NCBI GenBank assembly: GCA_024398055.1
Contig: CP073749.1
Location: forward strand, 4,278,594-4,342,593
Direction: 5' to 3'
DNA length: 64,000 nt
Source of the DNA: a bacterium SCSIO 12741
GTDB taxonomy: Bacteria; Bacteroidota; Bacteroidia; Flavobacteriales_G; Salibacteraceae
Every line of letters begins with the position of its first letter. The first letter of the stretch is position 1. Shown piece after piece: positions 1 to 64,000 of this stretch. A program made the position numbers and the translations under genes. The notes below the pieces were generated by a model that was not told the DNA's origin, ran no database searches, and saw only the letters and a program-made list of their open reading frames with translations.

Positions 1-1443
1 GATAATCCATTTGCAATCACAACCATTGGCGTAGGAATCCGGTCCACTGCCATCGGTTATGGTTCCTGAAGGTTTGTTGAGATAAACTACCCCGTCACAA
101 TAAAGTGTTGCAGAATCAATGGTGATGGGCCGGTAGGAAAGAACAATGGGTTGCTTGAATTTTTGAGTGGTGGTGTACAAGGTGGCTTGATCTCCAGGTA
201 GGAAATGCTCCCTATTAGCTGTCTCTTGGGTTATGGTTACAACCGTGTCTCCCCCATGGATAACCAGCTCAGTTTTGCCTTTGGCCAAGCCTTCTTCTAC
301 CTTAAAGACGAAACCTTTGTAATGACCAGCGGGAACCAATTCATTGTCGAAGTTTTCGAACTTGGGACCGAAATACATCTTCCCTTCGGTTTGACGAGGA
401 TTAAAAAACTGAGCAGGATTTTCCGGATTGTTCAGGTATTCGACGCATCGTTGAAGTTGAGGCAACCCAGCTCCTAATTTACCCGCGTAGCGGGAGTTAT
501 TTGCATTTAAGGGAATGGACGTAGCTTTAAGGGCATCCACTAATTCCTCTTTTGTTTTATCCGGATATGAGCTTTTCAAAACAGCCAGACATCCGGCCAT
601 CAAAGCTGTGGAAGCCGAAGTGCCATCACCGTAGAAATAAGCGTTTTTTTCCAAAGGATGTCCCGCTCTAACTTTGATTCCAGGTGTACTCCAATCCACT
701 CCCTCACCTACATTAGCAAAAGGAATTCGGATCCATTGGGTATCAATAGCCGAAACCGCCAATACATCAGAATGAGCGGCAGGATACAAAACATCGTGAA
801 AAAAGCGCCCGGTTGAACCGATAATGATAACCCCAGCCTTGGCCGCCTCTTCCAGCAATTGTTTTTGCTCCTGATTGAGGTCTCCTCCACTCCAGGCGCA
901 GCAAATGATATCGACTTTTTGATTCAGCGCATAACGAATGCCTTTGTAGCCTTCCTTCACATAGGTCTTGCTTTCATAATCTGAAACCGCCTTTACGGGA
1001 AGAATTTCAAGATGCTTAGTCGCCTGATCTCCGTATACTCTTTGAGCTACGGTTGTGATTATTGACGCTACCATCGTTCCATGGTAAAAGTCGCGTTCAC
1101 GGCCTATGGGAAAACCTACATCGTTATCGTTATCAGATACATCCCACCCGCAAAAATCGTCCTTATAACCATTTAGGTCATCATCCAATTCGTTGCCAGG
1201 AATATCCTTTGAATTGGTGACAATAAAGCCTTTTAGTAAATCGTGTGTGAGGAGAAAACCATCATCTACAACGGCTACCCTAATCTTTCGGTAGGGCTGT
1301 TGAGAAGAATCGATGGAAGGTAGTTGGAGGGCGTCATAAGCCCAAAAGGAGAAGTTTTCTTTTCGCTCTTCCTGAGCCTGAGTCTGAAAAGTCAGACTCA
1401 GGACTACAAGAAGTGCAATATGTTCGATCCACTTTGTGCTCAT
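1..1443 (-). CDS. Secreted subtilisin-like serine protease (S8) with C-terminal CUB-like domain, partial
   Basis: The reading frame is open from the ATG at 1443 to the window edge, so the C-terminus is missing. A signal peptide (residues 1-24, ending AQ) precedes an S8 peptidase domain. The catalytic Asp is at about residue 60 (VVDDG), His at 121 (HGTMVA) and Ser at 276 (GDGTSAS). Where most subtilases have the oxyanion-hole Asn (AAGN), this protein reads IGST, with Thr near residue 211. The last 30 or so visible residues (SGTITDGSG, then CDCKWII) look like the start of a CUB domain. It is probably exported to the surface or medium, and a sorting domain may lie beyond the edge. The gene follows the tail-collar gene on the same strand after a 50 bp gap. 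Confidence 0.85.
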   Translation of the reverse strand, partial: MSTKWIEHIALLVVLSLTFQTQAQEERKENFSFWAYDALQLPSIDSSQQPYRKIRVAVVDDGFLLTHDLLKGFIVTNSKDIPGNELDDDLNGYKDDFCGWDVSDNDNDVGFPIGRERDFYHGTMVASIITTVAQRVYGDQATKHLEILPVKAVSDYESKTYVKEGYKGIRYALNQKVDIICCAWSGGDLNQEQKQLLEEAAKAGVIIIGSTGRFFHDVLYPAAHSDVLAVSAIDTQWIRIPFANVGEGVDWSTPGIKVRAGHPLEKNAYFYGDGTSASTALMAGCLAVLKSSYPDKTKEELVDALKATSIPLNANNSRYAGKLGAGLPQLQRCVEYLNNPENPAQFFNPRQTEGKMYFGPKFENFDNELVPAGHYKGFVFKVEEGLAKGKTELVIHGGDTVVTITQETANREHFLPGDQATLYTTTQKFKQPIVLSYRPITIDSATLYCDGVVYLNKPSGTITDGSGPDSYANGCDCKWII

Positions 1444-1493
1444 GGAGCACGAAAGTAGTATTTCGTTAGGCAATGCCCTCAATGATTATCCGC

Positions 1494-3707
1494 TTATTGA
1501 ACAATAATTGAGTGGTTGTGAGCAGGTAGATTGGAAATGGAAAGAACCGTAGATTCATTACCACTTCTAGAACCCAAGGTACGGTTAGTTAATCCAGAAC
1601 CTTGACCTTCGTGAATCGGAGTACGACCTCTCAAATCAGGAATACCGAAAGTAGTAATACCATTACCACCGTAAATCGTTCCAACCAAAGAATAAGCTGC
1701 TGGGTAAGAATTGATGGACAACAATTGACCGTCACAGAAAGTCCAGTCTTTTGGAGCAAAGTTTCCAGCGAAGATCATTAACTCAGCGATAAATGGATTC
1801 TGGCTATTACGGCTTGGGTAAATACCGTTCAATGCAAAGCAGTAGTTCAAGGTAAGGAATGGCTGCATGTTGCTAAAGGCCGTTGCACTACCCGTATTTC
1901 CTGTAATAATGTTCTTAGCAACCCAGTTAGTTCCATCAAAGCTCAAAAGGTTTCCGTTAACCGGAGTATTAGCAGGGGTAATACCTCCTCCACCAGAAGG
2001 AAGAGTAACTGTACCACCACCATTACTTAAGGTCAAATCTGAACCACTCAAGGAAATCGTCTGAATCTCATTCGTAGCCGATGCATCAGGTACGGTAACT
2101 GAACCTCCACTGTTAGACAAGGTGATCGTTCCAGCACTAATAGACAATACCTGAATCTCATTGGTAGAGGATGCATCCGGAAGAGTTACCGTTCCACCAC
2201 TGCTACTCAAAGAAATGTCAGCTCCGGATAGAGATAACGTTTGAATCTCGTTCGTTGCTGAGGAGTCATTCAACTTAATAGTGGTAGTTGACTGGCTTAA
2301 TCCAATCGTACCACCACCTGATGACAAGGTTACATTTTGAATCTCATTCGTGGAAGATGCATCTGGAAGTGTAACGGTTCCACCGCTGTTGCTCAAAGAA
2401 ACGTCCGCACCGGAAAGAGAAAGAGTCTGAATCTCATTGGTAGAGGATGCATCTGGGAGAGTAACTGTACCTCCACTGTTGCTCAAAGAAATGTCAGCTC
2501 CTGAAAGAGATAGTGTCTGAATCTCGTTGGTAGCAGAGGAGTCATTCAACTTAATCGTTGTAGTTGACTGGCTCAATCCAATCGTACCGCCACCCGTTGA
2601 CAAGGTTACGTTTTGAATCTCATTCGTGGAGGATGCATCTGGAAGTGTAACGGTACCACCGCTATTGCTCAAAGAAACATCGGCACCGGAAAGAGATAGC
2701 GTTTGAATCTCGTTCGTAGATGATGCGTCTGGAAGCGTAACTGTTCCACCGCTATTGCTCAAGGTAACATCTGCACCGGAAAGAGATAGCGTTTGAATCT
2801 CATTGGTAGAGGATGCATCTGGGAGTGTAATGGTTCCACCGCTGTTGCTCAGACTTACATCTGCACCACTTAAAGAGATGGTTTGAATCTCATTCGTTGC
2901 CGAAGAGTCATTCAACTTAATCGTTGTAGTTGACTGACTCAACCCAATAGTTCCACCTCCCGTTGACAAGGTTACGTTCTGAATCTCATTGGTAGAAGAC
3001 GCATCTGGAAGTGTGATGGTACCACCACCATTACTCAGACTTACATCTGCCCCACTCAACGAAACAGTTTGGATCTCGTTGGTTGCTGAGGAGTCATTCA
3101 ATTTAATCGTAGTTGTAGATTGACTCAAACCAACTGTACCACCGCCAGCGGACAGGGTCAAGTCTTGAATTTCATTGGAAGACGATGCGTCAGGAAGGGT
3201 GATCATTCCACCACCACCACTTAGGAACACATTGGCTCCTACAATGGAAAGTCCTTGAAGCTCGTTCGTAGGATCGTGATCCGCATCATTCACGGAGTCA
3301 TGGAATACACGATTGGCATACAAAGCATAGGGTACGCTCTCCAAACGACTGGTCCCCATATCAGAGAAACTGGAACCACCGTTTTCGTCAAATTCCACTT
3401 TGATCCAATAAAGACCGTTCTTCCAGTAAATAGTAGAGAAGTTTCCACTTACTACCAATCCTTGACCAATACTCAACTTAACCATTCCGTAGGCATCGGA
3501 AGTAGTTTGATGACGCTCTTGATACACGTTCGTACCGGTGGCTGATCCTTGAATAATGGTAAACTGGAAAGAAACAAAGGTATTTGGTAATACAGCTCCA
3601 CTACCGTTTCGCACTACAGCTTTGTAGGCAAACATATCTGGGGCCTGTGCATTAACCCCAATTGAGGATAATAGCATTAAACATAAGGCAAGTAATACTC
3701 TTTTCAT
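1494..3707 (-). CDS. Secreted NEIQ-repeat protein with C-terminal phage tail-collar domain
   Basis: A 737-residue exported protein. A signal peptide (1-20) is followed by a conserved Bacteroidota N-terminal region (about 22-135; starts DMFAYKAVVRN, ends SVPYALYANRV). Next come about fourteen units of roughly 30 residues, each built around NEIQ and LSLSGADVSLSNSGGT. The last 100 residues are a tail-collar domain like those of microcystin-dependent proteins (WTFCDGQLL, PDLRGRTPIHEG, LPAHNHS). It has no T9SS sorting domain. The repeats probably form a beta-rich stalk with the collar at the tip. It starts 2 bp after the stop of the upstream T9SS gene, so the two are likely cotranscribed. The function of such chromosomal collar proteins is unknown; adhesion or a surface fibre is an inference. 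Confidence 0.85.
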   Translation of the reverse strand: MKRVLLALCLMLLSSIGVNAQAPDMFAYKAVVRNGSGAVLPNTFVSFQFTIIQGSATGTNVYQERHQTTSDAYGMVKLSIGQGLVVSGNFSTIYWKNGLYWIKVEFDENGGSSFSDMGTSRLESVPYALYANRVFHDSVNDADHDPTNELQGLSIVGANVFLSGGGGMITLPDASSSNEIQDLTLSAGGGTVGLSQSTTTIKLNDSSATNEIQTVSLSGADVSLSNGGGTITLPDASSTNEIQNVTLSTGGGTIGLSQSTTTIKLNDSSATNEIQTISLSGADVSLSNSGGTITLPDASSTNEIQTLSLSGADVTLSNSGGTVTLPDASSTNEIQTLSLSGADVSLSNSGGTVTLPDASSTNEIQNVTLSTGGGTIGLSQSTTTIKLNDSSATNEIQTLSLSGADISLSNSGGTVTLPDASSTNEIQTLSLSGADVSLSNSGGTVTLPDASSTNEIQNVTLSSGGGTIGLSQSTTTIKLNDSSATNEIQTLSLSGADISLSSSGGTVTLPDASSTNEIQVLSISAGTITLSNSGGSVTVPDASATNEIQTISLSGSDLTLSNGGGTVTLPSGGGGITPANTPVNGNLLSFDGTNWVAKNIITGNTGSATAFSNMQPFLTLNYCFALNGIYPSRNSQNPFIAELMIFAGNFAPKDWTFCDGQLLSINSYPAAYSLVGTIYGGNGITTFGIPDLRGRTPIHEGQGSGLTNRTLGSRSGNESTVLSISNLPAHNHSIIVQ
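1997..3260 (-). repeat. Tandem coding repeats (about 90 bp units) in the tail-collar gene
   Basis: Near-identical units encode NEIQ, SLSGAD and SNSGGT blocks, alternating with TIGLSQSTTTIKLNDSSA blocks. The similarity extends to the DNA, so unit number may vary by recombination and short-read assembly could collapse copies. Confidence 0.85.
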
Positions 3708-3709
3708 CG

Positions 3710-4201
3710 TTATAGGGTTTTATGGACTTTAAAAGTCTTCAGGGATTTGTTATTTGAATCTTTTAGGGTAATCAGATACATTCCTACTTCTAATTCAGAA
3801 ACATCTGTTGTGGCTTCCATGTTCTCAAGAACACGAGAGGTGATCAGCTGACCACTCAAATCGTACACATCCATATTCAGGCTTTCAGTGATGCCCGACC
3901 ATTGAATGTGAAGTTCATCTTTAACAGGGTTTGGATAAAAGAAAATGTTTACGGGCTCCGCTGTATGTTCTTCGGCCGAGACAATAGTCATTCTGTGTTG
4001 CAAAAATCCTGCTGTGATGTGGTGGCTTGCCGTATCAGGAGGAGTTGCATTAACCACTTCTCCGACCGTCCAGATCAAGGTATGGTTACCATCGGTACCA
4101 ACCTCCGCCTGGGTTCCTATGTGGTGTTGGTGCAAGCGTTGCTGCGCTAACAAGGGTACTGAAAAGCAGCATACCAAAACCACAAGAATCATTTTTTTCA
4201 T
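3710..4201 (-). CDS. Small secreted protein with T9SS type A sorting domain
   Basis: A 163-residue protein with a clear signal peptide (ends LLAQ). The short central region contains HTLIWTVGEVV, a pattern seen in other short Bacteroidota secreted proteins. From about residue 86 it is a type IX sorting domain (FFYPNPVKDELHIQW, DLSGQL, GMYLITL, ending KTFKVHKTL). It should be exported by Sec, carried across the outer membrane by T9SS and anchored or released there. It is the first gene of a two-gene unit, since its stop lies 2 bp before the tail-collar gene. The mature part has no recognisable enzymatic domain. Confidence 0.85.
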   Translation of the reverse strand: MKKMILVVLVCCFSVPLLAQQRLHQHHIGTQAEVGTDGNHTLIWTVGEVVNATPPDTASHHITAGFLQHRMTIVSAEEHTAEPVNIFFYPNPVKDELHIQWSGITESLNMDVYDLSGQLITSRVLENMEATTDVSELEVGMYLITLKDSNNKSLKTFKVHKTL

Positions 4202-4361
4202 GAGTGCTCGTTTTAGTTACAAAAAAGCGCCATTGCAGCGCAATAATAAATAGGGGTTTTCCACTAATTCCCGTTAATGTCCTAAACAAGATGTAGATTT
4301 CCTTGGAGAGAAAAGGTACAGATAGTCTAGGTATTCGTATTCCCGAATTTAATACAAAATA

Positions 4362-4416
4362 AAAAGCCCTACCCTATTAACGCACAATAAGTTTGGGTTA
4401 ACAAGGCAGAGCTTTT
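4362..4416 (-). terminator. Rho-independent terminator of the SnoaL-like gene
   Basis: In the minus-strand RNA, AAAAGCUCUGCC pairs with GGUAGGGCUUUU (two G-U pairs) and a U-rich tract follows. It lies about 30 bp beyond the stop of the gene ending at 4446. Confidence 0.65.
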
Positions 4417-4445
4417 ATTGGAATCTAAAGGTAACTTTTGGTTTC

Positions 4446-4820
4446 CTATTCAGGCGACATTCCTCTGGTATCGTAGTAAAAACGCTCTTCTATAATGAGA
4501 TCTCCTTCCCATTTTTGGCGGGCAATCTCCTCCATTTTAATGCGGTTTCCATCTTGAAAAGTGACATCCATCCAGCTTTCCACCATGGTTACCCCATTTT
4601 CCTCATCGGCGGTTATGTATTTGGCACCACCACCGTGCATTTCCTTAATGCTACTAAAGAAGTTTTTCTCAAACTCACGGTTAAACTCTTTTCCTTCTCG
4701 CACATCTCCAGTGCACTCGATCATTACTACATCGTCGTGGTAATATTTCTCGAAAGCCTCCAATGCCTGGCCCTGGCCAATCATGGTTTGCAAAGCGATA
4801 ACTCTTTCTCTGTAAGTCAT
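4446..4820 (-). CDS. SnoaL-like / NTF2-fold protein
   Basis: A 124-residue cytoplasmic protein with no signal peptide. Its length and pattern fit the SnoaL/NTF2 fold: an N-terminal helix with LEAFEKYYHDDVVMIE, then REGKEFNREFEKNFF, and a beta sheet rich in acidic and aromatic residues (TMVESWMDVTFQDGNRIKMEEIARQKW). Members are small cone-shaped proteins that bind or isomerise small ligands. No substrate can be assigned. It stands alone between two terminators. The family is fairly certain, the role unknown. Confidence 0.75.
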   Translation of the reverse strand: MTYRERVIALQTMIGQGQALEAFEKYYHDDVVMIECTGDVREGKEFNREFEKNFFSSIKEMHGGGAKYITADEENGVTMVESWMDVTFQDGNRIKMEEIARQKWEGDLIIEERFYYDTRGMSPE

Positions 4821-5257
4821 TTTGAGTGGGTGTTTGGGTTAACTCTTTCAAAATTAACTGCCCACAATTAAGAAATTGTCGTCCGGAAGTTAATTGACTG
4901 CTTATTCCCTATTAACTAAAAAAAACCTCACTGAGAGCTGGGGGGAGCTTCAGTGAGGCTAAGGTCACTTTTGGCCTGGTCATTCATATTCCTATACCCC
5001 ACGGCCGTAAGATCCGTGGCGGCTGTTTGCTTTGGCCAAAGCGGGCAGCACGGTGGATTATTCACATCAATTTGGTCTTTAGGAAAGATTCCTTTTTGAC
5101 CATTCGTTAGGCTATGAGCGAATAACCCTTCCTGCCCATTCTCCGGAAGGCGAGGTAGGCCCGATGTTAAATCGGGTCGGGATAAGTGGTAACATTAAGA
5201 TCCGGAGAACGACCCATCTGGTCCGTTCCAGTAAGACTGGAACATTCATAGGCAATG
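4821..5257. other. Hairpin-rich intergenic region, possible non-coding RNA
   Basis: No convincing gene was found. The stretch holds many perfect inverted repeats: CCTCACTGA/TCAGTGAGG (4926-4958), CCACGG/CCGTGG (4999-5019), the palindrome GCTTTGGCCAAAGC (5029-5042), TTCTCCGGA/TCCGGAGAA (5139-5209) enclosing CCCGAT/ATCGGG, and GTTCCAGT/ACTGGAAC (5225-5243). On the minus strand an open frame of about 90 codons without an obvious start ends near 4924. A structured RNA and a decayed gene are both possible. Confidence 0.4.
4918..4958 (-). terminator. Strong terminator-like hairpin
   Basis: CCTCACTGA pairs with TCAGTGAGG, the stem extends with AGCT, and a run of eight A on the plus strand gives a U tract on the minus-strand RNA. 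It would end a minus-strand transcript crossing the hairpin-rich gap. Confidence 0.6.
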
Positions 5258-5461
5258 TCAAAGAGGTTGGTTGATACATACTTGAGACGTCTGGATGGTT
5301 AAAGACTGAGTAGCATTCCTCAGCCGGAGATTGATGTGATTTTTAAGCGTATAAAACATAACGATAAGACCAATCTCCAGTTGAGGAACATTACTGTGAG
5401 CCAGTTGGTTACTTTGGTTTAAGGCGGATTGCAAGTACTGTATGGTTTTGTTTGGTTTCAT
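5258..5461 (-). CDS. Possible small protein, 67 aa, unknown
   Basis: An ATG-initiated frame of 67 codons (begins MKPNKTIQYLQSALNQ) lies between the large T9SS gene and the hairpin-rich gap. It has no signal peptide, a short hydrophobic patch (IGLIVMFYTL), no known domain and no ribosome binding site. The strong terminator-like hairpin at 4918-4958 suggests that a minus-strand transcript crosses this region, which is the main reason to keep it. It could equally be a chance frame. Confidence 0.25.
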   Translation of the reverse strand: MKPNKTIQYLQSALNQSNQLAHSNVPQLEIGLIVMFYTLKNHINLRLRNATQSLTIQTSQVCINQPL

Positions 5462-5650
5462 GCGATTTGCTGCATTTACTAACCCTCACGCCGGTTTTCC
5501 ATTTTCGTTGGCTGGCTTTTGATTAACGGTAGCTCAGAAAAATAATGGGAAGCCTTTTCTGATTAAACGGTTATCTACCCAACCCACCCAGGTTAGCAAG
5601 GCGTTTAGGTTCAATTGATCTCCATTCAACTCTCCCCCATTTTTCATCCA

Positions 5651-8197
5651 CTATTCCACCACAACGCGTTTAGACTCATTCAATCCCTGGCCTTGAATGG
5701 CCAAAACATATACGCCTGGAGATAGAGACGAGATATCCATGTGCATGAGCTGATCTGCACCATTGATTGAGTCATTTTCAATCACCAGCCGTCCACTCAT
5801 GTCCATCAGTCGAAGGTTGTACTTTCCTTCCTTCTTAATTTGGATGTTTAATTGCTGGTCGGCTGGATTAGGAAATACAAGTAATTCGCTCTCTTCAACA
5901 TGCAAAGGTTCTACTGAAGTATAACCCGAACAATTTGAATTGAACCATCCAAAAGACTGAGCTTGATGAGCCGATCTGATATCCCGGATGTGAGTACTTA
6001 GGTTCGCTATTTTATCCTGGGTTGACGTCAGGTTATCTACATAGGAGTAATACATCCAATCAAAGGCAATTCTATCACCGGCATTTAGGGTATAAGGCCC
6101 AATTCCTCCTACTCCTTGTCGATCCCCCTTAACGTGGGAGGAAGTATACTCGGTCCAATTGGGCAACCCGTTATATATTCCAGGCAGCATAAACCGAGTG
6201 GCAATAGTACCACCTGAATGTGGATGGCCATTTCCACCATGTACCACCTGAGCACCGTCTCTCCAAATGGCCCGGGCATAGTTGTACATCTCCAATGCAT
6301 TCTGAGGTGCGCCAGCTACATTTCTATATCCAACTCCATGACTCAGAAAACTATATAGGGTATCACTCAGGCAACTTACAGCCGCCAGAGGTGAATTAGA
6401 GCCAAATCCTTTCCTGCCATGACAACTCTCATCAAAATTATCCGCATTGTATCCGTAGAATGTAGCTTCAGAAGGCAGACTACCAATAAAGTCATCCTGG
6501 AAGCAGCCTATTCCGAAGTCAATAAAATTGCCGATACGCACTTGGTTATAGTCCCGAAGAGACCGATTTATCACTTCGTAATGGGCAAATAAGGTACTTC
6601 GAACCTTAGGGTTGGCATGATCTTCCATGAAATAGTACATCACGTGTATTTCAACTCCCATGTGTGCAATGCTATCTGATTGGGGAAACTCGTCATCATT
6701 GAATATGCAGTAAACAGCCTGGGTGCCTCGAATGTCTGGGTAATCGCCTTTTTCAGGTCGATATAGACCATCACCGTCCACATCCACAAAGGGAGCCAGA
6801 CACTCGGCTTGCCCTCTTGCAGGATCGCCATGAGCAGGCCATTGGTCAAGTTTATCGGGTACTTGGTAGCCAGGAAGAGAATACAAAATTTTGTGGGTAT
6901 CAATCATCCCCTTGGTCATGTGGTATACCCAGGCTCTTTTATGGGAATAATCACTGGATACAGGCCCTGCATGAAAGCTGGCGTCAGAACTATTGGGGTT
7001 AAATAGGTCTCCGCTTCCAAAAAATTGCCCTCCGGTATCAAATGCCCCAATGCTGATGTTTCCGCTGTAAAACAAATCGCTTTCGTACTTTTTGATTTGC
7101 GGTGGCGAGGCACTCCACCCATCAAAATCGATTTCGCCGTTATCATTGTCCAGAAATAACACTCCTTTAGGCCCTACCACAAATTCCATATCCGATGTGG
7201 ATAGGTGTTGGTTGGCAATTTCTGGTAATTGGTTGTAAGAAGTTATAAATACACCTGATTTATTGCACAAGTAGATATCGTATTTCCCTTCTGCAATGTC
7301 ATGGATGTATCGCTCCCCAAAACCACTGAATGAATTGGAGCTTGTAAGCTTTCCATCTTTGAGTTGATTCAGGTACCCTCCCATTTTGGAGTTAATATTT
7401 ACCGTTCCGCTTATGTAAAGTCCTCCACGTTGTGTATTGAGCATCTTATCAGGTCTCTTATCATTCATATTGAGATCGATAAGGTGATGACTCCAACTCC
7501 CCTTTTCATAGATGCTGATTTCATATTCAAAACCTTTTCTTGTTGGGCCAAATAGGATTTTACCTGATGTGGTTTCCTCCATTATTTGTAGCATTTGTGG
7601 AACGAATACCTGTTGGCTACCGTGATAAGCTGTGAGATCCGGTGATAGTACCAGTTGTTTTTTTACCCCTGTTTGATCGAGAGTAAGTAAGGTATCCACC
7701 TTCGTCCCTACCAAGGCCAAAATTCCATGTGGGCTCTTTCCTATTCGAACAGGATTTAGGATATTTCCGTTTTGTTGAAATGGGGTCAACTGATTGTTAT
7801 CCACGTAATAGAGATGGTTTTTATCTCTAAACCAAGGTTTTCCCAATGGATCGGTTATCACTTGATAGATGGTACTGGGAATTACGCCCTGGTAATTAAT
7901 AGCTTCAAATCTTTCTGAATTCAGGTTAAATTTCCGAATGGAGTCGTCGGCTGCAAACCACAAGTGGTTATGACCATCGTAAATCAGATCGGATGTGGGT
8001 TCATTCCCTTTAATTAAAAAGTTGAACACTTGACTTCCCTTTACCTTGACGAGTTTTGAACCCGCATATCCCCAAATAGTTCCATCTGGCAGGCAAACGA
8101 TTTCTTGAAGATTTTGATTAGATACCTGTTTCCATTCAGGCTGAGCGATTAGAGCGAGCTGTATTAGCATTAAGCCCAGTGTAGTGAGTACTTTCAT
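5651..8197 (-). CDS. Large secreted protein with propeller-like N-terminus and T9SS sorting domain
   Basis: About 848 residues from the ATG at 8197. That start is preferred over the in-frame codon 11 codons upstream because it begins a proper signal peptide (MKVLTTLGLMLIQLALIAQ). The N-terminal third has repeats of the two-component-propeller type (DGTIWGYAG, HLWFAADDSIRKF, PLGKPWFRD). The middle has a calcium-binding-like patch (VDVDGDGLYRPEKGDYPDI) and long unassigned stretches. The last 85 residues are a type A sorting domain (LLVFPNPADQQLNIQI, DMSGRL, GVYVLAI). It is probably surface-exposed or released. No enzymatic motif was recognised. It appears monocistronic. Confidence 0.8.
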   Translation of the reverse strand: MKVLTTLGLMLIQLALIAQPEWKQVSNQNLQEIVCLPDGTIWGYAGSKLVKVKGSQVFNFLIKGNEPTSDLIYDGHNHLWFAADDSIRKFNLNSERFEAINYQGVIPSTIYQVITDPLGKPWFRDKNHLYYVDNNQLTPFQQNGNILNPVRIGKSPHGILALVGTKVDTLLTLDQTGVKKQLVLSPDLTAYHGSQQVFVPQMLQIMEETTSGKILFGPTRKGFEYEISIYEKGSWSHHLIDLNMNDKRPDKMLNTQRGGLYISGTVNINSKMGGYLNQLKDGKLTSSNSFSGFGERYIHDIAEGKYDIYLCNKSGVFITSYNQLPEIANQHLSTSDMEFVVGPKGVLFLDNDNGEIDFDGWSASPPQIKKYESDLFYSGNISIGAFDTGGQFFGSGDLFNPNSSDASFHAGPVSSDYSHKRAWVYHMTKGMIDTHKILYSLPGYQVPDKLDQWPAHGDPARGQAECLAPFVDVDGDGLYRPEKGDYPDIRGTQAVYCIFNDDEFPQSDSIAHMGVEIHVMYYFMEDHANPKVRSTLFAHYEVINRSLRDYNQVRIGNFIDFGIGCFQDDFIGSLPSEATFYGYNADNFDESCHGRKGFGSNSPLAAVSCLSDTLYSFLSHGVGYRNVAGAPQNALEMYNYARAIWRDGAQVVHGGNGHPHSGGTIATRFMLPGIYNGLPNWTEYTSSHVKGDRQGVGGIGPYTLNAGDRIAFDWMYYSYVDNLTSTQDKIANLSTHIRDIRSAHQAQSFGWFNSNCSGYTSVEPLHVEESELLVFPNPADQQLNIQIKKEGKYNLRLMDMSGRLVIENDSINGADQLMHMDISSLSPGVYVLAIQGQGLNESKRVVVE

Positions 8198-8382
8198 GGT
8201 TTCTGTTTTGGTGACTTCCCAAAAGTTCAAGAAAATTCAAGCCAGGAAAAGGCACAATGTGTAAGGTGCTGCTCCACCGCTTATCCGGCTATCAAGGGTG
8301 ATTAAACGGTCGGTTACCGTTTATTTCCTGAGTGGACCTTTCGAAGGCTTAAAAGATGTAATGGGCGCTGATGAGCGTATTC

Positions 8383-9024
8383 TCAATTCATTTCGAACCT
8401 GCGTCGATAGTGGCGATTCATGAGAATAATGGCCACGGTTCCAATAACGGTTGGCAGCAGCCAGTTGATGACTACAATACCGGTTAAATCTTGGATGGCA
8501 CTAAAAGCGGTAGTGGCCGCAATAAAGGAAATAATCATTCTTCCGTAGTGCTCCAGGTACCAAAACATGGGATGCTTGGATTGTTTGGAGGTGTACTGTT
8601 CAAGTAGACTTCTGCGGATATCGACAGTGGATGAAAGGCTAAACAACAATCCAAAGACGAGAAATATGATGGCAAATCCGCCATTTCCCTTGCTGTAAAC
8701 AAGCCAGGCTGAAACTAATATGGCCAGCCCGCAAAGTAAACCGAGCAAAGACTGAATTTTATCGAACCAAGCTCGTGGAATGCCTTTGACCATGGCGTAG
8801 CGAACTGCGCTGATCACAAAGTAAAAACCAAAACACCCCAAAAAGGTGATGAGAATACTCCCCAAAATACCGCCGGTGACAATGAGAATCAACCATCCTA
8901 ACAAGTAGGCCCTTCCAACCAAGTGATGAACCTTTCCCCCTTTTTGAGCCGCAAACTGGGCTATTCCTGCTCCAAAAACGAGGTAACCAGCCAAGGCATG
9001 AATTTGTGCCAATCCAAATTCCAT
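8383..9024 (-). CDS. DUF2306-like integral membrane protein
   Basis: A 213-residue hydrophobic protein with about six to seven predicted membrane segments. The motif KVHHLVGRAYLLG after the first segment resembles the conserved His/Gly/Arg motif of DUF2306-type predicted membrane proteins. C-terminal HYGRMIISFIAATTAF and a basic tail (NRHYRRRFEMN) follow. The paired histidines could be heme or metal ligands, but that is inference. It lies 39 bp after dinB on the same strand and may be read through from it. No function is established. Confidence 0.6.
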   Translation of the reverse strand: MEFGLAQIHALAGYLVFGAGIAQFAAQKGGKVHHLVGRAYLLGWLILIVTGGILGSILITFLGCFGFYFVISAVRYAMVKGIPRAWFDKIQSLLGLLCGLAILVSAWLVYSKGNGGFAIIFLVFGLLFSLSSTVDIRRSLLEQYTSKQSKHPMFWYLEHYGRMIISFIAATTAFSAIQDLTGIVVINWLLPTVIGTVAIILMNRHYRRRFEMN

Positions 9025-9063
9025 GGTTTAAATATAGAACAAAGGACTGATCTATAAAGGTTT

Positions 9064-10284
9064 CTACCTTCTACGATTAGCCAATAAAGGTGGAGGCTCT
9101 CCAGTAAAGGGATTCCAACGGCTAATGCTTTTTGCGTCCATTCCCGAAGCCCGTATCACAGCTCGATCACCAAATCGCTCCCGCATCCGATCCATAGCCT
9201 GGTACAGGTTAATCGATTTTTCAGAATCTTCAAACAAATTGATCTGGTGCCCGCCTTCCACCAAGTGGCTAAACCTCACTCCTACTAACCTGACCAGCAG
9301 TCGGCGGTTGTACAGCTTGTTATAGAGTTCCATCACAATGGGTAGCAAAACATGGTCGGAGGCGCTATAGGGAATGCGCTTTTGCAAGGTGTAAGTTTGG
9401 AAGTCTGAATAGCGGAGCTTAATGGTAACACAGGCCGTTAGTTTATTGCCCCTTCGCAGTTGGTAAATGAGGTTTTCCGCCATGGCAGTAATTATACCCT
9501 TGAGCTTCACCACATCGGTAGTGTCTTTGTCAAAGGTTCTTTCTGTGGAGATGGACTTTCGTTCCTGGTAGGCCATTACCGGAGAGTTGTCAATACCATT
9601 GGCTTTTTTCCAGAGCACAATTCCGTTTTTTCCAAACACCCGTTCCATCAAGCGAGGCTGCATTCCCTGAATGGTTCGAATACGCTTAACTCCCAAATCA
9701 CAAAGCGACTTGTAGGTTTTTTCTCCAACCATGGGAATTTTTCGAACGGATAAGGGAGCCAAAAAAGGCTTCTCCTCCCCTTTTATGATTCGTATTTGAT
9801 TGTTGGGCTTAGCCTGACCAGTAGCAATTTTAGATACCGTTTTATTTGCCGAAAGCCCAAAAGAAATGGGCAAACCAGTTTCACGAATAATCTTATGCCT
9901 AAGCTCTTTAGCCAATTGGTGGCACCCAAAAAACTTATCCATTCCCGATAGATCAATGTAGAATTCATCCACCGATGATTTCTCATACAGCGGCACCGAT
10001 TCTTTGATAATATCGGTAACCGCTTCCGAGTACTTGGAATACACCCCCGAATTGCCCCGAAGAATAATAGCTTCCGGACAAAGCTGTCGGGCCAGTTTCA
10101 TGGGCATAGCCGAATGAATACCAAATTTCCGGGCTTCATAGCTACAAGAAGCTACTACTCCCCGATCAGAAGTTCCTCCGATCAATACAGGCTTGCCTAT
10201 AAGCTCACTGTCCTGTAACCGTTCGCAGGAGACAAAAAATGTATCCAGGTCCATATGTACAATTGCCCGGTTCTGATCTTCCAT
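9064..10284 (-). CDS. dinB: Y-family DNA polymerase (DinB/ImuB-like), SOS cassette
   Basis: A 406-residue translesion polymerase. Palm-domain motifs are clear: MDLDTFFVSCERL with the metal-binding Asp, GVVASCSYEARKFGIHSAMP, and SSVDEFYIDLSG carrying the catalytic Asp-Glu. The little-finger domain follows (about 235-350). A beta-clamp binding motif QINLF lies near residue 345. Because the catalytic acids are present it should be an active polymerase, unlike many ImuB proteins. It lies downstream of a DnaE2-like gene on the same strand with a LexA-like repressor divergent from that gene, a known Bacteroidota mutagenesis cassette. A 402 bp gap separates it from the polymerase gene. Confidence 0.92.
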   Translation of the reverse strand: MEDQNRAIVHMDLDTFFVSCERLQDSELIGKPVLIGGTSDRGVVASCSYEARKFGIHSAMPMKLARQLCPEAIILRGNSGVYSKYSEAVTDIIKESVPLYEKSSVDEFYIDLSGMDKFFGCHQLAKELRHKIIRETGLPISFGLSANKTVSKIATGQAKPNNQIRIIKGEEKPFLAPLSVRKIPMVGEKTYKSLCDLGVKRIRTIQGMQPRLMERVFGKNGIVLWKKANGIDNSPVMAYQERKSISTERTFDKDTTDVVKLKGIITAMAENLIYQLRRGNKLTACVTIKLRYSDFQTYTLQKRIPYSASDHVLLPIVMELYNKLYNRRLLVRLVGVRFSHLVEGGHQINLFEDSEKSINLYQAMDRMRERFGDRAVIRASGMDAKSISRWNPFTGEPPPLLANRRR

Positions 10285-10686
10285 TGTTTTTATTCCTTTT
10301 ACCTTAATTCATCAGCATTGAGAATGAAAGTTCTTAGCCCATCTCATCCCAAGCTCCCTAAAATCGAGACTCACACTTCCAGCAAGGCAAGTACTTCTAC
10401 CTGGCCAAGGCATTCAAATAGGCGCACTGGGTCCATTTTGCCTCAAAAAGAGTATTTGCGGGGTTTGCCAAAACCGACTAAGAGAGAAAAGAGGCAAACC
10501 TGGGGGCATCTTAAGGGTGATATAGATTTGGATCTATACCAGGTAAAAGGTAGGTTGACGCAATGATACGCCCCAAAAAGCGAGAATCGTGGGGAAACTC
10601 CTTGTACGTGTACCAGTTCCGCACAAGGTTAATACGAAGCATTCTCAGCTTTACCGCAAATACATCAGTTTTTCATGGTGGTCTTT
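10285..10686. other. 402 bp gap inside the mutagenesis cassette
   Basis: No recognisable gene. The minus strand has a 43-codon ATG frame at 10511-10642 (begins MLRINLVRNWYTYKEFPHDS). The plus strand has an 80-codon frame from 10324 rich in Lys, Arg and Pro. An inverted repeat TTTGCCTC/GAGGCAAA lies at 10438-10498. Either frame could be chance. Confidence 0.3.
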
Positions 10687-13600
10687 TTATCCTGTTTGTT
10701 TCATTCCATTTTCCTGTTCAGCGTAGCGTGGATCTTCAATGATGGCCAGTTTTTCCAAGCGCGTTACATCGATGGACAGGCAGTCAAATTCCTCGGTCAC
10801 CTTACCGGTAATGGCATACACTCCTCTTCCATGAAAAGGATATTGGGCTGCAATAGCCGGAAAATGAACCGTGTCAATAAAATCTCCCCGAACATCGAGG
10901 AAGTTTCCAAAGTGCATCTGTTCGCCTTTGGAGGTCGTGGTGTTTTTACTCGTAATCAGGTAACCTGTTACCGTTACCGTTTTTCCGATGTGTTGGGCCA
11001 GTTCACGAGCTTGTAGCGTTGAAGGCAAGTCTTCTTGGAGCAACCGGAAAGGATTGCATAATGGAAAACCAATGTATTCCATCTCATCAAAGGCATCCTC
11101 TAGCTCTGAACCAGATAACGGAGGAGTTTGAAAAGATATTTTCTCTACCCGGAAAAGATCAACAACTTGTTCTTCCAAAACAACCTTTCGGATCTTCATG
11201 TGAGCCTCCCAAAGCAGTTCCCGTTTATTTCGCCCGGTGAATCGAAACGCATTGATTTTGATTAGGATAGCCAATTGCTCAAGCCCTATAGGTATCCGGT
11301 CGATAAAGTCATCAAGGCTTTGGTAAGCCCCATTTTTAGTTCTTTCATGCACAATCAAGTGCCCCATGCGGCTTTCGAGGGATTTGAGCAGAATAAAACC
11401 CAGGTAGATATCCGTTCCTTCGATGTGGCTTTCATAACGCCCCCGATTAACACAGGGTGCATGAATGGTTGCCCCATGCATTCGAGCCTCGTGTACATAG
11501 AGTTCGGTTCGGTAAAAACCGCCAAAATTGTTAATGGTAGCCACCATATACTCCAAGGGGTAGTAAGCCTTTAAAAACAAGCTCTGATAGCTTTCTACGG
11601 CATAAGAGGCAGAATGCCCTTTAGCAAAAGCATATCCCGCAAAGCTTTCAATTTGTCTCCAGATCTCTTTTACTTCCTCATACTGCTTTCCCCCATCCCT
11701 GCAATTGTCAAAAAACTTTTGCTTAACGGATTGAAACTCCTCCCTCGACCGAAACTTGCCCGACATTCCCCGACGCAGCATATCAGCCTCGCCGAGCGTA
11801 AGCCCTCCGTAATAGTGAGCCACCTTAATCACATCTTCCTGATAGACCATCACGCCATAGGTTTCAGGCATAATGTTGGTCAACACCTTATTGGCATCAG
11901 CTCTTCTTTCAGGATACCGATAGCGTAAAATGTATTCACGCATCATGCCCGAACGAGCCACTCCAGGACGAATAACAGAGCTGGCTGCTACCAAGCCCAG
12001 ATAGTTGTCTACCTGAAGCTTTTTCATGAGCATTCTCATGGCCGGAGATTCCACATAAAAGCAACCTATGGCCTTGGCCTCCCGCAGCAGTTCACGAATC
12101 CGCTCATCGGTTTTAAATCGTTTTATATCATGAATGTCAATCAACTCTCTTTCAGGATAGTTACCCGCAACCACTTCTACTGCATCTTTAATCTTACCAA
12201 GCCCCCGCTGACTCAGGATATCAAACTTGTACAAGCCGATATCTTCTGCCACAATCATATCAAACTGGGTGGTTGGAAATCCTTTGGGTGGCATAAAAGT
12301 GGCGGTGTACGCATGGATGGGTTCTTCTGAAATAACAATCCCCCCGGCATGAATGCCCAGGTAATTGGGAAAGTTGTTGATGTACTTGGCATACACCAAT
12401 ACCAACCGGGAAAGTTGATCCAGGTTTTGAGGTAAAAATTTGTTCCGGGTCAACGCATCCATTTCCTGCTTAGGCAAACCGAATACCTTACCAATCTCCC
12501 GTACAGCAGCCCGGTATTGAAAGGTGTTGTAAACGGTGATTAAAGCCGTATGGGGAAAGGTTTTGAAGATAAATTCAATGATATCGTCGCGATCGGCCCA
12601 GGAGAAATCAATGTCAAAATCGGGTGGATTTTTTCGATAGAGGTTAATAAAGCGTTCGAAATACAAATCCAGTTCAACCGGATCTACATCAGTAATGCGT
12701 AGTAGGTAGGCTACAATACTGTTGGCCCCACTACCCCGCCCTACGTAGAAATAGCCTTTACTCCGGGCATATTTCAAAATCTTCCAATTGATCAGAAAGT
12801 AGGAAACAAAACCTTTTTCCCGAATGATTTCCAGTTCCTTCTCAATTCGCTTTTCGATTTTGGCATTGGTTTTTACATAGCGGTAGTTCAAGCCATCTTC
12901 ACACAGCTTCTTCATCAACCTGAAATCCAGGTCTTCGTTGTTGGTGTAGGTTCTCTGATTACGTGGTTGATCGCTATCAAAGTCGAGATTAACCTGGCAG
13001 GAGTCGAGCAGTCTTTCGGTGTTAGCGATCAACTCGGGATGCTCGGCAAAGCATTGCCTCAACTCCTCCTCAGGTATCATTTGGTGGTCGGGACTCCCCT
13101 GCTCTTCAGCAGGCAGTTTGCTTAAGAGCTGATTGTTGTCGATAGCCCGCAAAATGCGGTGAGCATTGTAGTCTTTTTTGTTTCGGAAAGAAACCGTTTG
13201 CAATACGACCAGTTTATCGCGGTGCTTGTCCCAGGAAGTAAAACGCAATCGTTTTAAATCTTCCCGGCTAACGCCTACGTATTCATGATCGTTCAGATCC
13301 TCCGCCTGGATAGAGCGTTTTTGGACGGCATGCATCGGGTAAATAACAAAGGTGTCATCCAGTGCTGGGGCAGTTTCAGGAAAGTCGATTGACTGGTTTC
13401 CCGATCCCTCCGATGCGGTTTCGGACACGTCTGTCCGATTGGCATCATGAGTACGGGAGGTTGGTTGGGCTTCGTGTAAATGGTTGGATAAATAACGGTT
13501 GATTTGGAAAAAGCCATCGTTGTTGCGGGCCAGCAAAATAAATTGCTGCTGTGCCCCATTCCTAAAATCTACTCCCAACACCGGATTGACCTCGTATTTA

Positions 13601-13755
13601 GAAGAAAGTCGCATAAAATCCATGCTGGCTGATGTGTTGTTTATGTCGGTTAAGGCCATGGATCGTACCCCGCAAAGCTTTGCCATCTGTAGCAATTCCT
13701 CGGTTTTTATCGTCCCGTAACGTAGGCTATAATAGCTATGTGAATTGAGGTACAT
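10687..13755 (-). CDS. dnaE2: DnaE2-like DNA polymerase III alpha subunit
   Basis: A 1022-residue C-family polymerase, about the size of error-prone DnaE2 and shorter than replicative DnaE. The order is a PHP-like domain (1-75), palm and thumb with GRGSGANSIVAYLL and the catalytic PDFDIDFSWADRD (about 380-400), a fingers region (YQEDVIKVAHYYGGLTLGEADMLRRG), the HSASYAVESYQSLFLK helix, and a C-terminal OB fold (KTVTVTGYLITSK). The PHP metal ligands are eroded: LNSHS replaces LHVHS and LTDIN replaces LTDHG. Proofreading by this domain is therefore unlikely. It is divergent from the LexA-like gene and shares its operator region, so SOS control is likely. Confidence 0.92.
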   Translation of the reverse strand: MYLNSHSYYSLRYGTIKTEELLQMAKLCGVRSMALTDINNTSASMDFMRLSSKYEVNPVLGVDFRNGAQQQFILLARNNDGFFQINRYLSNHLHEAQPTSRTHDANRTDVSETASEGSGNQSIDFPETAPALDDTFVIYPMHAVQKRSIQAEDLNDHEYVGVSREDLKRLRFTSWDKHRDKLVVLQTVSFRNKKDYNAHRILRAIDNNQLLSKLPAEEQGSPDHQMIPEEELRQCFAEHPELIANTERLLDSCQVNLDFDSDQPRNQRTYTNNEDLDFRLMKKLCEDGLNYRYVKTNAKIEKRIEKELEIIREKGFVSYFLINWKILKYARSKGYFYVGRGSGANSIVAYLLRITDVDPVELDLYFERFINLYRKNPPDFDIDFSWADRDDIIEFIFKTFPHTALITVYNTFQYRAAVREIGKVFGLPKQEMDALTRNKFLPQNLDQLSRLVLVYAKYINNFPNYLGIHAGGIVISEEPIHAYTATFMPPKGFPTTQFDMIVAEDIGLYKFDILSQRGLGKIKDAVEVVAGNYPERELIDIHDIKRFKTDERIRELLREAKAIGCFYVESPAMRMLMKKLQVDNYLGLVAASSVIRPGVARSGMMREYILRYRYPERRADANKVLTNIMPETYGVMVYQEDVIKVAHYYGGLTLGEADMLRRGMSGKFRSREEFQSVKQKFFDNCRDGGKQYEEVKEIWRQIESFAGYAFAKGHSASYAVESYQSLFLKAYYPLEYMVATINNFGGFYRTELYVHEARMHGATIHAPCVNRGRYESHIEGTDIYLGFILLKSLESRMGHLIVHERTKNGAYQSLDDFIDRIPIGLEQLAILIKINAFRFTGRNKRELLWEAHMKIRKVVLEEQVVDLFRVEKISFQTPPLSGSELEDAFDEMEYIGFPLCNPFRLLQEDLPSTLQARELAQHIGKTVTVTGYLITSKNTTTSKGEQMHFGNFLDVRGDFIDTVHFPAIAAQYPFHGRGVYAITGKVTEEFDCLSIDVTRLEKLAIIEDPRYAEQENGMKQTG

Positions 13756-13825
13756 GATTCAACTTTTTTCTTCTCGACAAACATAACTACAATATGTAGT
13801 TTTCTTTGCTTACATTTGTAGTATT
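13756..13825. promoter_or_regulatory. Divergent SOS promoter with two palindromic operator sites
   Basis: Between the dnaE2-like and LexA-like genes are AACTACA/TGTAGTT (13785-13801, perfect 7 bp arms, 3 bp spacer) and TACA/TGTA (13811-13820), with centres about 22 bp apart (two helical turns). TACATTTG at 13811-13818 matches the Bacteroidota -7 element TAnnTTTG and lies only 8 bp before the repressor ATG, so the repressor mRNA would be nearly leaderless. A repressor on these sites would block both directions. Confidence 0.7.
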
Positions 13826-14593
13826 ATGAATAAAGTTGCCAAGAACATCCGCTTTCTAAGAATTCAAAAGGGGCTCACTCAAGAACAGTTTGCCTTAGAG
13901 CTTGACATAACCCGTTCTCGGGTAGGATCTTACGAAGAAGGTCGATCAGCGCCTTCTATAGATATGCTCATTATTCTGTCACGCTATTTCAACCTACCGA
14001 TTGACGTGATCGTCAAAAATGACCTGACGTTGTCCAACAACAAATCCTTTATTGAGCTGGGCAATCACCGGGTGCTATTCCCTATATCAGTAGATATGAA
14101 TGAGGAGGACCTTATTGAGGTGATTCCCATCAAAGCCTCTGCCGGTTACCTTAATGGTTATGCCGATCCGGAATACATCGAACAGTTGGAAAAAATCAAA
14201 CTCCCCTTTGTGCCTACAGGTAAGCACAGGGCCTTCCCTATTAAAGGAGATTCTATGCTCCCTCTAAAAGAAGGTTCTTATGTAGTGGGCAAGTATCTGG
14301 AAGGCGTACACGAAATCAAAAACGGAAAAACCTACATCCTACTCACCAAGTACGATGGCATGGTTTATAAAAGAGTGTACAATAACCTGGAAGAAAAAGG
14401 AACCCTTACCCTGGTTTCTGACAACAAGGCCTACGATCCCTATGATGTAAAAGGAGAAGAAATACTCGAAATCTGGGAATTTACCTGTAGCATACAAACC
14501 CAGGAGTACTCTGAAGAGGAGCTAAAGATTGAAAGTATTTTAAGAATGTTCCGCGAATTGCAGGTGGAGTTAAAATCTATTCGGCGATGGTAA
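13826..14593 (+). CDS. LexA-like repressor: XRE HTH plus S24 self-cleaving peptidase
   Basis: A 255-residue protein. An XRE-type helix-turn-helix at 5-60 (GLTQEQFALELDITRSRVGSYEEG) is joined to an S24 peptidase domain. The predicted self-cleavage bond is Ala106-Gly107 (KASAGYLNG), the nucleophile is Ser143 (GDSMLP) and the general base is probably Lys182 (VYKRVY). A helical tail follows. It is a stand-in for LexA with an XRE rather than a winged-helix DNA-binding domain. Its position opposite dnaE2 and dinB, with palindromes between, indicates control of the mutagenesis cassette and of itself. Cleavage on DNA damage is inferred from the family. Confidence 0.9.
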   Translation: MNKVAKNIRFLRIQKGLTQEQFALELDITRSRVGSYEEGRSAPSIDMLIILSRYFNLPIDVIVKNDLTLSNNKSFIELGNHRVLFPISVDMNEEDLIEVIPIKASAGYLNGYADPEYIEQLEKIKLPFVPTGKHRAFPIKGDSMLPLKEGSYVVGKYLEGVHEIKNGKTYILLTKYDGMVYKRVYNNLEEKGTLTLVSDNKAYDPYDVKGEEILEIWEFTCSIQTQEYSEEELKIESILRMFRELQVELKSIRRW

Positions 14594-14604
14594 GCGGTTT
14601 TGAA

Positions 14605-14705
14605 TCTTCAATTTCCAATCCTCAATCTTGAATCTCCAAAACGCATTTGATAACTATCGGATTTAAGATTGACGATTTAAGATTGAAGTTAAAAATTCAA
14701 GAATA
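14605..14705. repeat. AT-rich imperfect inverted repeat (CAATCTTGAATC type)
   Basis: Copies of CAATCTTGAATC and of GATTTAAGATTG, almost its reverse complement, fill the gap between two convergent genes. Similar fuzzy repeats occur at 37025-37110 and 49820-49920. It could form a cruciform or act as a bidirectional terminator. Confidence 0.5.
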
Positions 14706-14710
14706 AAGTC

Positions 14711-15499
14711 TCAAACCTCCGCAGCCCCGCGAATTTCTAGGCTTACTGGGTGCTGTAAATAGGCTATTACACCATAATCATCCATAGACTGGTAATTTGA
14801 AAAAGGAAAAGATACTCGCCCTTCTCCACTGCGATCAGGCAATAGTGTGGTGAATTCGCGAACGATATTGTTTCCTAGCAAGGTACGCCCCCTATTCTCC
14901 CCAGCTTTTACTTGCTGGGTATGTTGTTTTAGAACCAAGGCTACATGAAGCTCCCATCCGGCAAAATCTCCTTCGAGCTTGTAAGCTACCGAGAGTTTCC
15001 CATCTTCCTTTTGTAGATCATCCAAAAAGACTTTGTTGGTAACCGGTGTTTTTAATGCCTGTTTAAGTTCTGACCAAGGTCCCGGTTGTGAACCTACCAA
15101 TTGGTATTCTCCGTTGATCACCAGCTGAGGAGTATAAATACGGCCACCAAATTTCGGGCGATACATTCGTTGCCGGTTCGAAAACTCAACCTTACTAAAA
15201 GGGTCTTTCCAGCCCAAACGATCCCAGTAATCCACATGAAAGGATAAAGCTACAACCTCAAGCAAACCTGCATTTGCCTGAGAAATTACACGATTCAATT
15301 GCTCATCCGCCGGAGGGCAACTGGAGCACCCTTGTGAGGTAAAAAGCTCCAGTACCGCTGTTTGTTTTTCCACCTGCCTGTTGCGATTCTCCAGGAATTG
15401 CTCGTCATAGGGAAACAAAACTTCGAGTTGTTCCTGATTTGAAGATGGAGTTGGGAAAATAAACATCAGTGTTACTATTAGCCCTGTGAGACGGATCAT
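14711..15499 (-). CDS. DUF1223 thioredoxin-like exported protein
   Basis: About 262 residues from the ATG at 15499, chosen because it begins a hydrophobic export signal (MIRLTGLIVTLMFIF); the longer frame starts with TTG and has none. The DUF1223 signature is clear: AVLELFTSQGCSSCPPADEQL with a CxxC redox pair, VVALSFHVDYWDRLGWKDPF, YTPQLVINGEYQLVGS. The family has a thioredoxin fold and is probably periplasmic, but its substrates are not known. It follows the spondin lipoprotein after about 78 bp and is likely in the same operon, so it may answer to the adjacent two-component system. Confidence 0.85.
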   Translation of the reverse strand: MIRLTGLIVTLMFIFPTPSSNQEQLEVLFPYDEQFLENRNRQVEKQTAVLELFTSQGCSSCPPADEQLNRVISQANAGLLEVVALSFHVDYWDRLGWKDPFSKVEFSNRQRMYRPKFGGRIYTPQLVINGEYQLVGSQPGPWSELKQALKTPVTNKVFLDDLQKEDGKLSVAYKLEGDFAGWELHVALVLKQHTQQVKAGENRGRTLLGNNIVREFTTLLPDRSGEGRVSFPFSNYQSMDDYGVIAYLQHPVSLEIRGAAEV

Positions 15500-15577
15500 T
15501 ATTATTTTTTCATGGGTTTTACCGGAATCCGGCTGGAAAGAACCTTTAAGGGGCACCACTCCCTCAACCAAATATTT

Positions 15578-16960
15578 TTACTGTACAGTAATGGTTACTT
15601 TCAACACATCAGCTGAAGCTGGATAACTAAATCCATCGCCTACAGATGTGATTAACTGTACGTTATTATGCTCATCTGTACCAGTTTCAGGACCGCCAAT
15701 AGCCGGCTGATCTGGACCAGAACCTGGGTATTGATTCACTTCTGAACCTGCATCCCAAAGCAACAGACTGCTACTGATATCTCCACTAATCGGGCTATTA
15801 CCATCCCAAAGAGCGATACCACCATCTGCTGGAGCAGAAAAAGCATCGTTAGAGAAAACAAACATGGTCGCCAATGACAGGTACTGTCCTTTGGTAGCGG
15901 TGAAAGTGAATTCATATTTTCCGCCTGTTCCAATACCTCCCGGATCGGTAGCTCCTACTGGGGTATTGAATACACCATAAGAAGTAACGCCGCTGATACC
16001 AGCCAAAGCTTGTTCTAATGTAGCTGGATTACCGTCTTCAGCCAAGGCTTCCAAACCATTGTCAGGATGATGAGCTCCGTCAGTAAACAACGGCTTTACG
16101 CCTGCATTATGCACGGCAAATACGCCTGGGGCAAACGGGCTTGCTATTCCACTGCGACCTTCTAAATCAGAAGCCAAGGTAGAATGACTCCCATCCTCAG
16201 CAAGGCCTTCTAATCCTTTACCCGGATCTGCTTGGCCTAAGGTATAAATAGGATTGCTGGACTGGTGCACTACCCAAACTCCGGGAGCAATTGGGGTGCT
16301 GCTACCTGTTAAGTTTTCGATGGTACATTTCATCATACCATTTCCTTCATCACTCAAAATCACGTTGATGTAGGTATTTACTGCTCCGTAGGTAAAGCCA
16401 TCATTCACCATAGAGATTTCGCGAACGGTTCCGTTTTCAGCCGCACCCGTATTTGGTCCTGACTGACGTGGAGCCTGATCTGCCCCGGTTCCCGGCATCT
16501 GGTTTACTTCGGTACCTGCATCAATCAGCAACACTTGTGACGTTACATCACCTGTAACGGGTGTGGATCCGTTGAACAATTCAATGCCATCTCCAGAAGC
16601 TCCAAAAAACAAGTCATTGGATTGTACATACATGGTCGCAAAAGACAATTTGGCTCCTGGTGCAGCGGGAAATGTAAAAGAATAAGAATTGCCTGGCATA
16701 GCAGGACCTGGTGCAGAGGCGCCATCAGGAGTAGCGAAGGACCCACTGGCCATAAAATCACGGGCAGGAGAAACGTTCTCAAGAGTTACCTTGAAGGTAG
16801 CTTTTTCTGCTGCTGGCGTAGAGTACATACAGCTGCCATCATCTTTTTTAGCATCAGCGTCGTAATTCGTTGCTGCGGAATCGGTGCAACCTTCTTTTTT
16901 ACATGAAGTTAAGGCGAGTGCCATCCCAACCATAGGAATGAGCCAGTATTTTGCTTTCAT
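15578..16960 (-). CDS. Lipoprotein with two spondin-like domains
   Basis: A 460-residue lipoprotein (lipobox LALTSC, lipidated Cys at 19). A short Cys-bearing motif common in Bacteroidota (GCTDSAATNYDADAKKDDGSC, residues 23-43) is followed by two spondin N-terminal-like domains (about 52-215 and 260-460). Each contains SFATMYVQSNDLFF or LSLATMFVFSNDAFS, then GDVTSQVLLIDAGTEVNQ or its equivalent and GPDQ. Spondin domains occur in extracellular matrix proteins; the bacterial role is unknown. A direct repeat identical in form to one before the neighbouring response regulator lies 44-60 bp upstream, so this gene is a likely target of that system. Confidence 0.8.
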   Translation of the reverse strand: MKAKYWLIPMVGMALALTSCKKEGCTDSAATNYDADAKKDDGSCMYSTPAAEKATFKVTLENVSPARDFMASGSFATPDGASAPGPAMPGNSYSFTFPAAPGAKLSFATMYVQSNDLFFGASGDGIELFNGSTPVTGDVTSQVLLIDAGTEVNQMPGTGADQAPRQSGPNTGAAENGTVREISMVNDGFTYGAVNTYINVILSDEGNGMMKCTIENLTGSSTPIAPGVWVVHQSSNPIYTLGQADPGKGLEGLAEDGSHSTLASDLEGRSGIASPFAPGVFAVHNAGVKPLFTDGAHHPDNGLEALAEDGNPATLEQALAGISGVTSYGVFNTPVGATDPGGIGTGGKYEFTFTATKGQYLSLATMFVFSNDAFSAPADGGIALWDGNSPISGDISSSLLLWDAGSEVNQYPGSGPDQPAIGGPETGTDEHNNVQLITSVGDGFSYPASADVLKVTITVQ

Positions 16961-17003
16961 AAGGATTAACTTTTGTGTTTATGAAGCAAACCTCCTGGAA
17001 AAG

Positions 17004-17020
17004 TATCACGAGAATATCAC
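17004..17020. promoter_or_regulatory. Direct repeat TATCAC-N5-TATCAC upstream of the spondin gene
   Basis: Two TATCAC half-sites with 11 bp between starts, 44 bp upstream of the spondin gene. It matches 15 of 17 positions of the site before the response regulator (19277-19293). OmpR-family regulators typically bind such tandem repeats one helical turn apart. A third related half-site, AAGTGTCACG, lies at 17054-17063. Confidence 0.65.
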
Positions 17021-17058
17021 AAAAAAATAGGCAAATGATCACCCGGGCAGGAAAAGTG

Positions 17059-18522
17059 TCACGCAGTTGGCAAAACGAAGGTAAAAACGGTCCCCTCATT
17101 TTCTTTACTACTCACCGATAAGGTGGCCTCGTGCAAATCGAGAATCCGCTTAACAATGGCCAAGCCCAGTCCTGCTCCACCCTTTTTGGGTTTGGTTCCC
17201 TGGCGATAGCGGTTAAAAATAAAGGGCAACTCTCCTTCTGGAATCCCCAAACCTGTATCGGCTACGTTGACTTGAAGGCCTTTCTCCGTGCTTTGAATTT
17301 CGATGGCGATAACCCCATTTTCCGGTGTATACTTCAAAGCATTGTCCACCAAATTTTGCAACACCCGGTCGATTAAAGCCAGGTCGGCATGAATGTCGGG
17401 AAGATCGTGTGGTATATTGGAATCCAGCCTTACCCCTTGCGACTTGGCCATCAAACCATATTTAGCTACAATATCGGCAACCAATTCTGCCAGCGAAAAA
17501 CGTTCGAATTGGGGCTCAATCTGATTGGTTTCCAGCTTAGAAAGTTCAAACAAATCCTGCACCAACTTATTCACCCGATTGGTACTTTTTAAAATGATTT
17601 CGATGTACTTCTCCCGATCGGCTTCGGGTAGATCTTTGGACTTTAGAACCAGGGTTTCGGCATACCCCTGAATAGCTGCCAATGGGGTTCGTAAATCGTG
17701 AGAAACGTTAGCAATAAGCTCTCTGCGCAATTCTTCCACGGATTGAATTTCCCGAATGTACCGGACAATACTATCCGCCATTTCATTGATATCATCAGCC
17801 AATTGAGTCAATTCTCCACGAGATTGAAGTTTTACCCTCGCCTGGTGATTGCCTTGCTGAAACTGGCGTACCATTTTCACAATTTTCTGAAGGTTTTGAG
17901 TCAACAATCGAATTAAAAGAATCCCCAAAATACCAGAAACCAAAAAAGTGAGTAAAATCCACTGCCAACCCAAACGCAGGTAATAACTCCCCTGAATTCG
18001 ATCGGCGATGGAAGCATATTCTTCGCTGGCCAGCACCACATAAATATACCCTTGTAAAGTTTCCCCTTCCCATACCGGTGCAGCTGAAAAAGCCTTAATC
18101 TCACCAGGATTCCGAGGATCATCGCCCTGGAGAAAATCAGCACCGGCAGATTCAATGTAGGCTTTAACAGGCTTTAGGTTAATGGACTCCAATTTAACCT
18201 TACTGGCCGGAGCATAATAACTCAGTATTTTTCCTTCTGTATCAACCAAGTAAACTTCTGTACTCGGGTTGTAGACCATCACGTTGTGAAAGGTTTTGTC
18301 CAACTCCTCCTTGTTGACTTCACCCTGGACAAAAGGCTGATTAAAACGAGCGATGTGATCGGCCAGCGTAGTATTGAGCTTGTAGGTAGCTTCCTGGTAA
18401 TACATGTCTGCCGTAGTGATAGACACATAAAGGAAAATGCCCGCCATAACGGACAAAATCAACATAAAAAGCAGAGATAAACGCCAATACAGGCTGCCAG
18501 AGAAACGCTGTAGAAAACTCAT
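17059..18522 (-). CDS. Sensor histidine kinase (HAMP, HisKA, HATPase)
   Basis: A 487-residue membrane kinase. TM1 is at about 15-36, a periplasmic sensor region follows (37-185), then TM2 (187-208), HAMP, a dimerisation/phosphoacceptor domain with His275 (ANVSHDLRTPLAAIQGYAETL) and a catalytic ATPase domain (NLVDNALKYTPENG, ADTGLGIPEGELPFIFNRY, GGAGLGLAIVKRI). The signal is unknown. Its ATG overlaps the stop of the response regulator by 4 bp, so the two are translationally coupled. The periplasmic part has the pattern of a single PAS-like or dCache-like fold (VYLVDTEGKILSYY). Confidence 0.93.
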   Translation of the reverse strand: MSFLQRFSGSLYWRLSLLFMLILSVMAGIFLYVSITTADMYYQEATYKLNTTLADHIARFNQPFVQGEVNKEELDKTFHNVMVYNPSTEVYLVDTEGKILSYYAPASKVKLESINLKPVKAYIESAGADFLQGDDPRNPGEIKAFSAAPVWEGETLQGYIYVVLASEEYASIADRIQGSYYLRLGWQWILLTFLVSGILGILLIRLLTQNLQKIVKMVRQFQQGNHQARVKLQSRGELTQLADDINEMADSIVRYIREIQSVEELRRELIANVSHDLRTPLAAIQGYAETLVLKSKDLPEADREKYIEIILKSTNRVNKLVQDLFELSKLETNQIEPQFERFSLAELVADIVAKYGLMAKSQGVRLDSNIPHDLPDIHADLALIDRVLQNLVDNALKYTPENGVIAIEIQSTEKGLQVNVADTGLGIPEGELPFIFNRYRQGTKPKKGGAGLGLAIVKRILDLHEATLSVSSKENEGTVFTFVLPTA

Positions 18523-19247
18523 GAAACCTCGGATAATTTGTCATTAAAGCGATAACCAATACCCCAGGTAGTTAAAATGTAGTTGGGATTCGATGGATCT
18601 TCTTCTACCTTGGCTCTCAATCGATTGATATGCGAATTGACGGTGTGCTCGTAGCCTGAAAATTGGTAACCCCAAACCAGATTTAGGAGTTGTTCGCGTG
18701 AATAACTTCTACCTGGATTGGTAGCTAACATCACCAATAAATCAAATTCCTTGGGAGTGAGTTCCAGTTCCTTTTCGCGCAACTTAACCCGGTGTTTCTC
18801 CCGATCGACTACCAAATCATGGATACGAATGACAGCATCGGTTGAGGCTTCGTGACTTTTTCCCTGAAGACTGGAGCGCCTCATCACCGCTTTTACCCGA
18901 GCCACAAATTCCCGAATGCTAAAGGGTTTCACGATGTAATCATCGGCCCCTATTTCAAGACCCAAAACTTTATCAATCTCTTCAGAACGTGCAGTGAGCA
19001 TGATTACAGGAGTCTCTACCTTTTCCATTCGAAGTTGACGGCAAATGTCCAAGCCATCGGCATCTGGCAGCATAAGATCCAGAATGATCAGGTCAAAGGG
19101 TTCCTGATTTTGATGTTGGATTAAAGCACGCTGCATTCCCTCCTGCCCCAAGTGATGGATTTCACTTTCAAATTGAAGATCCTTTAGGTGGATGTCCACT
19201 AAATGAGCCAATTCCACATCATCTTCTATAATCAATACCCGTCCCAT
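18519..19247 (-). CDS. OmpR/PhoB-family response regulator
   Basis: About 242 residues from the ATG at 19247 (a TTG 5 codons upstream is possible). A receiver domain (IIEDDVELAHL acidic pocket; phosphorylated Asp in IILDLMLPDADG; Thr in MLTARS; Lys in YIVKPFS) is joined to a winged-helix DNA-binding domain (LELTPKEFDLLVMLATNPGRSYSREQLLNLVWG, HTVNSHINRLRAKVEEDP). It forms an overlapping pair with the kinase downstream. A tandem TATCAC repeat immediately upstream suggests autoregulation, and the matching site before the spondin lipoprotein suggests a regulon member. Confidence 0.94.
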   Translation of the reverse strand: MGRVLIIEDDVELAHLVDIHLKDLQFESEIHHLGQEGMQRALIQHQNQEPFDLIILDLMLPDADGLDICRQLRMEKVETPVIMLTARSEEIDKVLGLEIGADDYIVKPFSIREFVARVKAVMRRSSLQGKSHEASTDAVIRIHDLVVDREKHRVKLREKELELTPKEFDLLVMLATNPGRSYSREQLLNLVWGYQFSGYEHTVNSHINRLRAKVEEDPSNPNYILTTWGIGYRFNDKLSEVS

Positions 19248-19276
19248 ATCTTTCGCTAACAACGTTATGATAATTG

Positions 19277-19293
19277 TATCACGAAACTATCAC
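19277..19293. promoter_or_regulatory. Direct repeat TATCAC-N5-TATCAC upstream of the response regulator
   Basis: TATCAC at 19277 and again at 19288, 30 bp before the regulator ATG. Nearly identical to the site at 17004-17020. Likely the autoregulatory site of the OmpR-type regulator. Confidence 0.65.
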
Positions 19294-19333
19294 AGCCCTC
19301 AATCTTCCCTAGTCTGATGGCCGACAGGAGCAC

Positions 19334-19367
19334 AAAAAAAGGAGCCAAGAATAATTCCTGACTCCTT
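19334..19367 (-). terminator. Rho-independent terminator of the sigma-factor operon
   Basis: In minus-strand RNA, GGAGUC pairs with GGCUCC and the stem extends through AGGAA/UUCUU, followed by seven U. It lies about 70 bp after the small membrane protein gene ending at 19436. Confidence 0.75.
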
Positions 19368-19435
19368 CCAAAAATGCCCCAACAACAAGGCACGGTTTCT
19401 CCTGTTCCGACAGTTAAGGAAGCAGGATTCCTTTT

Positions 19436-19822
19436 TTAAGTAGACTCGCTGGGCGAAGTAGTGGGCTTATTCTCGTCCTGATTTGGCTCGAATCCCGACC
19501 AGTTATATCCACAGCGATTTTTGAACTTTTCCCGAAATTTTTCTTTCTCTTCCGGTGTCATTTGCTCATAGCGGTGCTTCATTTTCTTCATCCATTGGCC
19601 ACGTTTGTGTTTCCAATGACCTCCTTTGCCATGAAATCCGCCGAATAAAATCTTGCTCAACACGAGCAATCCCATCGCCTGCCAGAAGCTTATCGCCGAC
19701 CAGCCAATGATGGATGGGATCAACCAATTCCATAAGGTCATCACCACCCAAGTAAAGGCCAATACGGCCAGGGTAATGAGCACCAGGAATTTGACTCCAT
19801 TTAAAAACCAATAGCGTTTCAT
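19436..19822 (-). CDS. Small membrane protein next to an ECF sigma factor
   Basis: A 128-residue protein with two N-terminal membrane segments (about 8-32 and 38-60). A Gly/His/Lys-rich stretch (GGFHGKGGHWKHKRGQW) and a charged cytoplasmic tail (MTPEEKEKFREKFKNRCG) follow. The HGKGGHWKHKRG patch could bind metal. It starts 9 bp after the ECF sigma factor stop and is surely cotranscribed. By position it could modulate the sigma factor, but it does not look like a classic anti-sigma factor with a zinc-binding N-terminus. Confidence 0.7.
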   Translation of the reverse strand: MKRYWFLNGVKFLVLITLAVLAFTWVVMTLWNWLIPSIIGWSAISFWQAMGLLVLSKILFGGFHGKGGHWKHKRGQWMKKMKHRYEQMTPEEKEKFREKFKNRCGYNWSGFEPNQDENKPTTSPSEST

Positions 19823-19831
19823 TTCTTTCTT

Positions 19832-20410
19832 TTATGTATTCATAAATTCTTCATAAACATCACGGAGGCGAGATCGCAAGTACTGGATGGCATAACGCTT
19901 TCGGCTCAGCAGGGTATTAATGGAGATCCCTGTATTTTCTGAAATTTCCCGAAAGGTTATTCCTTCCAACTCGTGAAGCCGAAACACTTCTTGCTGCTCC
20001 GGTGGTAATTCGGATATGGCCCGATCCAACTCGTCCATAATCATCTGTCTCAACAACTGACTCTCCGGATCATCATCCCAAGCACCGAGAACATCATTTA
20101 AAAAGTACTCTTCGCTTTGATCATCGTTAGCGTTAACCTGACTAAAGGAAAGAGCCTTCTTTTTTCGAAATCCATCGGTAATGCGGTTTCGTGCTACTGT
20201 AAACAACCAGGCAGTTACTTGCTCGATAGGCTTCATCAATCGGTAGGCCTCCACCAATTGATAGAAAACATCCTGCAGAATGTCCTCTGCCTCGACCTGA
20301 TCGGGAACACGCTTTCGAATGAAGTTGAGAAGTCTTCCCTCCTCCTTCTTAAACGTATCCCGGATTTTTTCGTCCTGATTCAACAGCGATATCTCGTTAA
20401 CTGCCTCCAT
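19832..20410 (-). CDS. ECF-type RNA polymerase sigma factor
   Basis: A 192-residue sigma-70 family protein. Region 2 is at about 25-95 (VEAEDILQDVFYQLVEAYRL, VTAWLFTVARNRITDGFRKKK) and region 4 at about 125-185 (AISELPPEQQEVFRLHELEGITFREISENTGISINTLLSRKRYAIQYLRSRL). There is no region 1.1 or 3, as usual for ECF factors. It is the first gene of a two-gene unit with the small membrane protein. Its regulon cannot be told from the sequence. Confidence 0.93.
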   Translation of the reverse strand: MEAVNEISLLNQDEKIRDTFKKEEGRLLNFIRKRVPDQVEAEDILQDVFYQLVEAYRLMKPIEQVTAWLFTVARNRITDGFRKKKALSFSQVNANDDQSEEYFLNDVLGAWDDDPESQLLRQMIMDELDRAISELPPEQQEVFRLHELEGITFREISENTGISINTLLSRKRYAIQYLRSRLRDVYEEFMNT

Positions 20411-20497
20411 TGAAATTGGAGACGAATGAGGAAGATAGAATATTTTAGGAAGACCTCAGAAAATGATTCTGTTCATTCCCCCTCAATCAAGATACAA

Positions 20498-21244
20498 TCA
20501 GACTTGGGTAATGAGAGATTCCAAGAGGCTAACAAATTGTCCCTTTAGATTTCGGGAAACCGGAAGCTTGTTGCCATCCGACATTTCAACAATTCCCCCA
20601 TCGATCTTTTGGTATTTGGTAACCATCATAAGGTTTACCAGGTGCTTTCGATGAATGCGAAGAAAACCTTTCAGCTTTAGAGCATCTTCAATCAGAGCCA
20701 ATCTTCGAGTCACCAAAACGGGTGGAGAATCACTAAGAAATACCTTGGAATAGGACCCATCGGCCTCAAACCTGACAATGTCTTCAATGGAAATGAACTG
20801 CTTGCCGTGCGCCAAGGGTAACGATATCTTTGATTTTAAACCGGTACTTAGCAATTGAAGGTATTGCGGGTCTGGTCTCCTCTTTTGATCTATTTTTTCT
20901 TGTGCTCTTACTAAAGCGGACTTTAACTCTTCCAAATCAATGGGCTTGAGCAAATAATCTAAGGCCCGACTTCTAAAAGCACGAAAAGCATACTTATCAT
21001 GTCCAGTTGTAAAAATAAGTTGAGCATCAATTTTGGGTAATTGATTGAGCATATCAAAACTCAGTCGACCACCGGGAAACTCAACATCAATTAAAATAAC
21101 ATCAGGTTCTTCTTTCAGAATTAGGTCAGCCCCAGAATCCAGGTCCTGGGTTTTTACAATTTCAAAATTCTCAGAAATACTCCTGCACTGAAGCTCCAAA
21201 GATTCAAGGCTATGAGCTTCGTCTTCAATCAACAATAAACGCAT
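20498..21244 (-). CDS. LytTR-family response regulator
   Basis: A 248-residue regulator. The receiver domain (1-120) has IEDE, the phosphorylated Asp53 (VILIDVEFPGG) and a Lys in YLLKPID. A LytTR DNA-binding domain follows (about 145-245; IRFEADGSYSKVFL, RIHRKHLVNL, LPVSRNLK). Such regulators pair with kinases of the LytS type, and one lies just upstream on the same strand (21549-24518). The terminator between them means regulator expression may depend on read-through or its own promoter. Confidence 0.92.
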   Translation of the reverse strand: MRLLLIEDEAHSLESLELQCRSISENFEIVKTQDLDSGADLILKEEPDVILIDVEFPGGRLSFDMLNQLPKIDAQLIFTTGHDKYAFRAFRSRALDYLLKPIDLEELKSALVRAQEKIDQKRRPDPQYLQLLSTGLKSKISLPLAHGKQFISIEDIVRFEADGSYSKVFLSDSPPVLVTRRLALIEDALKLKGFLRIHRKHLVNLMMVTKYQKIDGGIVEMSDGNKLPVSRNLKGQFVSLLESLITQV

Positions 21245-21323
21245 CCAATAAATTGTAAAACCCCTCTTTGGTCATAGAGGAATTCTCTCTCAGATGCTAA
21301 GATATTACAATACTACTCACCAA

Positions 21324-21360
21324 CAAAAAAACCGGAGACCTGGCTGGTACCAGTCTCCGG
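21324..21360 (-). terminator. Strong terminator between sensor kinase and LytTR regulator
   Basis: CCGGAGAC pairs with GTCTCCGG and the stem extends by CTGG/CCAG with one bulge; seven A on the plus strand give a U tract. A second hairpin (CATGGATG/CATCCATTG) lies at 21371-21399. These fill most of the 304 bp gap at 21245-21548. Confidence 0.75.
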
Positions 21361-21548
21361 CTCCCTGTACCATGGATGGCCTTGAATCATCCATTGGATG
21401 GGTCGTTTAAGTTTGCAGTGGTTGTGGTTGGTGAAACCCTATTTCCATGACACAAAGATGAGCAGGTAGTGGAACATTTCAGCGGGCTACTTCAAGAGTG
21501 ACCCTAAAAATGACATAAAGTGTAAGATTTAGTTCAGGAAGGTGAAAT

Positions 21549-24518
21549 TCAGACCCCCAGGATAAATGACACCACTGTGCCCGAATGGTCTTTAGGGCTT
21601 TGTGGTACTACCTCTATCTCCGAATGACAGCCAAGCTCCTCATTATGCAACCTGATCCTATCCAGGGTAATGGAAAACCCGTGATCCGATTTGGAGCTAT
21701 TTCTGAGATGCTCCTGCAGGGCTTCAAAATTGGATTCGGCTAATCCAAGGTTTTTATAGATCCCTATGCCGTTGTCCTCCACGGTAATTCTAACTCCTTG
21801 ATCATCGTTCTCGGCCCGAACAGAAACCTGAAGGGTTGAGCCATTCTGAGATCGTCCGTGAATAATGGCATTTTCTAAAATGGGTTGAATGAGAAGCGGC
21901 GGTATTTGAACCCGTTTTTGGTCCAATTGAGGATCGAGGTAAAAGCTTACTTCTACCCCTTTAATGAGGCGCATTTCCTCAAGATTGGCGTATAGTTTCA
22001 AAGATTCCCATTCTTCTTCAAAGGCTATTCGATGACGGGAGGTGTTGTTAAAATTGAACCGCATCAATTTGGCAAATCCAGATAGGTATTCGGAAGAGGA
22101 AGCAGCGTCGTTCTTGGTCATCATGTGCTGAATGGAGTTTAACACATTAAAGATGAAATGCGGGTTCATCTTCATTCTCAAGATTCGATAATGTTGATCG
22201 CGAATCAATTCTTTGACCGCCAGTTGCTTTTTGATTCGTCTTAGCCGCCAGTTGAATAGTCCATAGATCAGCAAGGCCAAAGCCATGACGACCAATAAAT
22301 AGAACCACCAGGTCATCCAGAATGGGGGTAATACGGTAAATTGGAAGCTTTTGATTTCAGATTCTAAATCACCATCCTGGATAAAGGCATAAACCTGAAC
22401 CTCATAATCTCCCGGTGGAAGGTTTGCCAACTGTAAAAACCTAATATCGGTGGTTTCCCAAGAGTCATTGATTCCTTTGATTCGGTATTTATATAATACG
22501 TTTTTGTAATTCTTAAAGCTAATGGCACCAAATGCTATCCGTAATACGCCAAATTGATAACCTAACTCGGAGCGATTTGGAAGTTTTTCCGCATTTACTT
22601 CAGCACTATAGATATGAAAGGGAAGTTTTTGAGCCAATTTTTCTTTGGCCGAGTACTCCACTCTACCAAGACCGAAACTTGAAGCTATCCACAAGTAATC
22701 TTCATCGACCCAAAAGTCGTTCCAGCCCTGACCTGGCAGCCCATCTTCTTCGGTCCAATCAGCGATCAATTGAGGCTCCACCGGCTGGGTTACGTTGAGA
22801 TGATAAAATCCTTTTTCTGAACTTACCCAAAGCGTAGAATCGCTTGAAACAAAAACACCGGAGCTACTGTTTCCGATACCCTGAACTTTGTCGAAGAGAT
22901 CGAATACCTTTTCTCCATCCCACAAATACACGCCAAATCCCGAGGGAACAATAGCCCATAAACTGGAATTTATACGACTCACTTCCTTTATTCCCTTGCC
23001 AAAAACCGGGTCTACATGAGCAAGAGATTTGAGAACGGTATCCCCTTGGTCTATCTCTAAGAGGTAGAGCCCCGAAAAGGTTCCGACCAATACATCGTTG
23101 TTTTGAGCATGGGCAAATGAGGAAATATTAAGACCTTGAAAAAAGTGCATGAGCTTGAGCTTATAGGTCTCTTTGTTGATGCTATAAGCTTGGGTCCACA
23201 TGACGGAATCAAATTCAATAAATGCCCTGAGGTAATTAAAAGTTTCAATGTCATCATAGAGCCCTACTCCATACTGCCCTGAGGCAATAACGTGGTCTCC
23301 TTTTGAATTAGAAAACCGCCCAATTTCTCCTTGAAAATGTTTTGAATTTCTTTCTGATTCAAACGATTGATTAGATCTCGGATTAAACTTGGATACCCAT
23401 CCATCTGGATGGCCGAGATACAACTTATGATTGTGGTAAAAAACGCTCGATACCTTAGAATTAGGAAGGCCATTTTCATCGGTAAACAACACAGATTGCA
23501 AGGATGGTGCATAATAGACCCCATCATCTCGGGTACTAATCCAAATGCCCGATTCCGGACCAAAGAAAAGAGAGGTCACCACTTGATCTTCTAAAAACTG
23601 CTCCTTAAGGACCAGCGAATCTTTTCCAGATTCTGAGGTCATTAAATCCAAAGATCTCACCCCACTATTACTCTTAAAGGAGACCAAAATATTGGACGGT
23701 CCTCCTCGGTATATTCCTCCGATGTACATACCTGGAAAATCATGAACCGTCAATTCCTTACTTATCAAATTCTTGATAAGGATCTTATCTTCTATGGCCA
23801 CTAAGAAATGATTATCAAGAAGTAAGACTGCTTGATTTTTGGACTCAACCACGCGACCCAAATGTAATTCCGGAAGAAAAACACCTTGATCTGGAATGGC
23901 CAACCCAAGCGTAGGTTTAATATGAGGGTTATTGTTTTTTAAGTTCATTAATTGCCCATAGATATACCTCCCCTGGCCAATATGCTTGAGCTGGCAACCA
24001 TAGGTTCCCGAATTGAACACTGGATCTTTTCTCCATTCTCCACTAAGGGTTAGGCTGGCAAACAATATGGAATCCGGGTGATCATAAAATCCAAACCATA
24101 GGTTTTCATTGGAATCCACATCGAATGAAAATATATCCGTGTTTTTCAAAGAGTCCAAAAAACGCTGTTGATGTGGATAAGCGTAGAATTCGCCGTCCTG
24201 GTAATAGCTAATAAGGTTGTCGATCGACTTTAACCAAAGCTTTCCATCAGTCCCCTTTACAATATGAGTAACGAAGGTTCCTGTAACCTCAGGATCTGTA
24301 GGAAGTAATTCGAAGCCATAACCATAATTAATTGCAATGCCCTTATCTGTTCTTATCCAAAGTGCGCCTCTGTCGTCCAACAATGCTGAGCCTGACCACA
24401 TAGAGGGAAACCCATTTTTGGTCGTATAATGAATAGCATTGAGCTTCTGGGCGGTAGCTAAAAAAGAAACACCAAGGAACACTAAGATGGGAAGGATGGA
24501 TTTTCCTAAGATGGTCAT
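21549..24518 (-). CDS. Propeller-domain sensor histidine kinase (LytS-type)
   Basis: About 989 residues from the ATG at 24518 (the longer frame begins with TTG). A signal peptide (ends ATAQ) is followed by a long extracytoplasmic region of two-component-propeller repeats (SGSALLDDRGALWIRTDKGI, DGKLWLKS, NENLWFGF, ESGIWISTRDDGV, DSTLWVSSEKGFY). Then come a Y_Y_Y domain (SFKNYKNVLYKYRIKGINDSWE), one membrane segment at about 740-762, and a His-kinase domain with MNPHFIFNVLNSIQHMM and PILENAIIHG. It resembles hybrid-type polysaccharide sensors but lacks a fused regulator. The LytTR protein downstream is the likely partner. The ligand is unknown. Confidence 0.9.
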   Translation of the reverse strand: MTILGKSILPILVFLGVSFLATAQKLNAIHYTTKNGFPSMWSGSALLDDRGALWIRTDKGIAINYGYGFELLPTDPEVTGTFVTHIVKGTDGKLWLKSIDNLISYYQDGEFYAYPHQQRFLDSLKNTDIFSFDVDSNENLWFGFYDHPDSILFASLTLSGEWRKDPVFNSGTYGCQLKHIGQGRYIYGQLMNLKNNNPHIKPTLGLAIPDQGVFLPELHLGRVVESKNQAVLLLDNHFLVAIEDKILIKNLISKELTVHDFPGMYIGGIYRGGPSNILVSFKSNSGVRSLDLMTSESGKDSLVLKEQFLEDQVVTSLFFGPESGIWISTRDDGVYYAPSLQSVLFTDENGLPNSKVSSVFYHNHKLYLGHPDGWVSKFNPRSNQSFESERNSKHFQGEIGRFSNSKGDHVIASGQYGVGLYDDIETFNYLRAFIEFDSVMWTQAYSINKETYKLKLMHFFQGLNISSFAHAQNNDVLVGTFSGLYLLEIDQGDTVLKSLAHVDPVFGKGIKEVSRINSSLWAIVPSGFGVYLWDGEKVFDLFDKVQGIGNSSSGVFVSSDSTLWVSSEKGFYHLNVTQPVEPQLIADWTEEDGLPGQGWNDFWVDEDYLWIASSFGLGRVEYSAKEKLAQKLPFHIYSAEVNAEKLPNRSELGYQFGVLRIAFGAISFKNYKNVLYKYRIKGINDSWETTDIRFLQLANLPPGDYEVQVYAFIQDGDLESEIKSFQFTVLPPFWMTWWFYLLVVMALALLIYGLFNWRLRRIKKQLAVKELIRDQHYRILRMKMNPHFIFNVLNSIQHMMTKNDAASSSEYLSGFAKLMRFNFNNTSRHRIAFEEEWESLKLYANLEEMRLIKGVEVSFYLDPQLDQKRVQIPPLLIQPILENAIIHGRSQNGSTLQVSVRAENDDQGVRITVEDNGIGIYKNLGLAESNFEALQEHLRNSSKSDHGFSITLDRIRLHNEELGCHSEIEVVPQSPKDHSGTVVSFILGV

Positions 24519-24634
24519 TGACAAAATTGATGGTGCTCAAAATAAATAAATATTGAAGGAACCGAGAAAGCATTAGAACACCAAGTCGGGTTAAGCCACC
24601 ATTGAATTACTTACTTTAGATAAAAATTGACACC

Positions 24635-25432
24635 ATGCCTGAAGCTACAACTAAGTCTTTAAGCGAATACGAAGAAGGAGACGTATTTGAAGGAGAGGAT
24701 ATCACCCGACTCTATGCCTCGAGGAGCACCTATCTGATTTTTGAAGGAAATAAAAGTGGTGTAGTTACGGTAAAAGTGGCCGAAGAAAGCAAAAAGGAAT
24801 TGAGGGAAAGGACCTCCCCTATTAGTCCTAAAATTGCGCTAATTACGGGTTACTTAACAGATCGAACCGAGAAGCGCAAATACGTCGATCAAATAGGATT
24901 GGCCTATTCCGAGGCTATCGAAGGAAATACAGATGGAGCTATAGAAATATGCGATCGGTTGATTGAACGCATTGAGTCCTACAAATCGAATACCGGGCGA
25001 TTCTACTACCTCATGAGTTGTTTGTCCATTACTCTCATCATGATGGCCTTTACTTCGGTATTAAAGCTATTTGATTTTAGCCTTTCATTCGAACAGTATG
25101 TGCACATGACTACCTACGCCTCAATTGGAGGTTTTCTTTCTGTTGCCAGAGGATTACGCACCATCGAGATTAATGCCCATGATTTTGGTTGGTTTCAATT
25201 TTTCTACGGCGGCCTGCGAATGCTCATATCTATGTTTTCTGGTTTGATCATGTACATTTTGATTAAATCCGAGTTGATCTTGTCTAACCTTCAGTTGGAT
25301 CAGAATGAATACGCACTATACCTGATTGCCATTGTTGCCGGATTTAGTGAAAGTTACGTTCCTAACCTCCTTTCCAAAGTGGAGAAGAATTCCTCAGGAA
25401 AACCCAAGGGTATAGGCGGTAATCAACCTTAG
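24635..25432 (+). CDS. Membrane protein of unknown function
   Basis: A 265-residue protein. A hydrophilic N-terminal half (1-125; acidic, rich in Lys and Glu) is followed by four predicted membrane segments (about 127-147, 155-170, 190-213, 225-243) and a basic tail. The loop ARGLRTIEINAHDFGWFQFFYGG between segments is the most distinctive feature. No family was recognised. It is on the same strand as the NarL-like regulator and heme operon but separated by promoter sites, so a role in heme uptake is not implied. Confidence 0.6.
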   Translation: MPEATTKSLSEYEEGDVFEGEDITRLYASRSTYLIFEGNKSGVVTVKVAEESKKELRERTSPISPKIALITGYLTDRTEKRKYVDQIGLAYSEAIEGNTDGAIEICDRLIERIESYKSNTGRFYYLMSCLSITLIMMAFTSVLKLFDFSLSFEQYVHMTTYASIGGFLSVARGLRTIEINAHDFGWFQFFYGGLRMLISMFSGLIMYILIKSELILSNLQLDQNEYALYLIAIVAGFSESYVPNLLSKVEKNSSGKPKGIGGNQP

Positions 25433-25456
25433 GTAGATTATACCTACATATAGGTA
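25430..25456. promoter_or_regulatory. Alternating TAGGTA/TACCTA array before the NarL-like gene
   Basis: TAGGTA (25430), TACCTA (25441) and TAGGTA (25451), starts 11 and 10 bp apart. A matching array precedes the heme operon (26213-26239). Probable binding sites for one dimeric regulator, possibly the NarL-like protein itself. Confidence 0.5.
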
Positions 25457-25460
25457 TTGC

Positions 25461-25510
25461 TTGTTATCTGGAATGATTCTTTATTTGCTATTTAAAATCA
25501 TTCTAAATAA
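25461..25510 (+). promoter_or_regulatory. Promoter and Fur-like box of the NarL-like gene
   Basis: TTG at 25461 and TTTATTTG at 25480-25487 fit Bacteroidota -33/-7 spacing. The inverted repeat TATTTAAAA / TTCTAAATA (25489-25509, 3 bp spacer, 8 of 9 pairs) would overlap the transcription start. It resembles the AT-rich Fur boxes of Bacteroidota and the site before the heme operon. Confidence 0.55.
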
Positions 25511-25519
25511 CAGGTTGTT

Positions 25520-26179
25520 TTGAAGGACCTCAAGATCGTACACGCCGAAGCCGAACCCCTTGCTCATTTTGGATTAAAAGCACTCCTTGGAGAAGGAGGA
25601 GGAATTCAATCGATCGAGCATTGCGAAAACAGCGACGAGCTCAAAACCTACCTTCAAAACAACGAAGCTGATCTGGTTATTCTGGATTACGATCAATCTG
25701 GATTTTTTTCACCTCAAGATTTGGCCTGGATCAAAAAAGAAAAATCCGGCACCCGGGTCCTCATTATTTCGTCAGACAATAATAACCCCTCCATAATCAG
25801 TATATTAGAACGAGGTGTAGATGGTTTTTTAACCCGGCAATGTGATCGTGATGAGATCATTAACGCCATATTTGCCATAGCCAAGGGCGAAAAGTTTTAC
25901 TGCAACAAGATTGTTGACGTATTGATGGAACGGACCTTCGCTCCCCAAGAAAAAGACAACTGTGACCCCACCAGTTTATCCAATCGGGAAATTGAGATCA
26001 CCCAACTTATAGCAGAGGGATTCACCACCCCACAAATCGCAGATAAACTTTGTTTGAGTCCCCACACGGTGAGTACCCATCGCAAAAACATCCTTAAAAA
26101 ACTGGATATAAGTTCGGTGTCAGCCTTGATCAATTACGCTTATAAATCTGGCCTCGTTCGAGAAGAGCCCAACTCCTAG
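25520..26179 (+). CDS. NarL/FixJ-type response regulator with degenerate receiver
   Basis: A 219-residue regulator. The start must be the TTG at 25520, because an in-frame stop lies 10 bp upstream and no ATG fits. The receiver (1-120) keeps the phosphorylatable Asp56 (LVILDYDQSG), but its acidic pocket reads HAEAEP instead of two Asp/Glu residues, and the conserved Lys is Arg (GFLTRQ). A LuxR-type HTH follows at about 153-210 (LSNREIEITQLIAEGFTTPQIADKLCLSPHTVSTHRKNILKKL). It may work without phosphorylation. It shares a Fur-like box and a TACCTA array with the heme operon, so it likely helps control it. Confidence 0.85.
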   Translation: MKDLKIVHAEAEPLAHFGLKALLGEGGGIQSIEHCENSDELKTYLQNNEADLVILDYDQSGFFSPQDLAWIKKEKSGTRVLIISSDNNNPSIISILERGVDGFLTRQCDRDEIINAIFAIAKGEKFYCNKIVDVLMERTFAPQEKDNCDPTSLSNREIEITQLIAEGFTTPQIADKLCLSPHTVSTHRKNILKKLDISSVSALINYAYKSGLVREEPNS

Positions 26180-26212
26180 GTAAACCCCCACTACCCTTTT
26201 CTGGAAAACTAA

Positions 26213-26239
26213 TACCTAATTCCGGGTAACTCCTACCTA
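26213..26239. promoter_or_regulatory. TACCTA array before the heme operon
   Basis: TACCTA (26213), a degenerate inverted copy CGGGTA (26223) and TACCTA (26234), starts 10 and 11 bp apart. The layout mirrors the array at 25430-25456. It lies about 36 bp before the -33 element, a suitable place for an activator. Confidence 0.5.
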
Positions 26240-26274
26240 ATCGCAGGGAAGAAAAAATTACCATTCTAAGGCGA

Positions 26275-26330
26275 TTGACGAGCCTTATTCCACCCCATAC
26301 TTTTGCCTCAAATTAGAATGAGTCTAAATA
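26275..26330 (+). promoter_or_regulatory. Heme operon promoter with Fur-like operator
   Basis: TTG at 26275-26277, 20 bp, then TACTTTTG at 26298-26305, an exact TAnnTTTG. The imperfect inverted repeat AAATTAGAA / GTCTAAATA (26310-26330) covers the expected start site and shares most positions with the box at 25489-25509. Iron repression by Fur is an inference from this likeness and from the heme genes downstream. Confidence 0.7.
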
Positions 26331-26346
26331 AAGATAAAAGTAAATC

Positions 26347-27591
26347 ATGAAAATTTCTATACCTCTATTTATTGCAACTCTGGTATTCGCATTAAGCACT
26401 ACCCAGGGGGTTTCACAAATGCAAACTGTCGACCTTTCATTAGGTGCAGATTACGAAAAACAATCATTCTATAGTTTATCTATGGGAGAGCAAGCCAATG
26501 TTGACAACACAAATTGGGACATTGCTTTTGATCTTACTCCATTTGGCTCAGGTATCCGGATCAATGGTGGAACAGGTACCAAATTATATAGCTGGCCAAA
26601 CGGTAAAATTGCAGATTGGGCAAGTGTTGATACGTTAGGACTAAGCACCTGGAAAAGCCTAAACAACTCCGATACTTCTTGGGGAATTGGCGCCTTCAAC
26701 ATGAACAGCAACGGTAGTTCTACTGACTTAGGCTGGGGTATTTACAATACCGTAACCCATGCTGTTGAGGGAGATTCCATTTACGTTATCGTTTTGGCGG
26801 ACAAGAGCGTAAAAAAACTCGAAATCACCAAGCTAAAATCAGGGACTTACTCTTTCCGTCACGCCAATTTGGACGGAACCGGTGAAGTAATGAATACCGT
26901 AAAGAAATCGGACTACGCTGGCAAAAGATTGGCTTACTACTCCCTTAAAAATGATCAAGGTTTGGATCGCGAACCAGCGGATTGGGATTTGGTTTTCACA
27001 AAGTATGTAACTCAACTTGCACCTGGTGTTTATTACGGAGTGACCGGAGTATTGCTTAATAGCGACCGAACAGCCCAAAAGGCTTCTCCAGTAGGAGATC
27101 CTGAAACTTACAGCGACTACCAAAGCGGAACTTTCTTGACGGCCATGAATACCATTGGTTACAACTGGAAGAGATTTAACATGCAAACTTTTTCTTACGA
27201 TTTGGCTGACTCTACCTGCTACTTTGTAAAGGATCAGAACCTGGATGTTTACCGATTGGTTTTCACCGCATTCGATGGAAGCTCTACTGGAGATATTTCT
27301 TTTAAACAAGAAAAGTTGACTAAGACTTCTACCTCTATCGCTGAGCAAAACAACAACGCTGGATTTAGCATCTATCCTAACCCAGCTAACGACGTAGTTA
27401 ACGTAACCTTTGAAGGTGAAGGTCAATTGATGATTACAGACATGAGCGGTAAAACCTTGCAACAGCATCTATCTGATGACAACGGCTGGCAAGTGATCAC
27501 TCTTGATATTGCAGAGTTGTCTCGAGGTGCCTACCTCATTCACTGGGTAAGTGAAAATCAGCGTATTACCCGTCAATTAATCGTTGAGTAA
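26347..27591 (+). CDS. HmuY-like heme-binding protein secreted by T9SS
   Basis: A 414-residue exported protein. A signal peptide (1-24) precedes an HmuY-like domain (about 30-320; TNWDIAFDLTPFGSGIRING, DWDLVFTKYVTQLAPGVYYGVTGVLLN, IGYNWKRFNMQTF). A type A sorting domain starts near residue 338 (FSIYPNPANDVVNVTF, DMSGKT, GAYLIHW). HmuY proteins capture heme from host or environmental hemoproteins. Here the sorting domain would place it outside the outer membrane, whereas the second HmuY homologue (32145-33113) is a lipoprotein. It is the first gene of the heme operon. Confidence 0.88.
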   Translation: MKISIPLFIATLVFALSTTQGVSQMQTVDLSLGADYEKQSFYSLSMGEQANVDNTNWDIAFDLTPFGSGIRINGGTGTKLYSWPNGKIADWASVDTLGLSTWKSLNNSDTSWGIGAFNMNSNGSSTDLGWGIYNTVTHAVEGDSIYVIVLADKSVKKLEITKLKSGTYSFRHANLDGTGEVMNTVKKSDYAGKRLAYYSLKNDQGLDREPADWDLVFTKYVTQLAPGVYYGVTGVLLNSDRTAQKASPVGDPETYSDYQSGTFLTAMNTIGYNWKRFNMQTFSYDLADSTCYFVKDQNLDVYRLVFTAFDGSSTGDISFKQEKLTKTSTSIAEQNNNAGFSIYPNPANDVVNVTFEGEGQLMITDMSGKTLQQHLSDDNGWQVITLDIAELSRGAYLIHWVSENQRITRQLIVE

Positions 27592-27611
27592 TACAGCGAA
27601 AAAATACAGTA

Positions 27612-28525
27612 ATGAATACAAGATTATTTCAAATCTTACTAATGGCTCTTCTTTCTTGGGGGCCATTTCTTGTGGCGGAAATAGTACACCCCAGGAAGAA
27701 GCTACGACTGATAAAAAGGTTGGGGTACTGTTAGTGAATCACGGTTCAGTATCCGAAAAATGGCGCAACATGCTTTTGGATGTTGAAGCAGAGGTTAAGG
27801 ATAAAATTCTTGCAGATAAGAAAATCTCTGAAGTAAAGACGGCTTTTATGGAATACACCGAGCCATCTATCGCTACTCGGTTAAAGGAATTTGACGCAGA
27901 GAATTATGATGAGGTAATTCTGGTTCCTATTTTTCTTACAGTAAGCTCACATTACTCTCATGATATTCCCGTAATCGCCGGATTGAGTGCTGATCCAAAA
28001 ATTAAGGAGCAACTGGGCAAGGAGAAAATTGAGGTTTACCGGGCAAAAGCCAAGGTGACCATCACTCCTCCGTTGGACTACTCTACCCTCCTGAAAAAGA
28101 ACGTGGAGCGTCGCGTAAAAGCCTTGAGTCAGAATGCTGGAAATGAAGGCGTATTACTCGTAGCCTACGGCGATGCTCAATACAACCAGCAATGGGAAGA
28201 AATGGTGGACGATATCGGTCAATACCTTAAAGTGAAAACCGGTCATGAGAGTATTGCCTATTCTTGGTGTGGCCACTTGGTTAGGTACAGCACCGAGCCG
28301 ACCAAAAAGGGCATTTCCAATTTGTTTGAATTGGAAGACAAGGTGATCGTTATTCCTATCCTGGTAGCTAACGATCCTTATTTCCAAAATGACATTATTC
28401 AAAAAGCGGTGGATGAGTCCGAAAACTCGGGTAACGTATTGTATACCCAAGATGCGATTCTGCCCGATGCCAATTTGAATCAATGGGTCATTGATATTAC
28501 TCAAAAAACCTTGCAACAGCTTTAG
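27612..28525 (+). CDS. CbiX-like chelatase lipoprotein (apparent frameshift in signal peptide)
   Basis: Class II chelatase of the CbiX/SirB type with two homologous halves. The first carries both metal-binding His positions (VLLVNHGSVSEKWRN and PIFLTVSSHYSHDIP). The second half reads GVLLVAYGDAQYNQQW, so its His is lost. The continuous frame can only begin at a TTG (27584) inside the upstream gene. From the ATG at 27612 a signal sequence MNTRLFQILLMALLS runs in another frame. Adding one T near 27655 joins them as LLSLGAISCGG, a perfect lipobox. The product is therefore probably an outer-compartment lipoprotein, unlike cytoplasmic cobalamin or siroheme chelatases. In a heme operon, metal removal from heme is the likeliest role (inference). 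Confidence 0.8.
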
Positions 28526-29911
28526 ATGAATCTAATCTCTGCTTTTCTAAAGCAAAAATGGAAGTGGCTTGCTACCCTTATGGTGGCGAGCTTCTTCCTT
28601 TATTTTTGGTTGGAAGGTCCCCTGGTGATCCAAGCTCCGGAGCTTAGTTTGATGGAAGAGCTTACCCCCTATTCCATTCCCAAAATGGTGATTGACGAAG
28701 AGGAGGAACAGGATCATCATGGAATCATTGAAATTGCAGAGACAGAGGGCGAAGGACACGGTTTAATTCTGGATAAGGAAGAAGAAAAGGAATCTTTTGG
28801 TATCCTAATCTCTTCTCGTGGAAATAGCGATTTACCACCAGAATTGGGCGAACAATTGCTTCGCAATGCGCAAAAATTGCTGGACGGTGACTTTCGACTC
28901 AAACTTGAAATGACCGCCGACCTGTTCTACGTTACCGGAGACGGAAGCGAAAAACTAATCTACCTCGAAAGCAGTGACATTATCCACGGTATTACAGGTT
29001 ATGCTGGCCCTATAAATATGGGCATGTGGGTTACCCAGGATGGACGAATCAAATCGATTCACCATGTAAGCTCCAAAGAAACGAGCAGCTATCTGGAGAA
29101 AATAAGAAGAGCCGGCTACTACGACCAATACCAAAAGATTGATCTGGAAGATGAACATGAAGTGGATGCGATCTCCGGGGCCACCCTAACCTCCGAAGCG
29201 ATGGCCGAAACCATTACCGCGCTCGTCCACCACTCTACCGAAAAACCATTAACCAACTTTACTGGAATAGATGGTTTGAACCCCTTCTTGGTGGAAGCCA
29301 ATCTTAACGGATGGTGGATTTTACATCTTCTATTCATTTCCTTGTTCTTTATCTACGGCTATCAAAAAAAGTGGAAGAAAAGAAAGCGACACATGACCAT
29401 CTTAAGTCTGCTCTCGGTAGCATACATCGGCTTTTTCCTTAATCAATCATTTACTTACGTATCCTTCATCCATCCTTTTTTAGGCACTTCCCTATCCTCT
29501 TTTGTTGGACTGTACTCACTCCTCGTATTGTTGAGTGTTGTTTGGGGTAAAAACACCTACTGTAAATACGTCTGCCCATTTGGTAATGCGCAGAGATTGA
29601 TGGTCAAGTTTGCCCCTAAAAAAACCAGCAAAAAGTTCTTTTTGTCCAACACTACTATTAAACGCATACGGGGAATAATAACCATCGGACTCATTGTCGG
29701 TATTTTCCTGGGCATGCGTGGTTGGGGTAATTACGAATTGTTCCCGGATTTCTTTGGATTAGAGTTCCTTTCGATTTGGATGTTGGTAACAGCCTTAATT
29801 CTATTGGTTTCTGTAAGATATCCCATGCTATGGTGCCGCATGCTCTGCCCTACCGGATCTGTGCTCGACTTGATTTCAGATGCAGTTGAACTTAAACCCA
29901 TTCATCGATGA
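28526..29911 (+). CDS. NosR/RnfG-like membrane flavoprotein with 4Fe-4S motifs
   Basis: A 461-residue membrane protein starting directly after the chelatase stop. One N-terminal TM (about 13-31) is followed by an acidic linker and a periplasmic FMN-binding domain (about 90-245) with SGATLTS, where Thr carries covalent FMN in this family. Five or so membrane segments follow (265-450). Two cytoplasmic motifs, YCKYVCPFGNAQRL and WCRMLCPTGSVLDL, are Cys ligands of the kind seen in NosR and PceC. It should pass electrons across the membrane to the periplasm. In this operon it could reduce heme iron or feed the chelatase step. Confidence 0.88.
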   Translation: MNLISAFLKQKWKWLATLMVASFFLYFWLEGPLVIQAPELSLMEELTPYSIPKMVIDEEEEQDHHGIIEIAETEGEGHGLILDKEEEKESFGILISSRGNSDLPPELGEQLLRNAQKLLDGDFRLKLEMTADLFYVTGDGSEKLIYLESSDIIHGITGYAGPINMGMWVTQDGRIKSIHHVSSKETSSYLEKIRRAGYYDQYQKIDLEDEHEVDAISGATLTSEAMAETITALVHHSTEKPLTNFTGIDGLNPFLVEANLNGWWILHLLFISLFFIYGYQKKWKKRKRHMTILSLLSVAYIGFFLNQSFTYVSFIHPFLGTSLSSFVGLYSLLVLLSVVWGKNTYCKYVCPFGNAQRLMVKFAPKKTSKKFFLSNTTIKRIRGIITIGLIVGIFLGMRGWGNYELFPDFFGLEFLSIWMLVTALILLVSVRYPMLWCRMLCPTGSVLDLISDAVELKPIHR

Positions 29912-32148
29912 GAATCCAGTTATTGCTATCTACGCTTGCCCTCTTATTTGTGGGGGTAGTTCATGGTCAAAAGGTCATTTCCGTTAAACACCATGGTCAT
30001 TCTTTGCCAGGAGCGCAGGTCATTGTCAAGGATTCATCGGGTACTTTTTTACAAACGGGCTTAACGGATTCTTTGGGACAATTTACCATTCAAAAAGAGC
30101 ACCTATCTACACCATCCAATGAGATAGAAGTAAGATACCTGGGCTACGAATCGCAGCATTCAAAAATCAATAAGTCCAAAACCTTTTCTCTAAAGCCTGA
30201 TCCCTTGGTGCTTAATCAGGTAGTGGTAACAGGGCAGTACAATGCTTCAAGTCCGGATAAGGCGGTACAGCAAATCCGGGTGATTAACAGGGAAAAAATT
30301 GAATCTCAGGGAGCGGTAAACCTGGCCGACCTATTGAGTCAGGAAAGCAACATTCGAATTAGTCAGGACCAGGTTTTGGGTTCGAGTACCTCTCTTCAAG
30401 GAATATCCGGAGAGAATGTCAAAATCCTTATTGACGGTGTCCCCATGATTGGTCGCTTAAATGGAAACATAGATCTGAGCCAGATTAACCTAAACCAAAT
30501 CGAACGGGTGGAAATTGTTGAAGGGCCCCTATCGGTTCAATACGGTTCAAATGCCTTGGCCGGAACCATCAACCTAATCACTAAATCCGGCCAAAAGGAA
30601 TGGGTCGATGTGGGTGTAAATACTTACTACGAAACCGTTGGCAAATACAACATTGACGGAAATGTAGGCCTTCGATGGAAGTCTCAGAGTTTGAATTTGA
30701 GCGGAGGTCGCAATTACTTCGATGGATGGAATGAAGGAGATGATTTTATTCAATTTCCAGAATCGCGTCCAGCCGACTCGAGCCGGTTTCAAAGTTGGAA
30801 GCCACGTGAGCAATATTTTGCCCGGGCCGAATATCTCTGGAAGGGCAAAAAGACATCGGTTAAACCCTACCTCGACTGGTTTGAAGAAACCATCACGAAT
30901 AAAGGCTACCCCCGTGCTCCTTACGGAGAAACAGCTATTGATGATGAATACTACACCAAACGATTTAACCAAGGGTTTACCCTCGATCGAGATTTTGGCG
31001 CCCATCACCATTTACAAATCATTGCAGCCCATCAAGGTTACGACCGGATAAAGAACTCAAGAATTAAAGATTTAACCAACCTTCAAACGCAACTTACTGA
31101 AACACCAGGCTCTCAAGACACTTCGGGAATTGATCATTGGATGAGCCGTGGTAACTGGACCCGAAACAAAGATTCTGCGGTAATTAACTACGAATTGGGC
31201 TACGACATCCGCTACGAAACAGTGGAAGGAAGAAGATTGGAAAACGGTGCACAGGATTTAGGCGATTATGCCTTGTACGGATCATTTGAGTATCAAGCTA
31301 TTGATGGACTAACTATTCGTCCTGGATTGAGGGTAGCTTATAACACTGCCTACGAAGCACCTGTAGTTCCTTCCTTCCATGCAAAGTACCATACCGGCCA
31401 ATACACCCTTCGCGCATCTTATGCCAGAGGATTTCGTGCCCCTACGGCCAAAGAACTGTACTTTGAATTTGTAGATGTCAACCACAATATTATCGGTAAT
31501 CCAGATCTACAGGCTGAACACTCGGATAATGTGCAACTGCAAATCAAGCGGAAGCAGTTCAACTCCAAACACCGCTTTTCGCTGGAGCTTAATGGGTTTT
31601 ACAACAACATCAAAAATCGGATTGTACTGGCTCAGCGAGAAGGCACCCAAGAATACACCTACTTTAACCAAGATCGTTACCAAACCTGGGGAAGCCGATT
31701 AACAGCAAGTGCCGTATTCAAAGACCTTAAGGTTGAAGTTGTCGGCATGTTTACCGGTTTTACTTCATCCGTACCCGAAAAAACAAGTTGGCTTTATTCC
31801 CCGGAAATCCGGACACAGTTTACCTATGAACATCCTAAAAGTAAGGTTCGCCTTGCCCTATTCTACAAATACAACGGGCCTGTGCCTGGATTTGTAGAAC
31901 GCGACGGTGAGGTGGTGGAAACCCAATTTGACGGCTACCATCTGGCTGATTTAACGCTAAGTCGGTACTTCTTGGAGAAAAGATTGCACTGGTCCATTGG
32001 CGCCAAAAACCTGTTTAACGTAACTCAGGTGAATTCAACCCGGGGAGGAAGTTCGGTACATAGCTCCAGCTCGGGTTCGCAAGCTGTTGGTTATGGTACC
32101 ACTCTATTCACCACACTTAAGTTTCACCTAACCGTAGATAGAAAATGA
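29908..32148 (+). CDS. TonB-dependent heme receptor
   Basis: A 746-residue outer-membrane receptor. Signal peptide (1-20), carboxypeptidase-like domain (about 22-95; DSLGQFTIQKEHL), plug domain (about 105-220; VVVTGQYNASSPDKAVQQIRVI, QGISGENVKILIDGVPMIGRL, NALAGTINLIT) and a beta barrel. The barrel carries FRAPTAKEL, a nearby His (DVNHN) and NPDL, the FRAP/NPDL box with intervening His typical of heme receptors. The ATG overlaps the previous stop by 4 bp (ATGA). It would import heme, or iron freed from heme, across the outer membrane. Confidence 0.92.
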   Translation: MRIQLLLSTLALLFVGVVHGQKVISVKHHGHSLPGAQVIVKDSSGTFLQTGLTDSLGQFTIQKEHLSTPSNEIEVRYLGYESQHSKINKSKTFSLKPDPLVLNQVVVTGQYNASSPDKAVQQIRVINREKIESQGAVNLADLLSQESNIRISQDQVLGSSTSLQGISGENVKILIDGVPMIGRLNGNIDLSQINLNQIERVEIVEGPLSVQYGSNALAGTINLITKSGQKEWVDVGVNTYYETVGKYNIDGNVGLRWKSQSLNLSGGRNYFDGWNEGDDFIQFPESRPADSSRFQSWKPREQYFARAEYLWKGKKTSVKPYLDWFEETITNKGYPRAPYGETAIDDEYYTKRFNQGFTLDRDFGAHHHLQIIAAHQGYDRIKNSRIKDLTNLQTQLTETPGSQDTSGIDHWMSRGNWTRNKDSAVINYELGYDIRYETVEGRRLENGAQDLGDYALYGSFEYQAIDGLTIRPGLRVAYNTAYEAPVVPSFHAKYHTGQYTLRASYARGFRAPTAKELYFEFVDVNHNIIGNPDLQAEHSDNVQLQIKRKQFNSKHRFSLELNGFYNNIKNRIVLAQREGTQEYTYFNQDRYQTWGSRLTASAVFKDLKVEVVGMFTGFTSSVPEKTSWLYSPEIRTQFTYEHPKSKVRLALFYKYNGPVPGFVERDGEVVETQFDGYHLADLTLSRYFLEKRLHWSIGAKNLFNVTQVNSTRGGSSVHSSSSGSQAVGYGTTLFTTLKFHLTVDRK

Positions 32149-33113
32149 AAAACATTGCATTAATCCTTGCCCCATTCCTCGTTCTCTTTCTCGTATCCTG
32201 TGAAAAAGACGAATTGCCTGTACCTGCTCATGACCCAGGTGATGTCAAGGATCAATCCATTGGAATCGGTAGTGATTACCTCAATCAGATCTATTTCTCC
32301 CTGGAAGGAGATGAAATTCCTAAATCCAACGCCAAAACGGATTGGGATCTGGCCTTTGAATGCGGTGATGACGGCTATCATATATTTCTAAACACGGCCA
32401 ATGGAATGGCTCTTTACAAGACTTCTCTAAGTTCTTTGAGTGAAACTATTGATCCTGCAACAGCCGAGTGGACCTGGGACGTTACTTCGGGCAATACAGA
32501 CAGTACCGCTTTTGGGGATTGGAACCAATCTTCCGCCATTTACCTAATCGATCGGGGATACGATGAACAAGGAGACGCTCGTGGAATGACTTTAGTAAAA
32601 CCTGAAGAAGTAACTAAAGATGGCTACCAATTTAGCTTCCGACATTTGGATGCGACGGAAATTCACGGTCTAACCGTAAATAAATCAGTTATATCCAGCC
32701 GCGTACATGCTTCCCTATCTGGAATGGGCGGAACCATGGACCTCGAGCCTGAGGTAGATTCCTGGGAGTTGTTGTTTACCCAATACACCCATTTGTTTGA
32801 TGGCCCTACCCCCTATCTGGTTACCGGAGTATTGATTAACATGAACACTACAGAGGTTGCCTTGGATACCACTCTCAAGTTTGAAGATATTTCCCGCGAA
32901 AACCTGGATTCCTATGTTTTCCATGGGGCTCAAAATAGAATTGGGTACGACTGGAAGGTCTATGACTACCAAGGTGGTGTCTACCATATCAGAACCGATG
33001 TAAGCTATCTGATTCGCAAAGAAAACGGCATTGTTTGGAAACTCCATTTCGTCGATTTCTACAACGAAAGCGGAGAACGCGGTTACCCACGGTTTGAGTA
33101 CCAGGAATTATAG
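32145..33113 (+). CDS. HmuY-family heme-binding lipoprotein
   Basis: A 322-residue lipoprotein (lipobox FLVSC, Cys at 19) of the HmuY family (QIYFSLEGDEIP, KTDWDLAFECGDDGYHIFLN, SWELLFTQYTHLF, TPYLVTGVLINMN, IGYDWKVYDYQGGVYHI). It overlaps the receptor stop by 4 bp. It is tethered where the first HmuY-like protein is secreted, so the two could form a relay from the medium to the receptor. No ABC heme permease follows in the window. Confidence 0.88.
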   Translation: MKNIALILAPFLVLFLVSCEKDELPVPAHDPGDVKDQSIGIGSDYLNQIYFSLEGDEIPKSNAKTDWDLAFECGDDGYHIFLNTANGMALYKTSLSSLSETIDPATAEWTWDVTSGNTDSTAFGDWNQSSAIYLIDRGYDEQGDARGMTLVKPEEVTKDGYQFSFRHLDATEIHGLTVNKSVISSRVHASLSGMGGTMDLEPEVDSWELLFTQYTHLFDGPTPYLVTGVLINMNTTEVALDTTLKFEDISRENLDSYVFHGAQNRIGYDWKVYDYQGGVYHIRTDVSYLIRKENGIVWKLHFVDFYNESGERGYPRFEYQEL

Positions 33114-33162
33114 TAGCTACCTAGAAGCGCAGACGGTGAGTTGATTTCTCAATGCACAAAAA

Positions 33163-33201
33163 AATCCATCCATCGGAAAACCAATAACCGATGGATGGAT
33201 T
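33163..33201 (-). terminator. Perfect 14 bp stem terminator
   Basis: AATCCATCCATCGG pairs with CCGATGGATGGATT around an 11 nt loop. The A-run at 33158-33164 gives a U tract for the minus-strand gene that ends at 33262. The heme operon ends on the other side, so it may serve both convergent units. Confidence 0.8.
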
Positions 33202-33261
33202 GCGAAACAATCGAATCAGACCCCTTCAAATAATGGTATGGGTATAATCTGGCGAACAGGT

Positions 33262-34953
33262 CTAATTCGCTTGCTTAGGATCAAATTTTCCCAGCCAAAA
33301 GACTTTGCCTTTGTTGGCTCCTTTTTTGTTGCCTTCAAATCCCAGAAAGATGACCTCGTTTCCGCCATTGACGGATAGTGTGGGATACTTGTTGTAGAGG
33401 TATACATTCTCACCTCCCAGGACATTAAACTTGGCGGTACCATTGTCATTAATCTTTCCAAAAAGTGCCTGGTACCTGGGTTCGTAGGTCGTCACCTTGT
33501 AGGTAGCCGTTGCCGTGGAGTAATAATCCGATGTATAGCTGTAAATCGTTTTTACAAATACGGATAACCACCAATAGTTGCCATCCACTCCTTCATAGGT
33601 AATGGCCTCTAAGGGATAACCTCTTACGGTAGCATTACTCCCCCATCCGCGTTGTGGGTTTTCAATCCCATAGGCATGTTTCAGAATGCCGTCTTTGCCA
33701 AAATGAAAAACGTACACTTCATCATAAACCACACCGGTTGTTTTGCTTAAAGGATCGATTTTCCAATCCTGAGCATGCACGAAGATTTCGCCGTTGTTCA
33801 AAATATCCAGCCCGTTGATAGCAACGGTTCTACCGTCATACACCTTGTCCTTTTTCTGCCCTTCGGGCTTGCGGGCCTTGGCTTTAAACTCATCGAAGGT
33901 TGGAGCAGTAATGAAGCTGAGTTTACCATCACGAAATGAGGCCATTTGAAATGCATCAAAACCCTTTTCCATGGCTTGAGGGCTTTGTCCCTTGTAAAAG
34001 GTCTTTTCTACTTTGTCGTTTTTTCCCGGCCCGTATAACACCACCTGGCCAGCCTTTTCATAAGCACCAACCACTTTCCAGGTATGCAACTTGGTGGTAA
34101 AGGAAATGTGTTCCTTAATCTTACCATCGGTACCTATGCGCACATACACATATTGATTAGGCACCTTAGCTATCTTTTTGTACCCACTGGCTTTAAAAGG
34201 TACCAGCACAGCAATCATATCGCTGATTTCTCCGGTTTCACCATCCACAAGATTTCCAATCCAAGTGGGATAATGAATGCTTTCCAGCACCAAATCATCT
34301 TGACTGACCACATCCAGGTTCTTATCCACCTTAATTACCCGGTAATGCATCATTTCTTTGCCCATTTCGGCAATTCTCTTTTCGGGCTTAAGTCCTACCA
34401 AGCCCATGGCTTCGCCGGTTTCGTTGAGATCGCGTCCCCCATAGAAGAACATTTTCTTGCCCTCGTCCGATTTGGGTTTTAGCTTTTCTCCCAACTTGGT
34501 TTTATAGGTATATCCTCCCGTTCCCCAGTTGTATTTTTTGATAATCTCTTTTTTCTGAAACTGGGCCGTACCGGTCAAAGTAGCGCTCACGGTTACCCCT
34601 TCGTATACCGTTTCGTCCTCCCCTTTGTAGCGAACCCATTTGTATTTCGTTTTTACCTTTTCCAATTCCTGAACCTCTTCCTCTTCAGAAACCAGATTGA
34701 GATCATAATCAAAGGTGTAGATGTAAAACCGTAGCGATTTCTTCTTTTCCTTGGTTACGAAATACATTTTAAACGTTTTGGAAGCGTCGTCATAAGAGAC
34801 ATTGCCCAGATAGCCTTTAGCGTCTTTGGTGACCTCAATTTTATTCTCTTTAGTCAGCATTTGCGCCTGAATCTGTTGTGTAGGTACCGTTAGAAGAATA
34901 CCACCCAGAAAACAGCAGAGTAACATTTGTTTAATGATCCTAAAAATAGACAT
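33262..34953 (-). CDS. Secreted protein of unknown function, 563 aa
   Basis: A signal peptide (1-30, ending IQAQ) precedes a long beta-rich, lysine-rich protein without a T9SS sorting domain. It resembles Bacteroidota proteins that start with a strand pattern like FKMYFVTKEKKKSLRFYIYTFDYDLNLVSEE and carry repeated VDKNLDVV-type strands, suggesting an extracytoplasmic beta-propeller. No catalytic motif was recognised. It is convergent with the heme operon across a strong terminator and has its own upstream region. Confidence 0.65.
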   Translation of the reverse strand: MSIFRIIKQMLLCCFLGGILLTVPTQQIQAQMLTKENKIEVTKDAKGYLGNVSYDDASKTFKMYFVTKEKKKSLRFYIYTFDYDLNLVSEEEEVQELEKVKTKYKWVRYKGEDETVYEGVTVSATLTGTAQFQKKEIIKKYNWGTGGYTYKTKLGEKLKPKSDEGKKMFFYGGRDLNETGEAMGLVGLKPEKRIAEMGKEMMHYRVIKVDKNLDVVSQDDLVLESIHYPTWIGNLVDGETGEISDMIAVLVPFKASGYKKIAKVPNQYVYVRIGTDGKIKEHISFTTKLHTWKVVGAYEKAGQVVLYGPGKNDKVEKTFYKGQSPQAMEKGFDAFQMASFRDGKLSFITAPTFDEFKAKARKPEGQKKDKVYDGRTVAINGLDILNNGEIFVHAQDWKIDPLSKTTGVVYDEVYVFHFGKDGILKHAYGIENPQRGWGSNATVRGYPLEAITYEGVDGNYWWLSVFVKTIYSYTSDYYSTATATYKVTTYEPRYQALFGKINDNGTAKFNVLGGENVYLYNKYPTLSVNGGNEVIFLGFEGNKKGANKGKVFWLGKFDPKQAN

Positions 34954-35017
34954 GTTGCCAGGTATTAATTAGACATAAATATTTGAAGTAAAACTATTTA
35001 GGACATACATGTGTATC

Positions 35018-35037
35018 AATACGTCAAATGACGCATT
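35018..35037. promoter_or_regulatory. Inverted repeat upstream of the di-heme peroxidase
   Basis: AATACGTCA and TGACGCATT form a 20 bp palindrome with 8 of 10 pairs, about 72 bp before the peroxidase ATG. Its size and symmetry suit a dimeric repressor or activator. No factor can be named. Confidence 0.4.
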
Positions 35038-35109
35038 TCCAAAACAAGGGCCTTGATTTCCAGGTAAACAGGCCTTAACTTAGTGGTGCAAATAGAAATT
35101 TTCAGGACT

Positions 35110-36165
35110 ATGCATACACGTTTATACCTGGCAGCACTGTTTGGCAGTCTGCTCCTTGCTTCCTGCTCATCTGATTCGGAAACACCATCAGAAAATTCAG
35201 TTCAGGAGGCTATCCATCAGCAATACGATCTTTCTTTGAGTGAAGAATTGGCCGTATTTGCACCACTACCTGACCAAGCCGATAATCCGGATAATCCAAC
35301 GGAGGTTAACAAAAGCCTTCTTGGTCAAGCCCTCTATTTTGATAAGCGTTTATCTAAAGACGGTAACATCAGCTGTAACTCCTGCCACAATCTGGCTACC
35401 GGAGGAGTGGACAATTTACCTACCTCTCCAGGGGACGCAGGAGAGAATGGAGATCGTAACTCCCCGACTGTATTAAATGCAGCCCTACACTTTGCTCAGT
35501 TTTGGGACGGCCGAGCGAAGGATGTAGAAGAACAAGCGGGAATGCCAATACTTAATCCAGTGGAAATGGCAATACCCAATGAAGAATTTCTGGTTAATCG
35601 TCTAAAGGAGATTCCGGATTACCAAGTCATGTTTTCGGCTGCGTTTCCCAATGATGATGATCCGATCACCTATACCAATCTTCGTTTGGCTATAGCCGAT
35701 TTTGAACGACAGCTACTCACTCCTTCCAGGTTTGACGATTACCTCAAAGGAGACAAATCAGCGCTTACAGTTCAGGAAAAAAGAGGACTTCAAACCTTTA
35801 TTTCCAGTAACTGTACCCAATGCCATACTGGTGTGTTGTTAGGGGGGCACAAGTTTGAAAAGTTTGGAGTTTATGGAGATTACTGGAAATGGACTGGAAG
35901 CGAAAACCAGGATCCAGGCCTTTTTGAAGAAACACAGGATTCTTTGGATTTATACCGGTTTAAGGTTCCATCTCTACGCAACATAACTGAAACTGGCCCC
36001 TACTTCCACGATGGTAGCGTGGCTGATTTGCGAATGGCAGTAACCATTATGGCTGAGGCTCAATTGAATCGACAGCTAAAGCCAAATGAAGTGGAAGATA
36101 TTGTAGCTTTTTTGGGTGCCCTAAGTGGAGAAATCCCTGCATGGGCTCAGCAGCCCGCTCCTTAA
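35110..36165 (+). CDS. Di-heme cytochrome c peroxidase lipoprotein (CcpA/MauG family)
   Basis: About 351 residues from the ATG at 35110, preferred over an upstream GTG because it begins a lipoprotein signal (lipobox LLASC). Two heme-c motifs are present: CNSCH (about 89-93) and CTQCH (about 238-242). Family blocks LGQALYFDKRLSKDGNISC, DRNSPTVLNAA, FWDGRAKDVEEQA, NPVEMA and VPSLRNITETGPYFHDGS are all present. It should reduce peroxide in the periplasm with electrons from cytochromes. It converges on the DinB-family gene so tightly that the two stop codons share bases. Confidence 0.92.
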   Translation: MHTRLYLAALFGSLLLASCSSDSETPSENSVQEAIHQQYDLSLSEELAVFAPLPDQADNPDNPTEVNKSLLGQALYFDKRLSKDGNISCNSCHNLATGGVDNLPTSPGDAGENGDRNSPTVLNAALHFAQFWDGRAKDVEEQAGMPILNPVEMAIPNEEFLVNRLKEIPDYQVMFSAAFPNDDDPITYTNLRLAIADFERQLLTPSRFDDYLKGDKSALTVQEKRGLQTFISSNCTQCHTGVLLGGHKFEKFGVYGDYWKWTGSENQDPGLFEETQDSLDLYRFKVPSLRNITETGPYFHDGSVADLRMAVTIMAEAQLNRQLKPNEVEDIVAFLGALSGEIPAWAQQPAP

Positions 36166-36686
36166 GCGGTCAAGTACCTTTCCCGAATAATTCTTTGGTG
36201 ATGCTTACCATGGCCTGCGGTCAAATATCCAATGGCTACCACGGTTAAGTCTGCCCCGTTGGCATTGCCCGTTCCGGCCATCATATCGTCATCAAAACTG
36301 CGGTACATGGCCAATGTGCCTTGACGTACTAAGTCAAATTCGGTACACATTTCAGCCATACTTCGCCGGTCAGCACGGGATTCTGGAACAAAGGCATCGT
36401 GATCGTATCCCGGCAGGGAAATACTGTCCTTACGAGCAAATCGCAATGCCCGATTGGCAAAAATCCGCTCGGTATCAATCAAATGCTGAAAGAGTTCTTT
36501 GATCGACCATTTTCCTTCAGCATAACGATGTAGTCCTTGCTCATCAGAGATTTGGGAAAAGAAGTTCAAGGTTTCAACTCGGTTATTTTCCAAAGCTGTC
36601 ATCAAATCGTTCTCGTCTACCAAATCAATATATCTGGTAAAGTATGGATTATAGGTCCCTTCTTTAGGTTTAGCTACAGTCATCAT
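36162..36686 (-). CDS. DinB-family (YfiT-like) protein
   Basis: A 174-residue four-helix-bundle protein of the DinB_2/DUF664 kind, unrelated to polymerase IV. Conserved metal-site blocks are present: GKWSIKELFQHLIDTERIF (His), LPGYDHDAFV and YLTAGHGKHHQRII (His pair). Members are metal-dependent hydrolases or thiol transferases with mostly unknown substrates. It starts immediately after the stop of the monooxygenase gene, so the two are coupled. The last 4 bp overlap the convergent peroxidase gene. Confidence 0.85.
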   Translation of the reverse strand: MMTVAKPKEGTYNPYFTRYIDLVDENDLMTALENNRVETLNFFSQISDEQGLHRYAEGKWSIKELFQHLIDTERIFANRALRFARKDSISLPGYDHDAFVPESRADRRSMAEMCTEFDLVRQGTLAMYRSFDDDMMAGTGNANGADLTVVAIGYLTAGHGKHHQRIIRERYLTA

Positions 36687-37019
36687 CTATTCTTTTGGTT
36701 TTGTCCATCCATACTCCCGCTCCACCTTGCAGATTCGTGTATGAAAGGCCTCATAAAACTTCTCTCGTCCTATTTTCTTGGCAGCTGCATGTTCAGCATT
36801 GGCCCGCCAGGCTTGAATGGATTCCAAATCGCGCCAATAGACAGCCGTAACACCAATGTTGTTGCGAGCACTTTCCATTCCCAGAAACCCAGGCTGCTGA
36901 ACGGCCAGATTGCTGATGTAATCATTCAATTCCTGATACTCCTCCTCCGCCTGATTGGTACGAATGGAGGTAAAAATGACCGCGTAGTAAGGCGGCTCCA
37001 GATTGCCAACTAATGCCAT
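36687..37019 (-). CDS. Antibiotic biosynthesis monooxygenase (ABM) domain protein
   Basis: A 110-residue ferredoxin-fold protein. The pattern YYAVIFTSIRTNQAEEEYQELNDYISNLAVQQPGFLGMESARN, then ITAVYW-type strands and WRANAEHAAAKKIGREKFYEAF, is characteristic of stand-alone ABM proteins, which act as small monooxygenases or heme-associated enzymes. No substrate can be given. It is directly followed by the DinB-family gene. Confidence 0.85.
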   Translation of the reverse strand: MALVGNLEPPYYAVIFTSIRTNQAEEEYQELNDYISNLAVQQPGFLGMESARNNIGVTAVYWRDLESIQAWRANAEHAAAKKIGREKFYEAFHTRICKVEREYGWTKPKE

Positions 37020-37024
37020 GACTC

Positions 37025-37110
37025 GAATTTAGGAATTTTGAATTCTGAATTTCCCATGTTGAACTTTGAATAGCGAGACTAAGTAATCACGTTTCAGAAT
37101 TCAGCCGCAA
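37025..37110. repeat. GAATTC-rich fuzzy inverted repeat
   Basis: The 74 bp gap and the end of the aminotransferase gene hold TTGAATTCTGAATTTCCC and TTCAGAATTCAG, complementary to each other. The same type occurs at 49820-49920 and, more diverged, at 14605-14705. Confidence 0.5.
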
Positions 37111-38239
37111 GGGCATCTCTGAGTTTAAGCAAATCATCTCGGTCGTTAAATACATTAATAGACAACCTCAGTGCACGGCCTCGCATGGAGATATAAACAC
37201 GTTGGTCATCCAGACGAGCCTTGAGTTGATCCGGATCGATATGATCGGGTAAGGTAAAGCCAAAGAGATGGCTGGCCCAGTATTTCTGATCTTCAAAATT
37301 CCCCAGATCGGACAAGAGTTCAACCGCCTGTTCAGCCATTTCTGAGGTATAAGCGGAAAGCTGATCAACACCCCACTCCATCACCTGGCTTAAAGATTCG
37401 GCCAACATGGGAAGATGAATCAACGAAGCATGCTCACCAACCGAATAACGCTGTCCTTTGGGACGAAGTTCCCCGCTGTAATTGATCAAATTTCTAAAGT
37501 CATCAGACCCCTTTCTGGTAATCCAATTGTCCTCAATCGGGATTCCTTTATCAAAATACTCACCGTAGTAGGCCAATCCTAATCCGTAAGGACCAAGCAA
37601 CCACTTGTAACCCGCCGTTATCAGAGCATCGGGTTGAATTTCGGCTATGGAAAAAGGTTGAGCCCCAATCCATTGAGATCCATCCACAATCAATAACGCA
37701 TCGTTTTTACGCGATTTGTCTCGAAGTGCTTTTAAGTCAAACAATGTACCGTCGGACCACATTAAAGGTGCCACCGAAACCACACGGGTATGTTCATCAA
37801 TGGCATCGAGCAATGCCTGGTTCCAATTCTCTCCCTTGTTAATTCCTTCAGGCGCTGCTACCTTGCGGAGTTCCGCACCGGCCTCCTGGGTAATACGCAT
37901 CCAGGGATAGATGTTGCTGGGAAACTGACCATCAGCCACTACTACGTTCTCCGATGGCTTCAATTTGATTTGAGCCGCTGCATTAGACAAGCCATAGGAA
38001 GCGGAAGGAATAAGAGCAATTCGATCCGGATCGGAATTACCAATAAACTCCGAAAACTTCTCCCGAAGCATCCGAACAGGTTCAAAGAAATCGTCCTTCC
38101 CTATTTGCCAGGGATTACCGATGCGCTCAATGGAATGCTTCCCCACCTCTTGGCAGCGAATTAGCGAAGGGGCGAAATAGGCATTGTTCAGGTAAGTGAC
38201 ACCGGCATCTAAGGAGAATTTATCTTTTTGTGTTTTCAT
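37094..38239 (-). CDS. PLP-dependent aminotransferase class V
   Basis: A 381-residue fold-type I enzyme related to cysteine desulfurases and isopenicillin epimerases. The PLP-binding Lys is at about 212 (ITAGYKWLLGPYGLG), with the Asp that contacts the ring nitrogen in LLIVDGSQWIGA and a phosphate loop in ALIPSASYGLSNAA. It lacks an obvious sulfur-transfer Cys loop. The substrate is unknown. Its ATG overlaps the stop of the upstream acetyltransferase by 4 bp. Confidence 0.88.
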   Translation of the reverse strand: MKTQKDKFSLDAGVTYLNNAYFAPSLIRCQEVGKHSIERIGNPWQIGKDDFFEPVRMLREKFSEFIGNSDPDRIALIPSASYGLSNAAAQIKLKPSENVVVADGQFPSNIYPWMRITQEAGAELRKVAAPEGINKGENWNQALLDAIDEHTRVVSVAPLMWSDGTLFDLKALRDKSRKNDALLIVDGSQWIGAQPFSIAEIQPDALITAGYKWLLGPYGLGLAYYGEYFDKGIPIEDNWITRKGSDDFRNLINYSGELRPKGQRYSVGEHASLIHLPMLAESLSQVMEWGVDQLSAYTSEMAEQAVELLSDLGNFEDQKYWASHLFGFTLPDHIDPDQLKARLDDQRVYISMRGRALRLSINVFNDRDDLLKLRDALAAEF

Positions 38240-38847
38240 CGATCATATAGGTTTAGGGTTTCCTCAGCCATTTCGAGAATCTCTTGGCCAACCTCTGTTT
38301 TAAGAATGCCTTGAATCGCTCGAATCTCTTCGGGTTCACTTCGGCTCTCATCCAGTACCAGCTCAAACCATTCGGTGCTATGCCAGGAACCCAGCTTAAA
38401 ACCAGCATCTTTGAAGGTGGCAAAAGATTCAAAACCAAGACTTTCGTGAAGAGCTTTACTTCCAGCATTGGGCGCGGTCATAACGCCGTATAAACGCTTG
38501 TATCCCTGCATCGTAGATAAGGCAATCAGAGCATGGTACAATATCCGACCAATGCCTCTACCACGAAAATCTTCGTGTAAGTAGATGGAACTTTCAGCCA
38601 CCCATTGATAAGCTATACGCTGCCGAAAAGTTGCCGTGTAAACATAGGCAATCACCTTACCTTTCCACAGACAAACCAACCAAAGGTGCTTTTGCAGGAC
38701 AACTTTAACCCTTTGGGCTATTTCGGCCGAAGTAGGAACCTCGTTTTCAAAGGTTACGGCATTGTTGAGAACAAATGGACGGTAAATGTCCAAAATACCA
38801 TCGGCATCACCCTCTTCTGCCAAACGTATTTGATAACCCTGATTCAT
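38236..38847 (-). CDS. GNAT N-acetyltransferase (phosphinothricin acetyltransferase-like)
   Basis: A 203-residue GNAT enzyme. The acetyl-CoA loop reads HEDFRGRGIGRILYHALI, followed by LYGVMTAPNAGSKALHESLGFESFATFKDAGFKLGSWHSTEWFEL, a pattern typical of the PAT/Pat subfamily that acetylates small amines. The N-terminus (IYRPFVLNNAVTFENEVPT) fits too. The extra C-terminal 30 residues (EEIRAIQGILKTEVGQ) are not part of the core fold. It is coupled to the aminotransferase gene. Confidence 0.88.
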   Translation of the reverse strand: MNQGYQIRLAEEGDADGILDIYRPFVLNNAVTFENEVPTSAEIAQRVKVVLQKHLWLVCLWKGKVIAYVYTATFRQRIAYQWVAESSIYLHEDFRGRGIGRILYHALIALSTMQGYKRLYGVMTAPNAGSKALHESLGFESFATFKDAGFKLGSWHSTEWFELVLDESRSEPEEIRAIQGILKTEVGQEILEMAEETLNLYDR

Positions 38848-38885
38848 GGCTTTCGAAATTAGCCGAAATTGATTTTACCGGCTGT

Positions 38886-39392
38886 TCATACGCATACATA
38901 TTTCACCTTTTTTACCAGAAGCATTTTCTCTTGAATCCGCTCTGCATCGCTTTGCAGTGATTCTAAATAATCGGAATCTGTGGTTTCAAGTTGTGCCTCC
39001 CTCAGCCAGTGCAAGGCTTGATCGTAGGCTCGTTTCTTTTCATTTATTAAAGCACGGAGTTGATACAGCCAATCTTTGCGTGACTCGGGGTGGCTCAATG
39101 TTTTACTCACCCATTGCTCCCCCTGATGAAAACGACCTTGCCTAATCAATAACCGGGCAAGGTGATAACCTACCAACCAATAATCGGGGTTTTCCTGCAA
39201 GGCTCTGCGGTAATAATCTTCCGCTCCCTGAGAATCCTGAAGTTGTTCATACCTCAAGCGTCCCATAAGGTACAAAGCTCCAGGATGCCCCTCTTCCATC
39301 CTTAAGGCTCGTTCAAGGTTTTCCAGCGATTCTTCCAAATTGTAGGGGTAATCCTCTTTGGCCTGTAAATAATATTGATCTGCTTGTGTCAT
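38886..39392 (-). CDS. TPR-repeat protein downstream of the rtcB-prfH genes
   Basis: A 168-residue, probably cytoplasmic protein made of tetratricopeptide helices (NLEESLENLERALRMEEGHPGALYLMGRL, GAEDYYRRALQENPDYWLVGYHLARLL, KRAYDQALHWLREAQ). TPR arrays bind other proteins. It begins 16 bp after the unknown gene that is coupled to prfH, so it is likely the last gene of that RNA-repair transcript. A scaffold role in repair is an inference from position only. Confidence 0.75.
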   Translation of the reverse strand: MTQADQYYLQAKEDYPYNLEESLENLERALRMEEGHPGALYLMGRLRYEQLQDSQGAEDYYRRALQENPDYWLVGYHLARLLIRQGRFHQGEQWVSKTLSHPESRKDWLYQLRALINEKKRAYDQALHWLREAQLETTDSDYLESLQSDAERIQEKMLLVKKVKYVCV

Positions 39393-39408
39393 TGAGTTTG
39401 TGTTAGAA

Positions 39409-40086
39409 TCAGGAGCGGCAGTGCCGGTCGTAATCCCATTCGTTGTAATTCTTTAGTATTCTTTTGGAGTGTTTACGCTCCTTCCGTCCTTGATGGGCTT
39501 CGTGGCACCACCAGGATTTGTAGTTGTAATTGCTTAGGTCATAATACTCAGGCCGAAGCATCAGTCGTTCAATTTCATCCGATCGACGGTCTAAGTCAGA
39601 ATCAATCACCTTTCGGTGTGTGATGTAAGCTCGCTCCATTTTAGGCCGAAAGAAATAGAGCGGTACCAGTAAATGATACTGATAGCGATACCCTATCCAT
39701 GGGCTCCAACTCTGAACCGTTTTTCGAAACCACTTTTGGGCTTCTTCCGAGAGCAACCGATAGGTCTTTGGACTGATCTTTCTAATTCCGGGGTACAAAA
39801 AGTTCCGATTTTTCATCGGATACTCCTCCCAATACTGGTGCAGCAAAGGTTTATTGGCGGCCCAAATGCGGTATCCACATTTGTCCAAAATTTCCTGAAA
39901 AATGGTGGCATCCGCTCGCCGGGCAATATCATCACGAAGAACCAAAAACTTGAACCAGCCATGGCGAACCGGGTTTTCCAAGGGCTCGTAGCCCAATTTG
40001 CGGTATTCCCAGTTCAGGCGAACTTGTTCTTTTCGCCATTTCATGACTTGTTTTTTCCGACGTCCTTTTTCATGCATAGGTTTCAT
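39409..40086 (-). CDS. Unknown basic protein coupled to prfH
   Basis: A 225-residue protein rich in Arg, Lys, Trp and Tyr, with a strongly basic start (KGRRKKQVMKWRKEQVRL) and end (GRKERKHSKRILKNYNEW). No signal peptide, membrane segment or known domain was recognised. Its composition suggests nucleic-acid or ribosome binding. The ATG overlaps the prfH stop (ATGA at 40083-40086), so it is translationally coupled to the release factor. It may be an undescribed partner in ribosome repair, but nothing in the sequence proves that. Confidence 0.7.
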   Translation of the reverse strand: MKPMHEKGRRKKQVMKWRKEQVRLNWEYRKLGYEPLENPVRHGWFKFLVLRDDIARRADATIFQEILDKCGYRIWAANKPLLHQYWEEYPMKNRNFLYPGIRKISPKTYRLLSEEAQKWFRKTVQSWSPWIGYRYQYHLLVPLYFFRPKMERAYITHRKVIDSDLDRRSDEIERLMLRPEYYDLSNYNYKSWWCHEAHQGRKERKHSKRILKNYNEWDYDRHCRS

Positions 40087-40811
40087 GTCCAGTCAGCCTC
40101 TCTTTTTCCTAACCCTTTGTTCTTCCGACGATCTTTGTGCGGGTCTTTCCTCGCCCGATTGCCTTTGCTTCCGGGTACTGGCTTACGCTTTTCCCGAAAG
40201 TCCATTCCAGTAAATATTTTAACAGGATTTCCACGTTGTAATTCGTTATGATTTTGCCAATCGGCACTTGTTTTAATTCTTAATTCTTCTTGACGCACTC
40301 GAAGCCATTCTGCCTCCAGTCTTTGTCTTGCCAGCTTTTTATTCTGCCATTGTGATCGGTGTTCGGATACCACTACCGAAATGCCGGAAGGCAAGTGTTT
40401 GGCTCGAATAGCCGTGCTCACCTTGTTGACATGTTGTCCTCCAGGACCTCCACTTCTTATGGCCTGATACTCAATATCTCGATCTCGTAAGGCTTCTTCC
40501 GAAGGCGGTTCAAGCATCTTGATTCCGATAAACCAATTTTTGCGTTTGTGGTGGCGTCGATATCGACTTTGACCTATCCAGAGAACAGAACCTTCCCACT
40601 CTCGAATCCAAACCAATTGTTCGGGTTTCACCTTCACGGCGATCAAGGCCGAGAACAAAGTCCCATTTTCGGGTCCCTTCTCCGAGTGAACCACCTGGCA
40701 GTCAAGCCCCTTCCCTCTCCAATCCTGAAGCAGAAACTTGAGCACTTGGGCAACCACCCAACAGCATTCGGCAGGCCCTCTACCCGAGGTTATTTGTAGG
40801 TACTTTTCCAT
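40083..40811 (-). CDS. prfH: Peptide chain release factor H (PrfH)
   Basis: A 242-residue release-factor homologue. The diagnostic N-terminal block ITSGRGPAECCWVV and a WIGQSRYRRHHKRKNWF block distinguish it from RF1 and RF2. The catalytic loop GGPGGQHVNKVSTAIRAKHLPSG is at about 121-140, with GGQ intact. A basic tail rich in Lys and Arg makes it longer than many PrfH proteins. PrfH releases the nascent chain from ribosomes damaged in the decoding centre, working with an RtcB ligase. It starts 4 bp after the rtcB stop. Confidence 0.92.
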   Translation of the reverse strand: MEKYLQITSGRGPAECCWVVAQVLKFLLQDWRGKGLDCQVVHSEKGPENGTLFSALIAVKVKPEQLVWIREWEGSVLWIGQSRYRRHHKRKNWFIGIKMLEPPSEEALRDRDIEYQAIRSGGPGGQHVNKVSTAIRAKHLPSGISVVVSEHRSQWQNKKLARQRLEAEWLRVRQEELRIKTSADWQNHNELQRGNPVKIFTGMDFREKRKPVPGSKGNRARKDPHKDRRKNKGLGKREADWT

Positions 40812-40815
40812 GATT

Positions 40816-42225
40816 TCATCCTTTATCCATTCGTACGATTTTGGGGTAAAACTTCCCCTCCACGCGAACCAATTCTTCTTGTTGTTTCATTACTACTTCC
40901 AAGTCCTTGTATGCTTTTGGAGCTTCGTCCACTCCACCTCCGATCAATTGAATACCCAATCCGTTCAGCATTTTCTTCATGTCACTTCGGGTAAAACTCG
41001 ATCGGGCCTTGGATCTGCTCATCGCTCTTCCTGCCCCATGAGAGGCTGACTGTAAAGCCTCCGAAACTCCTTTTCCTGAAACGATGTATCCTGGTGCCGT
41101 CATAGAACCGGGGATAATTCCCAAGGTTCCGTTTTGAGCTGGTGTCGCCCCTTTTCGGTGAACCACGAATGATTCTCCATTTTGTTGCTCCTCCTTCCAG
41201 GCGAAGTTGTGGTGATTCTCTACCTTGGTCATTGGCCTTAGTCCCAATTCTCGAGAGAGGTTCAGGTGAATCACGTCGTGACAAGCTCTGGCATAATCAC
41301 CGGCCAGATTCATCGCCAACCAGTATTCCTGTCCCGGCTCCGTATCCAGGTCCAGCCACGCCAGGTGCTGAACCGTTTTCGGCAAATGACAGAGATCACG
41401 TGCCAACTGAGTATAGTACTGAGCAATGCTCGCCCCAAAACCCCTTGAACCGGAATGAGAAAGAATTCCCAAGTATTCACCCGGAGGTATTCCCAAGGTT
41501 CCCTCTTGGCTAATTTCTACCCGACCAAACTCCACGAAATGGTTTCCCGATCCGGAAGTTCCAATCTGACGGTAGGCCTTGTCCTTGAGATGGCGAAGAG
41601 GTTCTAAGTCCTGAAATTCAGTGCGATCAAATACCTCGTGATCCCTTCTTGAAAACTGGGTTTTACCAATTCCAAAATGGGTGTGCTTGGTAAGTGCGTT
41701 TTTGAAAGCATGGCGCTGACCGGTAAGCATATTAGCCGGAACATCGTATACTGTCATACACATTCGACAGCCTATATCCAAGCCTACACCGTAAGGTATA
41801 ACCGCATTACGAGTAGCCAATACTCCGCCCACTGGAAGTCCATAGCCTACATGCGCATCGGGCATTAGGGCACCCTTTTCAGCCACGGGTAGACTCATCG
41901 CCTGATCCATTTGCCGAAGGGTCATTTGATCGATAAACTTTTTGCCATAAACCCGATAGGATTTTGGTTCATCCCTCAGCTCATACGATTGAGCTTGAGG
42001 AGTTTCCAATTCCGGTTCAGCAAATTCTTCTGCTAAACGAGACCAGATGGGATCGTCCAGGTATTTTGTTGGATTTGAAAGAACGTCTTGAAGTAGAAAT
42101 AGCTTCTCTTTTTTGGTGGAACGCTTAAAGTGTTTGCCTAAAATTTCAATGGCTAAACTTTTGGATCTATCCGAGTGATATCGAATCCGCTCCAGATCCT
42201 TTCCTCTAATTTTAGAATGGCCCAT
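40816..42225 (-). CDS. rtcB: RNA ligase RtcB (RtcB2-type, with PrfH)
   Basis: About 469 residues from the ATG at 42225 (the longer frame starts with TTG). GTP-dependent RNA ligase joining 2',3'-cyclic phosphate or 3'-phosphate to 5'-OH ends. Metal-binding and catalytic motifs are complete: PDAHVGYGLPVGGV, GVGLDIGCRMC (Mn-binding Cys), GSGNHFVEFG, SHSGSRGFG, ENHHNFAW, RKGATPA, and ASHGAGRAMSR containing the His that is guanylylated. RtcB proteins paired with PrfH have been reported to reseal 16S rRNA cut in the decoding centre by toxin nucleases. It is the first gene of the coupled operon, with two upstream palindromes and an attenuator-like leader. Confidence 0.93.
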   Translation of the reverse strand: MGHSKIRGKDLERIRYHSDRSKSLAIEILGKHFKRSTKKEKLFLLQDVLSNPTKYLDDPIWSRLAEEFAEPELETPQAQSYELRDEPKSYRVYGKKFIDQMTLRQMDQAMSLPVAEKGALMPDAHVGYGLPVGGVLATRNAVIPYGVGLDIGCRMCMTVYDVPANMLTGQRHAFKNALTKHTHFGIGKTQFSRRDHEVFDRTEFQDLEPLRHLKDKAYRQIGTSGSGNHFVEFGRVEISQEGTLGIPPGEYLGILSHSGSRGFGASIAQYYTQLARDLCHLPKTVQHLAWLDLDTEPGQEYWLAMNLAGDYARACHDVIHLNLSRELGLRPMTKVENHHNFAWKEEQQNGESFVVHRKGATPAQNGTLGIIPGSMTAPGYIVSGKGVSEALQSASHGAGRAMSRSKARSSFTRSDMKKMLNGLGIQLIGGGVDEAPKAYKDLEVVMKQQEELVRVEGKFYPKIVRMDKG

Positions 42226-42259
42226 AGCCTTAAATTTCTCCTGGAACCAAATCAATGGA

Positions 42260-42291
42260 CCAAGAATATTAATTACTGATAATCAGTAATT
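42260..42291 (-). promoter_or_regulatory. Perfect palindrome and possible -7 element just before rtcB
   Basis: AATTACTGA and TCAGTAATT form a perfect 9 bp inverted repeat with a 3 bp spacer (42271-42291), 46 bp before the rtcB ATG. On the minus strand TATTCTTG (about 42260-42267) differs by one base from TAnnTTTG. The palindrome would lie between -33 and -7, as for a repressor site. An RNA hairpin is an alternative. Confidence 0.6.
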
Positions 42292-42330
42292 TAAATAATA
42301 AAATAAATGATTAGGGGTTCCGATTGGGCA

Positions 42331-42353
42331 CAAAAAAACCCGATCGGAGGATC
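42331..42353 (-). terminator. Attenuator terminator in the rtcB leader
   Basis: In minus RNA, CCUGAUC pairs with GAUCGGG across a CUCC loop, followed by seven U. The 5' side (ACCUGAUC) can instead pair perfectly with GAUCAGGU that overlaps the stop codon of the upstream 10-codon ORF (about 42386-42393), giving a competing antiterminator. Confidence 0.65.
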
Positions 42354-42391
42354 AGGTGTATAAGGTAAGAACCTGGTTCTTTAAAACCTGA

Positions 42392-42424
42392 TCAACGGAA
42401 TGCTATGGTATTCAAATCGAACAT
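42392..42424 (-). CDS. Candidate leader peptide (10 aa) upstream of rtcB
   Basis: ATG at 42424 encodes MFDLNTIAFR and stops at TGA (42392-42394). A full Shine-Dalgarno sequence AAAGGAGG (42431-42438) lies 6 bp upstream. That is unusual in Bacteroidota, whose genes rarely use one. The Shine-Dalgarno can itself be paired with CTCCT at 42447-42451. The stop codon overlaps the 5' arm of a possible antiterminator. A ribosome finishing this ORF would favour the terminator, while failure to translate it would favour read-through into rtcB. Confidence 0.45.
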   Translation of the reverse strand: MFDLNTIAFR

Positions 42425-42468
42425 AAGCGTCCTCCTTTGCGATATGAGGAGATTCAACAATATGAGTG

Positions 42469-42541
42469 CAAATGAGAAACATTTTTTTGGAAAAACCAAA
42501 TGCTTTTTTTCAATGAACCAGCTTCCATACGTAGTATGGAA
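42469..42541 (-). promoter_or_regulatory. Upstream promoter of the rtcB leader with a palindromic operator
   Basis: On the minus strand TTTG at 42497-42500 and TTTG at 42469-42472 are 24 bp apart, fitting the Bacteroidota -33/-7 spacing, although the TA of the -7 box is absent. About 23 bp further upstream TTCCATAC and GTATGGAA form a perfect 8 bp inverted repeat with a 3 bp spacer (42523-42541). Initiation near 42462 would give a 38 nt leader before the small ORF. Confidence 0.45.
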
Positions 42542-42576
42542 AAAAAATGAAAAGACGTTGATGAATAATTAGCGCA

Positions 42577-42610
42577 TAAAAAAAGCCCAGATCCTTCGAT
42601 CCGAGCTTTT
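42577..42610 (-). terminator. Terminator of the YCII-domain gene
   Basis: In minus RNA a 13 bp stem (AAAAGCUCGGAUC with GAUCUGGGCUUUU, two G-U pairs) closes a GAAG loop and is followed by U residues. It insulates the rtcB leader from the gene at 42632-42967. Confidence 0.75.
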
Positions 42611-42631
42611 GCTTTTTAGAATCTTCAGATT

Positions 42632-42967
42632 TTACATCAAAGGGACACATTCGTGAACTTCGATATCACATCCTCCGGTCCACGCCAAGTGAGGATGCCC
42701 CTCGAGTAAGGCTTTGGCACCGTCCATGCTTTCAGCCTGTAGAATGGAGTAACCGGTAACCTCTTTTTGGCTTGGGGCCGCAGATCCATCTGGCGACAAT
42801 TTCAATCCACCTACCAAGGGAGACCCCAAATCGATGAGTTGATCACCACATTTTTCGGCCCAGGCCATCCAAGGCTTCATGCCTTCGGCTTTTTGTTCAG
42901 GTGTGGCGTCGGCCATCATTTCCATGGCTTCGGCAGGTGCGTGATAAATGACGATGTACTTGTTCAT
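42632..42967 (-). CDS. YCII-related domain protein
   Basis: A 111-residue protein of the YCII/DGPF fold, the ferredoxin-like family also seen in DGPF proteins linked to ECF sigma factors. Blocks include KYIVIYHAPAEAMEMM, GDQLIDLGSPLVGG, TGYSILQAESMDGAKALLEGHPHL and IEVHECVPL. No signal peptide. Members are presumed small-molecule enzymes with a His-Asp pair. It has its own terminator and is not part of the rtcB operon. Confidence 0.85.
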   Translation of the reverse strand: MNKYIVIYHAPAEAMEMMADATPEQKAEGMKPWMAWAEKCGDQLIDLGSPLVGGLKLSPDGSAAPSQKEVTGYSILQAESMDGAKALLEGHPHLAWTGGCDIEVHECVPLM

Positions 42968-43124
42968 AGCTATTGGGTTTTAAGCGTTTCTGTACCTGTG
43001 ACGAACAGATTACTAAAACTTGGACACTGCTTAGTTAAAATTTTCTTTCTGCTCGTCACCCGTTCGTTGCACTTAAGTTACAAAAAGCTCATTAAGTGAA
43101 ACTTACATCGATCAAAAAACTTTT

Positions 43125-43619
43125 TTATCGTTTTACCTTAAAGAAGAACACCTCGCCATATTGTCCATGTAGGTTTTCCCAAACGACGATGAGCTCCTTC
43201 CCTTTTCTCTCCTGAATAAAATATTGCTCATAGCCCAAAGTACCGCCGTCAATATCAAACCAATCTTGTCTTCCATCCATAACCAGGCTACCTCCAGCAT
43301 TAACATGCTGATAGTTTGATGCTTGCCCATCAGATCCAGTAATCGTTACGGTTATATTGAAATCCGCAATTCCATCGTCCGAAAAGGCCATAAAACCTTC
43401 GCTTGAAGTCACGTTTAATCCGCCGTCCATGGTTCCGCCCTCATGGGTATTTTTCCAGGTCGCGTAATTGGTTCCTTCATAAACCGCCACATCTTGTACG
43501 GTGTAGGTTTTACCCTTCAGTTTTCCAGGACCAATTTTCTCTTTGCTACAGCCTGAAGCTATCCAAGCAAACACCATTACCAGTGCTGCCAACTGAATGC
43601 GTTGTATCCAATTCTTCAT
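43125..43619 (-). CDS. Lipoprotein of unknown function, 164 aa
   Basis: The N-terminus has a hydrophobic signal and a lipobox (WIASGC), predicting an outer-membrane or periplasmic lipoprotein. The mature part alternates short beta strands with Gly-rich turns (TYTVQDVAVYEGTNYATWKN, GFMAFSDDGIADFNITVTITG, GGTLGYEQYFIQERKGKELIVVWE), as in lipocalin-like or calycin lipoproteins common in Bacteroidota. No ligand or catalytic site can be named. It is about 80 bp before the metal-efflux adaptor gene end, on the same strand. Confidence 0.65.
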   Translation of the reverse strand: MKNWIQRIQLAALVMVFAWIASGCSKEKIGPGKLKGKTYTVQDVAVYEGTNYATWKNTHEGGTMDGGLNVTSSEGFMAFSDDGIADFNITVTITGSDGQASNYQHVNAGGSLVMDGRQDWFDIDGGTLGYEQYFIQERKGKELIVVWENLHGQYGEVFFFKVKR

Positions 43620-43701
43620 GATCTTATGATTTTATCACAAAGTTTGGATATCGATAATCAACTATCAATAAGGCAGTTGCCTTATATACTCAGCAATCAT
43701 A

Positions 43702-44883
43702 TCAATGCGAATGCTCCGCTTCTTCTTTCTTCCAGTCTGCCAATAGATAGTAGGCGTTGTTCAAAGCTATTTGAGTGCCTGGCTTTAAGGGTTTATAGAG
43801 TTTTACCTCAGTCCAGCCGGCATCTGTAATTCCGGTTTTCACTTCAATTGCTTTGAAAGCCCAGCGTTCTTTTTGGTATTTGGCCATAAACAGGTAGTAC
43901 TTGTCCCCTTCTCTTACCAAGGCTTCTTCGGGTAGAGCTAAGCTGGGATTATCGTCAACGAGAATTCGGCCACTTACGTAGGTTCCAGGAATTAAATGAC
44001 CTTGTTTGTTTTCAATGTCGGCATGCAAGTGAATGGCCTTGGGATCTTCTTCAAAGGCCTTTCCAACGGAATAAATCGTTGCATCAAGTTCAAGACCTTC
44101 ATAGGACTCCAACTTGATTTTCACCTTTTGCCCTTCTTTCACCAGATGCATGTCTTTTTCAAAAACCATAAGGTCGGCATGGATGTGCTCGATGTTTACA
44201 ATTTCAAACATCTCTTCATGGGCCTGAACGTACTGTCCAGTTTTCACCTCTACCAAGCGAATATGCCCATCGATAGGGCTAATGACTGGAACTTGCTCGT
44301 AAATATCGCTTTGGCGCAATCTTTCAATGTCTAGACCCATTTGCCGCAACTGAGCTTCAAAACCTTTAACCAGCCCTTTCTTGGATTGATAATCGGCCTG
44401 AGTCTTCTGGAAATCTTTTCCTGACCCTACCTTTTCATCGTAGAGGCGCTTTTGCCTGTTGTATTCCTTTTCGAGGTAATTCAATTGATTCCAGTGTCCA
44501 ACATAATCCGTTTGCATACGAATAAGATCAGGATGACTTAGGTAGGCCAACACCTGTCCTTTTTTAACGGGATCACCTTCAATAACCTGAATACTAAAGA
44601 TATTGGCGCCAATAATAGCCGTAACAGCAGCTTCATTTTGAGGAGGCACTTCCAAACGCCCGTTAGCCTGTACATAAGATTGTAAATTTCGAATGGGCAG
44701 CGTATCCACTTTCATTTCCATGGTTTCAAATTGCTGCTCAGTGAGGAAAATTACATCTGAATGCGTACCGTGTTCATGGCCGTGTTCCTCTTCATGATCA
44801 TGGCCATGATCATGCCCCTGATATTGGCAGGAAAGAACGGAAATGCTCAGAACGAGAATATATAGTGATTTCAATGTTTTCAT
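43702..44883 (-). CDS. CusB/CzcB-like periplasmic adaptor of an RND metal-efflux system
   Basis: About 393 residues from the ATG at 44883, which starts a lipoprotein signal (lipobox SVLSC). A metal-binding stretch (HDHGHDHEEEHGHEHGTHS) follows the lipid site. The membrane-fusion fold is clear: a barrel-sandwich half (VQANGRLEVPPQNEAAVTAIIGANIFSI), a coiled-coil hairpin (YLEKEYNRQKRLYDEKVGSGKDFQKTQADY) and SPIDGHIRLVEVKTGQYV. It links the inner-membrane pump to the outer-membrane channel. It starts 10 bp after the pump stop. Confidence 0.9.
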   Translation of the reverse strand: MKTLKSLYILVLSISVLSCQYQGHDHGHDHEEEHGHEHGTHSDVIFLTEQQFETMEMKVDTLPIRNLQSYVQANGRLEVPPQNEAAVTAIIGANIFSIQVIEGDPVKKGQVLAYLSHPDLIRMQTDYVGHWNQLNYLEKEYNRQKRLYDEKVGSGKDFQKTQADYQSKKGLVKGFEAQLRQMGLDIERLRQSDIYEQVPVISPIDGHIRLVEVKTGQYVQAHEEMFEIVNIEHIHADLMVFEKDMHLVKEGQKVKIKLESYEGLELDATIYSVGKAFEEDPKAIHLHADIENKQGHLIPGTYVSGRILVDDNPSLALPEEALVREGDKYYLFMAKYQKERWAFKAIEVKTGITDAGWTEVKLYKPLKPGTQIALNNAYYLLADWKKEEAEHSH

Positions 44884-44893
44884 GGGAAATATG

Positions 44894-47800
44894 TTATTGT
44901 CCAACCAAGTATTCTAAATCTATAATTGACTGGTTGTAACCATTTTGTGTTTTTAGGTAATCCATTTTCAATTCCAAAGCCCTATCCAGGTTCTGGAAAT
45001 ATTCTACGTAGCCAATGGCGCCGTTTTCAAAGCTCTTTTGAGCGTTGTCGATAATCAGTTCTGCTTGAGGTACTGCCTTGTTTTCATAGTACTCCATACT
45101 GCTCTGAAACTTGAGAACTTCCTGTACTTGCTGATTGTATAATCCTTGTAGCGCCGTTTGGTAATAATCGGCCTGAATTTCAGCCATTTCGCCCTTTATC
45201 TTGGCCGATTTAATATCGGCTTTGTAGGAGCCAAAAAACAGCGGAACAGCAATTCCTGCCTGAACCCCGGAAAAACGATCCGAAGAGCTGGCAATACCCC
45301 CATCCGCTGTGGGATTTCCGGTCATGGAAACGTTGAAATAGCCCACTTTCAAATCGGGCAGCATTTGAGCATTGTATACCGCTTTTTCAGCACGAGCAAT
45401 TTCTATTTGCTGCTGAACCAGAGCCAATTGAGGGTTTTTGTTCAAGTTGTTGCTATCCTTAAAAACGGCCAGGGTTCGATTCGGTATTTGATCCGGATTA
45501 AAAGATCGAGGTACGCTATCGTTGAGCAAGACACGCAACTCTTGTTCCTGGATGGAAAGATCAGCTTCGGTAAGTCGCAAAGCGTTTTGCACCTCCATGA
45601 CCTGGGTTTCGGCAGCGGCCAATTCCAAATAGGTACTTGCCTCGGTTTCGTACCGCAAACGAGCTGCCCATAGAAATCGCTGGTAGAGCGAGTCCTGGTA
45701 ATTCAAGAGCTCTCGTCTTTCTTGCAGGTAGCTCAGTTGATACCAAGAGCGGCGAACCCTTTGTCGAAGCTGATTTTCAGTGATAGCCTGTTCCCATTGG
45801 CTACCTCTCACCTGTTCTTTGGCTAACTTGTTTTGTGCAGTATACACGGTGGGAAATTCCAACTGTTGACTGATGGTAACCCCCAAGTCATTTTCAAAAC
45901 TATTGTATTGACCATATTGAACCTCAACCCAGGTTTTTCCTGGATCTACAGCCGCCTTTTTCTGTTGCTCCTGCCATTCTACTTGAGAACGGGCTACGCG
46001 AACAAAACCATTGTTCTGCAACGCAATTTTCAAAGCTTGATCCAAACGGGTGATGGGCTCATTTTCCTGAGCGTTCATAGTATTGGGAACGAATAGGAAG
46101 GCACCTAATATCAAAGCTACGCCAGCCACAACGGGTGATAATTTCGGACTACTCCCCTTCTCAATCCATCGATAAAGAATGGGTAAAACAAACAAGGTCA
46201 ACAAGGTAGCGCTGATCATACCCCCAATGACCACGGTAGCCAAGGGTTGCTGAACCTCCGCTCCTGCTGAGGTGGAAATGGCCATGGGTAGAAATCCCAA
46301 AATATCCGTCAGGGCTGTGAGTAAAATTGGACGAATTCTGCGTTTTGCTCCTATGAGAATTCGATCGTTAAGGCTTAGCGAGGCATCCTTTTTCAGCTCA
46401 TTCCAGCTAGTGATTAATACCAAGCCATTAAGCACGGCAACACCGAAGAGCACTATAAAACCCACACCAGCGGATATGCTAAAGGGCATATCTCTCAGCC
46501 AAAGTGAAAATACTCCTCCCAGAGCTGCTAAAGGGATGGCCATGAAAATCATAAGTGTTTGTTTAATGGATTTTAAGGCGATGAATAGCAACAGAAAAAT
46601 GAGCCCAAGCGCTAATGGAACCAACACTTGCATTCGCTGAGAGGCCCGTTCCAGGTTTTCGAAAGCTCCACCGTATCGGATGTAGTAACCAGGTGGGAGA
46701 TCCAACTCCGCATCCAGTTTTTCCTGAATTTCCTGAACCATGGATTGAACATCTCGTCCACGTACGTTGATCCCCACATAAGTCCGGCGATTGGTGTTGT
46801 CTCGACTAATCTGCATCGGCCCGGGTTCGTAATGTATATCTGCAATTTCTTTTAGTGGAATTTGATTGCCATTGGGCAGGTAAACAAACAACTGCTTGAG
46901 GTCATTTATACTCTTTCGATGGCGATTGGCGAGGCGGACTACTAAGTCAAATCGCTTTTCACCTTCGAAAATCACACCTGCTTTTCTACCAGCAAAAGCG
47001 GCCTCCACCACCTGATTCACATCCTCGATACTGAGTCCATACTGAGCCAATTTCTGGCGGTTATAATGAATCGTCATTTGAGGCAAGCCTTTGGTAGATT
47101 CCACCTTCATATCACCCACCCCTTCTACGGAAGCGATGATTTGTCCCATTTCCTCAGCCTTTTCCGCGAGAATGGTCAGGTCATCTCCAAATAGCTTAAC
47201 AGCCACATCTTCACGCACACCGGTAATCAACTCATTAAACCGCATTTCGATCGGTTGTGAGAATTCAAAATTGATTCCTGGAATCACCTGAACGGTTTTC
47301 TTCATTTCACGGATCAGTTCGGCCTTGCTTTTCACCGTTGTCCACGTTTCTTGAGGATGAAGAATAACGAATATGTCGGCTATGTCCATCGGCATGGGAT
47401 CAGTAGGAACTTCTGCTACCCCAATTCGGCTCATGATATGCTTTACCTCAGGAAAGCGATCCTTGACCATTTTTTCAATTCGGGTGGTGGTTTCCACTGT
47501 TTCCGTTAAAGAACTTCCAGGCTTTAGAATGGCGTGAAACGCAATATCACCTTCATCCAACTGAGGAATGAACTCTCCACCTAATCGAAAGAAGGTAAAA
47601 CCTGCCAGGGCCAAGAGTAAAACTGCCCCGGAAAGAACCGCACCACCCCGCTTAAGCATTCCTTTTAATACAGGTTGATAGGCATTTTCCAGGTATTTGA
47701 CCAACCGATCGCCCCAGTATTTACGATGGGGGTTGACGCGAAGCAACCAGGCCGACATCATGGGTACATAGGTCAGGCAAAGAACCATTACCCCAATCAT

Positions 47801-49252
47801 GGCAAACATAAAGGTAAGTGCCATTGGCCTAAACATCTTTCCTTCAATGCCTTCCAGCGCCAAAATGGGAATAAAAACAAGTAGAATGATTAGCTGACCA
47901 AAGAACGCGGCGTTCATCATTTTACTGGAGGTTTTTTGTGCAACTTCATCCCTTTCTTTGGAGCCGAGTTGCTTACCCTCAAGCACCCTTTTGGAAAGAA
48001 CAAAAACCACACTTTCCACAATGATCACCGCCCCATCCACGATTATTCCAAAGTCAATGGCACCCAGGCTCATCAAATTGGCCCAAACACCAAAAAAGTG
48101 CATCAGGATAAAGGCAAACAACAAGGAAAGCGGAATGGTAGAAGCTACAATTAATCCTCCGCGCCAATTGCCCAGAAGGAATACCAGCACGAACAAAACA
48201 ATAAGTGCTCCTTCCAACAAATTCCGGCTGACCGTTTCTGTCGTTTTTCCAATTAGCTTGCTACGGTCCAAAAACGGCTCAATTCGGACTCCTTCAGGTA
48301 GGGATTTCTGAATTTCCTCTACCCTTTCTTTAACGGCCGCAATTACATTATTGGAGTTGGATCCCTTGAGCATTAGGATCATTCCCCCTACCGCTTCACC
48401 TTTGCCATCCTTGGTAAAAGCTCCATATCGGATAGCCTGACCGTATTGAACTGTGGCAATATCGCCAATGGTCACTGGAATACCGTTTTGATTGATTACC
48501 ACGGATTTTTCAATATCCCTAATATTCCGAGCTAACCCCTCGCCCCGAATAAAATTGGCGTAGTGATCTTTTTCAATATAAGCGGCTCCGGTGTTTTGGT
48601 TGTTCTTTTGTAGGGCCTCATAAACCTGAGTTATGGTTAATCCCATAGCATTCAAGCGATCTGGAGATATAGCAACTTCGTATTGACGAATGTTTCCTCC
48701 GAAACCATTGACCTCAACCACTCCTGGTACCATCGCCATTTGCCGACGGATAATCCAATCCTGGATAACCCTTAATTCCTGAGCGGTGTAATTGTTTTCA
48801 TGTGCTGAATCAACTTCCAGCGTGTATTGGTAGATTTCTCCCAGCCCAGTGGAAATGGGTCCCATCATAGGCTCTCCAAACCCTTCCGGAATGTTTTTTC
48901 GAACCTCATTGAGTTTTTCAGCTACAAGTTGCCGGGGTAAATAGGTCCCCATATCGTCTTCAAAGACAATGGTAACCAGGGATAATCCAAACCTGGAAAC
49001 AGAGCGAATTTCGGTCACTCCGGGAAGGTTAGACATAGAAATTTCTACGGGATAGGTCACGAATTGCTCCATGTCCTCGGTTCCGAGATTGGGTGCTTGA
49101 GTAATAATCTGCACCTGATTATTGGTGATGTCGGGTACGGCATCGAGAGGAATTTGCGACAGGCTCCAAATACCGCCAACCACCATGGCCAGGGTCATCA
49201 GCCCAACCATTAATTTATGATGAATAGAAAAGGATATGATCCGATCAATCAT
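44894..49252 (-). CDS. CusA/CzcA heavy-metal RND pump fused to a TolC-like channel domain
   Basis: A 1452-residue protein. Residues 1-1040 are a heavy-metal RND pump with twelve membrane segments (start IDRIISFSIHHKLMVGLM; GAIDFGIIVDGAVIIVES with the proton-relay acids; GVAEVPTDPMPMDIADIF; ISAGVGFIVLFGVAVLNGLVL). Residues about 1060-1452 are an outer-membrane factor of the TolC type (RLDQALKIALQNNGFVRVARSQVEW, YLELAAAETQVMEVQNAL, GYVEYFQNLDRALELKMDYLKTQNGYNQSIIDLEYLVG). A hydrophobic stretch (SPVVAGVALILGAFLFVPNTMNAQ) between them looks like an internal signal that could be cleaved. Metal specificity is unclear; copper, zinc or cobalt are likeliest. Confidence 0.93.
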   Translation of the reverse strand: MIDRIISFSIHHKLMVGLMTLAMVVGGIWSLSQIPLDAVPDITNNQVQIITQAPNLGTEDMEQFVTYPVEISMSNLPGVTEIRSVSRFGLSLVTIVFEDDMGTYLPRQLVAEKLNEVRKNIPEGFGEPMMGPISTGLGEIYQYTLEVDSAHENNYTAQELRVIQDWIIRRQMAMVPGVVEVNGFGGNIRQYEVAISPDRLNAMGLTITQVYEALQKNNQNTGAAYIEKDHYANFIRGEGLARNIRDIEKSVVINQNGIPVTIGDIATVQYGQAIRYGAFTKDGKGEAVGGMILMLKGSNSNNVIAAVKERVEEIQKSLPEGVRIEPFLDRSKLIGKTTETVSRNLLEGALIVLFVLVFLLGNWRGGLIVASTIPLSLLFAFILMHFFGVWANLMSLGAIDFGIIVDGAVIIVESVVFVLSKRVLEGKQLGSKERDEVAQKTSSKMMNAAFFGQLIILLVFIPILALEGIEGKMFRPMALTFMFAMIGVMVLCLTYVPMMSAWLLRVNPHRKYWGDRLVKYLENAYQPVLKGMLKRGGAVLSGAVLLLALAGFTFFRLGGEFIPQLDEGDIAFHAILKPGSSLTETVETTTRIEKMVKDRFPEVKHIMSRIGVAEVPTDPMPMDIADIFVILHPQETWTTVKSKAELIREMKKTVQVIPGINFEFSQPIEMRFNELITGVREDVAVKLFGDDLTILAEKAEEMGQIIASVEGVGDMKVESTKGLPQMTIHYNRQKLAQYGLSIEDVNQVVEAAFAGRKAGVIFEGEKRFDLVVRLANRHRKSINDLKQLFVYLPNGNQIPLKEIADIHYEPGPMQISRDNTNRRTYVGINVRGRDVQSMVQEIQEKLDAELDLPPGYYIRYGGAFENLERASQRMQVLVPLALGLIFLLLFIALKSIKQTLMIFMAIPLAALGGVFSLWLRDMPFSISAGVGFIVLFGVAVLNGLVLITSWNELKKDASLSLNDRILIGAKRRIRPILLTALTDILGFLPMAISTSAGAEVQQPLATVVIGGMISATLLTLFVLPILYRWIEKGSSPKLSPVVAGVALILGAFLFVPNTMNAQENEPITRLDQALKIALQNNGFVRVARSQVEWQEQQKKAAVDPGKTWVEVQYGQYNSFENDLGVTISQQLEFPTVYTAQNKLAKEQVRGSQWEQAITENQLRQRVRRSWYQLSYLQERRELLNYQDSLYQRFLWAARLRYETEASTYLELAAAETQVMEVQNALRLTEADLSIQEQELRVLLNDSVPRSFNPDQIPNRTLAVFKDSNNLNKNPQLALVQQQIEIARAEKAVYNAQMLPDLKVGYFNVSMTGNPTADGGIASSSDRFSGVQAGIAVPLFFGSYKADIKSAKIKGEMAEIQADYYQTALQGLYNQQVQEVLKFQSSMEYYENKAVPQAELIIDNAQKSFENGAIGYVEYFQNLDRALELKMDYLKTQNGYNQSIIDLEYLVGQ

Positions 49253-49333
49253 GATGATGTACTTAAAAAATGAAATAAAGGGTTTACTCCGCGCTAAGCA
49301 CGGACCACGGCAGATCCTGGATCTACCCGTTCA

Positions 49334-49786
49334 TTAGGCAAGTACTGAAGGAGGGCCTCGAAGGAAACTTCGAAGTAAAGGGGGGACCTGATATTCAGGC
49401 GTAAAATAGGCTGTGTTTACGGGTTCTTCACACTCCGCTACGGGGAGCTCAAGAATCACGTAAAGGGTAGAAATTAGCTCAATCTTCTTCTGCACCTTTT
49501 GAGTCAGTGTGAGCGGACTGGTCAATTCGGAAGGCTCATTGGAGCAATCGTCTTCCGGGTGCTCCATGTCAGTAACCAAGCAGACTAACCAATCATAAAG
49601 GCTGGCATCTACATGATCGTCATGGTGAACATGAAACTCATCTTCATTGTGGTTGTCCAAATCCAAATGATGGTGGTGGGTATGCTCCCCTGCTTCCTCG
49701 TGAGAATGAGGCACTAAATAATGCGCAAAACCCATCGAATAGGTCAAGAGCAGAAAAAGGGACACTATTACCTTCTTGAATTTCAA
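49334..49786 (-). CDS. His-rich exported metal-binding protein of the efflux operon
   Basis: About 150 residues. No ATG fits. The frame opens at a TTG at 49816, but the TTG at 49786 gives the better signal peptide (MKFKKVIVSLFLLLTYSMGFAHY). Histidine clusters follow (HSHEEAGEHTHHHH, HVHHDDH) and an acidic, Cys-containing segment (DMEHPEDDC). It lies 80 bp before the pump gene and is the first gene of the metal-efflux unit. A periplasmic metal buffer or sensor is likely. On the minus strand TACTTTTG, an exact -7 match, lies just before the chosen start. Confidence 0.7.
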   Translation of the reverse strand: MKFKKVIVSLFLLLTYSMGFAHYLVPHSHEEAGEHTHHHHLDLDNHNEDEFHVHHDDHVDASLYDWLVCLVTDMEHPEDDCSNEPSELTSPLTLTQKVQKKIELISTLYVILELPVAECEEPVNTAYFTPEYQVPPLLRSFLRGPPSVLA

Positions 49787-49819
49787 ATCCCTACAAAAGT
49801 AGAAGTTCTTTTTCAATTT

Positions 49820-49920
49820 TGAATTTCGAATTCTGAATTCTCAATCTCATGATCCATCTTTCTCCGAGCGGGACCCATTTCGAAATTCAGAATTCAGAAT
49901 TCAACATTCAGTGTTCAATC
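49820..49920. repeat. GAATTC-rich fuzzy inverted repeat
   Basis: TTCGAATTCTGAATTCTCAAT and, 40 bp later, the complementary series CGAAATTCAGAATTCAG fill the gap before the Dps gene stop. Same type as 37025-37110. Confidence 0.55.
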
Positions 49921-50383
49921 AGCCCAAAAAGGCACTGTACATCCAAACGGTTTTTTCCTGTTCGCGGATGTAATCGCTCATTAAAGCGTTGGTACCTTCA
50001 TCATTGGCTTCGTCGCTCAAATCGAGCAATTGACGTTGCTTGCGAATTAGGATTTCAAAACTATCCAGTAGAGATTGCACGCAGGCATTTCCATCACTGG
50101 TATTCTTTACTTCTTTGATTTCGGATACCTCCAGGTAATCGGTAAAAGCATGTACGGGCGACTTACCAATGGTCAACACCCGTTCGGCTAATTCGTCCAC
50201 CTTCAGCAACAGATCGTTGTAGAGTTCTTCAAACTTGACATGAAGTTCAAAAAACTTTTCTCCTCGGATGTTCCAGTGAAATCCTCTTACATTCATGTAA
50301 AACACCTGATAGTTTGCCAGTAGGTCATTGAGTTTATCTGCCAATTCTTCGGCTTGAGTGGGGTCTAATCCTATTTTGTTCAT
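49919..50383 (-). CDS. dps: Dps-family ferritin-like DNA protection protein
   Basis: About 154 residues from the ATG at 50383 (codon 11 of the longest frame). The Dps ferroxidase site at the dimer interface is intact: FHWNIRGEKFFELHVKFEELYNDLLLKVDELAERVLTIG, with the His and the E/D ligands. The C-terminal helix ends REQEKTVWMYSAFL. Dps oxidises and stores iron and protects DNA from peroxide. It stands alone, convergent to nothing, next to the metal-efflux operon. Confidence 0.92.
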   Translation of the reverse strand: MNKIGLDPTQAEELADKLNDLLANYQVFYMNVRGFHWNIRGEKFFELHVKFEELYNDLLLKVDELAERVLTIGKSPVHAFTDYLEVSEIKEVKNTSDGNACVQSLLDSFEILIRKQRQLLDLSDEANDEGTNALMSDYIREQEKTVWMYSAFLG

Positions 50384-50583
50384 AGCTATTTGTGTTATTA
50401 TGTTCCCGTTCATTTTGAACGTTGCTTCACAAAGATCGGTAAGTCCAATTTGGAAGGCAAGTGTGAACCGGATGATAAAAATCAGTTTTAATTCATCTTA
50501 ACATTCACCGTTTTAGGGATTCATCAAGATACATTTTTAAAATATGTTTTCCGGTTTTGAGCGGAAGGCAGTAAATTCGCCTC

Positions 50584-51702
50584 ATGAGCCTCAACCTCTG
50601 GTCGGTTATCCTGGTAGCGTCCCTGTCTCAATCTGTTTTTCTGGGTGCCATGTTTGCTCTTCGACCTACTACCAACAAGAGAGCTTTGAGCCTGCTTCTT
50701 GGTTTATTGTTTGTCCTGTTTCTAATCCACATCAACAACCTTTGGTACGCCAGTTATCTGTATCAGAGTATACCCGGTGTAGCAGGCTTTGCCATGGGCA
50801 TGATTCTATTAATAGGCCCCTTAATTTACCTTTACGTTCAATCCATTGTTAAACCTTCTTTTACCTTTCATACCAGGCATTTGCTCCATGGCCTTCCTTA
50901 TTTATTGGTTTTGTCGGGCTTAATCATCCAAGACTCGGCCTTAAACGAGGAAGAAATGCGGCAAATGGTGGATGTATTTATGGCCGGTGAAATGCCTGTG
51001 AGTTGGCCTTGGATCCTTCGTTTTATCTTCTACGCTTCTCACTTGTTGTTTTATCTGCATTTATCCCGAAGAGTATTGACCGATTCTGAGCAGCAAGATG
51101 CGGACAACTATCAGGTTTCCCTGGCCGAACGGGGAAAATGGATTCACAAAATGTCTATTGCATTTTCCATAATAGCCTTGATTTTAGTTGGCGCCACCTT
51201 TATGATGCTTGTTACCGGCAAGTATTCTGCTGATGGGAACTTTATCATTACCACGATTCTATCGCTCATCATTTACCTGATTGGCTACCAAACCTTGCTT
51301 CACAATCAAACCGTGTTGCCGGGATTTGATACTCGCTATGCCACCCTCAAAATTCAACCCGGAACCAAGGACCTATTGATGGAAAAGTTGAATGTGCTTT
51401 TTGAAAAGGAAAAAATCTTTACCGATCCGGATATCAAATTGTCATCCTTGGCTGAAAGATTGAATACTCAGCCCCATGTTCTTTCTCGGTTAATCAACAC
51501 CCAATTGAAGCAAAGTTTTTCAGAGCTTTTGAATCAATACCGAATCGAAGAATTCAAGAAAAAGGCACTGGATCCCGAGTTCTCCCACTACTCTATTATT
51601 GGTATTGCCTATGAAGTGGGATACAACAGCAAGTCGTCCTTTAACACGGCTTTTAAGAAGCAAACTGGATTAACCCCTTCTCAATTTTTAAAAAAGTCCT
51701 GA
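50584..51702 (+). CDS. Membrane-bound AraC-family transcriptional regulator
   Basis: A 372-residue protein with about seven N-terminal membrane segments (5-245), then an AraC-type DNA-binding domain (about 265-370; KLSSLAERLNTQPHVLSRLINTQLKQSFSELLNQYRIEEFKKK, SIIGIAYEVGYNSKSSFNTAFKKQTGLTPSQFLK). Both helix-turn-helix motifs are complete. Membrane AraC regulators are common in Bacteroidota and presumably sense a signal in the membrane. The following ABM and lipoprotein genes are on the same strand and may be its targets (inference). Confidence 0.88.
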   Translation: MSLNLWSVILVASLSQSVFLGAMFALRPTTNKRALSLLLGLLFVLFLIHINNLWYASYLYQSIPGVAGFAMGMILLIGPLIYLYVQSIVKPSFTFHTRHLLHGLPYLLVLSGLIIQDSALNEEEMRQMVDVFMAGEMPVSWPWILRFIFYASHLLFYLHLSRRVLTDSEQQDADNYQVSLAERGKWIHKMSIAFSIIALILVGATFMMLVTGKYSADGNFIITTILSLIIYLIGYQTLLHNQTVLPGFDTRYATLKIQPGTKDLLMEKLNVLFEKEKIFTDPDIKLSSLAERLNTQPHVLSRLINTQLKQSFSELLNQYRIEEFKKKALDPEFSHYSIIGIAYEVGYNSKSSFNTAFKKQTGLTPSQFLKKS

Positions 51703-51763
51703 AAAGAGGTTCGAATTTATAAATCCGAACGCTGAACTGCTGCTATACCGGCATTTTTGCGCC

Positions 51764-52120
51764 ATGTTACTTCCTATCCACCCCACGCACCGCAGCACGG
51801 ATGTCACGCTCAAAACGGTGGCATCTCCCTACCTGGTAACGAAATGTTTTTCCTGCGCTCCCGAGCATGAGAATAGGTTAAAACAAATGCTCCTGGAAAC
51901 CATCCCTCAAGCACTCCTCGCCGAGGGATGCCAGGAACATTTAGTTTTTAGAAACCCGCTCACCCGTGAATGGATCGTGTTCTCGAGTTGGGAAGAAGAA
52001 ATTCAGTATAAAAAACACCAAAACAACACGACGATTGAAATTCAACTTCAGGAGTTGATTCAATCGGGAATCGTTAGCAGTCACCCTTTAATTGAAGATA
52101 CATTTGAACGAATAGAATAA
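51764..52120 (+). CDS. Small protein resembling antibiotic biosynthesis monooxygenases
   Basis: A 118-residue soluble protein with the beta-alpha pattern of ABM/ferredoxin-fold proteins (KCFSCAPEHENRLKQMLLETIPQALLAEGCQEHLVFRNPLTREWIVFSSWEEEIQYKKHQN). The family assignment is moderate. Its TAA overlaps the ATG of the next gene by one base (TAATG), so the two are coupled. Confidence 0.6.
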   Translation: MLLPIHPTHRSTDVTLKTVASPYLVTKCFSCAPEHENRLKQMLLETIPQALLAEGCQEHLVFRNPLTREWIVFSSWEEEIQYKKHQNNTTIEIQLQELIQSGIVSSHPLIEDTFERIE

Positions 52121-53058
52121 TGAAAAAAACATACTTAGCCTTGTTAGCCAGCCTGCTGATCTTAGTGGGTTGTTCAGAAAGAAAAATGCCCGGGGAAGAT
52201 GCCTGGAAAGGAATACTACACCTCGAAAAAAAGGGAGATAACAAGATAGAACTGAGCTTTGATTTTGAACAAAGCACGGGAATCTTTTTGATGCCAGATT
52301 TGATTCCCATTCCTCTCGATTTGCATACGGTAAAAGAAAAGAATGATTCCGTATGGTTTTCGGTGGATTTCCGCTCAGGACCGGCTCAATTTTCAGCCTT
52401 GAGGACAGGCGATACTATTCGTGGATTTATGTACACAGAACATCTTGACCCTACTCCTTTTTGGCTCTCAAAAAACGAAGAAAGAATCAGTTTATATGAT
52501 CAACCAAAACCACCTAAGGACCAGCCTATTGTAATAAAAACAAAATCACAGACCGCAACAGAACTCGACACCAAAGTCAGGTTAGAAAAATTGTTGAAGG
52601 AATATGATCTGGAACCCTACCTCTACACCAAAGAAATACTCATTCAAGACAGTACCATTCCTCATAGTCATCCGGTGCTAACCATGACTACCCGAGACAG
52701 TGCTCCAGACCTTATTCTATCCACCTTTGTACATGAGCAAATGCACTGGTATACATTGCACAAAAACGAGGTTTCGGAAGAGGTCATGGAAGAGATTAAA
52801 AAGCGCTATCCCAAGGTACCCATCAAACTTCCAGAAGGTGGCGGGTCAGAGTATGGCACTCACCTACATTTGGTGGTCAATTACCTGGAATATGAAATTC
52901 TGATTCGGGAATTAGGACAAGAGCGAGCCAAAGCCGTTATGGATCATTGGAGCAACCACCACTATACCTGGATCTACAAACAGGTGCTGAAGGATTATGA
53001 TGAACTGGGCGAGTTGTTGGAGTCTCACGGGTTAAATCTGCCCAAGGAGAAGTCCTAA
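52120..53058 (+). CDS. Lipoprotein with zincin-like HExxH motif
   Basis: A 312-residue lipoprotein (lipobox LILVGC). The first half is beta-rich (GKILHLEKKG-type strands, DLIPIPLDLHTVKEKNDSVWFSVDF). The second half contains FVHEQMHWYTLHKNEVSEEVMEEI, with HEQMH matching the zinc-binding HExxH of metallopeptidases, and GSEYGTHLHLVVNYLEYEIL about 45 residues later, which could supply the third ligand. It may be a periplasmic peptidase or amidase. No named family was recognised. Confidence 0.65.
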   Translation: MKKTYLALLASLLILVGCSERKMPGEDAWKGILHLEKKGDNKIELSFDFEQSTGIFLMPDLIPIPLDLHTVKEKNDSVWFSVDFRSGPAQFSALRTGDTIRGFMYTEHLDPTPFWLSKNEERISLYDQPKPPKDQPIVIKTKSQTATELDTKVRLEKLLKEYDLEPYLYTKEILIQDSTIPHSHPVLTMTTRDSAPDLILSTFVHEQMHWYTLHKNEVSEEVMEEIKKRYPKVPIKLPEGGGSEYGTHLHLVVNYLEYEILIRELGQERAKAVMDHWSNHHYTWIYKQVLKDYDELGELLESHGLNLPKEKS

Positions 53059-53177
53059 ACAACCTATCATTCCCACGTTTTGAAAAGAACCCTCTACAAA
53101 AAAGAGAGGGTTAATCGCAGCTATGAAATAAAATGAGGGAGCTATGAAATGTTAGAATAGTGAAAAGGGAGCCCGGC

Positions 53178-53185
53178 TACATTTG
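53178..53185 (+). promoter_or_regulatory. -7 element TACATTTG before the small Cys-rich gene
   Basis: Exact TAnnTTTG match about 26 bp before the ATG region at 53211-53229. No clear -33 TTG is seen. Confidence 0.5.
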
Positions 53186-53210
53186 ACCTGTAATCCTAAA
53201 AATAACCACT

Positions 53211-53726
53211 ATGATAACTCTTCAACAGATGAAATACAGCCTCTTGTTGCTTGCTATTTTCCTACTTTCTCTTCCTGCTCTGGGTCAGGGCGATCGGGTC
53301 ATCCTGAACAACACAACGGGTTGCTATTTTAGCGTGCACCTTCATGGCGAAGATTCGGCTTCAAATTGCACTTATCATCCCCAAACGGTACTTGTAGGCC
53401 CATACAGTCAAATAATAGTAACGCCTATTGCGTCTCCTTTTATTGAATACTCTTTTGCAGAAATTGTATCCGTGCCACAAAGCCCAACACTACCTACACG
53501 TTCTTGTCCCTTGAGTACAGAACTTGCTCCTGCGATCAATCCTACTTGTATTCGTTGCCCTGTTTATGGCTACGCACAACCCTATGGCAACCATCCTTCA
53601 TCGGTTCATTTTCCAAACTTATCGAGTTGCAACGGATGTCCTGAGAATTTGACCATTTCATGGACGGCAACTTGTGGTAGTAAAATCGGCCAAGGAGTGG
53701 GTGAAATTCTGTTCTCCAATTATTAA
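53211..53726 (+). CDS. Small secreted Cys-rich protein, unknown
   Basis: A 171-residue exported protein. The signal peptide probably starts at the second ATG (53229; MKYSLLLLAIFLLSLPALGQ). The mature part has ten cysteines (TTGCYFSVHLHG, SNCTYHPQTVLVGPYS, NPTCIRCPVYGYAQPYG, SSCNGCPENLTISWTATCG), probably disulfide-bonded. The pattern VILNNTTGCYFSVHLHGED resembles short beta-sandwich secreted proteins. No enzymatic motif is present. It precedes the patatin gene by 187 bp. Confidence 0.6.
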   Translation: MITLQQMKYSLLLLAIFLLSLPALGQGDRVILNNTTGCYFSVHLHGEDSASNCTYHPQTVLVGPYSQIIVTPIASPFIEYSFAEIVSVPQSPTLPTRSCPLSTELAPAINPTCIRCPVYGYAQPYGNHPSSVHFPNLSSCNGCPENLTISWTATCGSKIGQGVGEILFSNY

Positions 53727-53871
53727 GCTAAGCGCTTAACTTCAGTCACATGCATAATACAATGCCCCGCTTGCACTGCCCGTCCGCTCAATTTGGTAGG
53801 GTATCAAACAGGGCTTCAACTTACCTAAGAAAAACGCCTAAACAACCTATTTTCAAGGGATTTGCTTAAAT

Positions 53872-53879
53872 TAGGTTTG
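53872..53879 (+). promoter_or_regulatory. -7 element TAGGTTTG before the patatin gene
   Basis: Exact TAnnTTTG match about 34 bp before the ATG at 53913. The -33 region has no clear TTG. Confidence 0.45.
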
Positions 53880-53912
53880 CCTTTCGGCTAAACTTAAATT
53901 AAGCATTTCCTT

Positions 53913-56147
53913 ATGAGCGATTCGGAAGCTGGACTTCCCTTGCAGGAGTCTCCCTACGTTAAACCTGAAGAGTGGCAAGAACTATTCGATCAGGAAAGGT
54001 CCCACATTAATCATTCAAACTCATCAGAAAACCGTCCTTTATCCGGATTTGCCATAAGCGGTGGTGGAATTCGTTCGGCATCGTTTGGATTGGGCGTTAT
54101 GCAGGCTTTCGTGGCCAAAAACATGTTTACGGTGTTTGACTACCTGTCAACCGTTTCTGGCGGTGGATACATCGGCTCTTCCCTTACCTGGTACTTGCAA
54201 AAAGGAGCACCTGGCGTAAAACAAGCCGACTGCACACCCGAGGGATTTCCATTTGGAGCCAAAAAAGTAGGTGCGCAAAACAAGCAACAAGCCACGGACA
54301 AGGTAAACCGTAATGCGGTGCTAAACTACATCCGGCAGCACGGCAACTACCTAACGCCAGGAGTTGGCTTGAATGCCTTATCCCTTGCAGCCATCGCCAT
54401 TCGGGGTATGTTCATTTCTCTTTTTATCTACTTTCTGATCATCACCGGTGTTATGATGCTCCTGTTTGGGGGAATGGAAACTCTATTTACATGGAGCCCG
54501 GTACGCCGTTTTCTGGATTCCTCGGGATTAAGCATGCTTAATCAGGATAGCTTTATGCTATGGATACTTGGGGCAGTTGGACTTTTAACGGCATTGTCTT
54601 ACATCTATCACATTTTTCGATCCGATGGTTTGTATAAGTATTCGCAGCAATCAGATTCGGATCAAGCAGAAAGCCAATCCTATATTAAATACATTAAGTC
54701 TCAAATCAGCCAAGGCCGGCTATGGACGATAATGATCGTGATTGGCCTATTGGCTTCACTCCCACACACCCTGAATTATTTAAAGGAAGCCATCCCTGCT
54801 ATGATAACTTCAGGAGCTGGATTGGGTTATTTAAAATACCTGAAAAGTGACCAATCCGAGGAATCGCCCTCCTGGTATTCCGGCCTTATGGTCTACTTGG
54901 CTGTCGCCCTGATACTCTATGGAGTGCTGTTGCTCTGCTATTGGGTCGCATCGGACAACAGCTCCCTTTGGTTCCTCTTTCTTATACCCATGGCCCTGGG
55001 TTATTTTTTAGGTTCTAAGTCCAACACCAATATCATTGGCCACCACCGCATGTACCGCGATCGATTGATGGAGCTATTTATGCCCAACTCAGAAGCCATT
55101 AAGGCCAATCAATGGCAACCGGCCACGGAAGCCAATAATTCTTACCTCCACTCCTTTTGCCAAAAGCAGCCCCGCCCCTACCACCTGATCAATACCAATG
55201 TTATTCTCAAGGATTCGGACAATCCGGTCTATCGAGGCCGTGGTGGAGATAACTACATTCTATCTCCGCTGTTTTGTGGAAGCCATGCCACCGGTTGGAG
55301 AAAAACGAAGGATTACCGCATCGAAAAAGGATTTGACGGTTTGTCTTTAGCAACAGCCATGGCGGCGTCCGGAGCGGCACTTAACCCAAATGCTGGTGTT
55401 GGCGGCGAAGGTGCCACCAGAAACTTTTTGGTTTCCCAGTTGCTCAATATGCTTAATCTAAGATTGGGTGTGCATGTCCCTCTCCCTGAAAGCGGGGACC
55501 AATCCCTGAAGGACTTTCGGAAAAAAAGTAGCCTTATCCAATCGATTCTAAACTCCTTTACCAGCCGTTTTCACGAAAAGCACGAGGTTCTGGAAATATC
55601 GGATGGCGGTCATTTCGAAAATCTGGGACTTTACGAATTGATCCGTAGAAAACTCAAGCTCATTGTGGTGAGTGATGGCGGTGCCGATCCTGACTACATT
55701 TTTGATGACTTGACCAATGCCATGGAAAAAATCCGTGTGGATTTTGGTTTAGATATTGTGTTTGACGAGAATGCTCTTGAGAACCTGATTCCTAAAGAAC
55801 ATGAGAGTGGGTCTTTAGATGCCAAATGCGAAATTGCTGATCGTGGCTTTGCTCGTGCTGCCATTCATTACCCGGATGGTACAAAAGGGGTATTGATTTA
55901 CTTGAAAACTACGATGATCCCTGATCTACCGGTTGATGTGTTAGGTTATAAAATGGCTCATCCTGAATTTCCGGATGAGTCCACAGGAGATCAATTCTTT
56001 GATGAAAAGCAGTTTGAAGCCTACCGAGAACTGGGCTATCGAATTGGTCGCCAATTTTTGGAAAGTGAAGGACAACTTATGCCTGACGAAGAAAGCGATG
56101 CACCTTCTCCTATGGTGGATAGAATCAGGAAATACATGGGAAAATAA
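53913..56147 (+). CDS. Patatin-like phospholipase with inserted membrane domain
   Basis: A 744-residue protein. The patatin core is split. The N-terminal part has the oxyanion loop GFAISGGGIRSASFGLGVMQAF (about 47-68) and the nucleophile Ser in TVSGGGYIGSSLTWYL (about 83). About 300 residues with five to six membrane segments (160-370) follow. The second half carries the catalytic Asp in ISDGGHFENLGLYELIRRK (about 570). Both halves of the Ser-Asp dyad are intact, so lipase activity is likely at the inner membrane. The membrane insert is unusual among short bacterial patatins. Regulation and substrate are unknown. Confidence 0.85.
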   Translation: MSDSEAGLPLQESPYVKPEEWQELFDQERSHINHSNSSENRPLSGFAISGGGIRSASFGLGVMQAFVAKNMFTVFDYLSTVSGGGYIGSSLTWYLQKGAPGVKQADCTPEGFPFGAKKVGAQNKQQATDKVNRNAVLNYIRQHGNYLTPGVGLNALSLAAIAIRGMFISLFIYFLIITGVMMLLFGGMETLFTWSPVRRFLDSSGLSMLNQDSFMLWILGAVGLLTALSYIYHIFRSDGLYKYSQQSDSDQAESQSYIKYIKSQISQGRLWTIMIVIGLLASLPHTLNYLKEAIPAMITSGAGLGYLKYLKSDQSEESPSWYSGLMVYLAVALILYGVLLLCYWVASDNSSLWFLFLIPMALGYFLGSKSNTNIIGHHRMYRDRLMELFMPNSEAIKANQWQPATEANNSYLHSFCQKQPRPYHLINTNVILKDSDNPVYRGRGGDNYILSPLFCGSHATGWRKTKDYRIEKGFDGLSLATAMAASGAALNPNAGVGGEGATRNFLVSQLLNMLNLRLGVHVPLPESGDQSLKDFRKKSSLIQSILNSFTSRFHEKHEVLEISDGGHFENLGLYELIRRKLKLIVVSDGGADPDYIFDDLTNAMEKIRVDFGLDIVFDENALENLIPKEHESGSLDAKCEIADRGFARAAIHYPDGTKGVLIYLKTTMIPDLPVDVLGYKMAHPEFPDESTGDQFFDEKQFEAYRELGYRIGRQFLESEGQLMPDEESDAPSPMVDRIRKYMGK

Positions 56148-56174
56148 CCTTAGCCTTTCTTCCTATTCATTGAA

Positions 56175-56221
56175 AAATCCCGGCTCCTCGATGAGTTAAA
56201 ACCAAAGAAGAGACGGGATTT
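56175..56221. terminator. Bidirectional terminator-like hairpin
   Basis: AAATCCCG and CGGGATTT form a perfect 8 bp stem between the convergent patatin and lamin-tail genes. Confidence 0.55.
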
Positions 56222-56252
56222 AGTTTAAGGCGGATTGATTCCGCAGGAGGGC

Positions 56253-57722
56253 TTATTGTTTGACTACTTTAAAAAACTGAGTTTCTCCCTGAATTCTCAC
56301 CTGCAACAAGTAAACGCCTTCCGTCATTTCTAGGTTATTCCATCTCACAGAGGGCTTAGCCTGATTCAAATTCACAGATTGTTGCATGAGTTGATGACCG
56401 GCCAAATCAACCAAAATTACTTCTGCCATTTCTCCAGAGGTGGAAGATTCAAACTCGATTGTGATCTGATCTTGAAACGGATTGGGATATACGCTCCAGG
56501 TCACCGCACTACCTACCCTATCGTTGATGGCCGATACGATCGATCTCTTAGAGCTGGTGGAATGGCTTCCGATGTAAGAGAAATCATCTTTGGAGTAGGT
56601 TGTCCATTCGCTTGTAGTGTAGGTGGAATTAGGATCGGTAACGGTGCTGTTTCGAACCAGGGTTAGATCTTTTGCAAAATTGCTGCTTCCACCATTGTAT
56701 GTGCCGACTTCATCGATGAGAACGTTGTTTTTAAACAATCCAATTGGGTCGTTTCCATTAAAGCTCATCACGGAGTTACTTGTGCTTAGGTCAGCTGCAT
56801 TGGAAAGGGTTGATCCGGCAGAGTTATTCGCAATGACATAGACTTCCCCATCGTTCAATGTTCCGCTCAAGGTAAGTGCAGATCCCCAGGACCCAGAGCC
56901 GTTGGTTTGCTTCTTTAAGGAATAATCGGACAAGCTAACGGATGATCCGGTAAAGTTCGCAATTTCTAAGGCCTTGTTGTAAGAAGATCCCTCGATGTAC
57001 TCGGAAATGATCAGGTCAGAAATACTTCCACCCGAAGAACTTCCATGAGCCCCAATATAACTGAACTCGTTTTGTGAATAGCTGTCCCAATCGGAGGAGC
57101 TGTACGTCGTGCTTCCTACGGTAATTCCGTCTTTGCGAACCAGGGTAACGTCCTTGGCAAAATTGCTGCTACCGCCATCAAAGGTTCCCACGATATCGAT
57201 CAAAACGCCATCCTTGAACAAACCTATAGGGTCATTTCCATTAAAGCTCATGGCAGAGTTACTGGTACTCAAATCAGCCGCATTGGAAAGAGTCGTTCCG
57301 GCAGAACTGTGGGCAATTACATAAACGGCTCCATCAGCCAATGTACCGCTCAAACTAAGACCGCTACTCCAGGATCCGGAACCATTGGTTTGTTTCTTCA
57401 AAGTATAGTCAGACAAATCAACGGAAGCCCCTGTTTGATTAGCAATTTCGATGGCCTTGTTGTAAGAAGAACCTTCGATGTATTCGGAAATGATCAAGTC
57501 ATCTGAAGAAGTAGATGTACTGCAGGTACCTCCCCAAATCTCACAAACCCACTCCGGGTGATCGATGAAAGGATTGCGATTACCCTGGTAATCATGAACG
57601 ATGTCGTGACGGCGCTCTTCAAAAGCATCCACCGGATCGTCGTTGTGCCACTGAAGCAATGTGGAAAGTTTAGCATGCACTGGATCCTGCGTATTGTTGT
57701 TGGAAGGAAAATAATCAATCAC
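56253..57722 (-). CDS. C-terminal part of endonuclease I: two lamin-tail domains and T9SS sorting domain
   Basis: This frame continues the endonuclease gene (57719-58327) after an apparent one-base deletion. It opens with the rest of the nuclease domain (VIDYFPSNNNTQDPVHAKLSTLLQWHNDDPVDAFEERRHDIVHDYQGNRNPFIDHPEWV). Two lamin-tail domains follow (about 75-221 and 236-380, nearly identical in sequence; DLIISEYIEGSSYNKAIEIAN), then a type A sorting domain (VYPNPFQDQITIEF, EGVYLLQV). The whole would be a secreted nuclease of about 690 residues with sugar- or surface-binding lamin-tail domains. Confidence 0.8.
   Translation of the reverse strand: MIDYFPSNNNTQDPVHAKLSTLLQWHNDDPVDAFEERRHDIVHDYQGNRNPFIDHPEWVCEIWGGTCSTSTSSDDLIISEYIEGSSYNKAIEIANQTGASVDLSDYTLKKQTNGSGSWSSGLSLSGTLADGAVYVIAHSSAGTTLSNAADLSTSNSAMSFNGNDPIGLFKDGVLIDIVGTFDGGSSNFAKDVTLVRKDGITVGSTTYSSSDWDSYSQNEFSYIGAHGSSSGGSISDLIISEYIEGSSYNKALEIANFTGSSVSLSDYSLKKQTNGSGSWGSALTLSGTLNDGEVYVIANNSAGSTLSNAADLSTSNSVMSFNGNDPIGLFKNNVLIDEVGTYNGGSSNFAKDLTLVRNSTVTDPNSTYTTSEWTTYSKDDFSYIGSHSTSSKRSIVSAINDRVGSAVTWSVYPNPFQDQITIEFESSTSGEMAEVILVDLAGHQLMQQSVNLNQAKPSVRWNNLEMTEGVYLLQVRIQGETQFFKVVKQ
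56585..57500 (-). repeat. Tandem duplicated lamin-tail coding units
   Basis: Two copies of about 435 bp share most residues (ISEYIEGSSYNKA, FNGNDPIGLFK, SSNFAKD). A recent internal duplication is likely. Confidence 0.75.
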
Positions 57723-58327
57723 TTCCAGATCAGGCTCTCCCGAGCGTTCCCCTCGTATCGAACCGCCATGTAGAAAATGGCTCGGGCAACATCACCCTTT
57801 ACTTCATCTCTCGGTTCCCAGGTCCAATTGCTACCCTGGTAACACCCTGTAGCGCCGGTACCTTCATAGTACCCCGAGTTGTCAATGTACTCTGTACCTC
57901 CGTCATCAAACCAACGGTTGTTTCTGGCCGAGTTAACTGACACATCACTGGGTCTTAAAGCGTGACAATCTGTTCCCGGTCCTTTGGAGGTTCCAAAGTT
58001 TCCGCGGCTTTTGGCCCATACGTGCTCACGAGTCCAACCGGATCCGCTGTTGTATTCCTGGGCACCATTCACTTTCCAACCGGTGTAGAATAGAACCACA
58101 TTGCTGGAATTCGACTCATCATAATCGGCGGCTTTTAGAATATCCCATACATCCGTACTACTCGAAGTGTAGGGATACTCAGTGTGGCTATCGATAATGT
58201 CGTTTAATTCATTCTTTAATGCTGATCCGGTTAATCCGTCTGCGCTATCGTAGTAACCCGAGGGAATTTGAGCGCAAAGCGCTGATACGGCAACAGTTAG
58301 TAATAAGGTTATGGGAAATCGTCTCAT
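57719..58327 (-). CDS. Endonuclease I, N-terminal part (frameshifted)
   Basis: Starts at the ATG at 58327, giving the signal peptide MRRFPITLLLTVAVSALCAQ. The endonuclease I domain is clear (GWTREHVWAKSRGNFGTSKGPGTDCHALRPSDVSVNSARNNRWFDDGG with the HxxP/N motif, then WEPRDEVKGDVARAIFYMAVRYEG). The frame stops 9 codons later, but the missing continuation (GEPDLEVIDYFPSNN) exists in another frame. Adding one G to the GGGG run near 57752 restores EGERSGEPDLEVIDY. It is one gene with 56253-57722. Confidence 0.85.
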   Translation of the reverse strand: MRRFPITLLLTVAVSALCAQIPSGYYDSADGLTGSALKNELNDIIDSHTEYPYTSSSTDVWDILKAADYDESNSSNVVLFYTGWKVNGAQEYNSGSGWTREHVWAKSRGNFGTSKGPGTDCHALRPSDVSVNSARNNRWFDDGGTEYIDNSGYYEGTGATGCYQGSNWTWEPRDEVKGDVARAIFYMAVRYEGNARESLIWK

Positions 58328-58563
58328 AAAATTTAGATTTAAGGAATTAATTTGGTGAATTAAAAGTAACAAATCACTCCCACTTAAAATTCATAAGTCG
58401 TTTATTAGCAATATCTTATAATTGAATTAACAAAAAAATGGGGAAGTGATAATCTCGTGAATTTGGGATTCAACAATCCCCTACTAATGTGGCCTTATCA
58501 CGCTTCAATAAATAGGCAATTGCATTGAAATTACTATCATTGTAAGGACTAAAAATTCTGACC

Positions 58564-59118
58564 ATGAAATGCATTACCGCTCTAACCTTAGCCCTATTCC
58601 TTTCTTTCAACTTATTCGCTCAGGAAGTCAAAACCTCATTACTCGATAAAGGCACACAACAAGTTGGTTTTTCTTATGCTGATATGAGCTCTGACGATGC
58701 GTTTGGAGCCCAAGTATACCTCCGATATGGGTATTTTGTACTCCACAAACTTCAGGTGGGAGTTGATGTCAATTCCGGTGCACGGGATTTCAACATTTTC
58801 TATGCCAGTGGAGGTCCATACATCAAGTACCACATCAAACGAAGCTGGTTTTCACCTTACGCTACGGTAAGCACCGATTTTGGAATTTGCGACTACACGG
58901 ATCAGCGAGCCCAGTATTGGATGACTGGAAAACTGGCCTGGCAGAAATACTTTATGGGAGCTGGTGTTGGATTTTATGGGGTTAACGACCATTGGGGTTT
59001 TGAAACAGCCATCGGGTACCAATATGAGCAATATCAGCGCAACGATGACGGAAGACCGGAAAGCAACTTCGACAAATGGACCAATCCGATCCGCTGGCGA
59101 ATTACCTACGCTTTCTGA
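58564..59118 (+). CDS. Outer-membrane beta-barrel protein
   Basis: A 184-residue protein with a signal peptide (ends LFAQ) and alternating hydrophobic strands with aromatic girdle residues (AFGAQVYLRYGYFVLHKLQVGVDVNS, GGPYIKYHIKRSWFSPYATVSTDFG, AWQKYFMGAGVGFYGVNDHWGFETAIGYQYEQY), ending in the terminal aromatic typical of barrels (ITYAF). It resembles OmpW or OprF-like small barrels. It converges on the acetyltransferase gene and overlaps it by 13 bp. Confidence 0.75.
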   Translation: MKCITALTLALFLSFNLFAQEVKTSLLDKGTQQVGFSYADMSSDDAFGAQVYLRYGYFVLHKLQVGVDVNSGARDFNIFYASGGPYIKYHIKRSWFSPYATVSTDFGICDYTDQRAQYWMTGKLAWQKYFMGAGVGFYGVNDHWGFETAIGYQYEQYQRNDDGRPESNFDKWTNPIRWRITYAF

Positions 59119-59654
59119 GCGGACAACCACTCTTCTCTGCCAATTCCAAAAATATTGACCTCGCAGTCTTTGTAGATAATGTGCGGTCTCACGATCTGCA
59201 TACCGTTGCGTTGAGCTACCCGTGCAGAGGGATGGTTATTGATGTCCACAATGGAAATAAGCTCCTGGGCATAATTACGCTTAAAAGCCTCTTCCTTGCA
59301 TTTTTGAGCAGCTTCTAAGGCATATCCTTTTCCCCTAAAATCGGGCAAAAGAGAATAACCAATTTCCAAAAGTGTATCGCCTTGTACCTCCTGAACCAGC
59401 AAGCCGCACTGCCCTACCAACTTTCCGGATTCGCGCTCAATCAACGCGTTCATTCCTCCCAGGTCATTCTCGTAGCGATGAAAAACTTTGTTGAACCAAT
59501 ATCTTCCATGCTCCTCCGCGCTCAACTCCGGGTTTAACCCCAGAAAACGAATAGCATCTCCTTGAAACAACGGCAGCCAGGTATCAAAGTCATCTTCATT
59601 GACCAATCTAAAATCCAGGCGGTCGGTTTGCTCGCCATTCAAAACATACTTCAT
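59106..59654 (-). CDS. GNAT N-acetyltransferase (RimJ/RimL-like)
   Basis: A 182-residue GNAT protein of the ribosomal-protein-alanine acetyltransferase type (RLDFRLVNEDDFDTWLPLFQGDAIRF, YRYNLGGMNALIERESGKLVGQCGLLVQ, LLEIGYSLLPDFRGKGYALEAAQKCKEEAFKRN, NNHPSARVAQRNGMQ). The acetyl-CoA loop PDFRGKGYALEAA is intact. Substrate unknown. It lies 6 bp after the helicase stop. Confidence 0.85.
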   Translation of the reverse strand: MKYVLNGEQTDRLDFRLVNEDDFDTWLPLFQGDAIRFLGLNPELSAEEHGRYWFNKVFHRYENDLGGMNALIERESGKLVGQCGLLVQEVQGDTLLEIGYSLLPDFRGKGYALEAAQKCKEEAFKRNYAQELISIVDINNHPSARVAQRNGMQIVRPHIIYKDCEVNIFGIGREEWLSAQKA

Positions 59655-59660
59655 CGTTGA

Positions 59661-61016
59661 TTATTTACCTCGTTTGTTTCTACGGTTAAAGTTTTTGTCT
59701 CCCCGTGTCTTCGGCTTTTTGTACTTAGCCATTTTTTTACGCTTGAGAGTACCACCCAGGTTTACTTTCCTGTTTTTATCCTTCTTTTCATGATAAGCAG
59801 GACCGCGCTCAACGGCCTTGTCATTCCTAAAATGATCCTTTCCGGCAATCTTGGGTCGCTCTTCAGGAATTAGCTGCTCCGAAACCTCCACGTCTTCTGG
59901 AAATTCAACAACCGGAATGGCGTAATCCATTAGAATCTCGATACCCAATTTATCTGATTCTTCTTTGGGCGTATAAAACAGGATAGAATTTCCTTCCTGT
60001 TCTGCCCTACCCGTTCTACCAATGCGGTGCATGTAGTTTTCCGGAAAAGCAGGAGTATCAAAGTTGATCACATGGCTAATTCGATCTAAATCTAATCCAC
60101 GGGCCATCACATCAGTAGCCACCAATAAGCGGTTACTACCTTCATCAAATTGACGAATGGAACGAATCCGGTAATTCTGGGATTTATTGGAGTGAATAAC
60201 GCATACCTCGGAGCCAAATACTTCCTCCAACTTTTCAAATACACGATCAGCTAACTTTTTGGACGACAAAAAGATAACCACCTTATTAAATTGATCCTTA
60301 TCCCGAAGGAGATGGATCAACAAGTTGATTTTCGTGTAGAAATTGGGAACTGGATAACAGGATTGTTTGATGTTTTCCAATGGGGTTCCACTCACCGCAA
60401 TGGAGATTTTTGTGGTCAGCTTGAAGAAATCGTGAATCAAGATATCCACTTCCTCTGTCATGGTGGCTGAGTACATGATATTTTGCCGTTTTTCGGGTAG
60501 TAGTTCAAACAGGTTGTTCAATTGAAAACGAAAACCCAAGTCAAGCATCACGTCCACCTCGTCGATAACCAGTTTTTTGATGGTCTTCAAATTAACGGAG
60601 CGACTCAAGGCCAAATCATACAAACGACCGGGTGTGGCCACCACGATATCCGCACCTTCAGCCAAGGCTTTTCTTTGCTGGTTAATATTTGCCCCACCAA
60701 AAACGCCCAATACACGAACCGTTTTATACTGAGCATAAGATTCTATATTCTCGACCACCTGCAAAACCAACTCACGGGTGGGCACTAACACCAATATACG
60801 AGGGTGAATTTGCTCGGAATAACCCAAGTCTTGCAACAAGGGCAACATGTAGGCCAGCGTTTTCCCGGTTCCTGTCTGGGCAATTCCTACCACATCCTTT
60901 CCTGACATAACCAGAGGAAATGACTTTTTCTGAATAGGTGTAGGCTGCTCAAAACCAAGTTCTTCTATGGCTCGAAGAAGGGAGTTTGAAATCTTAAAAT
61001 CAGCAAATCCGCTCAT
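59661..61016 (-). CDS. DEAD-box RNA helicase
   Basis: A 451-residue helicase with all core motifs: Q motif (LGFEQPTPIQ), motif I (AQTGTGKT), Ia (VPTRELVLQV), Ib (TPGRLYD), II (DEVD, a variant of DEAD), III (SAT), IV (VIFLSSKKLAD), V (ARGLDLDRISHVINFD) and VI (HRIGRTGRAEQ). The C-terminal 75 residues are a basic RG/KK-rich tail that may bind RNA. It probably acts in ribosome assembly or mRNA turnover, in the DeaD/RhlE manner. A GNAT gene follows 6 bp downstream. Confidence 0.93.
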   Translation of the reverse strand: MSGFADFKISNSLLRAIEELGFEQPTPIQKKSFPLVMSGKDVVGIAQTGTGKTLAYMLPLLQDLGYSEQIHPRILVLVPTRELVLQVVENIESYAQYKTVRVLGVFGGANINQQRKALAEGADIVVATPGRLYDLALSRSVNLKTIKKLVIDEVDVMLDLGFRFQLNNLFELLPEKRQNIMYSATMTEEVDILIHDFFKLTTKISIAVSGTPLENIKQSCYPVPNFYTKINLLIHLLRDKDQFNKVVIFLSSKKLADRVFEKLEEVFGSEVCVIHSNKSQNYRIRSIRQFDEGSNRLLVATDVMARGLDLDRISHVINFDTPAFPENYMHRIGRTGRAEQEGNSILFYTPKEESDKLGIEILMDYAIPVVEFPEDVEVSEQLIPEERPKIAGKDHFRNDKAVERGPAYHEKKDKNRKVNLGGTLKRKKMAKYKKPKTRGDKNFNRRNKRGK

Positions 61017-61054
61017 ACCTGAATTTTGCGCAAAACTAAGGTTTTGTAACCAGG

Positions 61055-61357
61055 TTATGCCTTCCCTCTAATTTTTGCAAACCACCAGCGCAAACCCACT
61101 AATAGAAAGCGCCAATCCCTAAAGAATTCCGGTGGTTTTCCTTCAAAGGCATGCCCAATAAATTGAAGAACCCAACCCGCTCCAAAAAGGCTCCATACCC
61201 ACATCCACAAATGAGGGTAAATGAGGGCTGGAATCAGTCCCAGCAGAGAAAGAACGATAAGCGGAATTCCAAGGGTATGGCAAAATCGATTTATCCGGTT
61301 TTGATGACTCAGTGAATATTGCCGAATCCATTCGTCCCAACTGCGATTTCCAAGCAT
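61055..61357 (-). CDS. DUF962 / Mpo1-like membrane protein
   Basis: About 100 residues from the ATG at 61357, chosen because the family begins near MLGNRSWDEWIRQYSLSHQNRINRFCHTLGIPLIV; a longer frame from 61414 adds a hydrophobic stretch and cannot be excluded. Conserved His in SHQNRINRFCHTLG and GHAFEGKPPEFFRDW match Mpo1, an Fe-dependent dioxygenase for long-chain 2-hydroxy fatty acids in yeast. Two to three membrane segments. The bacterial substrate is unknown. Confidence 0.8.
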   Translation of the reverse strand: MLGNRSWDEWIRQYSLSHQNRINRFCHTLGIPLIVLSLLGLIPALIYPHLWMWVWSLFGAGWVLQFIGHAFEGKPPEFFRDWRFLLVGLRWWFAKIRGKA

Positions 61358-61590
61358 AAAAAAGGATGAAAACTGGAGCCAAATCAGCTCCGTAAAGCCC
61401 TTTAAAATTAGCATAAATATCCCAACACAACGCCTTGAAGATGAGAGGTCAAATTACCATTAAGAATCGACCCATGACATGATCCATCGTTCAAATACCA
61501 CATCCTCCCCTATCCATTTGGTTATTTTTGATCCTTCCTTACAGGAAGGAGAGTAACTCAGAATCATAACATCGCGACAAAAAAATTATC

Positions 61591-62397
61591 ATGTCTGGAT
61601 CAATCGGGAAAAATTCGGCTACTGCCGGAATATCACTAAACGCCCAAACACTCAAACGAACGATCTTAGCTTTAGCCTGCCTCTTTTTGCTTCAATTGGG
61701 AAGCAAACCTTTGGCTGCAGAATCCTTGCCCCTCGTCATCGATTGTCCCTCCAATGTTTTTGTGGACAACGACAGTGGAAAGTGTGGAGCCATTGTCCAT
61801 TTTGGAATGCCCACCGTTTCGGATCAATGTTCGGTCAATGGAAATTCCAACACAACGGTCATCACCCAAATTGGCGGTTTACCAAGTGGTTCTCTTTTCC
61901 CGGTGGGAACGACAACGGTAACCTTTGCCGCACTAAATGCTTGTGGTGATGAAGATACCTGTGATTTCATGGTGGTGGTTCGCGATGTAGAAAAACCAAC
62001 CATTACTTGTCCTTCCAACGTTTCCTTTCAGGCATCAACAGACGGCTGTACTGCATTTGCTATCTGGGGACAGCCCAATGTATTTGACAATTGCGGTGTT
62101 ACCTCCATTATGGGTTCTCACCGAGCACGCTCTCCCTTCCCGAAGGGCACAACTGCTGTAACCTATACCGTTACCGATGCGTCTGGTAACACGGCCAGCT
62201 GTTCTTTCGATGTTAATGTGAACCCTGCCCCAATTGTAGTTACGCTAACTTCCGGCGGTTCCTGTAAAGGCCGAACCGATGGTTATTTGCTTTCTACCGT
62301 TCAGGGGGATGCACACCCTACACCTACGCTTGGAGCAACGGGGCAAACACTTCCGACATCCAGCAATTGGCTCCTGGAAATTATACACTCACTGTAA
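61591..62397 (+). CDS. Secreted HYR-domain protein, first segment before a frameshift
   Basis: Starts with a long N-terminal segment containing a signal sequence (TILALACLFLLQLGSKPLAA). Two HYR domains follow (about 48-130 and 132-210; DCPSNVFVDNDSGKCGAIVHFGMP, TCPSNVSFQASTDGCTAFAIWGQP). The frame then runs into nonsense after TVQGD. Adding one G to the GGGGG run at 62304-62308 restores TVQGGCTPYTYAWSNGANTS and joins the next segment. The whole is a large surface or extracellular protein whose end lies outside the window. Confidence 0.8.
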   Translation: MSGSIGKNSATAGISLNAQTLKRTILALACLFLLQLGSKPLAAESLPLVIDCPSNVFVDNDSGKCGAIVHFGMPTVSDQCSVNGNSNTTVITQIGGLPSGSLFPVGTTTVTFAALNACGDEDTCDFMVVVRDVEKPTITCPSNVSFQASTDGCTAFAIWGQPNVFDNCGVTSIMGSHRARSPFPKGTTAVTYTVTDASGNTASCSFDVNVNPAPIVVTLTSGGSCKGRTDGYLLSTVQGDAHPTPTLGATGQTLPTSSNWLLEIIHSL

Positions 62398-62621
62398 CTG
62401 ATGTCAACAACAACTCAACCATCACACAGGCTCAAGTTACTACCATCCAAAACATTAGATTTCAATCTACCGCACAAAATCCAAATTGCTCCTCGATCAA
62501 TGGTGGAAGCATTAACCTGAGCGCTTCAGGTGGAAATGCCCCTACACTTTTAGCTGGAGCACGGGTGAGTCATCATCTTCGATTAACAATCTTTCCAGTG
62601 GATCTTACTCCGTTACCGTAA
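62309..62621 (+). pseudogene. Second segment of the HYR/SprB protein
   Basis: A continuation in another frame holds SprB-type repeats ([57 protein letters not shown]). It ends at a second shift near 62553. Restoring one T there changes CCT ACA to CCT TAC and gives NAPYTFSWSTGESSSS, again in the SprB pattern. Treat it as part of the same gene. Confidence 0.75.
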
Positions 62622-64000
62622 CAGATTCTACCGGTTGCTACCATGACACTTCCTTTACCCTGAGCGGTCCTGCATGCTGCAATGTGACAGCTGCTGGTAC
62701 TATTGGAAACGATCAAAACAATTGCGGCGCTTTCGACCCAACAACGATTAATAGCCTTACTCTTCCTACCGGTGGACAAGGATCGCTGGAATATGTGTGG
62801 TTGATGAGCGACACATTGGTTCCCAACACTTCAGGAAATCCGCATTGGAAAATTATTCCAGGTGCCACTGGCGACAGCTATGATCCAGGAATGCTAACCG
62901 AAACAACTTATTTCATCCGTTGTGCTCGCAGAAGTGGCTGTTCAGAATACGTTGGGGAAAGTAACGTGGTAACCATTGCTGTTAATGGGTCCCCTACTCT
63001 AACTTTAACTCCTTCTAACCCTTCTTGCCCTACCACAGCTGATAGTACGACTACTTGTTCTATCGCACCTTGGAAAGCAAGCAGTCACGCAGGCTGGATC
63101 AAAAGCCTACCAGGAGCAAGCGATCCAAAGTACGTGTTTGCCAACAATTCAGGTAAACTTCAACAATTCCCTAATGGGACGGCAAGAATCACCGGTATTT
63201 TGGTCAACACTACAGATACTTCCAGTAAATGGTCTGTGGATGTTCATTTTTCCAATGGCATGAATTGGACCAGTTGGTCTGCTTTGGGCCGCTTGTACAA
63301 AGACGAACATAACAAAGTAGGTAATCACTACCTCGATTGGACCTACTACGTGATGGATACCAGCAAGACCAATGCCTTTACCGGATTAGGGTCAAATGCG
63401 GGTGAAGTACTCCTGCTAACGCACAGACCATCGAATCTAAAATATGGCCTACAGGTTGGAATGGCCGCCAACAGCAAGGATGCAGACTATGGGTTCTCTT
63501 GTTGGTTTGACTACTCTTCGATCAACGGTAGCTATAGTGGTATTGGAGATTTCAATGCTGATATTTCCTGTTCTTCAGCCCCCGCCTTCAACGGAACGAT
63601 AACCGCCCAGGCTTCATCAGGGCAATCTCCTTATACCTTTATCTGGTCCAATGGAAGCACGGGAAGCACCCTTAGTAACGCAGCTGCAGGATCTTACTCA
63701 GTTACCGTAACCGATGCTAACGGATGTTCCTCACAGCAATCGGCCACCCTTACCTTACCTACTTGTTGTAATGTAACAGCAGCTGGAACCATATCTGGCA
63801 ACCAGAGCAACTGTGGCCCATTTGATCCTTCATCAATCAACAATGTAGCCCTCCCAACAGGCGGGCTTGGATCGTTGGAATATGTGTGGTTGAAGAGCGA
63901 CACGCTTGTACCAAATACCCAAGGTAACCCTCATTGGAAAATGATCGCTGGTTCGAACAGTGCAAGTTACGATCCTGGTATGTTGACGGAGACTACCTAC
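62554..64000 (+). CDS. Third segment of the HYR/SprB protein, running off the window
   Basis: Open to the right edge (about 480 codons). It contains SprB-type repeats (SVTVTDSTGCYHD; PYTFIWSNGSTGSTLSNAAAGSYSVTVTDANGC) and two copies of an approximately 80-residue unit CCNVTAAGTI...NCGAFDP...GSLEYVWLMSDTLVPNT...SYDPGMLTETTY (from 62675 and 63764). Between them lies a WKASSHAGWIKSL to YGFSCWFDYSS block of unknown fold. It is probably a gliding-motility-type adhesin or a T9SS cargo, with the sorting domain further downstream. Confidence 0.75.
62675..64000 (+). repeat. Duplicated CCNVTAAG units in the SprB-like gene
   Basis: Copies at 62675-62912 and 63764-64000 (the second is cut by the window edge) encode almost the same residues (LPTGG.GSLEYVWL, NPHWK, SYDPGMLTETTY). 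Confidence 0.7.

Follow-up and report, generated by a model that had tools for sequence, protein, structure and literature searches.

Attenuators of the trp type, found in amino-acid operons, rely on mutually exclusive hairpins that are read by a translating ribosome. The leader described here, located upstream of the RNA repair genes rtcB and prfH in Bacteroidota, also has mutually exclusive hairpins, but it carries no run of control codons and its peptide is unconserved. As a kind it is already known, both from ribosome-mediated attenuators such as vmlR (PMC9226507) and from upstream open reading frames (uORFs) that respond to multiple stresses, such as toiL (PMC12121999). The vmlR leader of Bacillus subtilis combines, as here, a leader ORF with a choice between antiterminator and intrinsic terminator, and arrest of a ribosome on the leader turns it on, as we propose for the present one; its target is a factor that protects the ribosome (PMC9226507). 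The two leaders have no sequence relation, and whereas vmlR responds to peptidyl-transferase drugs, the present operon encodes genes that repair 16S rRNA and its likely input is early elongation failure. The toiL uORF of topAI-yjhQ in Escherichia coli is likewise one short ORF on which the site where the ribosome stops reports many translation stresses, but it targets a downstream ribosome-binding site and Rho-dependent termination, and controls a toxin-antitoxin pair (PMC12121999). Autoregulation of rpsU in Flavobacterium johnsoniae also involves a strong Shine-Dalgarno (SD) sequence, which is rare in Bacteroidota, and regulation by the state of the ribosome, but it acts on translation of rpsU itself, without a leader ORF or terminator (PMC9976891); unlike rpsU, one of the two sets of leaders reported below (set F) has no SD.

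The rtcB2-prfH operon of E. coli (PMC9223846) contains the same repair genes, and we find a 15-codon ORF with a strong SD, together with a distal pairing arm, in front of its rtcB2; the parts of that report available to us make no mention of a leader. No description of leader regulation of rtcB-prfH was found in Rfam or in the literature that we could cover, which was partial.

Here we describe such a leader in a 64,000-nucleotide stretch of the genome of bacterium SCSIO 12741 (the window; GCA_024398055.1, contig CP073749.1, positions 4,278,594 to 4,342,593) and in its relatives. Its layout is far from chance, and the leader is probably a transcription attenuator under ribosome control, holding rtcB-prfH off for as long as its roughly ten codons can be read. 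The observations suggest that the repair genes are off as long as ribosomes finish a tiny gene and on when ribosomes stop early. If this is true, a ribosome-repair system detects broken ribosomes by setting them a reading test of ten codons, the cell would check its ribosomes through use, and the leader would be a portable reporter for ribosome damage.

Anatomy of the rtcB-prfH leader

A sequence-only reading of this DNA had proposed a 10-codon ORF with a strong SD, and an arm over its stop codon whose partner can alternatively join a U-tailed terminator. When the window sequence was read, all of these elements were found in their place on the minus strand (Table 1). The SD is complementary to the 3' end of the genome's own 16S rRNA (...CCTCCTTTTT), and the two alternative pairings, of arm B with arm A or with arm C, are recovered by sequence reading and folding, and the terminator scan finds the B:C hairpin as well. 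The 201-nt leader folds better than its shuffles (z -2.27). No Rfam family matches the window at the gathering threshold.

Table 1. Elements of the leader and genes of the operon in the window
Feature	Position	Strand	Basis
Candidate Bacteroidota -7 promoter element, CTCATTTG	42469..42476	-	sequence reading
Shine-Dalgarno of leader ORF, AAAGGAGG	42431..42438	-	complementarity to 16S, conservation
Leader ORF, 10 codons, MFDLNTIAFR + TGA (ATG 42424, TGA 42394-42392)	42392..42424	-	sequence reading, frame comparison
Arm A, GATCAGGT, antiterminator 5' arm, overlaps leader stop codon	42386..42393	-	folding, covariation
Small hairpin between arms A and B, AAAGAACCAGGTTCTT	42367..42382	-	folding
Arm B, ACCTGATC, common to antiterminator and terminator	42350..42357	-	terminator scan, folding, covariation
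Arm C, GATCGGGT (42345-42338), and U tract (T run 42338-42332), intrinsic terminator	42332..42345	-	terminator scan, folding, covariation
rtcB-type RNA ligase (PF01139)	40816..42225	-	profile match
prfH (TIGR03072, above cut-off)	40083..40811	-	profile match
Operon gene 3, no family match; in Flavobacteriaceae, homologs stand first in operons with the leader	39409..40086	-	
Operon gene 4, TPR protein; homologs elsewhere carry the same leader alone	38886..39392	-	

The gene upstream of the leader (42967-42632, same strand) has a terminator-like hairpin of its own at its end, which makes the leader look like the beginning of a separate transcript. The candidate promoter element agrees with the consensus in its TTTG half only (42472-42469), and TAnnTTTG lies at most 60 nt upstream of the leader ATG in 19 of the 22 leaders of the window's type (set C, see below) that were listed first. 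The sequence CCTCC in the loop of the window terminator was considered as an anti-SD mimic and rejected, as it is not kept in relatives.

Among the operon genes, PrfH scores 230.9 bits against TIGR03072 (cut-off 166.65). The RtcB protein belongs to the RtcB superfamily (PF01139) and lies outside the RtcB2 family model TIGR03073, against which it scores 123.8 bits (cut-off 271.8).

As we propose it, transcription would start just upstream of the leader ORF, and a working ribosome would initiate and reach the ORF end, where its leading edge would cover arm A; with A covered, B would be free for C, and the U-tailed hairpin would stop transcription. With no ribosome on the ORF, or with one that halts by about the sixth codon, A would stay free and pair with B once B is made, C would be left partnerless, and RNA polymerase would read on, allowing RtcB, PrfH and two further proteins to be produced. 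The proposed signal is early elongation failure, as in E. coli ribosomes with cut 16S rRNA, rather than loss of the anti-SD.

Conservation of the layout in Bacteroidia

A scan for PrfH gave 76 loci, dominated by Bacteroidota, and the window's own order gave eight more with rtcB-prfH. Eighty-four leaders were collected; they fall into two sets, C (the window type, 29 leaders) and F (Flavobacteriaceae and allies, 55 leaders). Alignment of the region upstream of rtcB-prfH, which the sequence-only reading had put forward as a check, shows that the ORF and the stems are conserved: across Bacteroidia the same layout recurs in other sequences, with compensatory base changes. Set C leaders mostly have ORFs of 10-17 codons, a usually strong SD, and an arm A of the type GACCGGG, GATCAGG or AATCGGG. 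Set F leaders have ORFs of 24-28 codons without an SD, an arm A of CTTCGnGACTTC, and a conserved hairpin within the ORF; they stand at the head of the operon even where another gene precedes rtcB (up to 1742 nt before rtcB). An intrinsic terminator lies 3' of the ORF in 76 of the 84 leaders, which thus have two mutually exclusive hairpins, one of them a terminator.

With hand-picked arms, 141 of 145 cells are paired in A:B of set C, both partners vary at four of the seven positions, and all 124 cells are paired in B:C. When the arms of 11 distinct pairs, also hand-picked, were swapped, the observed pairing was reached in 1 of 20000 permutations. This test on curated arms replaced an earlier one on long unselected segments, whose result in set C was weak (1770 of 20000 permutations) because arms A and C resemble each other. 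RNAalifold returned zero pairs from the set C alignment, so the search model for this set, R2, is a sequence-only one. For 32 sequences of set F the covariation score is 0.248 for A:B with the ORF hairpin and 0.273 for B:C with the ORF hairpin; none of 500 shuffles scored as high for either alternative, and slid controls gave 0.04-0.14. The unpaired letter of arm A, which is the third base of an Arg codon CGN, varies freely. The set F hairpin inside the ORF, at codons 11-17, shows compensatory changes of its own (AGAACC/GGTTCT, AAAGGC/GCCTTT, AGATCC/GGATCT), and one may ask whether it acts as a pause or a hurdle for the ribosome.

These patterns bear on the simplest account of the locus, a plain terminator beside a chance ORF with no regulation. 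Terminators near short ORFs are common, and equilibrium folding favours the terminator. However, the ORF and arms A, B and C are conserved with compensatory changes across families, and the leader is re-used before other genes, so that this account is already strongly disfavoured and has hardly any likelihood left.

In a census of 396 evenly drawn Bacteroidia genomes, a search with TIGR03072 found PrfH in 27. Judged by eye on the upstream regions, a leader ORF is present in 26 of these 27 genomes and the full ORF-A-B-C-U layout in 17; L113 has the full layout with a weak tail. Eight of the 27 (L117, L181, L183, L184, L188, L190, L194 and L196) have a short ORF, with its stop codon in or beside a hairpin, and no recognisable intrinsic terminator; these ORFs have about 14-15 codons and the hairpin around their stop is short. 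One genome (L180), which has an E. coli-type RtcB2, shows none of the leader layout. Within set C, L034-L036, L116, L118 and L032 keep the ORF and the hairpin at its end, also without a recognisable intrinsic terminator. As these eight operons of the census and the set C loci just named lack one, their output step may be a different one; the class formed by the eight is possibly Rho-dependent.

Reading frame of the leader and predicted folding by ribosome state

A short leader ORF precedes the regulated genes in 84 loci, as read from sequence. Frame 0 is open in all 84 leaders (the ORFs were chosen as open), compared with 15-45% for the other frames. In codons 2-10 nonsynonymous single changes outnumber synonymous ones, and the peptide is not conserved; the leader of L094 is frame-shifted and still ends at the same place. 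Together, the unconserved peptide and the frame-shifted case indicate that the act of translation matters, not the peptide.

The distance from the ATG to the start of arm A is 31-32 nt in 17 of 21 set C leaders, whose ORFs span 10-17 codons, and by reading it is the same in L034-L036, L113 and L116, all of them without a good terminator. Protection by a ribosome extends about 15 nt past the first base of the codon in its P site. With the fixed spacing, a ribosome would therefore touch arm A only from about codon 7 and cover it from about codon 9.

The sequence CATATC(G) recurs just before arm A in set C, at +18/+19 from the ATG (for example in L033, L096 and L097), and is also present in set F leaders L048, L250 and L262; in the window it is found upstream of the SD (42446-42441), instead of just before arm A. 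It occurs in 17 of 29 set C and 12 of 55 set F leaders, compared with 5 of 485 long ORFs, and does so in two reading frames, and it acts like an RNA motif. Its position at +19 in set C would place His-Ile codons at positions 7-8, as might be expected of an amino-acid attenuator or a peptide-specific arrest. Since the motif is read in two frames (L097, L117), is absent from the window ORF and lies in peptides that drift, we rejected His-Ile as control codons or as a stalling peptide. The leader peptides contain no runs of repeated control codons and the operon is one of RNA repair, and regulation of this sort is very improbable.

Predicted folding was compared between ribosome states. A ribosome placed at the stop codon hides arm A, and the terminator then has a mean probability of 0.95 in set C and 0.98 in set F. 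When the transcript stops short of arm C and the start region is covered, 75 of 76 leaders form A:B, with means of 0.96 (C) and 1.00 (F), against 0.51 and 0.34 for shuffled spacers. In the window, before arm C is made, the A:B probability is 0.99 without a ribosome and 1.00 with the start region covered, the latter value being reached by none of 30 shuffles. Masked folding and leader geometry agree, in these models, that the position of the ribosome would decide between the two hairpins. The part of the sequence-only switch in which an ORF end free of ribosomes favours the ON fold is supported under this layout, and the part in which loss of the anti-SD blocks initiation is doubtful, as discussed below.

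Full-length leaders at equilibrium mostly favour the terminator whatever the ribosome state; for the window leader its probability is 0.95 for free RNA, 0.90 with a ribosome at the start and 0.98 with one at the stop. Folding of this kind is uninformative on switching, and truncated transcripts were used instead. As equilibrium prefers the terminator in every window state, switching must depend on the order of folding during transcription, and the switch would therefore be kinetic if it works as proposed.

The behaviour of empty RNA raises the alternative of a classic attenuator with the opposite rule, in which the start region pairs with arm A to give the OFF state and only early-arrested ribosomes give the ON state. 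In many set F leaders the start region does pair with A in empty RNA, as in classic attenuators, and the terminator probability falls on going from free RNA to a ribosome at codon 4 (from 0.86 to 0.11 in L042, 0.58 to 0.02 in L077 and 0.99 to 0.05 in L100). The sequence CGAAG, complementary to CTTCG in arm A, precedes the ATG by 6-10 nt in 73% of set F leaders and in 0.9% of long ORFs. However, L200 and L202 retain CGAAG although it has no complement in their arm A, and the window leader has no such pairing, given its A:B probability in free RNA. We consider the opposite rule rather unlikely.

Regulated genes and the likely signal

The sequence-only reading held that the strong SD is itself the sensor: ribosomes cut in the decoding centre would lose the anti-SD and fail to initiate on the leader, and the antiterminator would form. 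SD strength in the leaders is indeed unusual. Pairing of -8 kcal/mol or stronger is found in 62% of the 29 set C leaders but in 1% of 128 long ORFs from the same loci, and the free leader RNA of the window is predicted to form A:B. The window SD pairs at -11.8 kcal/mol, calculated with a 9-nt tail by a method that differs from the one behind the bS21 threshold of about -13 kcal/mol. The genome as a whole shows no enrichment of AAAGGAGG-N4-9-ATG (31 sites, and 35 for the reversed pattern), so that the evidence lies in the conservation of the SD and not in the SD alone. The genome's own bS21 gene (rpsU; L150, L151) is without a strong SD, and its 16S rRNA ends in GGAATACCTCCTTTTT, not in GGATCACCTCC (L150, L151).

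Three points make sensing through the SD improbable. All 55 set F leaders share the design and lack an SD; Bacteroidia ribosomes normally hide their anti-SD (PMC9976891); and after cleavage by colicin E3, E. coli ribosomes retain about 75% of normal initiation (PMC2615495). The first two of these indicate that loss of the anti-SD is not needed for sensing. The strong SDs of set C might serve to make initiation on the leader frequent and so to hold the OFF state tightly.

Elongation by E3-cut ribosomes halts after about eight codons, with essentially no peptide expected beyond about eight residues (PMC2615495), and exactly such ribosomes are the substrate of PrfH and RtcB2 (PMC9223846). Taken with the 31-32 nt between ATG and arm A, this halt means that the leader geometry would separate cut from intact ribosomes, and early elongation arrest fits that spacing better than failed initiation does. 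The leader could thus be a processivity ruler, on which ribosomes with a cut in the decoding centre would initiate, halt before about codon 8 and leave arm A untouched, turning on the genes for releasing and re-ligating these same ribosomes, together with the TPR protein; this version fits better with arm A being within reach only once the P site holds codon 7 or a later one. We hold it to be a real possibility, somewhat short of an even chance, and infer that ribosome damage is the natural inducer.

The layout itself requires merely an empty ORF end, and the leader might respond to any block of early translation (drugs, starvation, cold) with no tuning to cut rRNA, in the way that vmlR and toiL respond broadly (PMC9226507, PMC12121999). 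The genes under its control bear on this. Of 249 Flavobacteriaceae genomes, 35 contain hits of the set F model, R1, at 41 sites in all. An rtcB or prfH operon follows at 18 of them and a TPR gene homologous to the one at 38886-39392 of the window at 17; one site precedes a PcfJ-like gene, a type also found at the front of rtcB operons, and another precedes a gene homologous to that of the aminoglycoside acetyltransferase meta-AAC0020 (E 9e-28). Such genes thus account for 37 of the 41 sites, and the other four, without such a gene, are weak (E above 5e-4). In the window's order, model R2 found only rtcB-prfH leaders at E below 1e-4. The leader defines a regulon in Bacteroidota, which links gene 3 and the TPR protein functionally to the repair genes. 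The site before the acetyltransferase, an enzyme against decoding-centre drugs, favours a general stress response, but it is a single case (L250:380-1187, = L285) among six homologs examined, not refound in the five more distant ones, and the regulated genes otherwise form one narrow set. A general response is tenable, though we would not call it probable.

Solitary TPR genes with the leader (L236, L238, L244-L249, L252, L254, L257-L261 and L263) often have no rtcB-prfH nearby. In one cluster two copies of the leader are present, before PcfJ-like-rtcB-prfH and before a TPR gene (L239:465 and L239:5037).

Beyond Bacteroidota, the region before rtcB2-prfH of E. coli ATCC 25922 (FDA Seattle 1946) contains AAGGAGG, a 15-codon ORF (MTNPLSMTLCRPFQD) and the arms CAGACCTTTCCAGG and CCTGGATTCGTCTG, and in the predicted fold the SD pairs with codons 8-10. 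No intrinsic terminator was seen in the E. coli and other proteobacterial rtcB2-prfH leaders that were read, and the output step may be different in these. The similar E. coli leader suggests that this idea has arisen in, or been kept by, more than one phylum. Among four other proteobacterial loci, two (L269, L270) have a short ORF with a strong SD, one of them with a perfect 15-nt distal complement. Including E. coli, short ORFs with a strong SD were noted before proteobacterial rtcB2-prfH at L204:918-1052, L205, L269 and L270.
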